64,000 nucleotides of DNA from Phoenix dactylifera. Its lineage: Eukaryota > Streptophyta > Magnoliopsida > Arecales > Arecaceae. Shown piece by piece: positions 1 to 64,000 of the stretch. A program made the position numbers and the translations under genes. Below the pieces are notes generated by a model. The model was given only the letters and a program-made list of their open reading frames with translations. It searched no databases and was not told the DNA's origin. The DNA lies in contig NC_052400.1 in NCBI RefSeq assembly GCF_009389715.1, positions 22,165,674-22,229,673 on the forward strand, read 5' to 3'. The stretch's first letter is position 1. The number at the start of each line of letters is the position of its first letter.

Positions 1-3000
1 TTTCGTGGCTTGGAACAGAGCTTTTATATCTTCATGGCCTTGTTGGTCGGCTAGATCCCTGGGTGACCAGCCATGGATGTCTGGTTTGTCGATGCTCTCT
101 CCTTGTTCAATTAGGAACCTGACGATTTGGAGATTTCCTTCGCAGACTGCATGGTGGAGGGCGGTAGCTCCGTCGTTCTTGGCTAGTGTCACATCTCCGC
201 CATAACGCACAATGTCCTGTAGAAGCTCCAAGCTATTCTGCTCGGCAGCCATGCATGCAAACCGAGCAACATCACCAGTTGAGATGTCTGCACCGTTGTC
301 TATCAGCAACCTGATCACAGCTTCATGCTTTCCAAGTATTGCCTCCCAAAGGGGAACGTTTCCTTCCAAATCTGTGGATGACGGTGATAGAGATGAAACA
401 TAAGCAGGCTTTGACGTACAGCAACTATTCTATCGAACGTATTTACCAGGACATGCACAGCGTTTTAACAGGATACTAAACGGCCAGGGACGGTTTGACA
501 TCACAAGTTCAGTGCTGAGTAGCTTAAGAAGCAGAAGCCAGACATTTGATTTTTCATGCAGGAAAAAAAGAGAGGACTATTTCGGAATCACAAATTTAAG
601 CCCCCAATGAATAAGGACAGAAGACGGGAAAGAATGATCAAGAAAAACAGCAAAATTTTGCATCATGATCATTTCTACGATAAAGAAAGTTTGAGAATTT
701 TCTCTTGGGAACAAAGATTGAAAAAACAGAGAATTCTTTTCTACAGAAGATCTCATTGGCTATCAATTTTTATTGTGGTTTTTAAAAGACTGAGATAATG
801 AGGATGATGAACTGAAGTTCAGTGCTGAGTAGCTTAAGAAGCAGAAGCCAGACATTTGATTTTTCATGCAGGAAAAAAAGAAAAGACCATTTCGGAATCA
901 CAAATTTAAGCCCCCAATGAATAAGGACAGAAAATGGGAAAGAATGATCAAGAAAAACAGCAAAATTTTGCATCATGATCATTTCTACGATAAAGAAAGT
1001 TTGAGAATTTTCTCTTGGGAACAAAGACTGAAAAGACACAATTCTTTTCCACAGAAGATCTCATTGGCTATCAATTTGCAGTGTGGTTTTTAAAAGACTG
1101 GGAAAATGAGAATGATGAACTGAAGGCACTATTTAATTAATATAATTGACAAGTACAACTTATTGCAGGTCTATAAATCCTGAGAATTATGGAGATATTT
1201 GCCGAGTTAAGGGACAAAGGAAGACGATCTTCAAATGTGCGCTACTAAGAAACACCACAAAAGATATGAGATGAAATTTGTGCGATTCTGTGTGCACCAA
1301 ACATAAACAAGTATATGATAGATTTTGATAAGGAAACCATCAAAACAGCGTCCCTAGAATCCAACTTGCGTTGCATGCAGTATAGGAGTTTGACAAATGC
1401 AACAATCATACCTCTGCTGTTAGGATCTGCCCCGTAATCCAGCAGGAGAGCAACACAATTCTCATTTCCTTTGGCTGCTGCTGTGTGCTATTCATGATGT
1501 TAAAAAGAAAAGAGTCTGATTTAGTATTTGCTAACAGGTGAAAATTAGTTAACACAGAAAACTACCGATGTCAGAAAAAAAAATTCACTAACCAATGCAG
1601 TGCGGCCATTGTTAGTTGCTTCATTTGGATCCAGGCCTCGTCTCAGAAGCTGACTCAATAGGAAATCATCTCCTCTAGTTACAGCAAAACATAGAGTAAG
1701 GGGCAAGTTTGAGGGGCCACGAGCAAGCATATTCTCTGTCTCTCTTAGGACTCCTTCCATGACAGGGTCCTTTTGCTCCTTCATGTACTGCAGCAGAAAC
1801 AGAAACCACCAATCAATATGGCGAACGAGACTACAGATGACCTGCTCTTAATGCCTTTTTGTGAAAATATGGGTGATAAGCATTTATTGGCTTTCACCAT
1901 CAAATTTCAAAGATATGGTATTCAACTCAACCCGACTCATCTAGGCCTTAATCCCAAACTAGTTGGGGTCAGCTACACGAATCCTTTTCCTCTATTCCAA
2001 TCATCAAAGACAATAAAATAATGAAACATTGCTTTTTATAAAACAGCATGGACCTGCATAAGATTGTTCATAATAATTGTTCCATCTCCGACATTTGACT
2101 GAACAATGCTAAGGAACGTAGCTCGATTTAAACGCAATAGCTGACACAATTTTTTGGTGCGGACAGTGAATCTCTGGGGTCTATAGCAAAGTACTCCAAT
2201 TTCTCCCACAACATCACCTGTCTTTGCCTCTCGAACAATCTGCAAAGAGTCCAATAGTTTATTTATTTATTTATTTTTTCTGAATTACTGCACTGATTTC
2301 TCTAGTTGGGTTAACTTTACATTTAAAGAATTTGATGAATGACAAACTAATTTAAACTTGCCTGTTCAATTCCATTCTTGTAATCTATTAGATCCTGAAA
2401 GAAAACACCGATGCATCAATATGAGGGAATGCAAGTATACACAGATATTGTTCAGAGAATTACATAAATTTCCTTGCTTGTCATGCACATGAATTGTAAC
2501 CCCAGTTAGAGAAACAAAATCTGAATATTATGCTACAACATTCTTTTAGCAAAACATTTGCATGTACCACACTGCCATTCATCAGTATGTAGAAGTCTGT
2601 TGGTGCTTCATTCTGCAAGATTACGTCTTCCCTGGGAGGGAAATACTCAGCCTTCATCTCAGAAACCTTCCAACATTTTACTCAAGTGAGATGGCAAGAA
2701 CAGAGATAAAGTAAAGCAGTACTATAGTGGATGCAGTTGGGACAATATACTTACCAGTTGGAAAAGCAGATCACTTGAAACACCTCGGAACAGGTAGACG
2801 TTTTGAACAAGGGAGTAAAACAGGAAATGAGCAATGCTAGACCTGATGGCTTTAGGAAGAGCATCAAGAGTCTCTTGCTGTTGAAGACCCTCTGAGTCTG
2901 TCCTGAACTTTAAACACAAGTGTGCAACCATCTGATCTTGCAGTCGAACCGGAAGTTGGTTTCTTTGCGCAAATCCAGAAGCAGCCTGAAGTGTATCTCT

Positions 3001-5990
3001 CTGCAGTTTGAGAAACACAACATCGAAAGTTTAGTGAACAGAAATTTCTAGGCGATCATCAATATGTGCTTATAAAAGCACGTCTATGTTCTGAGTAAGA
3101 ACAACTCACAAACTTTCTAGTTCGGCTAGTCCCATGGACAACTAAATTGGTCATATTTCCAACCAAGTATGATGTCAATCCAAGGTTGAAGAACATGTAA
3201 AAGATATCAAAAAGCATCTCCCTTGTATTCTGAGGATGAAGGTCTCCATATCCAACAGTTGTAACAGTGGTCATGGACCAGTACATTGAGATCACATATC
3301 GCATCCACACGCTTTTATCATGGAAGTCTGGGAAAGAAGCACCAATCCATGTCTTGTTAGGGTCAGGGTACCTTGCTGCAATAAGATAAAAGAAGCATCC
3401 GGCACAATGGACCGCAAATACAGTCACCTATACAGACGTTCAAATATGATTAAGCCAGTTAAGGCTGAAAGCTTCAAACATATGAAGAAAAGGCCACTCT
3501 GCTGGTGAAGATGCTTACACAAGCAAGCTTTGCACATCGGACCATAAAGTAGTTAAAGTTCCTATCTTTCTCCAGTCTGTCAAATAAGAAATGCAAGATT
3601 CAGCTAGTCACATGATCGAGCTCGCACATAATGGTAGAAAAGTGATCATTCATATTACAAGTAAGGCAAGTATTAATTGGAAAGTTAATATATGAGCCGT
3701 ATAGACTGACTGAGATTTGAAAGCATCGTGTTCATGCATTCAACAATACTTCTAAATACAAAAGGCAAAGCTTGCAAGAATTTTAACTGCATCTGGAAAG
3801 AACATTCTGTTTTGAAAGATTAAGAAGGAGATATATTGCTCTTGTAGCATATTATCTTTTGAGCAAAGGTGGTGGAGATCAACTTTGAAATGATAAGTAC
3901 AGAGAGAAATAAAAAAAAAAGAGAGGGATAAAAAGATCCCAGATCCCCAGCTCCCCACCCTCGGACCAGTCTGGACACCTGTGCCAGCATTCAAACGAAT
4001 TAAACTAGTAATCAGTTACTCGAGAACAAAAAAAAAATTCTTACTGAGCAAAAAGTGCACTGACTCTGCGAAGGCGCCAAAGCCGAAGCATGTTGAACAA
4101 TCCATAAGAATGAAGGTTTGAAGGAAGAATTTTCCAAACAAGTTCTGAAGGGATAGTAGAAATAACATCCAGAATAAACCAGCTGGTTATGTATCTCCAA
4201 GCAATCTGCTCTGGGTTGTCTATAAGAAGATATGTAGCTCTATCAAGATAGGCTACAAAGAATGTCAAGAGAATATCAATAGCAAAGAATCCATTAACAA
4301 CATTGTCTGCTGTAGCTAGAGCTCCAGATGCCTTTTCAATGAAACCAAATTCAAATGGAGAGACCCAAGCGGTATATGCCACTAAAACAACTAGAAAATA
4401 CTCCCAAGCTCTGCAAAAACCATTATCACTACCATGTCAGCATCATCTCGCTTGTCAGCATATTGTTATTCCAACATCAAATAGCAGGCGGTATTGCACT
4501 ACTAAAACAATGAATAGCAAATTAAACCAAATTTTAAAGTAAATAAACAGAGGTAGATTAAAGAGAAGAAACATAATAGATATTTCTCTTTCTCAAATTC
4601 TCACACGAAAACCATAATATTCTCCAAATAAAAAAAAGAAAGCTCACATTGATAAAAAAAAAGTAATTAAGAAGGAAAGGAAAGAAAAGTATGATAATGT
4701 AACAACCCAGAACCTCACCCAAAATGGCTAGCCGGAAGATATTATTTGGATTCCTTGGTCCTATATAAGTACCCAAAATCTACCCAGCAAATAACCGATG
4801 TAGGATTAAACATACGTCCGTACGGATCCTCACATACTCCCTTCGTTTAAGCCCTGACGTCCTTATTAGGCTAAGGGTTCAAATCTATTCAAATCTAATC
4901 ACAAACACCACGATCGGCCCGTGGTCAGCCCCAATGGATCCGTGTTGTAGTGTCCCCTAGTCCACATAGGCTATGAAACAGGTCGGCTCTGATACCATTT
5001 GTAACAACCCAAGATCTTATCCAAAATGGCTAGCCGGAAGATATTACTTAGGTTTCTTGATACTGTATAAGTACCTAAGATCTATCCAGCAAATAACTGA
5101 TATGAGACTAAACACATGCCCGCACGGATCCTTACTGATAATCTATGCTTAACATCAAATTCAAAACAAGAAACTAGGTCTTTTCAGATATTTATCAGCC
5201 ATGTCCTCTCTGCTTAATTTGTAAGATATCAAATCAAATAGCTGGTATCTACTGCATGAAACAATCAAAAATCAAACAAAATAGTTCCATAGCACGCAAG
5301 CAATAGAGAAAAAGAAAGGTAGAGATGATGGGAAAGAATAGCACAAATCAACAAAATTTCCATTACAATTGCCCTTATCTATTCTGAAAACTTTTCTTAA
5401 AAAACGTGACAAAAGTTTTTTACTTTTGTTTTTATTTTTAGAGGAATAGATGGGAGACCCTTCAGCTTCATTCAAAGAGAGATTGAAGCGAACCATACCA
5501 GAGAGAAACCACCACGCAATGGGGAAAAAAAAAAGAAAATACAAAAGGAAATTAAGTTGAGAGGAAATAACCCATAATTATGTATCGTAATCTTTCTTAT
5601 TTCTATGTAAATATTTATTTTTTAAAAAAAAATAAACCAGCCAACCTAATGATTTATGAAAAGAAAAGAACAAGTAAATATGTAACATTTCCATGCTCAT
5701 AAAAAAATTAAAATTAAACAAAAAAATTCCAAAACAGGAAAAAGGAAAAGAAAAGGAAAGAAATAATAAAAAAGGAAAGAAGGAGTTTACCGATATCTTC
5801 GATCGTAAGGGGATATAATAAACCTCCGGAGCTTGGCCCTGCGGTGATGGCTCCTGGCTCCGAGGGGCGGCAGGATGCTGCTCGATATGCTGTAATGGCT
5901 CTCATCCCTCGCCAAATCCTGCTGCTCCTCCTTCGCCTCATAGCCGCACATTGCCTTTAAAACCTTCCTTTTCCTCCTCGCCGCCTCCAT
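1..5990 (-). CDS. AKT1: AKT1-type Shaker K+ channel, partial (C-terminus off window)
   Basis: Voltage-gated inward K+ channel of the plasma membrane. Family knowledge: AKT1-group channels mediate K+ uptake. Exons read on the minus strand: 5791-5990, 4045-4410, 3519-3576, 3110-3427, 2755-3000, 2568-2666, 2362-2394, 2054-2239, 1593-1787, 1412-1487 and <1-371. All junctions keep frame, giving 716 codons so far. The N-terminus has the conserved [14 protein letters not shown] block, S1-S4 lie at about residues 65-195 with an LRLWRLRR S4 tail, and the K+ selectivity filter TVGYGD is at about 265-270 in exon 4. It is followed by [15 protein letters not shown] (C-linker), a cyclic-nucleotide-binding domain (about 385-500, [11 protein letters not shown]) and ankyrin repeats (about 530-716). 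The KHA end, perhaps 150-200 residues, is missing at the window edge. M14 is an alternative start. AKT1 is favoured over KAT (ankyrins present) and AKT2 (filter flank [10 protein letters not shown]), but the AKT5/6 types are not excluded. Intron 7 starts with GC. Confidence 0.95.
506..1123. repeat. 310-bp tandem duplication in K+ channel intron 10
   Basis: Two adjacent direct copies, 506-815 and 816-1123, begin with agttcagtgctgagtagc and end with gatgaactga. They differ by scattered substitutions and small indels, by eye about 94 percent identical. Both lie in the intron between exons 10 and 11 of the channel gene. The open frames inside them are shadows of the repeat and not genes. Confidence 0.9.
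1925..2018 (+). mobile_element. SINE-like 3' tail fragment (Angio-domain type)
   Basis: The segment contains ccttaatcccaaactagttg followed by gggtcagctacacgaatcc. This closely resembles the conserved 3' domain shared by many plant SINEs (AngioSINE/Au type, recalled from general knowledge). No A and B boxes are evident upstream, so this is probably a truncated copy. It lies in the channel intron between exons 8 and 9. Confidence 0.5.
4693..4697. repeat. Target site duplication of the TRIM (left)
   Basis: GATAA, matched exactly by 5137-5141 on the other side of the element. Confidence 0.9.
4698..5136 (-). mobile_element. Complete TRIM (terminal-repeat retrotransposon in miniature)
   Basis: Two 137-bp direct repeats (5' LTR 5000-5136, 3' LTR 4698-4834, minus orientation) flank a 165-bp internal part. 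The 5-bp target duplication GATAA is exact at 4693-4697 and 5137-5141. Two bases inside the 5' LTR is the primer-binding site TGGTATCAGAGC (4986-4997), complementary to the initiator methionine tRNA 3' end. A purine-rich tract GAAGGGAG precedes the 3' LTR. The 3' LTR starts TG and ends CA; the 5' LTR start has decayed to AG. There is no coding capacity, so mobility would depend on enzymes from another element. It sits in intron 1 of the K+ channel gene in the sense direction. Confidence 0.93.
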
Positions 5991-6004
5991 CTCCCTGCCC
6001 TTTC

Positions 6005-6121
6005 TCTCTATCTCTCTATCTCTCTAGCTCACTATCTATCTCCCTACTTCAAAACTCCTCTTTCACCCATTCCAAAGACCTCATATCATGGCCGCAAAAA
6101 AAAAAAAAAAAAAAAAAAAAA
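6005..6121. repeat. CT-rich microsatellite and A26 tract
   Basis: Irregular (CTAT/CTCT)n at about 6005-6045 and a run of 26 A at 6096-6121, both in the presumed 5' leader of the channel gene. Confidence 0.85.
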
Positions 6122-6189
6122 ACGAATTCTCCCCTCCATGAGCCACTAAATAATCCCTACTCGCTCCTATATGGATCGGTGTATGTCTA

Positions 6190-6228
6190 GGACAAAGAAA
6201 CTCGGTTCCAGGAGACTTGTTATATAGG
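6190..6228 (-). promoter_or_regulatory. TATA-box candidate of the AKT1-type gene
   Basis: On the minus strand 6221-6228 reads CTATATAA, about 230 bases upstream of the channel start codon. Transcription from about 6190 would give a 5' leader of roughly 200 nt that includes a T26 tract (A26 at 6096-6121 on the plus strand) and GA-rich repeats. This rests on spacing and motif only. Confidence 0.4.
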
Positions 6229-6542
6229 GGTGAAGAACGCAAGAGATGTGCCCCTCGTCAAGAATTCGCCATAAGAGAGGCAAGAGAAAGAAGCTTCTCC
6301 TCTCTCTCTCTCTCTCTCGCCCCCTGTCTCTCGTCTGTTTCGGTCTCTCTCCTGTTTTTGGTTGACGAAGGGGAGCTAGTTTATGGCCGCGACGAACACC
6401 TGTCCGACCTTCGCGGTCGTGCACGCCGACCCTCGCGCCACCGCTGTCATCTTTCGAAAAGATGGGCTAAAGGACTAATCTGGCCTCCGCGGCCGTGCTT
6501 GAGTAATCAAATTTGAACATTACTGCTATACCAGCCAAACCA

Positions 6543-6768
6543 TGATTGATTTTTTTTAATTAATTTTAATACTTTCTCATTAGTTATATTGTTAGATTAC
6601 ATGCATATTAATATATGTATAATTATAACAGTAAATACAATATACAGAAATTTTATTTTTTATTTTAACAATATTATTAGACTATATATTAATGTTAATA
6701 CTGTTGTAACTATGAATACAAAACATAGAGATTTCATCTTCTTTCTTTATTTTAATATAATATCATGT
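6543..6768 (+). mobile_element. Copia-type LTR fragments, internally duplicated
   Basis: Two imperfect copies (about 6580-6660 and 6668-6760) of the motif TATTGTTAGAC... to ACA(A)ATA...GAGATTTCATCTTC match the better preserved LTR-like sequence at 9270-9425. No internal coding region is associated. Probably old solo-LTR or nested fragments. Confidence 0.5.
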
Positions 6769-6978
6769 TGCAACTACTACGAGCCGGCCCAATTTTTAGG
6801 TGAATGAGGAGATCGCTTAAGGCCCTGGCCTAAAGAAGGCCCGAGCTGAATCCCTCTCCCCTTCCTTAGGGCCTTGAGTCCAGCATCGGCCTCAGCCGCA
6901 ACTCGCAAGGCCTAAAGATCCGGGCAAAACTCTAATATTTATTCTAGAGATATCTCGAGTTCTCAACACCAGAAGGAA

Positions 6979-7203
6979 ATGGAGGTCATCCGATCCAGCA
7001 TTCTCATTGCCTTGCTTATGGTCGTGGTCGCTGTGTTCTTTTTCCTCGCCGGCGGAGCGGCCGCGGCCAACGCTTCTGCCCCGAGCCCCACCTCCACCTC
7101 CACCTCCGGTGAGGTGGGTTCTCCTCTCGCCATCGCTGTCTTCGCCTCCTCCATCGCGCTTTTTGTCGGATCTCTCCGTCATCGATGGTTCCACGGGTGC
7201 TGA
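6979..7203 (+). CDS. Arabinogalactan-peptide-like small secreted protein
   Basis: A single-exon 74-residue frame. The first 30 or so residues form a typical signal peptide (basic start, hydrophobic ALLMVVVAVFFFLAGG core, small residues AAAANA at the cleavage zone). A short Pro/Ser/Thr-rich segment, SAPSPTSTSTSG, follows; it would be the hydroxyproline arabinogalactan module. The end is hydrophobic (LAIAVFASSIALFVG), as expected for a GPI-anchor signal. Length and order match plant AG-peptides, which are cell-surface proteoglycans. The tail SLRHRWFHGC after the hydrophobic segment is longer than usual. The start context GAAATGG is favourable. No TATA box is obvious. Minus-strand frames over the same bases are shadows. 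Confidence 0.6.
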   Translation: MEVIRSSILIALLMVVVAVFFFLAGGAAAANASAPSPTSTSTSGEVGSPLAIAVFASSIALFVGSLRHRWFHGC

Positions 7204-8260
7204 GTTAGACTCATAGATCTGGTGGTGTTTTTGGTTTGGGTTTCCTGATCGATGATGTCATTGTTGCTCTAGATTCTTCAATTGTCTTTTTTTTTTCTTT
7301 TTTTTTTTTCTTACAGCATTGTTCGGTTCGGGCCTCTGTAGATGCCTTTTGTGGGACATACAGAAAATGATTGAGTTTCGTTTATCTCCCGAAAACCGAA
7401 ATACAATGTGTATTGATATACCGCAATGGATCTATGGTTTTGGTGGGACGTACAAAAATTACAATTTCTAAATTAAATTTGTTGGACAGGTGAAGGTAAG
7501 TTTCATTTCTTATATGGTTTCCATGTTCATTGTTTAATTGTTCATGCCTATTTTCCAACCTAAAGCCCTGAGACATTATTGCAATGTAGAAATTTGGAAT
7601 GGTATGCATGTTTAATAGTTCCCCGCATGCTTGTAAGCCTAGAGAATTAGCTCATGTAGCGTTATTGTTGTTGTCATGTCATTGTTGCAATATAGAAATT
7701 TGAAACGGAAAATCGAGGTTTGCCCTCTTGGTCATTTTGCACCGATTCCTCCTGATTAAATCTTATGGTCGTTTGTGCATATGTAAAACATGCATGCCCC
7801 CTGTATACAAGAAACAGGGTTGGTTGGCCAAAGAACAGACTTTGGTTCGGTCTTTCTTGCCTTTAGTTTTTTTTTTTTTGGTTTTTTATTAAATTGAAAA
7901 ATACAATTCCTTCGAAACTTGAGAATATTTTTTTTTATTTTTTAATATTTTTGTACAATTTATTTTTTTGTTTTTCCGTAAATTTATAAAATAATTTTTG
8001 TTTGTGCAAACTAATTAGAGATATGCAAATAAGATCACGAGCAGAGATGCCACTTTTGCTGAAACGAGACTTATATATTTATATACGAAGTTCGAAAGAA
8101 GTTTTTCAAAATTAAAATTGATAAAATTTTATTTAGAGTTAACTATGTCAAAAAAAAATAAATAAATTAGCTATATTATCAATTGAAAATAGCATTTTAA
8201 TAAATTTTGAGTACAAAAGTTTGATTAGTAATTTTGCATTTTAAGAAGCTAGATTATTAT
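7204..8260. other. AT-rich intergenic stretch
   Basis: Downstream of the AG-peptide-like gene. It holds T-rich runs, probable 3' flank, and no frame or repeat that I can name. Confidence 0.5.
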
Positions 8261-8264
8261 TTAA

Positions 8265-8375
8265 GGTGGCCAGGCAGTTAACGCGGAAGATGATGTGGCA
8301 GCTAAGACTGCTGTTTTAGCTGGCCTGGCAGTTGATGAGGAAGATGATGTAGTAGCTGATGTGTCAGCTGATCCG
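8265..8375. repeat. Degenerate ~70-bp direct repeat (ggcagttgatgaggaagatg type)
   Basis: The string tggc(c/t)aggcagtta/ga-gcggaagatgatgtggcagct occurs twice in tandem (about 8270-8315 and 8323-8370), followed by a related agctgatgtgtcagctgat. It is part of the repeat-derived block upstream of the copia LTR. Confidence 0.5.
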
Positions 8376-8399
8376 GGTCAGATCTTTCTTTTGAATCGA

Positions 8400-9425
8400 G
8401 CAGTTAAGTCGATCTGAGTTGGATCCTTCTTTTGAATCCACTTAAGATGGTAGTAATCCGATTCGATCCAACCCTCCTCCTTCGCAAGGGCTAGGATCCT
8501 AGCCCTAATGGAGGCCAACGACCGCGGTGAGAAGAAAAGTCGAGGACGATGTCCTAGAGGTCGAGGCAGAGGGCAAAGGCCGATGGTGCAAGGCTCATCG
8601 GAGTAGGGCTCGCTGGACTAGTAAAATCAAGAGGATCTCACCTTATCGGCTTACCTTCCCTGTCCAACCACTCACAGGGCAAAGGTTGATGCTCCAAAGT
8701 CACTCGAATCAAGGCAGCCTCTAAAAAGGCGCTCCTCTGCTCGGAGGTTGTAGGCATCGAGAACAAGATAAGAGAAGGCCGGGGAGAGGGGCGATGGCTG
8801 TGGGCGCTGCTTCTGAGAGAAGCAGCAGAAAGAGGCTGAAGGATGAAAAAATACGTCGGAAAGAGAATGCAGATGACTGGCATGATGGCATCAACGAAAG
8901 CCGCGAGTGGTGGAACTTGGATTTGGGAGAAGGCCGCGAGCGATGGTGCTCGTTCTCATCTTAGAGACGGGGGAAGAAGGTAGCCATTGAAGAACGACCA
9001 CCTGATCCAGAGATCAAGCGAGAATCGAATATGGCGTTGTAGAGCCTGACCAGATCCGACGATGGGAACGACAACAAAGATGGGATCCAATCCTACTGAC
9101 AGTTGGCCAGGAAGTTGGACCTCGTTGTGGATAGTCTTGATTGAAGAAAGGGAAGCCACCGCTCACTTTGGCGGAGATGTCAACGAAGACGATGCAGGCG
9201 CAGTAGATGTCGGGGACAGCAGGTGACGCCCATTCAATCCTCCAAGACTATCTTAAGTTTGAGGGGCGTTGTTAGTGTACTAGTAAATATGATTGATATT
9301 CTTTTTATTAATCTTGATACACTTTCCTTATCAGCTATATTGTTAGACCATATATTGATGCGCTTGTTGTAATAGTGAACACAATATAGAGAGATTTCAT
9401 CTTCTTCTTTTGTTTTAGTCGATTG
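8400..9425 (+). mobile_element. 3' end of a copia-like LTR retrotransposon (internal remnant, PPT, LTR)
   Basis: A polypurine-type tract, AAGTTTGAGGGGCG (9255-9268), is followed immediately by TGTTAGTGTACTAG (LTR start, 9270), the arrangement seen at the 3' end of plant copia elements. The LTR body to about 9425 includes ACACAATATAGAGAGATTTC, shared with the fragments at 6543-6768. The GC-rich 8400-9250 upstream is presumed internal or non-autonomous sequence; no gag or pol motif is recognised. A 5' LTR was not found. Confidence 0.5.
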
Positions 9426-9429
9426 AATT

Positions 9430-11480
9430 TTAGCTGGATTTGTGGACTGGACGATTCATCTGAACATGGCCGACCCATATCAATCCACCATCCCGAATTC
9501 GAATTCCACGGAAGAAGTACAGATCTCTGTGACTCCCCGATCCTCCTCCCTCTCATTTCTTTTCTTTCCCTCTTACGCCCGCTCTCCCTCTGATTCCTGC
9601 AACCTGTTAGGCTTAAACCCCGTCAGGATCAACCGGGGTCGGAGGGTCGTATGAAGGAAACAGGGATGCATGCATGAGGGAGAGGAAGTGCGAACGCGGA
9701 TGTCAGGACTTTGCTCTCCTGTTCTCCCGCTTCCTCCCTGCCGCTCAAAGCCTGGGACGCAAGATCACGCAGGAAACTCCCAAACGGACCCCAAATGTGG
9801 AAGCATCAGGGCGTTGTTAAACGCCACGAAATCGGTTTTCTTTTGTACAGCACTCCAGAAGAATACGGTGGGCAGCATTTCGAACTCTCGGACAGTCCAT
9901 CATGTCGGTTGATCAAACAACAAACGGCTCAGAAACTCGACGAGTGGAACGGCAAGAAAACGGTCTCGTGATCTGGTTGCCGCCAACTCTTCGTCCAAAT
10001 AGATATTTTCTTTCACGGAACGAAGGCTTAAAGCGGCACGGCGCATTGGAGCAACTTTGAGATTCGTGTAATGCTGGGTGGATAAAATACTTGTAGGCGC
10101 TCGTGCACACCTCCACGTCACCCTCAGGGTCAAGTGGATTCGAACGAAACTGAGATGATGTCGGTTTGAGAGGTCCGGCTTTAAAAAGCCGTCCAATTTA
10201 CACCGAACTGATGATATTGATTCGGAAGCTCCCATTTTGGAGACTCGAACCCTCTGATTCAGGCGATCCGGATGGTCCAAATCCAAGCTAACCAGACATT
10301 TAAAATTACACCTAGAATGAGTTGAAAGGTGGATTTAAACCTCTGAGCTTTAGTAAAGCTACATGCCACTCCATCAGTGAGAAGTGAATTTGGGACTATT
10401 TCAGTATAATGCTTAAAAATATAGTTGTATTCTTGTCCAACCACCGGAGCTTTGACAGGGTCGCTCTTCAATTTAATTTTGGTAACTAGGCTTCTAGCAT
10501 CTACCATATTTTCTTCCTTCTTCTGGGCAACGATGGATCCAAGGGCACGACTGCATTGACGGAGGCGGAGATTAAGCAATTAGAGCTTCTCCGGTGAAGG
10601 TTGAGGGCAAGGGAGAGATAGATGGCGGCAAAAATTGGAAGGGTAACATCAGAATCAGAGATCAAGTATGAGAGATAATAGAGATTGGGTGTCAAAATGG
10701 AAAATCAGAGCACAGGGTTAGGGGACAAGAGAAGAAAAGATAAGCTCCCTTTCTAAAATCATTTGATGATATTATCTTTTTAATAAAGTATAAAATTTAT
10801 TATTATTATATATTTATCTTATTATTTGAGAGTATTTATTTGATACGAAGGCAATTTGAATCTAAATTAGAACATATTTTACTAATATTTTGTGCCATCT
10901 TCTCTATCAATGGCAACCTATTGCAGATGTTTTATAATGAAGGTTCATAAGACGTGTAGGAAGTGTGAAACACTTTTATTGAGTCACATGAGCAAAATAT
11001 GTTGATGCAACTGGAGTTTGACTAGGATGATCTAAGTGCTTCTTAATCTCTTTATACATAAATCTTTCTTGAGGGCTAGAAGTCTAAGTAATCTTTCTTG
11101 TACCTTGCTAATAGAATGTCTAGCCTACCTATAATTCAATCTAGATTTTTTTCCTTCCCAGGCAATGTAGACAGCTGATGCACCCCACAAATAAAGGCAT
11201 CCCTTTAATAACTCTCATTCTCTTGCATTTTACTTGCATTCACTCCTGTTTGATGACAGAGAAGGACCAAGCCGGTTGCTTATCTAACATACTTTGCCGA
11301 GAGGTCTCACATAAAATGGTTCGGTAATCAACATATGTGCCACAAGAGTCCAATCTATTGTATTGTATTTATCAAACCATCACAACCATCCATTTGTAAC
11401 TCCAATATATTTTATCTACAAGATAGAAATAATGAATTGGAAGGATGGATTCAGCAGCATAACAGAATGTTATATTATTA
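9430..11480. other. Intergenic, no gene recognised
   Basis: Mixed-composition sequence with only short chance frames. The minus frames at 9900-10579 have no recognisable domain. AT-rich from about 10750. Confidence 0.45.
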
Positions 11481-11485
11481 TTGTT

Positions 11486-11625
11486 GTTGTTGTTATAATT
11501 ATTTTTTTGTTAATAAATTGAAGGAATAAATTCAGACCGTAACAAAATATATAATTATTATATATTTTGTTACGGTCTGAATTTATTCCTTCAATTTATT
11601 AAAAAAAAATAATTATAACAACAAC
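11486..11625. repeat. Near-perfect 69-bp-arm inverted repeat (foldback)
   Basis: The left arm 11486-11555 and right arm 11557-11625 are reverse complements around a centre at about 11556, with essentially one small length difference in the T/A run. The arms carry gaaggaataaattcagaccg and its complement. A related but diverged half copy (gaaggatggattcagcagca) precedes it at about 11440. It could be a young foldback/MITE or a hairpin RNA locus. Confidence 0.9.
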
Positions 11626-12640
11626 ATGTGTGGTTTTGGTCTGGTCACCATCTCAGCGGCAGTCCAAAGGGAGGGCGACGGGCACGTGCAGGGAGATGAA
11701 ACGATCGTGGATGAGCCGTTGACGCTTTCTTCCGCAGGCTGCATGGGAGTCGGATGGAAGCCGCCAGCGGCACGAATATGGACGCGTTTCCAAATCGATC
11801 CTGGACCCAACAAAGAAGCAAAGGCGCGTGGAAATGCCGCTCTTCTGGCAGAACGCGGTAGGCCAAAATATCCTAAAATCCCGTACGATAAAATATCCTT
11901 AAAAGACGAAACTACCCCTCCCTATAAAAGGGATCGTCGAGAGTAATCAAGTCTTGCCCAACTGCACAACCCGTTCTGTCTAATCTTGGTAGTTAACTAC
12001 GAAAGAATTCCGAAATACTGTCTCAACCAAAATTTTTAAGTTAGATTTTTATCTCAGCCGAGTTCAGAGAAGAGTAAAGATTATCACGCTAGGCCAATAT
12101 GTTATAATACACATATGCAACTCTATTATCTTGATTAATGTAAACTGAAAAATCCAATATATAGATTGGCACAAAATTATTCAAATTGGCCAATATTTTT
12201 TAATTATTATTTTTATTTTTATAAATAAAGTTTGAACTAATGAAACTCAAAATTAATACTTAACCATGGTTGATAATCTTGAATGTACTGCGTTAGATGA
12301 GATATAAATATTTTGGTCGTGAAACATCATCAAAGATCACAAAAATCTCGGTTTACTAAAAATTTTCTTATTTATTACGGTATTCAAGATAAACAAAAAT
12401 CTCAATTACACGATACGCGTTGTCAGATAAGGCAAGACGGTCTCAAGATAAACTAATATTATCATAAACGAAGAAGAGGGGTATATTAGACTTTTAAAGC
12501 GTTCGCCCGCCAGGAGGAGATCCAACTCAGAAAACAACGACGTTCGGAATGTTGAAAAGCGAAAAGAAAAAAAAAGCGAGAAGGGTTTCGACCAGCCCAC
12601 CTCTAGGTCATCGCCACGTACACATTGCCCGCTCCAAGCT
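11626..12640. other. Intergenic, with an isolated TATA-like motif
   Basis: GC-rich 11626-11950, then AT-rich. CCCTATAAAAGG at about 11920 looks like a TATA box, but no convincing gene follows before 12760. The 106-aa plus frame at 11626-11946 shows no domain. Confidence 0.4.
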
Positions 12641-12666
12641 TATCCACTCGTTTCCCTTCCCCAACT

Positions 12667-12673
12667 TTATAAG
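12667..12673 (+). promoter_or_regulatory. TATA box of the 118-aa gene
   Basis: TTATAAG lies 87 bases upstream of the ATG at 12760 and is followed by a CTCCTC-rich leader, the usual arrangement for plant core promoters. Confidence 0.6.
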
Positions 12674-12759
12674 CTCCTCCTCCTCCTCCTCCTCCGCTCT
12701 CTCTGTATTCTTATTTTATTCGAGAAAAGAAAAAGGCGAAAAGTGGAGGTCAATCCAAA

Positions 12760-13116
12760 ATGGCATCTGGTCTAGTTCTCTCCTTCCGGCCGGCCGTGAT
12801 CCGTGCTCGCGCCACAACCGGAGGCGACAGGCGGTCCGAGAGGCGCGGTCGGAGCAGCGGCACCTGGTGGACCCCACTGTTCGGGTGGCCATCGGAGCCG
12901 GATTACATAGACGACGGTGGGCCGGCGCCGGTGGAGGCCGAGGCGGAAGAGGGGAAGCGGCGTCCGGCGCGGAGGTTCGCGGCGTTAACGGAGGAAAAGG
13001 CGAGGGAGTTACGGATGAAGACCATGGAGATGGAGACCTTCCACGACGTCATGTATCACTCCGCCATCGCCTCCCGTCTTGCTTCCAATCTCCCACCCCG
13101 CCGATCCGCCTACTAA
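12760..13116 (+). CDS. Conserved-looking small plant protein, function unknown
   Basis: A single-exon frame of 118 residues with start context AAAATGGC. The first 45 residues are rich in Arg/Ser/Thr and poor in acid, compatible with an organelle transit peptide. A distinctive centre, TWWTPLFGWPSEPDYID, is followed by an acidic/basic stretch and an amphipathic end, LTEEKARELRMKTMEMETFH, then DVMYHSAIASRLAS. The TWW..FGW...PDY block and FHD.MYHSAIASRLAS tail look like family signatures of a plant-only protein, but I cannot name the family. High third-position GC and an upstream TATA box support a real gene. The overlapping 190-aa frame beginning at 12549 is a shadow in another frame. Confidence 0.72.
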   Translation: MASGLVLSFRPAVIRARATTGGDRRSERRGRSSGTWWTPLFGWPSEPDYIDDGGPAPVEAEAEEGKRRPARRFAALTEEKARELRMKTMEMETFHDVMYHSAIASRLASNLPPRRSAY

Positions 13117-13124
13117 TTTGACTA

Positions 13125-14030
13125 GAGTAAAGCAAATTCGTCGACTACGATTACAAGAAGAAGCCGACACATTCTCTCTCTCTGCCCCCTCTATTTTCTT
13201 TCTTTTTTATAAAAAAAAAATTCTATGTATATACGAAGGAAGAAATAATGCTTTGTTTCGAAGGTCGTTCTTTTCGCGCCTTGAAAGGTTATATTAATCT
13301 ATTTTATGTTGGACGTGTTATTCATATCGCCTAGCCGCCTGATCTAGATCTGAAGGCGTGATATTTTGTTAAAACACTATAAAACTCCTGCGTTCGAAAG
13401 GATTCGAATAAGCCTTCTAGATCAGCTGTCTTCAAAGACAGCAATTAATGCAACGGTTTTCAAGTGCTCCCATTAAGTTATAACGAGCACCGGCTGTTAT
13501 CTTAAAAATTCATGCAGCTATTTACCTCAAGTAATATGTCATAAAGAAAGGCTAGAATTGACAATAACTTACAGAAAATATACAATTTCCGCATTACTCG
13601 ATGTAATCTTGCTCAAGGCGTTCCCATCTTTTACACCCTCGTTGCTCGTGTCTGTTTACGTCTACCGCACCAACCTATCATATCTATGAATGCTACTGCT
13701 AGAACTTGGGAGATTGGCTAATTGGAAGGAGTTCCATGGAGATAGTACGGATACTATGAGGGAAGTGCCTTTGGCTGTTAGACTGCAGAACACACCTTTG
13801 AAAGAGTGCCAAGCGGGAGGCATCAAGCAATCAACGCCATAGCAGGGGCACAGCAACACTTTATTTCAACAATTTTAAAGCAACCCAAATGAGCTAACAA
13901 CCGCTTTAAACAGCAACCCAAACAGCTATAGAATCTGAATCTGAAAAGCAGGGTAGGAAAAGCTGGAGAATCATGGTGTAATTTGCAGCACTAGCTATTA
14001 GCAAATAAATGCCAAATCGCAGGTGATCTT
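13125..14030. other. Intergenic between two 3' ends
   Basis: Convergent 3' flanks of the 118-aa gene and of the minus-strand exons beginning at 14037. No other feature seen. Confidence 0.4.
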
Positions 14031-14036
14031 CCTCGC

Positions 14037-14273
14037 TTAATAGATTGGTTTTCCAAACTTCTTAATCTCGATGCAGACATGTCTCTCTGATCCATCTTTT
14101 GGATCGAAATCTACCAACAACTCTATATAACAGGCATGCGCATACACTCCGAGAATCACCAAGAAGGAGATATTGTTGCTGAGAGAAACACCGCCGATCT
14201 AACTACTTTGATCTCATATTTCACTTTTGCTCTACCAGAGAATATTTTGCTTGGAACAAGCTCTAGATTCCTG
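14037..14273 (-). CDS. Possible terminal exons of an unidentified minus-strand gene
   Basis: The minus frame ending at the TAA at 14037-14039 reads LLVDFDPKDGSERHVCIEIK then KFGKPIY. It is preceded by a plausible acceptor ctatatag at about 14123. A possible upstream exon (about 14207-14273) starts after ttgcag and reads RNLELVPSKIFSGRAKVKYE, with a donor AAA|GTAGTT or a later GCG|GTGTTT. Composition looks coding, but no family was recognised. It may belong to the same transcript as the exons at 16960-17216 or be separate; reading the last exon in a different frame is also possible. Confidence 0.32.
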
Positions 14274-14279
14274 CTGCAA

Positions 14280-16655
14280 GTGTTTTCTGTTGCAAGTGAA
14301 CATTTAAAAGCACCATATGAATGAATCTATTTTCCGAATGAAGTGCTCAAAATTGGGAGCAAGAAAAGAAATTTTTCTTTTCTGAAAGGACAAAGAACAT
14401 ACTGAAACTGGAGCTATTGTACTGGTGACAGCGTCTTTCTCGCCGACCAAAAGTATATGCTTTCATTATTTCAATCAAACAAAAACAATTAAAACATTCC
14501 ACAGAAAAAGCAAGTCGCTGGGAAAACAGTATCACAGCCAGAGCTCATGTGAGAACTACTTCTCATACTACCGGAAAATCACGAGGCAGAGAAGAATCTG
14601 CAAATGGTAACACCAATGGCGGCCATTTAAAACAGCTCCTGTATTTCACTTCCTCTCGATATCATATAGATCAGTTCTGAAACTAAATTAAGGATAAGCA
14701 GAAAAGCAATGAGTCGACGTGCCCTATTGACTAGGGCAAATTTAAGAACAGGAATACATATGCAATATACATAATAGAATAGAATTTTTAACATTTAGAA
14801 AGTTTTGTTTTTAACTTAAAAAGAAAAAAGCTTGAGATAGACAAGTCTAAACTCATGAGGAAAATTAAAATCTACTTGAGAAATTACCTAGTGCCAAGCA
14901 ACTAACTACTCCAGTAATCATAATGCCACAAATCAAACAATGAGTAACTGCTGAAGAAGTCGCTGTTAAAATTACACATAGGAAACCTCCCATTGATATT
15001 TAGAAAGTACGAGTTCTTTCACAAGTGCTAATTGAGGTATGTGACAATTTATATGTTAGTCAGCCAGAATAGAGGCAAGAGCTGTAATAAATTCGCAACA
15101 ATTGTAAAAGGAAAAAAACAGAACGAGACAAACAGCATATTAGCTGCATAAAAGGAGATCATAAGTCAGGAAATGCAAATCCTAATATCTTTTATCAAAC
15201 AAAGAAGAACACAATATAAGAATTATCAGCACGTATAGAAAGGATGAGATAAGATTATGTGTCAGCTACTCTTCTTGAGAAAGGAAGCTGATTTTCTCTT
15301 ATTGTGTTCGGAAAAGGGTTTTCTTTCTTGTTAGGTCTCGCCCATAAATTTTCTTTATTGGTCTCTCTCTAAATCACCCAACCCACCCCAAAAGAAGCCC
15401 ACAACCTAAACACCAAAAAGGAAATTGTGAATGGTTATTAAGGTGAGCGAGATCAGACAAGAAAGTGAAAGCATGATGTCTAGAAGCAGCATATATAAGG
15501 ATGAAAAAGATTGAGAAATGGGATGAACTAAACAACCATGAACAACATAATAAAGCCTGCGAGCAAATATAAAGTAAAAAAAACTTAAAATGTTGATGGT
15601 GTAAATTAAAAAGGAAGGCCAAGGATACTCCTAAAAGGACTAAAACATACACAAGATTAGATGGTGCAGAAGAGACAGATGCCATAAGGATTATTTTGAA
15701 AAATCATAAACAGTTACTTGTGCAAATTAGGTTGAGTGACATGGAAAACAATTCATAAAGCAAAAATAGGAAGTTAAGGTGTCAAGAAATTAAGTTCAGG
15801 TTCAAGTGAAAAACTTATGTTGAGAAATTAATAGAGGAGAACATCGCGCCTAATATAGGTAAGAAGGAAGCACAGGAAAATGGATTGATTTGGTCTGAGG
15901 ATCCACCACGCCTAATATAAATTCAACCATTATAGCAAGTGAAATGCACTCCAAACACCCTAGATTTCCGATTTGAATCGAAATCAATAGGGTATCACCA
16001 AAAAAGCATATTAAATTAAAAAAGAAAAACTAGATCCATTGCATGTTTCATTCATGAGCCTAAACTCACAACTTATCAGACCCCTAAACTTTTTCCCAAG
16101 CACTAAAATTGTAAATTGCTGATTTTTTTTAAGATGGTAGCACATGGAAATTCGTTTTATGTATCACAGAAAGCTGCTCTTTGCCTACAGTTGCTTTGGC
16201 TTAAAATTGGGCACCGATTCATCAAGGGTGGTTGACATCATGTTTAGAGCTGATTGTAACAAGTTCTCAGTGCATGATGAATTATGTATCTATTCATAAT
16301 GCTTTCCCATACAGATAACAAAGGCTGGTGGCTAACATCACTCTAAATCCAACAGTAACATTGTTCCTAACCAAAATTTTTGCAATCACTAATCATCCTA
16401 GGACTGCATCATTAATCAGCAATCAACTCTGCTCGGACAGGCGCTGAATTCTCAAACATTAAAATGGCCAGCCAGAGGAATAATAGTTCAGTATCTAACC
16501 ATGATCCTAGCAACCACAACATGATCTTGTATCCAAACCATTCACATGGACAACAACTACATTGGTTCTACCAATAAGAAGAGATAAAGAAGACAGAAAC
16601 AGAAATCCAATCAGATTTCAAAACAACGAGCTAAAAACTAGCTCTGCTATTTTAG

Positions 16656-16703
<48 letters not shown>

Positions 16704-16950
16704 CTAAATAAAAATTTAATCCACGGATCAGAAAATTTGGTGGCAAAGCAGGCACATCTATCACAGCCAATGAAACCAGACAAAACAATATTTGGGGAAG
16801 AACAAACACGGATTCCATGCAATCAAGATCAAACTACTAAAAATAAAAATAGAAACAAAAGAGACATCAGCAGAAATAATTTCCATCAAGCAACGGCAAA
16901 GGGGAGTAATTTCAGATCCCGAAATAATAGCACATGAAGGAAGGAAGATG
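14280..16950. other. AT-rich interval, presumed intron or intergenic
   Basis: No clear exon. Contains the (AT)n tract at 16661-16701. If the flanking minus-strand exons are one gene this is intronic. Confidence 0.4.
16661..16701. repeat. (AT)20 microsatellite
   Basis: An uninterrupted AT dinucleotide run of about 41 bases. Confidence 0.95.
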
Positions 16951-16959
16951 GAAGGATAC

Positions 16960-17216
16960 ATCAAGTACGTCCCGTGAGCAAAAGCACCTGCCAAGACCCC
17001 GTAAAACAACCGATCCCTCAAAACCGGGTTATGCCTCAACCCAATTCGAACTGCAAAATTTTTGACCTCAAAATGTAAAATAATAATAATATTTCCAAAT
17101 AACAAGAAAACCAAACCCAACAGTTAATAATTTGTTTTCAAAAAAAAAAAAAGTTTATGGAGAGAGAAGGTACTGAGGGGAAGAACGGGAGCATAGATCA
17201 GAGGCAGCAATAGCAT
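16960..17216 (-). CDS. Small conserved plant membrane protein, first two exons
   Basis: Exon 1 (17174-17216) encodes MLLLPLIYAPVLPL and ends CTCA|GTACC. Exon 2 (16960-17050), after ttttgcag, continues IRIGLRHNPVLRDRLFYGVL and AGAFAHGTYL to a donor GAT|GTATCC. The result is at least 44 residues: a hydrophobic N-terminal segment, a basic loop (LRHNPVLRDR) and a second hydrophobic segment. From memory this resembles a plant-specific protein of about 60 residues listed as a mitochondrial complex I-associated (SGDH-like) subunit; that identity is tentative and unverified. The final exon could not be placed with confidence: 14037-14123 is one candidate. An upstream ATG (atgctgcggtga) makes a 3-codon uORF. 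Confidence 0.55.
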
Positions 17217-17838
17217 GAAAGGGGGTCCCTTTCTCCGTCTCCTCACCGCAGCATCGCTTCAGCACCCAAACATTAAAAAAATTAAAACCAGAGAGATAAG
17301 TAATCTAATTAGATTTCGAGTAGGGAAGGAGATCTGATTCCTATGAGTGAAAAAGCATTGTCGATTGATAAAGGGGATACCCGTCGGAGAAATCGGATGA
17401 AGGCGCCATCGGGGAAGCAAGCCGTCGAGGCAACCAAACCAAGGCAGTCGTACTTGTTTGGCAAAACCCGTGGGCCGCTTTTCCTCCCTTGTTTCGATAA
17501 AAAGAGGGCTATTTCGGTACGTAAGACGCCGGTTTTGACTTTTGACCCACTATTTTTGCTTTGGCTTGCCAACCTTTCCGTTGCACATTCTTGATTCCGA
17601 TCTGACCGTTCGACATTTTTTTTCTTTTAAACGCATCGGAATCTGATGGATACGATTCGGTTTGGTCGGCAATCCTGGGATTGCAGTTAAATATAATATT
17701 GTAATATGAATATTGTTAAAATAATATGTGAATTAACTGTGTTATTTACCGAAGATTTTGAGTATTTAAATAGAAAAAAAAATCAAAAAAATATTTTTTG
17801 ACTAGTATTTTTTTTTTAAGATTATAAATGGTTAGATA

Positions 17839-18039
17839 TGGTATCAGAACATATCCGGCCTATAGCCCATATAGAATAGGAGACACCACAGCACACCCTT
17901 ATTGGAGCTGACCATTTACCAATGGTAGTATTTGTGATTAGATTTGAATGAATTTAAACTTCAAACCTAACAAAAATGTCAGAACTTAAATAAAAAGAGT
18001 ATACAAGGATCCACGTGAATGTGTGTTTAGTCCTATATA
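17839..18039 (+). mobile_element. Truncated second copy of the TRIM family
   Basis: It starts at the primer-binding motif TGGTATCAGA and runs collinear with the internal region of the 4698-5136 element: shared blocks include ggctgacca-ish, TTTGTGATTAGATTTGAAT and a degenerate purine tract. It ends about 38 bases into the 3' LTR (AAGGATCCACGTGAATGTGT, TTTAGTCCTATAT). No 5' LTR and no target duplication are visible. It is clearly older than the copy in the channel intron. Confidence 0.8.
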
Positions 18040-19130
18040 AAGGAAAGCAGTTTAAGCAGAACAGCCTCATGATGGCACTACTAATCTTCAGTTTTTCAGA
18101 AATAAGATACATCATTTTCTTTCGCAATTGATTATTTATTCTTCAAAATTAAGGCTATATACCTAGTAGCATTGTCTCTCCGGACCATTTTTTTTCAGAA
18201 AGCAACCTGGCCTAAAGATCTTATAAGCCCGATGAGATCTTTCTAGCATACAAGCACGCTCTCATAATATTTTAGATATACACGGAACGAAACATGCGAA
18301 TAAAGAAATTTTATCAAACTAACAAAAAAAAGAAAGAAACATGTCCAATAGACTATATCAAGATCATCTTATTCAGCCAATATATGCATTTTGTTTCAGA
18401 GATGAAAGGACAACTATATCATCCGTCACAACAAAGTGCAACGTTAAGTGATGTCCGAATTGTTGATAAAACATGTTAATTTTATGAATGGGATGGTTCT
18501 GCATTGTTTGCCTGGACTCGTCTAAATGCTTAACTTTCGTCTACTCATCAGTATGATGTTAAAGAATCACTGAGTAAGTGACTTTTTTGATGGAATAAAG
18601 AGGAAGTTAAGCAGTGTCATCGGTGACATGCTTAGTGTTGGGCTACTGAAAGATAAGGTCCAGTATCATTGCCCAGAACAAGATCCTAGTCTTTCCCATA
18701 CGGTACGGAGCCCACGAGTTTGATCATGGTCTATCTCCGCGTGTAGGGTACCTACCGGACCGGCCCGGCCCACCTGTTGCAGCCGACGTCGCTAAAATAA
18801 TCCTGCGAGCCTTGCAGCCCGGTCGCGTCGCATCGGGATTCAGGAATATTTCTCCGAGATATTGTACGGCTGGAGTTTAATTTTGGGCGAGAGCGGGATT
18901 GGATCTAACGGCGGAGAGAGTCGCGTCATGGCTAAGAGGGTGGCGTTAGATTGAAGCCCAGGCCCGCACCGTATTTACCTCCCACGCCTCGGTCCTCCTC
19001 TTTCACCTCCTCGCGCCTCTCCTCCCCTCCCCCGGCGCGCTGAGCCCGTGCTCGGAGAGAAGAAAAACCTCCACCCACCCTCGTTGGAATCCTTCGAAGC
19101 CTCCGAGTCTTTGGAGAGGATCAGAAACAA
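18040..19130. other. Intergenic and presumed promoter/leader of the Ran pseudogene
   Basis: AT-rich to about 18660, then GC-rich with a pyrimidine-rich leader (18970-19130) just before the ATG at 19133. No TATA box is evident at a fitting distance. Confidence 0.4.
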
Positions 19131-19941
19131 ATATGGTATTTTCCTGTTCTTCTCTCTTCCACTTCATTCTTTTTCTAGGTTTTAGGAATCTCTCTCTCTC
19201 TCCCCCTCTCAGATCAGGACGAGGGATTTAATCCTTATTATCGCGTGCGTGCCATCTCTTTCCCATGGATTCCTAGGTTTGCTGCCGATCGATGCTCTCT
19301 TCTTCTTCTTCTTGAGTTCTTATATCCTTCGTGTGTGCTGTAGGCGCTTCCGAACCAGAAGACGGTGGATTACCCTAGCTTCAAGCTCCTAATCGTTGGG
19401 GACGGTGGGACAGGTGACCCTTCTTTCTTTCTCTTTCCTTTTTATTTATTTTTCTTTATTTTTTCTTCCTCTACTGTCATCTTTTTTCCATTGATCTATT
19501 TACGCAATAAAACTTCTTTGTCTTGACTCTTTCTTGATCCTTGGTCTATATGGTAATGTTTCTTCACCCCCTCCGCGGTTGATTGATCGGACAAAAAGGA
19601 ATTGTCTTTTTAAGAAGCCCCGTAACCTGCTAATATGCAGCAGGGAAGACTGCCTTCGTCAAGAGGCATCTTACCGGGGAATTTGAGAAGAAATACGAAT
19701 GTAGGTGTATGATATACCAAGAAATATTACTTCTTCTTTATTACTACTAGTACTGTTACTAGTGTTATTATCACTATCGTTTAATTTGGTTGAGTTATTG
19801 GCTTCTCTGAAGCTGCTATTGTTGTTGAAGTCCATCCCTGGGATTTCCACGCCAATTGCAGGAAGATCCGGTTCTGCTGCTGGGATACTGCGGGAGAGGA
19901 GAAGTTTGGTGGGCTAAGGGATGGATATTAGCGAGTCATTG

Positions 19942-19949
19942 CTACTGAT
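19942..19949. repeat. 8-bp target duplication of the hAT element (left)
   Basis: CTACTGAT, repeated exactly at 23396-23403 immediately after the element. Confidence 0.95.
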
Positions 19950-19959
19950 TAGGGCTGTT

Positions 19960-20215
19960 AACGAGCCGAGCCGAGCCCGAGCCTGGGAAAGCTCGGCTCG
20001 GCTCGTTTCACAGTAGCTCGGGCTCGGGCTCGGGCTCGGGCTCGGTAACGAGCTCTGTATTGGGCTCGGGCTCGGGCTCGCTTGGTAAAGCAAAGGCTCG
20101 GGCTCGGGCTCGCTTGTTAAAGCAAAGGCTCGGGCTCGGGCTCGGGCTCGTTTCAATTACGAGCTCCTGAACGAGCCCGAGCTCGGGCTCGGGCTCGGGC
20201 TCGGTACGAGCTCGG
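19960..20215. repeat. Left subterminal GGCTCG repeats of the hAT
   Basis: Arrays of (GGCTCG)n with interspersed AACGAGC units. In hAT elements such motifs bind transposase (family knowledge). The Ser/Pro-repeat frames over them are artefacts. Confidence 0.85.
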
Positions 20216-20825
20216 TGGTCTGTTTCTTGTTTCCTTGAAACAGGCATTCACCATCTGTCACAGAAAATTGAATGACCTTCAGAAGGTTTTTGAGGGAAGT
20301 AGGTGATTTCCATCCTGAGAACCTGAGAAGAGTTGCATAGAACTATTAGATCACTGTATGTGCATTTCTAGTTCATTCAAGTTCATTATACAGCTTTACT
20401 TGCCCCAAATGGCATTGATTCGGAATATTTGATGTGCAAATATTTGCAAATGAACTCATTAACCTCTCATAGTTCTCAGCTGACAGGCATATATTTTGTC
20501 ATTCAGATCATATGATAGTTGAATTTTATTTCTTGGTTTTATCTTCTTGATCACTGAAATTTGCATTTGTTGCTTGTTTAACAGAAACCTCACAACTTGA
20601 AATTGGAAACATAAGTACATTAACTTATTCTGTTGTTACAGATGACAGTACATTATGAATACTAATATTGACTCGACCAGTTTCAGAATGAAGAAAAGAG
20701 GAGCCTCATGATGCTCCTTGCTCACACTAGTAGGCATTGTTGAGGTAGAAATACAAGCCAGCTAGCCCTGCAACTCCAAGCACTATGGCAACAGGTAACG
20801 CTTTCCTGAAAGCACAAGTGTTTCA

Positions 20826-21554
20826 AGAAAGTGCCAGCAAACTTCTCTGCGACGGTCCTAAACAGCTCCAGATCTCCAATTCGCACAGCCTAAGATCAGA
20901 ATATTAAATTATTAGAACAATAATAATATAAACTAGGACAAATGTTGTGCTATTTGAGTGACAATGACAATCTCACATTTGTAAGCTCAAAATAGGGTGT
21001 CAAAGCCTTCTTCATGCCTTTCTGCATAAAAACAGTTTTCTCAGGGATTTCCCCTAGAAGTAAGCGGACTATCACAGCCCACTTGTTGCATTGGATTCGA
21101 AAACCCCATGCTCCAGCAGGAGCTTTTCGAGCAGCTTGCAGAAGGCTTTCTTTGGCATCAGTATATTCCAACTGAATGGTCCTGATCTTTCCTAAGTAGA
21201 ACAGGTAGCGGCAGAACTTTAGGAGAAAAAACCTCAAGGTTAGCATATATATTTGTTTCACAACGAGAATGAAGTCTAAAGGTAATTTCATGGAGTCACA
21301 AGCAAAAGTATTGCCTGCTGATTGGAATGTGCTTCGAAACGTGGGGCCTTTGACCTCAGTTTCTCGGCCTGGTCATACAAGTTATAATGAAGGTAATTGC
21401 GAAGTAGCAGGTTGAGAAGGGTTTCCTGCATCTCACCGGTATAATTAGCAAGTTTCAGCAGATAAATATATCATAAAATATCTCTGTAAAGCAACAAACC
21501 TGACCCAGCTCATCACGCCGTAAGGTGGCCATGCGATGCAAGGCAAGGAGGGGC
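20826..21554 (-). pseudogene. RPN3: Captured fragment of 26S proteasome subunit RPN3 (four exons)
   Basis: Minus-strand exons: 21500-21554 (LLALHRMATLRRDELGQ), 21315-21425 ([20 protein letters not shown], then [17 protein letters not shown]), 20977-21216 (FCRYLFYLGKIRTIQLEYTD to ALTPYFELTN) and about 20826-20889 (AVRIGDLELFRTVAEKFAGT). Together they match the middle of RPN3/PSMD3, the non-ATPase lid subunit of the 26S proteasome. Exons 2 and 3 are exactly in phase (37 and 80 codons) and introns are present, so capture was from genomic DNA. The exon 2 donor is CAG|GCAATA. Both the N-terminal half and the PCI-domain end are absent, so no functional subunit can be made. It lies within the hAT element, antisense to the Ran pseudogene. 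Confidence 0.93.
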
Positions 21555-21951
21555 CTGACAAGACAAGATCACTGTGTGAGAAGAAGCTATAACAATTAAG
21601 AAATTAATATGGCCTGAATCTCCGTTTGGGAGCCCCGCAGACTATAAGAAATTAATTAGAAGTCAGGAAATGCATTCTCTCTCCAATTCTAGCCAATTCA
21701 ATCATGGAAAGAAATGTATAAAGATCATGTTGCTTGCAGTTTACTTTCCTGGATGTATGGAACACCTTCTTATGAAGCAATGAGCTGGTACTTTAAAATG
21801 CCATGGGTTGAAAAGAAGAAGACAGCAGGATACTTAGAGAAAAGATCTGAAACCATGCAACAAGACTGATTGCATGGGAAAGGAATGGAGTGTTAAGATC
21901 AATCAAGGTGAAGCCAAATTGTTACATGGAGAAGAAAAGGATACAACTCAC

Positions 21952-22010
21952 CAGGGCAGAAATACTTATCTGGAAGCTTCTCAAAGGGTGTTCTATCATT
22001 GTATATGTAA
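21952..22010 (-). pseudogene. Captured exon of a rubredoxin-domain protein
   Basis: A 59-bp minus-strand exon between gtgcag and GTGAGT. It reads YIYNDRTPFEKLPDKYFCP and stops within the codon after the first Pro of the second Cys knuckle (phase 1, as expected for CPVCG). This is the rubredoxin fold signature Y-x-Y-x-D...PFE-LPD-Y-CP, as in plant thylakoid rubredoxin-like (ENH1 type) proteins. Only this exon is recognised; its neighbour in the element is RPN3, so two unrelated donor genes are represented. Confidence 0.8.
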
Positions 22011-22169
22011 CTGCACATAATTTAGAAACAAATCACAGTTAAAAGACATCTGAATGCATTAGTACTCAATGCAGTATCAGTAAAATAAAGCTGAGGAGAA
22101 TGGAGAACCTCGGGGCGGCGGCAGGAGCTTGTTGCAGGGGTGACAGCACTCAACAGCATAGAAATAATT

Positions 22170-22335
22170 GATGCTTCAGTGAGCATATGATGTAACAAAA
22201 GATAAAGAGCATATGATGTAACAGTCAAACAGGGACAGCAGCAAAACAAACAAAATAAAACACAAAACTATACCCAGAATTTGTACATAATTCCTTTCCC
22301 AACAAAAGATAAAGAGCATATGATGTAACAAAGGA
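22170..22335. repeat. Repeated 25-bp unit ataaagagcatatgatgtaa
   Basis: The unit aacaaaagataaagagcata-tgatgtaaca occurs at about 22183-22195 (partial), 22193-22222 and 22303-22332 inside the hAT element. Confidence 0.7.
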
Positions 22336-22675
22336 GAAACGCGAACAACAATCCTGCCACCCAAAATAAACCAGCACAAAACATTAAGCAATGCTGTAGC
22401 GTGTAAAGGTATAGACATATATCCTATTTACTCCTGGTTAAAGAAATAAAGAAAGAAAGAGAGTGTAAACTTTATCACCACGCATGCAACAGTAGCAGAC
22501 TACTTGATAAACACAAAAAGATGAGAGCAGGAAAACAAAATATGCAAATGAAACACAATCTAACATCAAGTTCAGCCAAATAACAAGGGTCATCGGTGGG
22601 CTGCAGCATCAGACCGGCCTTCTCCTCAACAAACTAAAAAACATCCCATACAAATCAAGTTCTACAAAAGAGTTC

Positions 22676-22876
22676 AAGAAGGAGGGGTTCGGAGGAGGAG
22701 GGCCGGAGGGGTTCGGAGGAGGAGGAGGGCCGGAGGGGTTCGGTCCGTTCGGAGGAGAAGGAAGGCCGGAGGGGTTCGGAGGAGAAGGAGGGCCGGAGGG
22801 GTTCGGAGGAGAAGTCGAGAAGGAGGGGTTCGGAGGAGAAGCCGAGAAGGAGGGCCGGAGGGGTTCGGCGGCGCGG
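22676..22876. repeat. GC-rich minisatellite in the hAT element
   Basis: About eight imperfect units of ggaggggttcggaggagaag with ggagggccgg linkers. The long Leu/Arg/Pro frame on the minus strand is a product of the repeat. Confidence 0.85.
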
Positions 22877-23224
22877 CGTGCGGGCGAAGGGAGGCGGAGC
22901 GCGGCGGGGCTGGGGCTGGAAGGGGGTCGTCGCCGGAAGGGCTGGGAGGGCTGGGAGTCGAGTGGGAGACAGGGAGAGGCCGAAATCGGGGGAGGGCTGG
23001 GACTTGGGAGAGGCGGCCGAGACTCGAGAGGGAGACGGTCACAGGAGGAGTCGAGGAGACCTGGAGACTAGGGCATGCCATGCATGAGCTGATGAGTGAT
23101 GAGTGGTGGTGATCACGATCTGGGTCGATGGACGGTGGGGGCTGGTCCGGCTGGAGAGTGGGCTGGCCGGGTGGGCCCATGGCCATGGGAGACCAATCAA
23201 TCAGCATTCAGCAAATAGCCAAAG

Positions 23225-23380
23225 GCCCAAGCTCGTTTGGGCTCGTGAGCTGCTCGGGCTCGAGCTCGGGCTCGAGCTCGGATGTAAACGAGCCTCATAT
23301 TAGGCTCGGGCTCGGGCTCGTTTGACTAACGAGCCGAGCCCGAGCCGGGCTTTTACCGAGCCGAGCCCGAGCAGCTCGGC
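23225..23380. repeat. Right subterminal GGCTCG repeats of the hAT
   Basis: Mirror of the left array: gctcgggctcgagctcggg units next to the right terminal inverted repeat. Confidence 0.85.
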
Positions 23381-23403
23381 TCGTTAACAGCCCTACTACT
23401 GAT

Positions 23404-26240
23404 CTTGCTTTACTGTTTTATATGTTCTCGTGCTTCCCTCTAGTTTCACTTTAGGTATACTTTGTCTTGTTATTTTTCTCCATACTTGTTGCTGTGAATG
23501 TGGTTTTTGTTAGTACTATATTTTTTGCGTGAGTGGGCTGTGCGCCTTTGCCCCCTAGAGTCTGCTTTACTATCAACGTGCTGCATTCTGGTCTATATTG
23601 GTTTTTTTCGATAGAATTCATATAGTTTCATAATTTAGATATGGTTATTTGTTGGATGTAGTATCAGAGGTTTTGTGAAATTTGCTGCATCTTGTACACT
23701 GAAGTACCTAGTGGTTAAATTTTGCTCTATACTTTTGCAATCTATGGGTCTGATCTGCTTCATTGTCATGAAAAGCACATGTCATATTGTAGCATATTCT
23801 GCATTGATCATTTGATCAGATGTCTGCCAGCGAGTATATTCTTTTAGAGTAATTTGATGCATATATTTCATTCTCTATAATACCAGGCACAGAGATTTTC
23901 TTATACTTTCAAATATCAATTAATACCTGTAAGTGGTTTGCTGTTGGAAATCTGCTGTTGTTAAAATCTTAATATGAATCAGAATCTATTTTGATGCTGC
24001 ATTAATTTGTGTGTTTTCATTTGCAAACATAAATCGTTATTCAGTTTTAGGTCTTTGTAGTTTTGCAAAACCAGCAATTTCTTATTGAGAAAATGGATGT
24101 CCGGTGTCTACCAGCAGTCATTACTTAGTCAACTGACAGTGGCTTTTGCAACCCATTTGCTACTTCTTGATGCAAAAGGAAAACGTTACTTTGCTGCCGA
24201 TGATGGAAACAAAGCTGATAGTTTGTAATGTACTGTTCAAACTAACTTACATGGACAGCATTTTGATTAAAATTAAAAAATGCTAGTGCAAGTAAGAAAA
24301 ATTGAGAAAGGCAAGTGTCATGTACAGCAGCAACCAATAAAAATTAAACCCATTATATCCACAATACAAGTATTACTCTCTCTTCATAGTTATGATAATG
24401 TACATGTTTGTCCAGATGAACGTCATTATGTAGTAGTGATTAGTGTTTAATTTCATATTAGAGTGATCTCAACAACTTGTTAAGATCTTCCACATTTAAT
24501 TAATGCTGTGAATTGTCTTCCTTCTAAAATACACATACACGACTGGTTGACACCTAATTTGGCTAGACAGCCTTGGCCAAGCCCGCTTAAACATTAAGAT
24601 TTATCTTGCCCTTTCTTTTCCTATATGAGCCCCATATGGGAAATTGGGGAAAGCAGTGAAGGTTACCACCAACCCAGATATGTGTATCCATTTTGAATTT
24701 TTTTTTCTTTCCCCTTTTCTTCTTCTTCCTTATTCTTCAAACCAGTCTTCTTCTTCTTCTCCTCTTCCTCTGCTTTTTCTTCCTCCTCTTCTTTTACTGC
24801 TGCTTCTTCTTCCTCTGGCCATGCTGCCCCATTTTCTGTTTTCCTCCTTTGTTCTGCTTGATAGCTTTTATTCTTGTGGCCTCCTCTTTTTCCTCCTTTC
24901 CATCTTCTTCAAGAGTGTTTGCTGTGTCACTCTGCATTGTTTGGTGCTACTTTCCTGCCCCATAACTCTCATTGTCCTCCTCCTCCTCCTTTCTGGGTGC
25001 TGGCTGCTGCAGTGGGAGCAATGCGGTAGTTGCTCTTCTTGTTCTTTTGGATTTTGATCTCTGGAGATAAGTGTGAAAAATTGGTTTAATGATGCCATAA
25101 TGGTGAAAAAGGAGTTTATATATGCTATATGCACATGCTAATTTATGTGTCATTAAAGGTAGGGAGTCCACCATCTTGCTTCAGTTAGGAAGTTTTACAA
25201 CCTTGAATTTATCTTATAGTTTACAATTTGAAGTTTAAGATAGTAACTCGTATGTTATTGTATTAGGAGCTCACTTCATCCGACAACCTTTACCTAATTG
25301 AATGTTTCATTCTTACAAAGATAATATCAATCATTCACGAATGTTCAAAATGCGAATTTAAACGTGCAGGCTACTTCTAATATCCTTTTGGAACTGTTAT
25401 TTGCTTGTGCTAATCATCTGCATCCTTCTGCCTGCCCTGCTAATATTATGCACATGGATGCAATAGCAAATGTTTTACTTTCTGGATCTTGCTTCCCACA
25501 TATCCACAATGTCACAGGATTCTATTATTATGTTAGTAGATGTGAAGAAAACTTGTTTTTACATGCATGCCCTTGTGATTTTAGTATTGAAGAACATCTT
25601 TCGTGGTGTGACAGCCTCTTTCGGCATTTTGCATCTGAAACGTTTTCTGCTTCATGGAGAGAGATCCCAATAATCATATGAGAGTAATACCTGCATTGCA
25701 ATTGCTATTTTTCTGCTTTTGTGCTGCTGAACTAGACGTACATTCTACATAGGGGCTTGACATAAATAACCCGCCATGTACGTGTGTATGTATGCACTTA
25801 TATTTTTACCGATTTATCTACCTTTCTCTATATTATTATTGTTTATAGATCAAAGTCTTTGAATTTGCTGATAACAATGTAGAATTTATGGGCTTTGTGA
25901 TCAGTCCTCTGGGAAGCTTTGTAATTTGTGTTGTCAGTCAGTCTTTTAAGTGACTTGCCAATCCTCTCTATGTTTCATTTGTATGTCCAATATCTATTGT
26001 GATATTTTGTTTGCCAATCCTCTCTATGCTTCGGAAATGATGCTCGTTTTTCTACTCCAGATAATTTGGATGCTTGGAATACAGCTGTCTCCTTGCCCAT
26101 GTCATCCAAAGTATCGGTATCTTGTTCATTGTCGAGCCTTTTCATTCTCCTCTATTGGTTTATTGGCTGATCAAGAAAATGACTGCTGCTCTCTACTTCA
26201 TATGTTGAACTACATCGACTCCCAGGTGTTCTGCTATAGC
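23404..26240. other. Intron 4 remainder of the Ran pseudogene
   Basis: T-rich intron-like sequence, including a CTT/CTC-rich low-complexity block at 24700-25010 whose Phe/Leu/Ser frames are artefacts. Confidence 0.6.
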
Positions 26241-26819
26241 TGTAACTGGCTATCGTTTCATTAAAGGCATCCATGGCCAGCGTGCAGTTATCATGTTTGA
26301 TGTCACTGCAAGGTTTACATGCAAAAACGTCCCCACATGGCATAGGGACCTCTGTTAGTTAGCTCTGAAACAATCTGCAACCATTTTTCCATGTTCTGTA
26401 TTTTCTACTACTACACTTGCCATGATTTTACATTTTTTGTCGTACTTGATTGATATGTCTGGTTGCATTCAGGGTTTGTGAGAATGTTCCTATCGTTCTC
26501 TGTGGAAACAAGGTTGGTGTAAAAAAACAGGCAGGTGAAAGCAAATGTGGTTACATTCCACAGGAAGAAGAATCTGCAGTGCTATGAAATTTCTCCTGAG
26601 AGCAATTACAATTTTGAGAAGCCTTTTCTGTATCTGGCTAGAAAGCTCGCAGGGTATGGTGGGTCTTATTTTGTTACAGAACTCTGTTTGAGTTGAATCC
26701 TTGAAATTGAGTTTGACATATGATAACTTGCCTTCTGTAGGGATGCAAATCGTCATTTTGTCGAGCCGCCAGCCCTCGCACCTCTTGAAGTTCATATCGA
26801 CCTGGCTGCACAATAACAG

Positions 26820-29800
26820 TAAGTGAAACAAAAACTTGACAACATTGCTGAGTTACATGAGTCACCTTAGTATCATATAATTTTTTGTTCTTCATTGTTA
26901 AAGGTATGGAAAATAAGTAAAGAAATGGTAAGATTGCTCCATCGTGACCTATACATCACGGGTTCAAAATATGAAAATATTTATTGGCATATGGAGGTAA
27001 GGCTGTTTACATCTGACCATGCCTAAACCTACAATCATGGAAGCCTCGTGGTGTCCTCCTTTCGGGACTAGCTTATTCCATGGAGTCTTGGCTTTAATTT
27101 TATCTTCTGGACCGGTTTATTTCCATGGTTTTATTTTTGTCCTTTCAGATTGGCTCATTTCCATGGATTAGTCATCCAAATACTTATTTTTAAGCTGTGC
27201 TGATTTTCTGTATTCCTTGGATTGTTAAATCCTGATGGGCTGCCACAATACGTGGGTAGACATGAGTCAATTTGGGCCCTGGGTGGCCCAAGTAATAGAG
27301 CAGTAGCTACTCCGTGGGGTTTGTTGGCAGCCCAGCTCCAACTAGGCCAGGCTTTGCAATCTCAGCGTGTCGTGATTAATGGTACGAGCGAGGACCGATG
27401 ACTTAGGCGAGGCGACGAGGAGTCATTGATGGGCCCAAAGAGACCGTGGTGGCCATTACCCATCGAGGTTTCTCGGCCCATGCTGGCCTCCTGCATGTCC
27501 GCAGAACTATATACATTTGAGGAGTGATTGATGCACACTGGCATCTTCTGAGGGAGACATGAATCCGAGCATTGAAAGCTGGTATCTGAACCTCAGCTAC
27601 CGCCATGTCGCTTCCATTCATGTGCGGGTCCTTGGGAACAATAGAGAGAGACATGGGATCCTTGCCCACCTAATCTACGTTTACGACTGAGAGACAGGAG
27701 AGGGACTGAGAGAAATGATGGGCATTTTGTAGAGCTTAAAGCTGGGCATGGTGTGACTGGTTGCTGTCTGTCCGTGGACGGAGGTGAATTGGATTAGCAT
27801 TTGCTCCTCTGTAGCAGCCGGTTCCAGTGAACCATGAATGTTAAAAAATAACCTCTTCTTTGGAGCATCTCCAATCATGGCGAAATATAAACTCACGACT
27901 TAGGATGAAAGGATGGCATGGGGTTACTTTGCAAACGTGTGTGACTTACCTCAGTTACAGGAATTTTTAATCTAAGGCACCTCAAAGCAATCTTTAGGCT
28001 TCGCATGATATTATAAGCTCAATTCCGTCTAAACTTGCTACTTTTAATTAACCTCCAGGTTTTTTATAGCTTATATGTAGCATTTCTTTTGGAGGACTTG
28101 GTGGTTATTCCCCACCCTTTAGATTTGAACTTGAGACCTCTCGTCTGCAGAGATGGATATCGACCAGCTGATTCATTAGCTTATGTACTAGCTGACACTT
28201 CTGAACTTTAAAACTCTAAAAAGTTATTTTCTTTCGAACCCTACTTGAACGAAAAACATGTTGATGAGATCTATTATGTAAATAGTTTTTACCGATCCCA
28301 GATGAGACAAGTCAGGATTTATCCATGTGTCAAAAATGGTTCTTCTGCCTTTTATTGTAGATCAATTCAAAAAAAAAAGAAGATTAAAACAGATGTGTGC
28401 CCGAACACACCCAGTCATCTCTGTTAGCAGCGCCTACCTTGGTCGGCCCCACGCTACTCCGGATGTCAGCCCACCAGTTTTGAGTAGACCAATTCAGGAA
28501 GTGTGAAAGGGTCTAGAATTGGTTCTGGCTGCTGGAGTTGGAGTGGTAGGTCAATTTTTATAGAGTGATGTTGTGGTACATTAACCTACCATTTTGGACT
28601 TCATAATTGGATGCTTCAAATTGGATTATATACCAATAACACAATAACTCTAGCTGAACTTTGGATACGGTTGAAGAGGCTGTAGCTGATCATTTGACGT
28701 GTCTCTGGATGCATCTCCTAAATTCACAAGTTTCCAAACATTGAGCTAGCATATTATGTGGCTTGCTTTATTTTGGATGCTCATCGTGCAGCATGTGGTA
28801 GATGAATGCTTTGAAGACAGCATTAGCTACTTACGAAAAGGAGCTTGTAATTTTGATGAAATCTTGTAATAAATACATTATCGCTTGGATTGGTCTGCTC
28901 TTTAGATCATTAACGAAATTTACCTTCCTAAGTCAGTTAACTAATACTTGCGTGGCGTCATAATCTTTATGCAGTCTGCAATCCGTGAACGCGAGTTTTC
29001 CTCGATGAAAATGTTGGATTTTTCAGTGTTTCCAGAAAAGTGCTGCTAAACCCACATGCATCTGTAGGTGATTTTTTGACATGCCCTGCATCATTCCATC
29101 ACTGTTGCTGTATAGGTTTCACTTTTTTTTTTTAGCTGTTTTGAGAAATTGCCAAGAATGTCTTGCATCCAATCATATGAGGTTTAGGTCCCTGCTGCTG
29201 ACTTCATAGTTTCTAAATGACCGCTTGAGAGTTTTCATACAATTTATCAGCTCAGCATTTGTGAGCTTCAATCTCTTCTCTCGCTTTGCAGCACGCGTGG
29301 GATGCCTGGTCTAATGGTCATAAAAAACCTGGGAGCAAGTCATCTACCAACATAATTAAAGCATAGGTTTCAATTGCACAAGGGACCTGCAAGCTTCCAC
29401 AAGCAAGCGTAATCAAGAAGAATACTGGGTCTACAACCAAACCCTTAGGTTGTTTTTAAAGGACGTTTTGAGATGACTTATAGAAAGATCAAAACAAGGG
29501 ATATCAATGCCTGCTTTGACCCGGTGTTTCCACCTCTCACCATGTATATAGCGTGCTTCATGAGCTAAGTAAGATGTTGCCATTAGAGATAATGGCTGAA
29601 AGTTGCTAGTACAAAGTTTCTTGACTTAGACCTCTGAATGATATGAGATATGATCAATATGCGTGAGTAATGAAACCTCTCGAAGTACACGGTAGCAGGG
29701 ATTTGGAAGTTAGGGCTTAAATCTTTCCCTTCATAATTGCCTCCGCAAAATGGTCCAGGGTCATCTATCTTCTTTTTGACGGGGAATGGAGGAAGCGAAA

Positions 29801-32800
29801 TGCTTCCTCCAAATTGGTCTATGGTCATTTGTCAACTTTCAACTATTGGTTGATTGTGATTCTAATCTTTGTGAGTGCGAAGTCTTTCTTATGAAGTATA
29901 AGATACGGCATTGCCATTATCTTGGATGTCATCATTATCCTATATCTTCTCCAAGATTGACTGTTTGGATTGCACGCGCAGCCAGGATTAATGAGGCCTA
30001 TGGACTAGGAACAATAGCTAGGATCAAGACGGCAATCTTGGGTAGCTTTTGCAGGATCGAGGACAGCATCCTTGGAATTGAAAATTAACAGAGTGGGCCA
30101 TGAATAGATTAGAGGTACTTTTCTTTTGTCCGCTCATATTGGTGTTTGAACACACAGTAGCGTTATTTCACACTGACCACCCTCGATGTAAAAAAAATCT
30201 AGTCTTTCTTTAGGAAAGTCTATTAGCATAAAGGCAGAAGAAATGCATCATCCATCACTAAATTCTCAGCAGCTCATGTAATAGATAGTGGATAGGAGGA
30301 GGTGCAAGTAATCAGGGCCCAAGTAAACAGAAAGTAGTCTTGGTTGCTTTATCCTCGATCTTGACTGGAAAATTTGCAAATTCTTTGACAACCACGGAAG
30401 GAAGAAAGACCTTTCAACTACGGGTGCTCAAACAAAATTCTACAAGCATCAACCTCAGCCAACAAGAAGAGCTTGACTAGATACAAAGCAGACTAGAACA
30501 TGTCTTTCTCTATCTTACCAGTCATGTAATCAAAAGGCTGGTTAGCTTACTGGACAATATATGAAGCTTCAAATGAAAAAGGGATGGTGAGAGGACTAGG
30601 CTGGTGACGCTTGCCAACCGGCCTTATCTCAGCTAGCTGGCACTTGGTAACTTTTGAGAGGTTCTAGTTTTTGAACCATGATTGATTTTTTTTCAAAAAA
30701 AAAGAAGAGAGAGAAGGAACTATGAGATAGATTGTTAGCTTCACCATTGATTCAACTGATTCTCGTAGTCGAGCTTCCTCCAACATAATACCCTAACAGC
30801 AAGCGTATGTTTAACCGCATCCATCAAACCTACAACTCTTACGTATAACTCCAGTATCTACGATTTGTTTCGTTACTTCTCCTGTTTCAATTGACCAAGC
30901 ACAACTCAGGTTAAATTGTATAGCCGTATTGCAGTAAAAGTTATGACAACCAACATCCTGGCTGGTCATCCAGACTTCTCCCACACATTCAGGTCACTAA
31001 GTCGTCATATCAAAGGCATAAAGTCTTCCAGGAAAGCTGAGCCTCGCAAGTCTCAAGGGAATGAATAGATGGATGCCTTCAGATCTCAGGTCCAGGAGGG
31101 GGGAGAAATCCAGAGCTTTGTGGGGACAGGCGACGCCCCACTCGTACCACGCGGATCTCACTTGGGGATCCAGGTTCCTGTGTGTGAAAAGGTGGAGCGG
31201 ATGGAACGGGGCGATCTTTTTATCGCTGCAGGTTTCAAGGCATGGCCTTTTTGGACACAAGCATGCGGACGAGTTTTACTGGTAGGTTCCAAAGTAACAA
31301 ACGCATCGGCCAGAGATTGATTGGCCACCCATTCATTTCAATCCTGTCACATAATATTATCATCATCATTATCATCATTCCGCTGTTCATATTCATCCTT
31401 ATTCTTTTCAGTACCGGAAAAAATCGCCAAACCGTTTTTTTAATTAAAACATGTATGTTTCTTTTATATCTCTATTTTTTAATAAATTATAAAAAATCTT
31501 TCATTATATATAAATTATGCTTACATTTTATAATATAAAAAATTTACGTCTATTTTCTAATATTTATTTTTATTCAATATTTTAACCCGAGTCAAGCTAT
31601 TAACTTTTAATGGAACCTAAATATTTTTTTAGAATTTTTTTTAAAAAAGTTCAAAATAATTTTACTGATATAACAATCATTAAAAAATAAGAAAAATATA
31701 TGCATTCTCTTTTTTATTGGTGAATAATTTTATTTTTTTATAAAAAATGATCTATTAATGATATTAATTTAATTGGATATAAATATAGATTTTATAAATT
31801 AATGTAGGTAAGTGTAGCAAATATGAGAATTCTTATATACATATTTTTTAACTTTAGCACGGAGATAATAATAAAAGGTTTTTTTTTAAAATGGGTGGGT
31901 AAAATAGCATACCTCGATGTAATTGAGGAATTGTTGATAGTACGAACATTGCTTTTGGAAGAATATCCGGGCGCTGCGGAGAGGTTGTTATCTTTGTACT
32001 CCCGGCTCTCCCTTAACAACTGTCATTCTCTTTCCAAGATTGCCCCTGTAGTAACGCTTTCAAACGTTGCCGGCTTTGTAGGGAATAATTGAGGTGCATG
32101 GGATGAGGCCAAAAAGGTGGCCAGCCTGCCGCACTGTCAACCGGAGTTCCATCTATGCCCTTCAAAGATCCATAGCAACCGGTTTACGTAAGCTTGAATC
32201 ACTTGATCGAACAACAGTCATTTTAGCAAAAAAAAAACAATAGTCTGGCCTCCGTTTGGACACCGAATAGTGAACCTAGTGGTAAACAGTCTTAATCGTA
32301 TATCCACTCTCTAACCAGATGACCATAAGCTAGACTTGCTCGCCATTTTTGTTGGCATTCCATGGATTGGTGGGATAAGTTGTGGGAACAGTAAAAAGTA
32401 GAGGGAGAGAGAAGTGTTCCTGTGGTTAATTTCATTTTACCCTCTTTGTAAAGTAAAATCAACCACTTTAGATGGCTTATTGGAGCATTCACCCATTAAC
32501 ATCAACATGACATTACGAGCTCTTGTTTGTCAGGTTAAACTACTAACCCACCCCTAAGCATCATATAACTAGCATGCAAATTAACAAGATCTAAGTATTT
32601 CTCATATTGGCCTAGGCTCCCTAGTATTGTCATATAATTTAGACTACTTCAAAATCGATGAATTAGAAAGAGGGAGTGTGAGGGATGAGTGTCTGATCAT
32701 TCGTTGGGTTTCATTGTGATGAAATTATACTTGATAGGCATCATATTTTATTTATCGGGATTTACTTGATGCTCTATTCCAGTTTGAAAATATGAAATGT

Positions 32801-33040
32801 GATCATAAATTAAGTTTGTGGTGAAAAGATTTATTAAAAATTGACCTCATATAAAATATATGTAATGGAAAGAGAAGTTTAATGTATATCGTGTTAGTAA
32901 TAGGGATAAGCTAGAAAGTATTGGTTATAACAATTAATTAGCTTATCTGTTCGATGCTTGACATGATTGTTTATATCATCTTCATTAGGAGAAGAAGGCT
33001 AGAAATTTTTAATAACATTGTAAAATTTTTTTGTTGCCCT
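26820..33040. other. Gene-poor interval
   Basis: No gene recognised. Short frames at 27400-27900, 29580-30090 and 30997-31320 lack known domains. The minus frame 30997-31260 (containing RSAWYEWGVACPHKALDFSP) has a coding-like composition but no assignment. 31440-31900 is strongly AT-rich. Confidence 0.45.
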
Positions 33041-33046
33041 TAAATT

Positions 33047-33477
33047 TTGAACCGAGGTCGGAGCACTACTTGACTTGCTCTAAGGTCGGTGAGAATCAAG
33101 CTGAATGAGGTGGATGAGATCGAGGTAAGGAAGAACTGGTTGCCGTCGAGGCCTACCTACAGGAAGCCCACTTGCCGAAAAGTTTTTGGCGGAAGACCTT
33201 CCGATGCCTAAGTCAGAATAATAGAGCAACAATAAGGAAAGAAGAAAAATTGTAGAGAAAAGTCTCTAAATGAGTTTCTCTAAGGATCTTCAGGCTATCA
33301 TTTTATATAGGGTAGTATACTGATTTATTATTTGATTTGGCGCGACGTGCCTTAACTATGATAATGGTCGGCTGCATATCAACAACATGGTAATCGCCCC
33401 GTGTGACAAGTACGTGGCAGCAATTATGCCGATTATGCATTGACTGCCGTGTTGCTATAACTATTGGTCTTTATTAG
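33047..33477 (+). repeat. LTR-like repeat, copy A
   Basis: Shares cacttgccgaaaagttt, gcgacgtgccttaact and a collinear remainder with 35252-35672. Style (gaggtcggtgagaa..., cgtggcag) suggests an LTR of an unidentified retrotransposon. No coding domain was found with it. Confidence 0.7.
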
Positions 33478-33479
33478 TG

Positions 33480-35250
33480 ACTGTTACATTGTTTTTACCA
33501 AAGTTATTTACTTTAGTTAGTATTGAGACCAAAAAGATCGGGCTAATCCATCAACATGTCTAATATTTTTTTCAACAATTTTGGGAACACCAATCTCTTG
33601 GGAAAGGCATTTGAGAAGTTCCAACGATGAACTGTGTAGTAAAATATTTCATCTTATTTGTTCTAAATGTAATATATGGATATCATATACAAGGGTTGGA
33701 GTGCCGCGTAGGTTTCGGCAGGGCGAGCGCGGGTAGGGGTAATTAGGGCAACCAGCTAGGGCTCTTTTTTTTTCTTTTTTTTTTCAGAAAAAACAAAGAA
33801 GTGCGGGCTTCCATAGAAGAGCGAGAAGCAGGCGTTTGGACATGAGAGGACAAATTCGTAGCGTGGGCTGGTGACTACCGGCCACTTCCTGAGTTGATGG
33901 GAGACTGAGAGACGGGGAGAGAGAGAGAGTGAAAGAAGGAGGCCGTTTTAGGTGTTCGGATGGGAGACATAAAGCGAAAAGGTTTAAATGATTGATGCCA
34001 CGTGTCCAACCGCGTCTTGACGGGCTGGGCCCCACCTCCTGCCGCATGGCGATGCGTCACACCGTGCTTTTCCGTGGACGTGATTGAGTTGCCGGAGCTT
34101 CGCTGGATCCGGGCCGCGTTCCACCGTTCCCTCGAGCCACCGTAACCATACGAAGTACGCCCCCCCGCCGCGGTCCTACATGCGGCCTTCTCAGCCGATC
34201 GATCTCTTCTTCTTGCTTTCGGAACTGGACGGCGGGGTGGGATGGGGCACGCTCGGTACGGTCGAATATCTTTGCCATTTAAGGGAAGAAAAGATCGATA
34301 AGAGTCTTGGCTCCACCACAGCCGCGAGTGGAGGTGGTTGTGGCGGGGCTCGATCGGGTTGCATGTATCTTTTGTGCCGACGAGAATGATTGTTCTTCTC
34401 TTACAATTGGGCAAAGTATTTTAAATTTTTTATTTTGCTGTCCGCACAGCTCTGAAGCAATTATTATCCGATCTAAGAATGCATTTTTAAGGGGAAAAAA
34501 AAAAGGAAGCATTCCTTCGCACGAAAGATACCACCCCTCTGTTGGGGTATGCTGAGAGGTTTCGTGGGTGACATTCTTTTGCCTGAAATAGCAATTAAAA
34601 TGATGGAACATACGGTGGAAGAGAAAGGATGGATTTAGGGGCTAGTGCCTCGAGCCACTAAAACGATCACCATCCTAATGACATCCACCCGTGCAGGCAG
34701 AGTAATTTTTTCTTTTTCTTTAATCTATGGTACATATGCGTACGTGTATACAGTATGGTACATATTCGTGTCCATGCAATACCAAAACAATCAACTTATT
34801 TATGTTTCCACGAGATTCTAACGAGGAGTCCAGCCTCCTTTATTAACCAAAAAAAAAAAAAAAACTCAGTTTTGTTTGGCATCTCCACCACATTACAGTC
34901 ATTATTATTATTGTGCATGTGCGAACAAAAGAGATAGTCTCATTGATCCATGATGGCTAAGATTTAGATACATGAACATGTTGATCCTTGCTTTTAGTGG
35001 AAGACACGAAGAAAGAAAAGATCTCTCGAGTCTCCAAGGGCCTTTGAGGATTTCAAAAGCATCATCTTATCGTGTTGGGGTTTAAAAAGTGACAAGGCTA
35101 GGGCATTTTTGTGACGTTGTGTTGGCTTCTTTTCTCCATTTTCCTTATATGGAAACTTTGTGTGCCACCCTTGCCTAAAAACATATGTCAATATCAAAAT
35201 TATGCAAATCATTGTACTTCTTTTATTTCTATTTATGTTTATTTCTGCTC
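33480..35250. other. Interval between the LTR-like repeat copies
   Basis: Includes a GC-rich stretch 33700-34420 with minus frames up to 179 aa that show no domain and a CCACGTGTCC (G-box/ABRE-like) motif at about 33999. Could be the internal part of a non-autonomous element if the two repeats are its LTRs. Confidence 0.35.
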
Positions 35251-35251
35251 T

Positions 35252-35675
35252 GCTAAATTCTGAGCAGAGGTCGATCACCGCTCGGCTTGCATTGAGGTCG
35301 GTGAGAACCGAAGAAAAGTATAGTCCGATGAGACCGAGGTGGATAATAATTGGTCGTCGCCGAGGCCAACCTACAAAAAGTCCACTTGCCGAAAAGTTTC
35401 CGGCAAGGGACCCTTCAAGGCTTAAGTCAGAATATTAGAGTAATAGTGTAGAAGGAAGAAAATTTGTAGAGAAGAGTTTTCAAATAAGCTTACCTAAGGA
35501 TTCTCGGGCTACCCGCATCCATTACCTGATTTAGCGCGACGTGCCTTAACTGTATGGTAACGGTCGGCTACACGTTAACAATATGGTAATCGTCCTGCGT
35601 GAGCAACACACGGAGAAAATTACGCCGATCATGCATTAACTGTTGTGTCGTAATAACCGCTAGTCTTTATCACCT
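35252..35675 (+). repeat. LTR-like repeat, copy B
   Basis: Diverged direct copy of 33047-33477, in the same orientation, 2.2 kb downstream. Confidence 0.7.
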
Positions 35676-35679
35676 CGAG

Positions 35680-37130
35680 CAAAGTGGCACTCGGTTTTCA
35701 TCGAGGTTGTTCATCTTGGTTCATATCGAAGTCAAGGAGGTCGGTTCAAGCCAAGGTCAAGATGTCCACTATTTCTCCATCACTTTCTTTTATGATAACT
35801 AGCAATTCCAACATGTACAATGCACCTATAAAAAGATCTAAAATTTAAATATATAGATAATAAATATAAAATAAAAAAATATAAATAAAAAGTTATAAAC
35901 AAGCAATGCATATCTTAAAAATAATAAATAAAAAATATAAAATTTAAGTCCTTGAATTATTTTGTATGTGGATCTAATTGAGACGGGGAGAGAGAAAGTG
36001 CAATTGAGAAATAGAAATGAGAAAATGAGGTCCCCAATTGGGAAGTGCAAAGAGATAAAGAGAGTGCATACAAGAAAGAGATAAATTTGCAATTTTTTCC
36101 CCTTATGCCTGGTTTAAAATAGGAGACAAAGGATGGCAGAGAGATGTAGAGGGCATGAAAAAAAAACTAAACTGATTGTGGGAGCATCAATATTTTTATT
36201 TATTTTAAATCTTAAATAAAGTCCAATAGATCGAGGATGAGGATAAGGGATGGATAGAGTGTTTTTTTTATAAAAAAAAATACTCCTATCAATTTGGGAT
36301 ATCCGGCACAAAACATGTAGATAAGAGATATGGGTGCGGTGCACAGAAGTATATATCTATTTTCCTAATGGTTTTTTTCACAGATATTCTTAAAGAAAGA
36401 AATTAAGAGTATATTAGGGTGCAAGAAAACCCCAAAAAATAGAAAAAAAAAAATAAAACTTCTCCATGACCAAAAGTTCCGCAGCCATCTAATTTTAAAT
36501 TTATCAAGCCTATCACTTTTCTAATGAAACAAACAAACAGGAAACAAGATTTTTCTAGAAAAATAAAATTTTCAGGCACTTTTCAATGCAGTCAAACATG
36601 TCATAAAAGCATTCTGCTGAGAAAAGTTAAGAGACAGCATCAAATGTGAAATATATCTACCGTTCAGGGATGTACTCTTTATGGATGAACCTACGAAACT
36701 TTTTCTACCAGACAAATTGCCCCTAAGGTCAAACGAGATGAGCTAGTTTGCAAATAGAACTAGATGGCTTACAAAATTAGAATACGGGATTCTGTTGTCT
36801 AACACGCTGATTTGAAAAAAATCAAGAACTCCATTGGAATGGGATCTTTGTGCTCAGACGGGGAGTTTTTTCATAACTTCAAAGTGCAAAGGATCATCAC
36901 CAAACATGATGTAAGATCTAGCCTCGGAATGAGCCGTATTGGATTGAAATCGGTAGGCCCAACTGACTTCAGCTCTTGACCCAAAGCCAGAGCAGAGAAA
37001 CGAAACAGAAGATCGCGATTGTGATCCTTTGCTTCTGCTTTCTCTCTTTGGTTCAGTAGATAAGCCACAACACCCGTAGCTGCCGTGGATTCCGTGGGCC
37101 GTTCGAACTGCCACCAACCATTGGGTTGTG
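35680..37130. other. AT-rich intergenic stretch
   Basis: Simple A/T-rich sequence; no gene or named repeat seen. Confidence 0.4.
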
Positions 37131-37134
37131 CTCA

Positions 37135-38710
37135 TCCATTGTCGGGATCGCGGATGGATGCAACGACCGAGTGTATCGCCTCTCCCAAAATCTCTTTAAA
37201 TACCCGAGTTTCCCCACCTCTGGATCCACCGACGAGCATCTCTCCCTTCTTCCTCACCTTCGACAGCCATCATGTCGCCGAATCCGAGCTCTGTCATCCC
37301 CAAATTCTCTCCATTTCTCTCTAAATCTCCGACGACCTAGTTTTTCTTCTTCTCTCTATTTCAAGCATCGCCGCCACAAAACCGTCAGAACCAACTGTCT
37401 TTGACCGAGCTCTAGTAGCTCCCATCACAAAACCTAGGCTGAGATTCTCTTTCCCTCTCTCTTTCGCTCTCTAGACAGACTCAGGAATCCTAGTATAAGT
37501 CTTGCTTTCCTTATTGCTCGGATCGAAGTTGACCCCTACATGGAGGCCCCGAACCGCTCTGGTACTTGGATGGTAGATCAGTCCATTACTTCAGCCCTAG
37601 CTAGATCTTTTTGAAATTTGGCTACTATTGTTCTTCACCTGATCAGTTGAATTCTTCTTACTCGGATTGAGCAATGACATTTGACCGACCTGATTTGGGG
37701 ACATTAGGCTGTTTTCCAATAGTATTTTAATTTTTGACTTCACTTAGCTTTCTGAGATGATAATGAAATTAATGATATTTTAATGATATTAAAATAGGTG
37801 CACCTGATCCGTCCAACCAAAGTAAAATTTTTTAAGCGAGAAGAAGTAAGTCACCTAATGCTCAAAGTACATTTTTCAAATTTTTAGGTCAAGCATGTTA
37901 ATATTATGATAGTAATTATTTTAAAATATGTTATATGCTATATTATGAAATTTGAAAAATGTGACTGGGCAAATTATAAAAAAATTGTTATATATCTATG
38001 TATCAACATAGCTATTATCTAGGTCCGCCAATGAAGATTATTCACTGGCTCTATCGACTTGTAATTTGAGTAACTAGTTTCATCACCTCACTATTGGTGA
38101 TTAGAATAATAGTATTTGGATACTGTACCACTGATGGTTAAGAATAGTGGTATTTAATACTTGTGCATTCCGACCTATGCCATTGAGTTATGTGGTCATA
38201 GCATGATGTTGGATTTCTAGTATTAGTTTATTAAAATAATAATATACTTCAAGAAAGAGATATATGCATTATTCGAGAATTGATTTATTTTTCAGTCAAC
38301 ATCTTGCTCTTTAACTAATTATTTGGCATACTTTGACCTCCACTTTGAAGTGTTATATTGCTTACTGAGTTAGTATAGCTCATTAATATACTTTCTCTAT
38401 TTTTCAGACCTAGATGTATAATTGCTCGAGACTTGGAGAGTGTACTACATCTTTTGAAGATACTTTCAGTTATTGAAGTTCTAGTCAGATTATTTAGACT
38501 AGTTAGAATATTTTATTTGATTTAAATAAATAGTTAGCATATGCTAACTTATGTCACTTTGAAACTATTGTAAAAATTATTTAAATAAGTTTTTGATTAA
38601 ATAAATTTTTAAGAATTATTATTGTTTTGATATGATCTACAGCTTTGCATGCTTGTATGGTCCAGATATATAGCATTTTTTACGCTTTAGATTCGAAAAG
38701 TGACACATGA
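37135..38710 (+). mobile_element. Probable LTR/untranslated part of a retrotransposon
   Basis: A CT-rich promoter-like part with aaatctctttaaatacc (37190) is followed by a long transcribed-looking region ending in gctttgcatgcttgtatggt and attcgaaaagtgacaca, phrases I associate with plant gypsy-type LTRs. No paired LTR, primer-binding site or coding domain is in view, so this is tentative. Confidence 0.3.
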
Positions 38711-39895
38711 GCCCTTTTCTTTTTTTTTTTTTTTGAAAAAGCAACAAGCATATATAATTATATGTACTCTCCTTCAAAACTGCCGCCTTGGCAACTTTAT
38801 GTACGTCATGCGTCACGAAGAAAAGAGATGAGATGATACAATAAATTTAAGAAGAGAGGCATGAGCGGACGGAGTGCACGCCTTAGCGGCTTCAAAACTC
38901 CAGATCTTGTTTTGAGATCGCAATGTTTAAAGGTAAGCATTCCGGTCGAATTCTTGAATGGTATGTTGGAAAGTCAACTGATTTACTTGAAATTCAAAAC
39001 GGAGGCTGTCGACAAAGAATAGCTACAGGTCTTATGACTCAAACGTGTGGCTTAAGGATGATATGGAAATTAGTGTCTAAAACATCAAGGGGGAGAATGT
39101 TAGAAAACGGGTCTGCTTTACCTACCATCCCCATTGCGTGCAGGATATCATCTACCTACCGAATAATTGGTAGTTATAGCAAATGCAAACCTACTAATCT
39201 ACAACGACACATTTTGCATGCTAATTCATATAATATCCAACTTCTTTATGCGGACGGGTGCAGATAATTCTTATTCAAAGCTTGGCATTGTAGGGGTGTT
39301 GAATGTTGGATGGAGTTGATCTACAGCAATACCTACTCTCTACTATTTGTCTCCAAATTTGGGGCATCTTTATAGGACACCAGCTATTTAATGCAACTTT
39401 TTTTTTCTTAGAAGGAATGAGGGAAATATCTCCTTTAATATTATCAGCCTAGTGAAAAGGACGCGGGGACAAATCATTGGAAGGTGCCCGAACTCATGTG
39501 TTGCTTGTTCTTTTGGTTAGTTGGAAAAGTAGATGATTTAATTCCTGTACCCGACCACATTTTACACACTACTTTTGATTAGATGAATTAAAGTACACTT
39601 ATTATTACATTAATTTCAACAGGTTATATCATATGCCCCTAATGAGAGATACTGAAAAATCAAAGTTTCATTTATAGTGGTTGGTCCCAAGAATAAGACA
39701 CATGAGACCAAATCTTAAACTAACTTTATTTAAAAATACTTAAGAAAAGCAAAGCAATTATTGTAACAATCATTTAGAGAGAGAAATCAGCAATACAAAA
39801 TACAGCCAAGTAATTTAATGCATTAATTTTACGGTTTCATGTGCTATATACACGTAGGGACGAGATAAAGTTATACTTTTCTTGAATTAATTGAA
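38711..39895. other. Intergenic; 114-aa frame without domain
   Basis: The plus frame at 38923-39267 has no recognised motif and lies in repeat-like context. Nothing else seen. Confidence 0.35.
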
Positions 39896-39900
39896 CATAG

Positions 39901-40172
39901 GGATCCTATGCAGATCACATCGATAATCCGAGCTATTAGACATGATTACCACATCTGAATTACTTAGAGATAAAAAAATCATATTATTTAGAGAACCTTA
40001 CTCTATATATCAAGTAGTCAAAAATATACATTATTTTATATTATTTAAAATTGTCCAATTTTTTACCACATGATATATAGTCAAAGGATCTCCAAATGAC
40101 ATGATTTTCAGCATGTAAGCAATCTAAAGGTAATAGATCACATCCAACAGCTTAGATAATTGATATAGGATT
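39901..40172. mobile_element. Foldback MITE, diverged copy
   Basis: The two halves are imperfect reverse complements (gatcctat...attacc-acatctgaatt against aatctaaaggtaatagatcac...ataggattc). The sequence aligns over much of its length with the element at 59540-59912 (shared gatctccaaat-acatga, gtaatagatcacatc-aa). Confidence 0.6.
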
Positions 40173-40220
40173 CTGATTCAAAAAAAAATGTAGCTATATA
40201 AGAGTTATACTAGGTGTAAC

Positions 40221-40345
40221 TTGAACTTAATCAATATATATATCTATATATATGTGCCCATGCATGCGTGTGTATGTATGTATATATGTATGTGTATGTA
40301 TGTATATCTAAATATCTGTATGTGTATGTTTATATACATTTATAT
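40221..40345. repeat. (TATG)n/(AT)n microsatellite
   Basis: Imperfect tatgtatgtatatatgtatg repeats; the Met/Tyr/Cys-rich frame over them is an artefact. Confidence 0.85.
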
Positions 40346-40696
40346 CAACATAAATATCGAGATTGCTAATTATGATATCCAGCGCATGAAAACCACTATA
40401 AAAAAAAAAATTAATGGTATTGTACCATTTTTTATTTCATCTATAGTTTACGTATATTCAAATCAGCTGAACTTTAATCTATAAATATTTTAAAATATGT
40501 AGATCAAGATCAGTAATATGCATTTGCAAATTATGTAGTATACGATATACTTAAGTTCACTAGCTATAATGCCGTCATTTGTATTATGCTCGTTTGATAT
40601 GTAGATAAAATATCTTTAAAATAAACAATTTTTAGTTTCGATGCATCTTATATATCATTAATAATGTTCAACAGTATCAATTTTTATATTAGTAGC

Positions 40697-41705
40697 TTTT
40701 TTTTGGTACACCGGCTCCTCACACCACACGTATATAAGTACAACCAAAGAAATCAGAAGAAGGAAGCTGGCCCAGCGGGTGGGGAATATTCGCCTGATTC
40801 ACTCAGAGAAAAACTTTAAAGTGATGTGCCGCATAGGAGGCCACCCAGTCTACAGCTGTGTTGGCCTCCCGGTACATATGAGTGGCCTTAAACGAGCCGC
40901 AATCCTCTGCCACCCGTCGTATGTCACAAAGCAAAGAGTGCTCATCCGACTCGGCGAGTCACCCATGGATCCCCTCGATCACTGAGGTCGAGTCATCCTT
41001 CTTTTTTTTTTTTTTTTTTTTTTTTTTTTAGGTGGACATACTCGGCACCTAGAGCATGCCTCGCGTAGGAGAGACCCTTCCATGCCACTCGTAGCTCCGC
41101 ACCAATGATAGGGATGTCGTAGATCCGTCAACCGTCAGCCGCCACAAAGCTGGGGTGGTGATCTCTGATGATAAAGCCCACTCCCACTCTCTCGCCTTGC
41201 TCATCAGCATTGCCATCAAAATTCATCTTAAGAAAGCAAGAGGATAGTGCACTACTGATAAACTCTGTCACATAAAGCAGAGCTCTTGCCGCCACCGCTC
41301 TCTGCTGGGACCATCTGTCTTGAAAGATCCGGACGTTCCTATCTAACCAAATATGATAGGCTAAATAGGCACACCAGACCTCCCACTCTATCATGTCTGG
41401 CCTCCTCACCAACGCTCGCAGCCGAATAAGAAAGTCCTCTGACGAAGACCTCCTCCGCCCGACAACGGGAACAAGGCCTGCGCACTGCCAAACTTGATCT
41501 GCATGCAATAGCAAAAGAGGGCATGGCAGATGGTCTTCTCCGTCGATAGGCAGACCCCACAAGTGGGGGGCACCCTCAACCCTCTGCTTGCCAACACACC
41601 TCCGGTCGGCAGGCACCCCCAAGCCACCTTCCAAAGGAACATGACACTCCGGAGGTGGATACGAAGCCGCCAGATCCAAGCCTCCTCTATTGTTGTTTTT
41701 TAGTG
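40697..41705 (-). mobile_element. LINE 3' fragment with zf-RVT and RNase H remnants
   Basis: Minus strand. The 5' part (about 41400-41680) encodes MFLWKVAWGCLPTGGVLASR, then CGVCLSTEKTICHALF: the zinc-binding zf-RVT region found after reverse transcriptase in plant LINEs. Next comes RNase H: FDGNADEQG...GFIIRD (about 41130-41230), GAELRVAWKGLSYARHALGA, and after an A28 tract EANTAVDWVASYAAHH (about 40790-40840). The element ends GTACC plus an A8 tail (40697-40704 on the plus strand). Frameshifts between the blocks and the lost reverse transcriptase make it non-functional. The same family occurs at 58481-59161. Confidence 0.85.
41002..41029. repeat. T28 homopolymer inside the LINE RNase H region
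   Basis: A run of 28 T (A28 on the LINE strand) interrupts the RNase H reading frame. The sibling copy at 58481-59161 has no such tract there. Confidence 0.9.
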
Positions 41706-41709
41706 CAAG

Positions 41710-42990
41710 CATTTTATACTATATGCATCGAGTGCATTCTAGCTTATCTCACTTTCTCTCTATATATATTCAAGGTGGCATATAAATTAACTTTCTATAA
41801 ATGTCTTCCTAAAAACAGGGGAAAACAAAAACCGAGAAAGCTCTCTCCCCCTCCCTTCCATGTCCGAGTCCAAGGTGAGCCCGGAGGACCCCGACCCCGA
41901 GCGTTGGGGTTATGGTTGCGCTGTGCGACTCATGGGAGCGCAAGGCCCCGGCCTGCCTGGCTCCATTAGGACACGGGTAGGGGAAGGTGCGCCATCTCCT
42001 CTAGCGTGGGCCCCCAACTGGTGGGCCCCTAGAATGGGGAATTGGCAAGGCGTCCTTGGCGGCGGCATATCGGCCCGGTAGTAGCGGAGAAGGCGCATCG
42101 CACAGGCATCGTTTCTTGCCATGTGCCCCAATTTACGCGCATCCTTCCAAAACATCCGATCTCTAAAATATTTAATTATATTTTTTTAAAAAAAAATTAT
42201 AAGATATAATATATAAATAATAGAGTAGATTAATTTAGATTCAAACTGGTATTTCTATAATAACCAAGTTAGAGCAATATATAACTGGTGTTCTAATAGA
42301 CGTGGACTTGAACTTGTACCCTAAATCAAACTTGTAGAATTGATGTGGATTCAATTTTCTAAAATTTATAGGCTTAAAAGATATACCCAACACCCTATTC
42401 ATTCCGAAGAACTTTATTGTTTCTAGAAAGATACAAAATAACCAAAACAGACCTCCAATGCACGGTCGATGTGCTGGTACCGGTAGGATCGGAAAAAAAA
42501 AGAAGAGAAATTAATATCCCGAGAGCTGTCTCCAAGGGTGAGGCTGCATCTCCTAGTTTGGGTTGACTATGTGTCATGTGAATTCTAATTAGCATCAGAA
42601 CTTGAAAAGTTCAATGATCCAAACTCCAAATGGTTCCAGGACATGTAGCCAGTCTTGGTTGAGCCTTATGCCATGCAGAAGATTCCAGCAAACCAATTTA
42701 GTTCATGATAAACCATCAAGAAAATTGGTCCATGATCCTTAACCTGAGCCTTCTATTTAATTGACTACAACCATCTAGCCTTCTGGTCTTGGCTTCTCAA
42801 CCTCCATCGGTCTTACCGGCTAATCCTTGTAATATTCTGCTCTCCCTTCAACAAAGACCTCAACTACCTTGGGCACTCTCTTCACATTTCCAAGGACTTT
42901 ACAAATGCTTTGTGCAATGTTAGTAATCAGTAACCATGCCAACTGAGGAAGTAGATCTTTCTTTATAATTTAATTATGTAGCCAAATTCT
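41710..42990. other. Intergenic; GC-rich block at 41830-42140
   Basis: The GC-rich block gives short frames on both strands with no domain. The rest is AT-rich and featureless. Confidence 0.4.
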
Positions 42991-43002
42991 TCTAGTTCAA
43001 AC

Positions 43003-43487
43003 TAGGGCTGAAAATAGATAGATATTGATCAGTATATATTCATATCCATATTTGTTTTGGTTGATAAATATTAATATGAATACATATATGAATCAAATAT
43101 GAAAAATCATATCTGTATTTTGTTCTATTTGACATGGATGCAAATCGAGAATTGGTAGTTGAATACAAATACGAATATAAACCTGACAGTTGAACTCTCT
43201 AAACCATTAAATCATTGAATCACTGTGGAAGGCAAATTAACTTAAAAATATATTAGTATTGTCACTTATTTTTCTATAAAGTTCATAAGAATTGTATAAA
43301 ACTAAATAGGATTGCAGAACTAGACATTTAGATACATATTGGACAGTTAACTATCCACATCAACTTCTACTTTTTCTTTTAAAGGATATGAATGCGAATA
43401 TAGAAGTTAAAATTTGCATTCATATTCAAATAGATTTAGATATTAAATGGATTTAGATGGATATTATTTGATCTATTATCACTCCTA
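43003..43487. mobile_element. hAT-type MITE
   Basis: A 485-bp AT-rich element. Ends TAGGGCTGAAAATAGATAG and, inverted, TAGGAGTGATAATAGATC form imperfect terminal repeats. Flanks gttcaaac (42995-43002) and gttcacaa (43488-43495) match at 6 of 8 bases, as expected for an aged 8-bp hAT duplication. No coding sequence. Confidence 0.65.
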
Positions 43488-43499
43488 GTTCACAAGCTT

Positions 43500-45480
43500 T
43501 GGAACGGCTTAAACTGGAAACTAAAGGGGAGGTATATTCATGAGGATAATATCCCATATATGGGAAAGATGTTGGAAAATAATGGGCAGGTACGGCAACT
43601 GGTGACTTTCAAGTTTCCCGGAAAAAAAAAAAGGCTTGTTAAATAAGGAAACAATTGCTTTTGATTGATGCATTCCGAGTCCAATTTGTTGAAAGGTTTC
43701 CTTAGCACCTTGATTTCTAAAAATCTGGATTACTTTATACAGTCCGCTCCTAAATCCAATGCCATGTTAGAAGACCAATCAAAAATATGCTTTCTAATCA
43801 ATACACCGATAGCTATGCTCATTTCAATTTATAAAATGCTTTTTTTAGAACTAGGATGGTGGATGCCTGATGGAATATCTAAGCGAGGATAGGATCGAAT
43901 CAGTTTCCACCCTCCAATAATTCATTACATTTATTTTTCTTATGAACTTTTGACCCATGATAAGAAGATTTCAAGGCTGCCAAAATTCAATCATGAATCA
44001 CATAAATTATTGCATGTATTGGCTACTATTGGTAAAGTTAAATGCAACTAGACTACATAAGTGAAAAATTATTAATTATGTTGATTTAGATTTTTGTCCG
44101 AAGGAGTCTACTTTCTACTAATTCTATAAGTGCACTATTTCCCCAAAATGTCTTTCTTTTTTTTTTTAAGAAAATCAATCTCTTTTCTTGCTTTTTCTCC
44201 AATTCTTAAGCTATATCCTTGACTTTTTGCCCTACATCCTCAACCTTTCTTTCTTTTTTTCAATAATAGCTGCACTTTACTACCAATATCACTTATACCG
44301 ATGTCCATATAGCAAATGAAGAATCCTATACAAACTAAGGCTTCAAATAAATATGTACTAGCATATAACTCATAAGATGCATGATTTTTTCTTCCTTTTC
44401 TAATTATTCTTGGAATACAATATAGTAATGTAATAAATTATAATAAATAGAATGCTTTTAATAGCCAAATTTCTATTATATATTTATAAATAAATTTTAA
44501 TGATTACCAAGTAGAAACACACAATATTATCAATACCAGCATTGTTAATACCAACCCAACATGATGTGTAGGTTATTACGATCTATCTAATTGTTCCAAC
44601 CATTCAATATAACAATGTAGCAAGTTATAATAAATAGAGAGCATTAATGGCTAATGAAAGCAATATACTTTAATAATGGTTGAACAAAAGTTTTCATCAA
44701 ATATCTAAATTACTTTTCAATTTAGCTAGATAATATTTTTTAAATATCAGCTATGCTAAAAATACTTACTTACAATAGACATCTATCAATAAATGAATTA
44801 TTATGGATCTATCTTTCTCTTGCATCATCCATACATTTGTTCGATAATAAAGAGCGGTATTATATTATTAATACAGATATCCACATAAAGAGTAAAAAAA
44901 CTCTCTACAAAGTAAGCTTTTATTATATATATATATATATATAATAGATAATTGATAATAGAATAGGGGAGCATATTTATATGCATCAATTATACAGTGG
45001 CAACAAAACATATAAACTAAAAAATATAAAATACTGCCGTCCATCCGGCAGCTTAAAAATGGGGAAATTAAAAAAAGGAAAGAAAAGAACTAAAATGCGA
45101 CCATTAGCGAGAGAGCGACGCCTCACATAATGTGCCTGGCATCCAGAAAACAATCATAACAACTGGCAGTCTTATTCTTCTTCCGTTACGCTACTAATTA
45201 ATCTTTAATGCCTTGTCCTTTGTGGAGGCCCCCTCCTTTTCCCCTAAGAAGAAACCGAAATAAAATTCCAAAATTTTGAAGCCCAACTCTCTTCTCTCTT
45301 TCTGCCTGCCATCGTAGACCTGACGAAGCAAAAACCAAAACCCACCGCGGACCCAACGATAAAAGGCCGTTCAAACCTACATATCAAAGGCCACCTTTGG
45401 TCATTAAACAAAAAAATTGCCCGTTTCGTTGACCCTTCTAACCTCAACGGCGGCCCCAACGGCGCCGGCCTCGCTACACT
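43500..45480. other. AT-rich intergenic stretch upstream of the P450 gene
   Basis: Short chance frames only; (AT)n at 44920-44942. The last 200 bases become GC-rich toward the promoter. Confidence 0.45.
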
Positions 45481-45493
45481 CCCCCTCCCCTCC

Positions 45494-45500
45494 TATAAAA
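45494..45500 (+). promoter_or_regulatory. TATA box of the CYP734A gene
   Basis: TATAAAA, 230 bases before the ATG at 45724. A (CT)n tract at 45541-45565 lies in the presumed 5' leader. Confidence 0.7.
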
Positions 45501-45723
45501 CCCCACACCCCCATCCCTCCTCAACCCCAACTCCCTCCCTATCTCTCTCTCTCTCTCTCTCTCTCCAAATCCATACCTTTTCCTCTCTTTCTCCAACTCT
45601 ATATACTCATACCCACGCCATTTATATTGCTACAAAGAGAAGCGAACCAGGAGAAAAAGAGAGTTCTGTAGTGGTACTTGAGGCTCCAAGCAAGCAAAGA
45701 AGAGAGAGGAAATTAAAGGAGGG

Positions 45724-46020
45724 ATGGGGGAGATGGTAGGGTGGTGTTGGAAGTGGTTTTTGCCTCTCGGTGGCATGGTTGTGTGCGTCGCCATGGCACT
45801 CAGGGTGTTGGATTTCCTTTGGTGGAGGCCTAAGAGGTTGGAGGAGCACTTCTCAAAGCAAGGCATAAGGGGTCCCCCTTATCGTTTTTTCACTGGATGC
45901 GTCAAAGAGATGGTTGGTTTGATGCTGGAGGCCTCCTCCAAGCCAATGATGCCTCAGAACTCCCATAACATCCTCCCTCGAGTCCTCTCCTTCTATCACC
46001 ATTGGAAGAAAATCTATGGT

Positions 46021-46073
<53 letters not shown>

Positions 46074-46787
46074 TTCTCTGTTCTTTTACTTGCGCTGTTT
46101 GGCCTTTGTTCCTAGTGTACTTTGATGCTTGAGGGGGCAGCAGGCGGTGTTGGTTTTGGGGTTAGAGGTGTCTTTTTGCCTTGTTTTGTTTTGTTTTGGC
46201 TTTTCTCCTAATTGGTTTTTTCTGGAGCTACTTTCCTTTGCTTGTGTTTCTGTCGCTAGCTAGTATTGAATTTTAGAACGGTTTTCAAAGTGTGTAGGCG
46301 GTGGACGGTGCTTGTGAGGTTGGGCTTCGTTGAGGCTCGTCATTTCTGTGCTTGTAGGTGGCAACTCCTTTCTTTTTCTCTTCTTTTTTTTCTTTTTTTA
46401 TTTCTATTTCCATCTATATCGATTCTATTTTCTGGCGTTCTCCTTTGATTGCTGCCAGCTTTCTTCTCCTTGCGGTGGTGGTTATTCATCAGTTTCCGGT
46501 TTATCTGTTTCTCTAATGCTATCAATATATGAATTATCGTTTACTAGAAGTTGTACGGGCTAAAATGTTGATTTTAGGTCATGGATGTCTGATAATTTTC
46601 TTTTTCCTTCTTTATTATGAGCGCCATTTTTCCGTATCCTTTTTAGCGTGCATATTCTTCCTCTTCATTTATTATGTACTTAATTTTCTCCTCGCTTACG
46701 GCTTTTCAATTTCTACTGTATCACTTGTATGACCCGTTTCCTCTTTTTTATTTTTTCTTCTCCCTTAGCGTTCGATATCTTGAACCC

Positions 46788-46818
<31 letters not shown>

Positions 46819-49042
46819 CGTCTCTTTCATCTGCTCTGTACTGTATGTAGCTTACGGCCAAATGATCTTACTGCAGCTGTACCACCTTGGGCTTCCCCCC
46901 ATCCAATCAGCGACTCTCTGCCCCTCTTTTAAGCTCTTTTTACCGTTGATCGGTTGCTTCTGTAGTTCTCAAGTCCTGGGAGTTGTTTGCGGTTGTTTTC
47001 TCTCATTTTCCTGGTCCCCTTCCTGTAACCTTGGGAGGTAGCTGAGGTCTATTGCTGCTCTCCACCACAAGTGCCTTTCCTTTCCTTTTTTTCCTGTTTA
47101 GACATCTCAATAACTTCTACATTGCCTACATTCTGCTCTCGATTCAATCCCTTTCACAAGAGGGAGGTGGTGCTGATGCGGTGGCCGTGCCTCTTTTACA
47201 GGTTCCACATTCCTGCTATGGTTCGGGCCCACCGCCCGCCTCACCGTCGCCGACCCGGACCTCATCCGCGAGATCTTGGTGTCCCAGGCCAGCTGCTTCG
47301 AGCGCTACGAGTCCCACCCTCTGGTCCGGCAGCTCGAAGGCGAGGGCTTGGTCAGCCTCAGAGGCGAGAAATGGGCTCACCACCGGAAGGTCCTCTCCCC
47401 CACCTTCCATATGGACAATCTCGAGGTAAATGTTTCCTGGAAAAAAAGAAAAACTGTAACTAGCTAAAACTGGAACGGAAATCATGAAACTAATTAATTA
47501 CATTTTAATTAACAAATATCCCTTAAGAAGGGGATTGCATTTTAATCTTCATCCACTATAATTTTTTTTTTTGATTTGCCTCCGTGCGAACTGCTTACGT
47601 ATGTGTCCTGATTTTAACGATCAGCTGCTGATACCGCTCGTCGGGAGGACAGTTCTGGACATGGTGGAGAAGTGGTCCACCATGTCTCCCTCCGGCGAGG
47701 TCGAGATCGATGTCTCCGAGTGGTTCCAGACCGTGACGGAGGATGCCATCACCCGGACCGCATTTGGGAGGAGCTACGAAGACGGCAAGGCCGTATTCCA
47801 GTTACAGACGCGGCAAATGATCTTTGCGGCCGAGGCCTTCCGCAAGGTCTTCATTCCCGGCTACAGGTACGTAGCTACTTCTCTCTGTAGGTAACGTCCA
47901 TCCGACTGTTCTAATATTCCAGGAAAGCAACGGACGCCTGACTGTAGGAATCATGTTATTTATTTATTTATTTGGTGTTCTTGAATTGCTATAGATTCCT
48001 GCCGACGAAGGTGAACACGAGCTCGTGGAAATTAGACAAAGAGATCAAGAAAAATCTGATGGCGCTGATCGGCCGGCGAAAGGAGATCTCGGTAAAGGAG
48101 AAGGCGGACGGGAGCGCCAAGGATCTTCTCGGGCTCATGATCAATGCCAGCACCAAGAAAGCACCGCCAGCGCCGTCATCTTCTTCGACCTCCTGCCACC
48201 GCCGGCCGACAACGGCATCAACGTCGACGATCACGGTTCAGGATATCGTGGAGGAGTGCAAGACGTTCTTCTTCGCGGGCAAGCAGACCACCTCCAACCT
48301 GCTGACGTGGACGACGGTGCTCCTCGCCATGCACCCGGAGTGGCAGGAACGGGCGCGCGAGGAAGTCCTCGAGGTGTGCGGCTCACGTGACATCCCCACC
48401 CGCGACCACCTCACCAAGTTCAAGACGGTAAGTTATGATGATCGTTATTTTTTTTTGTTTTGCCCTTTTTCAAGTGCGACGTTTATATCTGTCCAAAAAA
48501 TCAAATGATGTATTGATTAAACTAATCTGTATATATTATTGCAGCTGGGGATGATCCTTAACGAGACGCTACGGTTGTACCCGCCGGCGGTGGCGACGAT
48601 AAGGAGGGCGAAGACGGACGTGGAGCTCGGGGGATACCGGATCCCCCGGGGCACCGAGCTGCTGATCCCGATCATGGCCGTCCATCACGACACGCGGCTC
48701 TGGGGGGAGGACGCGGCCCGGTTCAACCCGGTCCGGTTCGCGGAGGGGCCGGCCGGCGCGGCCCGGCATCCGACGGCCTTCATCCCCTTCGGGCTGGGGG
48801 CCCGCAGGTGCATCGGCCAGAACCTGGCCCTCCTCGAGGCCAAGCTCGCGATGGCCATCATCCTCCAGCGCTTCGCCATCCGCCTCTCCCCCTCCTACGT
48901 CCATGCACCCACCGTCCTGATGCTCCTCCACCCCCAGTACGGTGCACCCATCCTCTTCCGATCCCTCTCCCCGCCATCACCATCACCGCCGTCCGATCCG
49001 CATCATCCGGCGGGGGATAGTGGCGGTGGTCCCTGCTTGTGA
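45724..49042 (+). CDS. CYP734A: Cytochrome P450, CYP734A (BAS1-like brassinosteroid-inactivating)
   Basis: Five exons, all in phase: 45724-46018, 47202-47425, 47625-47866, 47995-48427 and 48545-49042; 563 residues. The N-terminus is a membrane anchor (about 8-32) followed by WWRPKRLEEHFSKQGIRGPP. P450 hallmarks: I-helix AGKQTT (exon 4), K-helix NETLRLYPP (ExxR), FNPVRF (PERF) and heme loop FGLGARRCIGQ, whose Cys binds the heme iron. GEKWAHHRK and NILPRVLSFYHHWKKIYG fit the CYP72 clan and CYP734A in particular. Known CYP734A enzymes hydroxylate castasterone and brassinolide at C-26 in the ER, lowering hormone level; that substrate is inferred by family. A Ser/Thr/Pro-rich insert (APPAPSSSSTSCHRR) precedes TVQDIVEECKTFFFAGK, and the C-terminal extension is low complexity. 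Exon 5 is strongly GC-rich. Confidence 0.96.
46023..46073. repeat. (TC)25 microsatellite next to the intron 1 donor
   Basis: A perfect CT run beginning four bases after the GT of CYP734A intron 1. A second CT run lies at 46793-46818 in the same intron. Confidence 0.95.
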
Positions 49043-49716
49043 CATCAACACCGAGGAGGAGCACTACCCGCAATAAGCTGCAAAAACACCAACCAACCCT
49101 GCGAGGATGGATCACCGATCACCGGAACTCCGTCAGTGAATGAAGTCCAGGCTGAGCTCTCGCCCCCCAGATGAATCGCCAATCATAGGATTTCTCACCG
49201 AAATGACTAAAATACCCCCTCATCCGCTGCGTTATGCTTTTGTCCTTCAAACCCCTGCGAATTATCTAAAATACCCTTTTAACACCACGGCACCTTTTTA
49301 GGCTTTAGAATGGACCCCCACCCCCTCTCCATACTCTCGCTCTCCCCCTCCATTAATGGCTTTGGCGTATGTATTTTATACTTTTCTATACAAATTTTTC
49401 ACCCTTCGAAGTTCAAACAACCCCTCTAATCTCTATCTCTCTCCATCTCCATCTCTATCTCTGCATGTATGTGGTCCCTCCTTTGTGCAGTTATGCATAA
49501 ATATGCATACTGTTAAACTAGGAAGGTTTGGAACTATTTGGTGACAGGCACAACAGTTGAAGCGCCTGAAAGGTGTGTACAATTCTGGGGGTTTATAATT
49601 GGGTGTGGCTCCCCACAACGCCAGATGGGGGAGTTGGGAAAGCCAGGGACAGATGTCGTGCCTCAGCCTCAGGCTAGCTGTCACGGGGACCCCGTTTCAC
49701 CTTCGCGGCTCTCCGT

Positions 49717-49750
49717 GTATGCGCGCGCGCGCGCGTTTGTGTGTGTATTT
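49717..49750. repeat. Alternating (GC)n/(GT)n tract
   Basis: tatgcgcgcgcgcgcgtttg then tgtgtgt: an alternating purine-pyrimidine run of the kind that can adopt Z-form. Confidence 0.85.
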
Positions 49751-52700
49751 GTGTGGTGGTGGCCGCACACCGTCCTTGGTTCCCCCTGCACAGAGTTAAA
49801 CCTAAGCGCTAAGCTCCAGAAAGCACCGTATACATGACTGTATGGATCCAGTATGAGCACCAAAACCATTGTATGAATGACCGTATGGTTCTACTCTGAC
49901 GCCTTCCTGTGGAGGCCGGCAATACGTATAGTTCTTTGGATAAATGGAAGGAGCTCGACCAATCATTTCATCATTTTTTACTCTCCCGTGCGTATATAGA
50001 AAAAAATACAAGGAAGATATGATGCAGAGAATTAACCGTATGAGCTAGATACTCGGAAAAACGTCTTCCAAATATAAAACTCCCCTTTCAACTAGGGGTG
50101 AAACCACCGAGCATATATGTATATATTTATACATCAGATAGGCGTTTCCTGCGAACCATATCTGGGTGCAGGATAGAGGGGACCCCTTTTTCACTAGATC
50201 ATGAAAGTTGCCTTAATTTCTTCTTTGGTGATAAAAGCAAGAGAGCACTTGGATCTCTAGCAGTGGCGCAGCAGTTTCATGCTCCTAGAGCTACGAGCTA
50301 GTTTCATGCTTCTTTTCCCACCCACTTGATCATGAGAGCAAATTACGCTGCAGCAGCGCAGCATGCATGCATGCGTCGCTGGGGCTTGCAAATGTCATAA
50401 AGAAAGCTCCGGAAGGAAAGAGTGAAATTTTTGGCAGCCAATTAACCTTGCGGGGATCTCCTCCCTTGGGAGCTCTAGATGTGCTGCTGGTCCCCTCCTT
50501 TCCCAATCCTCCTCATTGTGTTCTTCCCATGCAAAAAATCAAGTAGGCATGCTGATCAGCAGTCATGCGACTCATCCCATGCCATAATTACCTCTGAAAT
50601 TTAAATAATTTTGATATTAACCCGTTCGGTAATTAACTATATATTCCTAGACCACATTTAATGTAGCCCTAGCGAAGGGTTTAATTCCCTGCCCCTCGCA
50701 ACCGATACGGTGCGCTTGAAGTTTTTCTTTGCGACGATTATATATCTTGAATAAAGGAATGTAAAAGTCACCGGTTATCTACTAATGATCTTTGCAATTG
50801 ATAAGGGTTTCCCTCGTCCTAGGGAAAGGCAGTCTTCTCCATGCTTTATGGAACAACTGTACGCGTGGTATGGATGCCATACATGCAGTGAGAGTGGACG
50901 AGGTACTTGTATTATTACCCATATAACCATCGTAATAGCTAGGACTGCTTCGTGCTTTGGAGTGGAGCTCCCAAAGATGAGAGCAACAAGAAGCGTCCAT
51001 TCCCAATGCTGCGAAGAAGCTAGCGTTGCCGGCTTATTAGAATTCAAAATAGCGTGATGGACCATTAGAGGAGGGCTGGTAGGAAGCAACAGGAAACTTA
51101 ATTAAGTGCCCTAAAAATAGGCATCATGTCTTGTCCTTTCTCAGAGGAGGCTTTTGTTTATTTGTTGATCTGAATCTCCTGTTTGGTGCAGATCCGTAAC
51201 ATATTCCCATCTCGTATTTATGTATTAAGGAGGAACCTCGTTTCGTTGTGATTATCTCAAAGTGGAAAACAAGTTGTCGGCCTTTGAATCAGGATTCTCT
51301 CCTAAAGAGAGGCTAAATTATTCTACGTTAAGGTGGCATATTAGGCTGGCAGCTGAGATTAAGTAATTTTAAGTCAAATAACTAGAAACGGATCATGCAT
51401 CCATGTGTGCAAACTAAAATGTCAACTATATATGGTCCAAGAAGCTGTTTTTGAAGTAACGCTTGTCTGAAGAACAGCGCTTCGTTTTTTAAATCCAAGG
51501 TTGGTCGTCATCTTAAACTAAGTTCCTTGCGCAAGTACGAATTATTTTTCTTATTCCTTATCGAATGGCACCTCCATATCACATTAAGTGAGATTGACCC
51601 AAAAGAAACCAATAGTACTTGGAATATTTTACATGCAAGAAAGTGGCTATTTTATATATTGATCCTCAAGCAATCATGCAGGAGACAACGTTCTTTTTTT
51701 TATATATATATTGTTCCACAACTGTTCATATTATACGAGGACATATTCATGATTAGGAGACATGGTGTCTAAGCGAAATGTACTTGAAGATTGCATTAAA
51801 CTTATTAGTTAGCATCTGTTGCAGCTTTTTTTCAAATGCAAAAAATAAAAAAAAGAAGACGTCACTTGGTGGCGAAATTTCACATGACCTTTCAGCCTCA
51901 CTCATAGGTGAAATTTCTAAAGGGGTTTTCAGTTCTCCAAAAGTAAAACACCTATTTGTTTTGTGTATGGTTCCTTTTATGAGATTCTTTTACTTGCATG
52001 GCCCTTCTCAGCAATAAAAGAAGCAACCAAAACGTGCATGGAGATAGGAAATATATATATCGTTGTGATTTTCTGATGCATGGATGACGCAGCATTACAA
52101 GAAATGGAGACCGCGCGCAGAACCTCAAACCAACAGCTACGTCTAAAACGAGAACATGATACATATATTAGCTAGGGATGGGCCCCACGGAGGTGTTGGT
52201 CGTTTCTCGTTAGGCGCGAGTCCACCCCCCCGACAGCCGTCCGACCGAAGAATGCCCAGCTGTGAACGAGGTTCCAAAGACTATGCTCCCGGCCTCGCTC
52301 TCTCACTCTCACTAGAAAAATGGCCAGGCGACCAACCTCCTCCTGGCCTCTCGACAAAACTTGATAAGCTTGGATTCTACACTCCCCATGGATTCCAGCT
52401 CATGCGAGCCCGCAGGAAACCATAAACAAGAACTGGGACCTTGGGATGATGCCCACATGAACGCTCCTCATAAATATTTTACTAATGTGCACTTCCCAAG
52501 CAAATTCCCTTATATCCATGGTGGCTTCGGCTCGGAGCCTATTTGTTTATTGTATACCGGGCTTGGCTGCCCCAGCTAAATGCCAGAGGCCCTGCCCTTG
52601 ATTTGTGCCAATCTGTCGGCGTGTTGTGGACAAAAGGGGCATGACCGTCTCCCTCCTATGATTGGATAGTCTCATGCCTTTGGCTTTAGCACCAATATTT

Positions 52701-53574
52701 TATCACCTACCCACATTGCTCTCATCCCTTCTTTTCTCCAGAGGTTGGTTGCTTACAGCTGCTTTTAAGCTGACGGATCCGGATTAAACGTACATGCTTA
52801 TTAGCTGTGATGAGGCATCCCCGGCCCATTTATCTCGTGACGGGCCCACTCAGTTTTGTCTTCTTCTTTTTTTCTTTTTTTTCTTTTTTTTTTAATTAGC
52901 TGGAGAGACCTTACCCACAAAGTCTTTTAAAAAAAAGATATGGTCCCTTAGCTGCACTAAAGAGTGCCACTTGAATGTTATGCAACAAAAGAGACAACCT
53001 AATCTGTCGTTCATGGTTCGTCTTTCTATAGAAATGAAAAGCTTAATTGGAATGCAATACAATCTCTAATCAACTTAGATTTTGTTTTTCTCATGACAGT
53101 ATTTGCCGGTCATGATGTGAGATGTCGGAGTGGCTCTAATTGTTCCATACCAACATATATACTCCTCTCAATTAGAATTTCTTGATGCTTATCTTCATGA
53201 GAGAATCACACACATATGAATGCGACCATAAGAGTGTTCCGGAGCCAAAGTTGGAGCTATAATAGCCTTAAATCTTTGCCAAGAAAGGACAACGTAGAAT
53301 AACCACTTATCTAACAATAGAAGTACCGCCGATGGTAACATCGTCATCCATTTCATATTGTTCCATTCTTCTCATCACGAACATTTTAGGGCTTATATTG
53401 TTCGCCTTGTAGCAGCCTTTTTTTTTTTTGCCACCTTATTGGCGGTATTGCTTTAATGCTTGCATCAATTTTCGCCTCATCATAATGTTTAAGTTTCGAA
53501 TGCAAACGAGCAAATAAAACACCTTCGCTGCTTCAACCCCTCCATGTTAATTTGTTCAGAAATGTTTGTAGTCC

Positions 53575-53577
<3 letters not shown>

Positions 53578-53643
<66 letters not shown>
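53578..53643. repeat. (AT)33 microsatellite
   Basis: An uninterrupted AT run of about 65 bases. Confidence 0.95.
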
Positions 53644-53647
<4 letters not shown>

Positions 53648-55505
53648 TACAAATTTGGGATCAAACCCCAGCTCAGACAACTGCAAGATCATTTGCAACT
53701 ATGTAGCTAAACGAAATTAGATCTCGTGCTTGATGTATGCTAAAAGAAAGACGTACAAATGATAATTTTGTCCAAGACTCTGGTTATGAACCCTGGTGGC
53801 AGCTGCCGATTTAGATCCTCTGAAACAATTAATAGCTGTAACCTTCAGGCCAACATATATATAGAGACACCTCAACAATGATGCACAGATCGGTCCGGAA
53901 TTTAATGTTCGCTGAGTTGGAAGAAGCGTACCAGTATTCAATGAGCGCCAAGGACCGGGCCCAGCGGAGATGGGAGAGCAGGCATCCGCTGATCACATGC
54001 CTGGCACGTGGCTCTGTTCGAACTGTCGCGTGAGCTTATTCAATCCGTAAAGGGACAGGTCAGCCGATACGGTGGGCCCATCTCGCACTCGGAGATGTAC
54101 AACCGATCACCACGCGTTCGTCGCTCCACCGAGCCCAGAGAAGAGGCTGCTGCAGGGGAAGGAACTTTTAGCACCCAAAACCTGAGGCCATGAAGAGAGA
54201 CCGGAGAATGGAACGGGCGGTTGAGCAACAAGAAGAAGTTCTACCAAAAACCAAAAAAACAAAAAAAGAGAGAGGATAACGGAGAAGGAGCTAGATGCTG
54301 CGTGTCGGTTGCTTTCAAATGAACAGGTGAATGGAATAAAATTAGAGCATATGGAGGGTAAGAACAGTTACTACACTGCACATGAAAAAGAAAGAGAGAG
54401 AGAGCGCTTGCGTACCATGTCCACGTACATATATTACCATAATGATGTGAGAAAAGGATGAACGCAAGATTCATGTCCACATTAACTCTATATCGGCAGC
54501 AGCCAGGCACAGAGAAAGGCCCATTCGTTCCCTGAAGCCATGTGCTGATGAGAGATTAATTTGGTCCCATATATACCTGGGTCCGCTGGCCGAGGCAAAA
54601 CGAGCGCAGCAGCATCACAAGGTTGCTACTTGGTACCAGCGTTGGAGCTCCGGCACACTGATAGCCTACCTGACGGTCCTTTGCACAACCCCTGACTATT
54701 GTGCTCTCTCTGCATCATTTTGAAATTTATTAAATTAAAAATCCTGGAAGCTGTCACAGAGAATTAATCCTGCAAATTTTTGAGTCGCATAATCTTTATA
54801 CTGGGGGAGGTAAAGCTGATGTTGATCTAATTTCGTATTTCACGCATAATAGACAGTAATTTAGAGTCGCATGCATAGCTGAGCATCTTCTTCATGCAGT
54901 CTCCTGCGTTTGGAAAGTCGACAATCGGGTCGTAAGCTGGGATGTTGCCCTCAAAAGATTGCTTTGCTCAACATCTATGGCAATTCGCCCTCGTAATCCC
55001 AAACAAACACATCATGCTCGATATGAAGCTAGAATTCACCACTCCTGTATGAAGCCAAGCTCTTTCCTAATCAATCATTATCCCTTTGAAATTCAGCTTG
55101 ATTGTCTCTTCCAACTGGACCAACAAGATTTGATGCCATCATTTTCACCATATTACTTGTAGCAGCTACTCACATAAGGTTGGTCGCCGCCCCAACAACC
55201 GCTGCTATCAAATCACAGAAAGATGATGAGCCTATCAACCCCAGCTTTGCAAAGTTACAGTAGTCGAAATAAAGACAGCCAACTCATGAATGAGTGGTGA
55301 AAACAAATGGGACAATGGTATGCGCAGGGTCGCAGTACCTAGACTAAAAGCATGCTGAAAACGAAGGAATCTCAGCAATCTAGACTAAATCCAGTTACAC
55401 AGGAATGACATACCCGTTCAAAAACCAGAAACTAGATGGAGGATTCACATCAGATCACAGTGTGCATGCTAGAGACCACCATCTTAAAAACTAAAGACCA
55501 ATTAT

Positions 55506-56902
55506 CGCTACAACAAAAATAGACTATCTTGGCTCTTATGTGCCGACACACCAAAGAAGCATCGGTAATTTTACGAGTGCATCAAAATTTACCAACATTT
55601 TTTGGAAGCGTCGGCGAGGATGAAACTAAGATGATGCTAATTAGCGTCGTAGAAACCAAATTTATAAGACGACGCTTCTAAGTATTGTCGGAGGCCAAAG
55701 AGTAAGAGAGTAGACAACGCTTAAAAATATCGTCGGAAACCTGCATACTAACCACCCTGCTTAACGCTAATTTTTTCTTCTAAATATATTAAATGGTAAT
55801 TTAAGACGACGCTTTAAACATCGTCAGGCACCACTTAAGTCAAACGACGCTTAAAAGCGTCGTCGAAGACCAAGCTATCTCCTGCGATGCCAGAGGTGCG
55901 TTTTTTTTCTCCCAATTTCTTCACCTTTTGGTTTTTTGAAATAGATGGTTCTTGGCGAAGCTGCCCTAATTGGATCCATAAGGCATCTCGCGGCGTCGGC
56001 TACGATGGTGGAAGCGGTGGTGGCGGAGAAGGGAAAGAGGAGAGAGGAGAAGGAAGAGAAAGTGGATTACGATCAACTGGCGAGAGAGCTCGAGAACGCT
56101 TCTCCTCTCGAGATTAGAGATAAGGCCCTCAAGAAATTTGGAAGTGATATCACCATCTCCTTCAGGTTTAATCTCCTCTCTCTCTATCTCTTTTTTTTCT
56201 CCAGTGTTCTCTATGGTGGCCGACTGATGGCGAGTCTCGAGCGTCGCAACCCATGATAGGCACCACAACCTCCGGCAATGAGCATCACATTCTCCGATGG
56301 TCGTTGCCCTTTTTCTGATAAGGACATCTTAATTCTTTTCTTAAATTTTGAATTCAAATTAGAAATTTATTTGCCGATTTCCTTCCGATGGTCGTCACCA
56401 TTTCATTTATTTTCTTATATTTTCTCTAATTTCTATGCAGAACTACTGACCTAATCTGAAACCAAAAATGTAACGTTGTTCTGAACTTGCTAAAGAGAAA
56501 GGCGCTACGGTACTGGAAGGATGACCTATGCAAATTTTTAAATGACCTTTAAAACTAACTAAAAGAGAAAAAAAAATTTAAAATATTTTTTTTAAAAAAA
56601 ATAATTACAACAACGCCTTAAAGCGTTGTTATAAAAAATATAAAAGGTTAATAGCCGATGCTTTTAACTGTCGCTAACTACCCGACGCTGATAAGCGTCG
56701 GCTTTGATGACGCTAAAAAGCGTCGCTAAAAGCTCACGCTGTTAACAACGCTTTTATAAAACGTCGGCAGTTTTTTTTTTCATCCCCATCTAGCCAACGC
56801 TTTTACGACGCTTTAGAGAGCATAGGCGGAAAAATTACCGATATTTATAAGCATCAATATAGACTTTAAAAAGACCCAGGATAGCCTATTTTTGTTGTAG
56901 TG
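55506..56902. mobile_element. Non-autonomous CACTA transposon with a captured APR fragment
   Basis: A 1,397-bp element. The right end, read inward, is CACTACAACAAAAATAGGCT ATCCTGG; the left end is CGCTACAACAAAAATAGACT ATCTTGG (three mismatches in the 27 bases). Flanking trinucleotides are tat and cat, so the 3-bp duplication is imperfect. Inverted motifs of the type gacgctt/aagcgtcg are dense in both subterminal parts (55615-55870, 56610-56830), typical of CACTA/En-Spm elements. No transposase is present. The centre carries part of an APS reductase gene (55945-56165). Confidence 0.88.
55945..56165 (+). pseudogene. APR: Captured 5' fragment of APS reductase (APR)
   Basis: The frame reads MVLGEAALIGSIRHLAASAT, a basic/Glu-rich linker, then VDYDQLARELENASPLEIRD and KALKKFGSDITISF, ending TTCAG|GTTTAATC. 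The block DY-QLA-ELE-ASPLEI-DKAL-KFG-DI-I-FS is the N-terminal start of the reductase domain of plastid adenosine-5'-phosphosulfate reductase (sulfate assimilation). Only transit-peptide-like sequence and the start of the domain are present; the catalytic Cys and the thioredoxin-like domain are absent. MD to RD, and K for E before KFG, are departures from the usual sequence. The donor site is kept, showing capture from genomic DNA. Confidence 0.85.
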
Positions 56903-56909
56903 CATCCAC

Positions 56910-57700
56910 CCACTCAGCATATCCTGTCATTATGTATGAATAATTCATAGATTAAGGTTGTCAACCTGCATTTCACGCTGACCAACTGCCATCTTGTATA
57001 AAATAGGCTGCGACAAGTTGCTGAATTTCTGCACATGTTTGCAGGCCGTTAGCCGTTTAAACTGATATCATGATGCACCGGACCAAAACAACACAAGCTT
57101 ACGGTGTCCAGTCAACAAAGACAAGCACAGCTTTTTATAAGCTTTAGCAAATCATAAGCCCACAAATTAATTTCTCCAAAAATTATTATTAACATGGAAG
57201 CATCATCTATGATGCACACACTCTGCTGGAAACAACGTGTAACTATGGATTTTCCTGTGCTGGCCTGTCGATAGAATGCACACGCTGGATGAAACAATTT
57301 CTCTCTTTCACCATACAAAAAAATATTGATGGTTCTCTGCCAGACTGAGGCCAGCATATCCATCACAACTGACTTCCCTTTCTCAGATGAGCTAGAAACT
57401 TGCCACCTGGCTAAAGATAAAATTTACAGCATCACTACAGGACTTTATGCAAAGTAAAGAATATCCAAGTTCATCGTGTATAATTTATTTCATCAAAGGA
57501 ATACCCTTCTCAAAACATGGACAAGGAAAACTTCGAAAATACCCTGATTTCAAATTTAAAATAGGACAGAGAAAAGCACTCATGAAAACTGAATGCCATT
57601 TGATCATGATCTTCTTTCTTTTGGGTGTTTGCAAGGTGGTCACAAGCAGTAACAAGATCAGTAGATTTAGAAGGATATTTTGCTGAATTCATCACAACCT
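56910..57700. other. Intergenic
   Basis: No gene or repeat recognised between the CACTA element and the exon at 57706. Confidence 0.4.
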
Positions 57701-57705
57701 TTCTA

Positions 57706-57880
57706 TCAAGAGGCCATGGGGCTATCATGCATTAGTTGCTGGAACTGTAGCCCCATATTATTGCTCAAATAGGGGATAGGAAGCTTTAAATGTGATGGCA
57801 TTTGAAGAAATCTGAATTTTGCATCCCTCAATGCATATCCCTCATTGCAAAGATCCTTGATGTCACTAGACAGGGAAGAT
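57706..57880 (-). CDS. Possible last exon of an unidentified minus-strand gene
   Basis: Between an acceptor tgttgcag and a TGA stop the frame reads SSLSSDIKDLCNEGYALRDA, then KFRFLQMPSHLKLPIPYLSN and NMGLQFQQLMHDSPMAS. The acceptor, 58-codon length and amino-acid mix look genuine. I do not recognise the family. Upstream exons would lie at higher coordinates (57.9-64 kb or beyond); none could be joined with confidence. Confidence 0.4.
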
Positions 57881-57889
57881 CTGCAACAT

Positions 57890-58470
57890 GATACTGTTAT
57901 ATTACGCTTCACGCCAGATCTGACAACAAACTGGAAAAGTCTATTTCAGATCATAATCTACTTTTCTACTTCAACATCTGTTTTCCTGGATCAAACAGAG
58001 TTGCCCTGTGGAGTTCAACCACCAGTTTTGCCAGTGCAGCTAGATGGCAACAAGATAATATCAACATTTTATATTCAGCAGTACTAAATTTACACATGCA
58101 TTTAGATTAGGGCCATCTGAAGTTCTGAACACAGTACTAAATTTACCATGATCACTCCCAGACCCCTCAACTACGTAGACCCAGTATATCACTAGATGCA
58201 GGGCAACTGGAAAATCAAATCAAATATTGTTCATGCAGCATTCAGATGTTTATTATCTACAAGATGTGTTCTTATAGCATTCCTTCTAAAATTTATATAT
58301 TGAATATATCAAAGTTGAATATAGTAAAATACTTCAATAAATGAAAAAATATTACATTAAAAAAATAAAAAAGATACGGAGTATGTGACGAAAAATGGCA
58401 TTTTGATCAGAAATGCTACTTAACATGAATAACATTCTCTAAAGCAGGTCTATAAGAGCTTAATATTTTT
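57890..58470. other. AT-rich interval
   Basis: Presumed intron or intergenic; nothing recognised. Confidence 0.35.
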
Positions 58471-58480
58471 CAAGAGTATT

Positions 58481-59161
58481 TGAGGATAGAGCACCCCCGA
58501 GAGTGGTGGCGGACAGAGCCCTACTTCTTGGGGCGAAGATCCTTGATACTACTGCGTCGTCGTCCCTTGGATGGGCCAGAGAAATCTAGAACTCTCATTA
58601 CGCTCTAGCAGCGCCCAGGCTTATGCTTATATCCTGGGAGCTCCCACCCCTTGGTTTTCTCAAGATAAAATTCGACGGTAGTATCAAAGAGGATGGTCGT
58701 TGTGGCATCGGTTTCGTCATCAGGGATCAACGAGCCAGGCTCGTAGCTGTCGGAGGTCGACGCATTTTCGATCAGTCCGTCGCAGGTGCCGAGGTTCGTG
58801 CTGCCTGCGAGGGTGTTTTCTATGCCAGACGGGTGCTGGGGGCAGAGCATATCATGATTGAGGGGACTCTACTATGGTGATCGAGAGGAACTTGGGGCCC
58901 GGGAGTGCCGTCAGGGGGACGCAGTTGCTTCATGATATTCGCCTTTTGTTAGGTGAATGTGTTGTATTTCGGGCCACCCATGTCTTCAAAGAGGCCAATA
59001 GTACTGTAGATTGGGTGGCATCATATGCAGCTCATCACTCCGGAGATTTTATCTGAGAGATCCACAACTCCATTTTGTCTCCCTTGTATTCTCTTCTATT
59101 GTCTGACTCTTTGGGCTATGTTCACACTAGGTGTGAGTGAGCTGCCGATGTACCAAAAAAA
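58481..59161 (+). mobile_element. 5'-truncated LINE with RNase H, poly(A) and target duplication
   Basis: Encodes RNase H in pieces: LGFLKIKFDGSIKEDGRCGI, GFVIRDQRARLVAVGG, GAEVRAACEGVFYARRVLGA and after a frame change EANSTVDWVASYAAHHSGDF. It ends GTACC plus about A9. AAGAGTATT at 58472-58480 and 59162-59170 is a target duplication, so the element is a 5'-truncated insertion of about 0.68 kb. Same family as 40697-41705 (shared DWVASYAAHH and GTACC-A end). Confidence 0.88.
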
Positions 59162-59539
59162 AAGAGTATTGATCCTTTTTGGATCTAGAAAGATCACTAA
59201 AGTTTTTAAACGAACAACAAAAACACAAATATATATTATATATTACAAAAAAGTGCTTCATTTTTTCTCATGAAGATGAACCCAAACAACGCTCTGGTAA
59301 TGAAAGAAGGGAAAGAGAATAAATTCAAAAGCCTGCATTTAACAAAAAGCAAATAAAAGATCCCATGAGTTTCTTCCTTTTCGGTTTAGTAATATATACG
59401 TAGAGAAAAGGAACTAGTTGCAGGCATCCTTGCTAAACACCAATATTTTCTTAAATGCTGAAGTAATAAAGAAATAACATGAAAGGACAAGATGGCCTCA
59501 CCTTGAAAGGTAGCTGCTACCTCTATATAAGGCAAACTT

Positions 59540-59912
59540 CGATACACTCGAGTGGATCTCCACTCAAATCTAGCCAGATCTAGATCGGATGATGGGAGTC
59601 TCATATCAATGATTTGAGTAATTGAATGTGATCTGCTATCTCTAAACTACTTACACTCCAAAAATTATGTAATTTGGAGACCCCTAGCCTATGCATCAAA
59701 TGGTCAAAAATGTATTGTTTTGTATTATTTAAGTTGCCCATCTTTTTGCTCACTTGATGAATAAGCTAAAGATCTCCAAATCACATGACTTTTTGCATGC
59801 AAACAGTTTAGAAGTAATAGATCACATCTAAAGGCTTGGATCATCGATGTGGGATTTTTGTCGTCTGATCTAGACTTGACCATATGCGAGTGGAGATCCA
59901 CTTAAGTATAGC
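59540..59912. mobile_element. Foldback MITE
   Basis: The halves are reverse complements nearly throughout: gagtggatctccactc (59550) pairs with gagtggagatccactt (59888), tgtgatctgctatctctaaa with tttagaagtaatagatcaca, and atgtaatttggagacccc with gatctccaaatcacat near the centre. No coding sequence. A diverged relative is at 39901-40172. Confidence 0.75.
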
Positions 59913-59914
59913 CA

Positions 59915-62532
59915 TCTCTTTCTCTCTCTCTCTAAATATATATATATATAGTCTTGACCGCTAAATCTCTACCTTGATCGTTCTATTCACCCCGCATCCA
60001 ATAGATAAATCATCTTCGCTCAAAGAAGATAGGAGGCGAAAATAATGGACTAGAAAGCCGAAAGAACATCTTACAAGAACCTGAAAATTTTTTAAAAATA
60101 AGAATTTAGGAAAGGTGTGGTCAAAACTAAGTTATGGAAAGCAAAATTCAACACCAGTCATTGCTCCAACGATAGGACAGGTGAGCAAGAACAAAAACTA
60201 AAAGTCTTTTCTTGACAATTGCTTATCTCCACATTTACTTTCCTTAATTTCAAAGTTTTTCTTAGTTTTTTTTCCTATTTACTTTCTTAAGTTGTACAGC
60301 TTTTCTTAGTTATCTCCAATCCAGATTCTTTTAGATGCATAGCCCATAAAGATAATGTGACCTACAAAATGAAGCAACTAGTGGAGATAAGAGAAAAGGC
60401 CAGTACTACAACTTTTCATTTCTTCCAATACTAGAATACTGAAACATAAAATCTCTAAGAACCAAAATAAAATAATTCAAAAAAATGATCCATAAATACA
60501 ATAGCCAAATGGAGGAGTAAGATTCAAAACATTACCTCCCTATTAGATTTGCTCCAACTCAGACATGATATAATTAATCTGAAATAAATTAGGTTACAAA
60601 TAAAATATATCCAGTTCAGCTTCTTCCAATGATATTTAAACATGACCCTCCATTTGGTGCCAACATAAAGGTTTAAACAACACTATGATTAAATTTGGCT
60701 TATATAACTGCTTTTAAAAAATTTGGGGTTAGATCCTGCAAATCTATGCTTAAATCTTGTGAATCCACTTGCAAGATGGGTTGCAGGTTTCAGGGCTTGA
60801 TCTACTTCGTGGGAACCTTTTCTTTCACATTTATAATGGTACTCACCAGCCAGCATCGCATCAAGAGATAAAAGGTAATTTCTTGTCCTTATATACTATG
60901 TCTTGTGCACATTAAATGATGATCGGACAATTTAGTCACAATATGTGTTATGTGTTAGTATCGAAGTTTTAAATCCATATCCTGGACCTGGTATTGATCA
61001 GGGACCAGGTTGGGCCAATATCAGGATGGTACTCTCCCAACACTTAGGATATGCTAGCATCCGGGTGTTTCACAGGTGTGCTGGTTTTTTATATTATTTT
61101 TTTTCTATGATTTGTTGTTTCTAATGATTGTTTAGATATTTTTAAGGCCATTCTGTCCTATAATTTAGGATTAAGGTATCGGCCATCCCAATCACCATCT
61201 CATTCGTACTAACCGGTACTTACAAGGACAACCTGACTTTTCATGTACCGGGGTCCCAAACCTGACATCTCACAAATCTGATCCGAGATGGCTGGAAGGG
61301 CTAGGACATAATCCTTTCCTAGTGTCTTTAATGTTTTCCACTTGGTCTATACCCTGGTCAGAGGTCTTTTAATTGACTATTTTAGCTGGTCATCAATATA
61401 TATTATTGAATGTTGCAAGTTATGAGGTTAGCATAACAGGATATCTTTTAAATTGACAACAATTAGCATAACACGCTTGATTGATTCAAGCAGAAGGATA
61501 GGTAGTTGTGATCTTATGAAATGATAAAATGATATCTACTAGATCTCTTGCTGTTCTATTTAAAGTGGCTAAATATTTGCACATAATGTGAACACATAAC
61601 CCAAAAAAAAGGTGAATCAGATGACCAACTATAATTTCATCACAAGCAGTATAGAAGACTGATACAAGAGGAGAGACAACATACAAGATGGTTGTGATTC
61701 CATCAATCAATGTGCTGTTTGGAACCAGATTTTCTTGATATCATCATTATGTAAACCATTTTGCAAATAACAGACTCGAAAGAAAACAGTACTAGACGAA
61801 TTGCAGATAAGAGGCCAAAAATGTACATTTAGAGAGTTGGTCTTAAAATTATAGACTCATCTTCCTGACAGTATGTTTCATTTTCTTCCCCACTCATGTA
61901 ATGAAAACCATCTCGGAAAAAGGAGAGCGAACTTCTAGAGAGAGAGGCTTTAGAATATTCATGCCACACCTTTTTCGCTATTAATACTGACAAAGCTTTT
62001 TCAGTTATATATATAGAAGTGATATTCAGACTTCACTTAACAGTTATCCATCCCATTCTGGATATCAAGGAAGCCTCTGTTCCGCTCTCATCTGCAAGTC
62101 GGGAAGGAGCAGCCTTTGAATATCTTTACCCAGCTCGGAGTTACATGAAGAAAATATACCAAATTGACTCTGACTAAATCAGAGCTTTGGTCTCAATTTG
62201 GTAACCATTATCATCCCATAGATATGAAATTCAATGGGATAAATTAAAAATTAGGTTAGAATTTAGTCCAATGAAAATTTGTGCAACTTAGTTACACCCT
62301 TACCAGGAGGAATGATAGATACTAATGCCTAATAGAAAAGAACTAACATTCAGGTGCAACTCTCCACTCAACTATCCATCTGTCACCACAGCACCCAACT
62401 GCCAATCTGTTGCCACGGACACTGATAATTTTATCTTCCATTTCAGTACAAGATATTAAGTTAAACCTCCATATAACGCTAGAAAATAGTTTACAGAGGA
62501 ATAGACATGCTTAGATGGATAGACAGAGGGGG

Positions 62533-62570
<38 letters not shown>

Positions 62571-63655
62571 CCAACATAATACTCCGAAGACAGAAGGTAT
62601 ATCTGTACAGTATTTTACATGTCAACTTCCTTTTTCAGCATTGATTTTATTTATGATGAGCTAGTAAAAGTTCTAAATTTTGATTGGACTTAGAGGCATC
62701 CGCGCATGCAATTTTACTAATTTTTCAAGAGAGGCATTCACAACAGCACAGACCAGAAAAGTCTAGGTTTCACTGTTTGTTTTCTGTTAGGCAAACTCCA
62801 GCATTCAGTATGAAACAAGATTTTATAATTTGATCAATTCATATATCACAAAAACTAAATCATATGTTAAACTTAATCTACCAGTGATCAAATTCTAATT
62901 TCAAGGGGAGATTCTCTGCCTGAAACATTTTTAGATTAAATTTTACCTAAGGACTAATGCATGCTAACTATGGTGCAGAAACTTATAGGCGCCATAGGAA
63001 GGAAATACAGTTTCATCAGCATGCTGAGGATGAACCCACTATATGCAGACAAAACTGCAATCAAACTACCACCTGAAAAACTGATATAACATAATCTACC
63101 GAACTAAAAAGAAAGGTGAGTGTGTTGCTTCAAAGCATACAAACAACAAATAAACATATAGAAGAGCCTTTCATCAATAAAAAATGAAAACTGAAAGAGA
63201 GAGTTCAACCCTTGAGTTGCCATATATCTGAAAACCTTTCAAAACATCTCATTTCGGCACCAGTGTATGCACAATATGCACAAGAAAACCTCCTTTCCCA
63301 AGGTTCTTTTACATAAAAGCGTTGAAACTTTACTGTCAAATCTAGCACCGAGGAATTAATGAGCAATCAAGAAACCATGAAAATCAACACACTTCAATAA
63401 AAGACTTAATTGGGAAAGCATCCCTTTCAGCATGAAAATCAAGGTATAAAACCATCAGATCAGGGGACCATATCTCTAAACATCACAAGAATTATTTTAT
63501 TGGTTCTCATCCTTAAAATATATTTACTATATCCAATGCTTTTGACTCTACTGATCTTTTGTATTTCCAGCCTACGGCCCTTAGTCTCAATAACCTTTGC
63601 ATATAGAATATCTTTTAAAATACATGGCCAACAACTTGCAGTCCATGCAAGGATA
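59915..63655. other. AT-rich interval, possibly intronic
   Basis: No exon supported. Minus-strand stretches with coding-like look but no clear splice pair: about 62990-63075 (LSAYSGFILSMLMKLYFLPM) and about 62080-62150. Simple repeat (GA)n at 62528-62566. Confidence 0.35.
62528..62566. repeat. (GA)n microsatellite with G8 leader
   Basis: ggggggggagagagagagag followed by further GA units. Confidence 0.95.
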
Positions 63656-63659
63656 CTCC

Positions 63660-64000
63660 TAGGGATGGCGATCTTGACCTGAACTAATTTACTTGACCTT
63701 ATCTGGACACGACCCATTCAACCCAAAAAATTTGTTCCATAGATCGGGTTTAGGTCACAAAGCAGATAAAGCTGACCCATTAATTGGTCAGGTCAGATTC
63801 AAGTCGAACCAATCAAACTAATGTTTTACATAAACTAAATGATAATGATGATGCATTAACACGAGTATTAGTAAAAGGCTAAAAGCAATTCCATAACCTG
63901 TTCTCATCCCTTCTCTTCATACCTCAGTCGCAGTTGGTTATTCCTTATTGCTCTCTCTTCCTCTTCACTTTTCCTCTCCTCTTCCCCCCTTTCCTCCTCT
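63660..64000 (+). mobile_element. Possible hAT-like end running off the window
   Basis: TAGGGATGGCGATCTTGACC resembles the common plant hAT terminus TAGGGATGGCAA. It is followed by gacccattcaaccc and gggtttaggtc-like sequence often seen in subterminal parts. The other end is not in view. Confidence 0.35.

Follow-up and report, generated by a model that had tools for sequence, protein, structure and literature searches.

The stretch analyzed here (the window; 64,000 nucleotides of Phoenix dactylifera contig NC_052400.1) contains at 19950 to 23395 a complete hAT insertion, delimited by paired terminal inverted repeats (TIRs) and a target site duplication (TSD), which adjoins an exon of a Ran-like gene just past the exon end. 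The features are as follows.

19000 to 19941, + strand: 5′ exons of the host locus, a Ran-family GTPase gene (profile match and paralog comparison)
19942 to 19949, no strand: left copy of the TSD, CTACTGAT (flanking 8-mer)
19950 to 19971, + strand: 22-bp TIR, 3′ end in transposase orientation (repeat comparison)
19950 to 20245, − strand: native hAT 3′ region with subterminal GAGCCCGAGC repeats (repeat and sibling comparison)
20246 to 20829, − strand: piece 2, second block, with rubredoxin exon 4 (20727 to 20805), 3′ UTR and flank (donor alignment)
20827 to 21595, − strand: piece 4, RPN3/PSMD3 with introns; exons 21500 to 21554, 21315 to 21425, 20977 to 21216 and 20827 to 20889, the last one cut (donor C18:5310385-5311156)
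21596 to 21606, − strand: 11-nt filler TAATTTCTTAA at the rubredoxin/RPN3 junction, which with its flanks repeats a 12-mer 48 bp away
21604 to 22148, − strand: piece 2, first block, rubredoxin gene with introns and three internal deletions; part of exon 1 at 22100 to 22148, exon 2 at 21952 to 22012, half of exon 3 at 21608 to 21641 (donor C14, L014)
22149 to 22183, − strand: tail of piece 1 and native hAT stretch AATTATTTCTATGCTGTT, ending at the rubredoxin insertion point
22181 to 22223, − strand: ARF piece copied again in two back-switches (repeats of 30 bp and 17 bp, with microhomology of 5 bp and 6 bp)
22219 to 22481, − strand: piece 3, from the 3′ downstream side of an ARF-like gene (donor C10:3815592-3815854)
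22478 to 22624, − strand: piece 1, 147 bp of a TMEM115-like gene, exon-like plus intron-like (donor C13, locus L052)
22624 to 22681, − strand: 58-bp remnant of hAT sequence from downstream of the transposase stop (sibling comparison)
22682 to 23395, − strand: native hAT 5′ region (subterminal GCTCGGG repeats, GC-rich leader), largely common to transposase-bearing siblings
23374 to 23395, − strand: 22-bp TIR, 5′ end in transposase orientation (repeat comparison)
23396 to 23403, no strand: right copy of the TSD, CTACTGAT (flanking 8-mer)

The two 22-bp TIRs are 100% complementary, the 8-bp TSD is exact on both sides, and the empty site of the insertion is visible in a Ran paralog; the description of a complete hAT element in an earlier note on this DNA, made from the letters alone, is thereby confirmed. 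This paralog keeps nearly the same sequence beyond the exon end, which suggests that the insertion probably lies inside an intron of the Ran-like gene; disruption of the Ran exon was rejected on the same comparison. Short TIRs and an 8-bp TSD are characteristic of hAT elements, and Pack-MULEs, which possess long TIRs and TSDs of 9–11 bp, are excluded by the 22-bp TIR and 8-bp TSD.

The TIR pattern TAGGGCTGTYAAYRAGCCGAGC has 388 exact matches in its own genome (192 + 196), a figure which includes both window ends and is a floor for the family ends; read backward, the pattern has no match in that genome. The scan took in 36 sibling or donor loci: 18 have two TIRs flanked by an exact 8-bp TSD, one further locus has a single TSD mismatch, one has three, and 16, including all six gene loci, are without a TIR pair. 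One of the 18 exact TSDs is the low-complexity CCCCCCCC. Longer or further fetches added exact-TSD elements on C6, C485 and C103. The 21 exact-TSD sibling loci represent at most 18 distinct insertions, since three pairs of loci, which are probably duplicate contigs, share one TSD each. Sibling ends differ from the window 22-mer by 0–2 positions per end in all 22 paired loci with an exact or one-mismatch TSD, an agreement that is partly circular, as the pairs were picked at ≤4 mismatches in 18 positions; the case raised earlier, that most related copies lack these repeats, is not what the siblings reveal.

The cargo derives from four donor genes located elsewhere in the genome, RPN3/PSMD3 (C18), rubredoxin (C14), an ARF-like gene (C10; 3′ sequence) and a TMEM115-like gene (C13), all on contigs other than C9. 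The earlier note had recognized two donors, lying side by side, with four RPN3 exons and a single rubredoxin exon. Its RPN3 exons and their introns stand: 158 residues, joined by eye, match PF25573 (TPR_PSMD3_N) at 1.1e-63. Its other particulars had to be revised: the ARF-like and TMEM115-like sequences were added, rubredoxin contributes parts of four exons on both sides of RPN3 (exon 2 and exon 4, the latter together with 3′ flank, plus the end of exon 1 and half of exon 3), and the arrangement is one of nested layers, RPN3 within rubredoxin and ARF within the TMEM115-like piece. The donor gene at C13 (L052), which we take to be TMEM115-like, gave no Pfam match. The 166-aa donor rubredoxin protein (C14; joined by eye) matched only two rubredoxin-type models (E up to 0.01); ENH1 has a PDZ domain too, and the "ENH1-like" donor proposed earlier was abandoned.

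Counted within the true capture borders, differences amount to 5/769 sites for RPN3, 20/1142 for rubredoxin, 2/263 for ARF and 0/147 for the TMEM115-like piece, superseding counts that ran past the borders (TMEM 4/163, rubredoxin 25/1167, RPN3 6/772). The C14 rubredoxin gene, approximately 97–98% identical to the captured pieces, was taken as the donor; a candidate at C10:10940861 is 75–84% identical, aligns past the 5′ border and was set aside as a paralog. For rubredoxin and RPN3, the match between donor and paralog continues outside the captured borders, and for ARF a paralog matches straight across the captured stretch, from which the direction is gene to element. With three donors so characterized, all four on other contigs, and a transposase in a relative on C103, the claim of a hAT element with captured, unrelated host gene fragments is borne out; RPN3 and rubredoxin, with donors on C18 and C14, are not adjacent pieces of an ordinary locus. 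The cargo is antisense, as previously stated, only relative to the Ran-like host gene, and is sense relative to the family transposase. A rule that all cargo is transposase-sense was rejected: pieces of the C18 gene in C485 are antisense, as judged from a 438-residue frame. C485 is a second patchwork, of one gene's pieces with 376 bp of other sequence replacing 61 bp.

Cargo-bearing siblings, of the kind that the earlier note had proposed to seek, are present (C796, C1, C16, C6, C3, C17), and these reveal a series. C103 carries no cargo, C796 only the TMEM piece, C1 and C16 additionally rubredoxin, C6 additionally ARF, and the window, C3 and C17 copies additionally RPN3. In C796 the hAT site is uninterrupted where other copies carry rubredoxin. 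C796 is the key intermediate, yet is without a matching TSD, 3/8 flanking positions being different. The ARF piece is joined inside piece 1 through a 4-bp overlap (GTGG), and the RPN3 piece occupies the position of 152 bp of rubredoxin sequence, which RPN3-free rubredoxin copies retain. C3 possesses the same RPN3 borders and filler as the window, and C17 the same RPN3-to-rubredoxin border. The three RPN3-bearing copies have different TSDs (CTACTGAT in the window, CTCCTTTC and CCTACATT at C3 and C17) and different internal deletions, which suggests that the chimera moved in trans.

Substitution rates of 6.5e-9 and 1.3e-8 per site per year were taken for ages. The divergences are not clock-like: the TMEM115-like piece, structurally the first, shows 0/147 differences against 20/1142 for rubredoxin, and the ARF piece differs more in C6 (4/121) than in the window. 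In other copies the TMEM115-like piece again equals its donor (0/168 in C6, 0/106 in C16). It follows that either dating is not dependable here or the captured rubredoxin allele differed to some extent from the C14 gene.

The window element is non-autonomous, the transposase gene being missing between the 58-bp remnant and the 5′ region. A transposase-bearing relative with the same kind of ends is present at C103 (L051), in answer to the earlier note's proposal to look for an autonomous hAT: it has an exact TSD and an open transposase frame of 690 codons, with matches to PF02892 (8.6e-6), PF14372 (4.6e-32) and PF05699 (3.3e-29). This relative encodes the BED finger, RNase-H fold and dimerization domain of hAT elements, none of which the window copy encodes; a search for the donor pieces in the C103 element found none. 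C6 keeps a broken transposase frame alongside TMEM, ARF and rubredoxin pieces. Host gene fragments inside the TIRs with separate donor loci (C18, C14, C10, C13), captured cargo in more than one copy with different TSDs, and the lack of a transposase gene together place the window element among the Pack-hATs.

Microhomology of 2–8 bp was found at 9/13 junctions, where chance predicts 2.2 (P 5e-5, the lowest value that 20,000 draws allow), in a test whose anchors were chosen by eye and which counts three plain internal deletions among the 13; the other four junctions have no overlap, only fillers. The 11-nt filler is templated, a copy of DNA 48 bp away. A first test on 18 junctions, including C6 and C485, gave a mean overlap of 2.2 versus 0.72 bp (P 0.0035); four C485 borders and one C6 border were subsequently left out. 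This test was weaker partly because the C6 and C485 donors have diverged and one anchor, at the C6 border, matched the wrong place.

Beyond the observed anatomy, donors, nesting, common junctions, TSDs and junction overlaps, we consider it likely that the window element arose as a Pack-type hAT by stepwise capture, through microhomology-guided template switching during repair, and then moved in trans. It would derive from a transposase-bearing element which received four captures of host DNA, all beyond the stop codon of the transposase and short of the 3′ subterminal repeats. The piece of the TMEM115-like gene would have been copied in first, followed by approximately 1.64 kb of the rubredoxin gene 18 bp beyond it; in either order, ARF-like 3′ sequence would have gone into the TMEM115-like piece and RPN3 (769 bp) into the rubredoxin gene, where it took over the place of 152 bp. 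An internal deletion would have removed the transposase gene, and the chimera would thereafter have been mobilized in trans. Each capture would accompany the repair of a break inside the element, for example of the gap left by excision: short microhomology would let the growing strand jump to an ectopic gene and then back. We surmise repair synthesis as the agent, its timing, and excision as the source of the break. Capture by an active autonomous copy we only infer, because the three cargo-bearing transposase copies read each have at least one lesion in the transposase.

The same serial ARF back-switches, with their 5-bp and 6-bp overlaps, and the templated filler fit FoSTeS/MMBIR unrelated to excision, or the repair of random breaks, equally well, and a related model has been proposed for multicopy animal Pack-TIRs (PMC8277862). 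Sequence separates neither from excision-linked repair; repeated capture in a mobile family nonetheless makes excision the natural source of breaks, as a matter of argument, and we regard this alternative as possible, if the less probable one. Far less credible is the fusion of neighbors, in which two family insertions flank host DNA and move together by their outer ends. Such fusion is put forward for Pack elements of several superfamilies including hAT where PMC8903248 treats their origin, and an 8.75-kb structure on C8 indicates that long paired-end structures exist in this family. The cargo does not, however, look like chromosomal DNA from between two family insertions: the four donors are on four contigs other than that of the element, a TIR-like 18-mer (≤5 mismatches) occurs in only 1/6 fetched donor loci, some 2.3 kb from the captured stretch, and RPN3 replaced part of an earlier piece instead of extending it. 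Inside the element there is just one more TIR-like 18-mer (4 mismatches), which belongs to the subterminal repeats and does not adjoin the cargo. That an ordinary hAT element was later hit by separate insertions, of retrogenes or of other transposons, is very improbable, although nested insertions are common in plant genomes: the pieces retain introns, no poly(A), target duplication or terminal repeats of other elements appear at the inspected cargo borders, and the borders show microhomology and replacement.

Stepwise capture may also be read more broadly, and tentatively: the family may possess a standing cargo bay, from the transposase stop to the 3′ end, into which copies that encode transposase enter host DNA again and again through template switching at microhomologies, each event perhaps overwriting part of the last. 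At the window locus the Ran-like transcript would in addition run antisense through 0.77 kb of RPN3 sequence that is 99% identical to its donor. If so, the role of gene shuffler would fall to the self-moving element itself as well as to its defective derivatives.

The way in which cut-and-paste transposons take up host genes is debated between fusion of neighboring insertions and repair-linked template switching, and the relevant part of a 2026 review still allows an undiscovered mechanism (PMC13317346). Since intermediates, donors, replaced sequence and junctions are all readable in one genome, which also holds the 388 exact family ends, the two models become directly testable. Four capture sources are layered in one element of a superfamily in which gene capture has been called rare (PMC3260210), and sister copies keep several of the steps, such that the route of gene-fragment pickup can be read from DNA.

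The earlier remark that hAT capture is far less described is fair, and the passages of PMC3260210 on the subject call it rare; examples are nevertheless already in print (PMC3260210, PMC2528002, PMC8903248). The Pack-hATs of maize and rice, in the portion of Gisby and Catoni 2022 devoted to them (PMC8903248), are likewise non-autonomous hATs with TIRs, 8-bp TSDs and host gene fragments, and for a maize Pack-PIF cluster the same paper shows that two gene fragments were added stepwise. In the model of these authors neighboring insertions fuse, whereas in the window element one piece replaces part of another, the borders show microhomology and filler, and some of this cargo is also carried by a transposase-bearing relative. 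Du et al. 2011 (PMC3260210) report gene fragments in two Ds2 and nine Ds-l4 elements of maize, in which internal hAT DNA was replaced by filler including intron-bearing gene fragments; their account of these elements describes copies with one captured fragment each, besides one compound element, and no ordered nested series. Grapevine has Hatvine-6, a hAT family whose members have their transposase and TIRs in common and vary in a region that matches introns and exons of genes (Benjak et al. 2008, PMC2528002); unlike for the window element, the paragraphs on this family describe no layered history or junction analysis. For animal Pack-TIRs, such as hAT-N8_XT (PMC8277862), hAT capture is likewise explained by template switching during gap filling, with microhomology (median 2 bp), but in the results given for them nearly all are single copy, with four multicopy cases (1.4%), whereas the window element has four layered sources and has copies at further sites, each with its own TSD. 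Pack-hATs as such are thus already known; what is new is a layered, junction-resolved case with cargo-carrying, transposase-bearing relatives.

The window element measures 3446 bp (19950-23395), is bounded by perfect 22-bp inverted repeats, and carries an exact 8-bp target site duplication (TSD), CTACTGAT, on both flanks. The corresponding empty site is found in a Ran paralog (locus L056), which aligns without a break across the joined flanks. Because the bases adjoining the insertion resemble a splice donor (GCGAGT in the window, GTGAGT in the paralog), the element probably lies just within an intron of the Ran-like gene, and its cargo would be read antisense by the Ran transcript. Ran-family GTPase genes are present at window 19000-19941, with the element directly past an exon, and at L056; five further Ran-family loci (73-74% identity) are located on contigs C509, C236 (two), C8, and C1203.

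Four gene pieces were traced in the element; divergence is counted as substitutions inside the true borders of each piece only.

Pieces captured by the window element and their donors
Window 20827-21595: RPN3/PSMD3 piece, donor C18:5310385-5311156, 5 of 769 sites differ
Rubredoxin piece: donor gene on C14 (L014), 20 of 1142 sites differ
ARF-like piece: 263 bp from downstream of the stop codon in a C10 gene, 2 of 263 sites differ
TMEM115-like piece: 147 bp from a C13 gene, 0 of 147 sites differ

The rubredoxin donor has four exons (joined by eye) encoding a 166-aa protein in which PF00301 marks a rubredoxin domain (2.4e-5) and a C-terminal membrane helix can be discerned by eye. The terminal domain of the C10 product matches PF02309 (AUX_IAA), and we take it to be an ARF as opposed to another AUX/IAA-domain protein. 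The C13 gene, presumably TMEM115-like, has no Pfam family match. This donor (L052) is split at approximately 1668-5411, in gene orientation, by an insert that, as judged by eye, resembles a transposon, with CAGGGGCGGC bordering it and frames like those of a transposase. The insert is absent from the captured copy in the C796 element; therefore, capture predates it or used an uninterrupted copy. Alignment of the rubredoxin and RPN3 donors to their paralogs (on C10 and C100) continues past the captured borders, and an ARF paralog on C14 aligns unbroken through the captured stretch; for these three genes, the alignments indicate transfer from gene to element.

The terminal inverted repeat (TIR) pattern has 388 exact matches in the genome (773 Mb, 2391 contigs searched), a minority of which was examined, while the backward-read control gave none. 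The 36 loci retrieved as siblings or donors include 18 whose paired ends have an exact TSD, one with a single TSD mismatch, and one with three; paired ends were not found in the other 16, six of which are gene loci. Longer or further fetches added exact-TSD elements on C6, C485, and C103, and C796 has paired ends, with flanks that mismatch at 3 of 8 positions. Three locus pairs (L018/L019, L034/L035, and L036/L037) share identical TSDs, with lengths within 2 bp, and are probably unmerged duplicate contigs. In C103, an element of 4293 bp flanked by an exact TSD (GTTCCAAT), a 690-codon open frame encodes the BED, hAT RNase-H, and hAT dimerisation domains, and a search for six donor sequences found none of them there. 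Long, damaged transposase frames occur in C6 (frame break), C485 (one TAG), and C796 (shorter frame). Transposase direction corresponds to the minus strand of the window. Among the TIR matches listed, many pairs are spaced at approximately 435-512 bp and represent a short, MITE-like form of the window element's family. The genome also contains another hAT transposase group (41-47% identity), in which open frames of approximately 600-660 codons are numerous. Locus L013 (C8:23850893-23859642; 8.75 kb) has family ends, flanks with mismatches at 3 of 8 bases, a rubredoxin piece, and long internal repeats, and is probably composite.

The order of capture can be read from nested borders. C796 carries the TMEM115-like gene (7 differences in 580 aligned sites), and 18 bp past this piece the native sequence ATGCTGTTTCAAGG is unbroken, as it is in C103 and C10b and, with one change, in C1b. 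The rubredoxin gene sits at exactly this native site in the window, C1 (L012), C16, and C6, preceded in each by a common TMEM tail, reduced in C16 to the last few bases. In the window and in C6, the ARF piece is embedded in the TMEM piece; the two copies agree in the 5′ border and in two differences from the donor, and their 3′ borders are unlike. Because the copies with rubredoxin and no RPN3 (C1, C16, C1707, and C2320) and the C14 donor hold 152-153 bp where the window has RPN3, comparison of these copies indicates that RPN3 replaced this stretch, namely the remaining part of exon 3 in the rubredoxin gene along with the greater part of its final intron; the C8 and C739 rubredoxin copies diverge from the others inside it. 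RPN3 has the same borders in C3 and is also present in C17, cut there by a deletion. Four differences from the donor are common to the window and C3, one is window-only, and two are C3-only, a pattern most simply read as one capture with subsequent transpositions. Structure gives the order TMEM, rubredoxin, RPN3, with ARF not placed relative to RPN3. That the TMEM piece shows no divergence lends no support to this order, 2-3 differences in 147 sites being expected at the rubredoxin rate. Divergence is uneven among pieces and copies, so that dates based on assumed substitution rates are only rough: approximately 0.25-0.5 My for RPN3 and 0.7-1.4 My for rubredoxin.

The C485 element (L046), which retains a transposase with one stop, contains four pieces of a C18 gene (93-96% identity) and 376 bp of C17 sequence (95%) replacing 61 bp; given these identities, the true donors may be other loci related to those matched. 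Its patchwork includes an antisense gene with a 438-residue frame. Because C485 has a similar patchwork, nested replacement probably also occurred outside the window lineage.

Border measurements, made from anchors picked by eye, cover 13 junctions, with that from TMEM to the hAT 3′ end taken from C796. Nine show overlaps (2, 4, 5, 6, 3, 2, 8, 6, and 3 bp) and four have fillers (3, 2, 4, and 11 nt). Against random breakpoints in the same parents (20,000 draws), overlaps of at least 2 bp are in excess (9/13 versus 2.2/13; P 5e-5, the floor), as is summed overlap (39 versus 9.2; P 1e-4), also at the ten capture or switch borders only (25 versus 7.1 bp; P 5e-5). An earlier set of 18 borders including C485 and C6 gave a mean of 2.2 versus 0.72 bp (P 0.0035). 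Together with its flanks, the 11-nt filler next to RPN3 duplicates a 12-mer found 48 bp upstream, and two backward jumps of the copy inside the ARF piece have left 30-bp and 17-bp repeats. The data are compatible with repair synthesis in which microhomology would guide a switch to an ectopic template and then back. The sequence is equally compatible with a break caused by excision and with one caused by replication trouble. The data do not fit a fusion of neighbouring insertions, for RPN3 replaced earlier cargo, the donors are distant, and no TIR-like sequence adjoins the cargo.

In the parts of the open-licence PMC literature searched, no description was found of a four-donor nested hAT history resolved to its junctions. 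Capture by hAT elements as such has been published for maize Ds2 and Ds-l4 (PMC3260210), grapevine Hatvine-6 (PMC2528002), maize and rice Pack-hAT (PMC8903248), and animal Pack-TIRs (PMC8277862).
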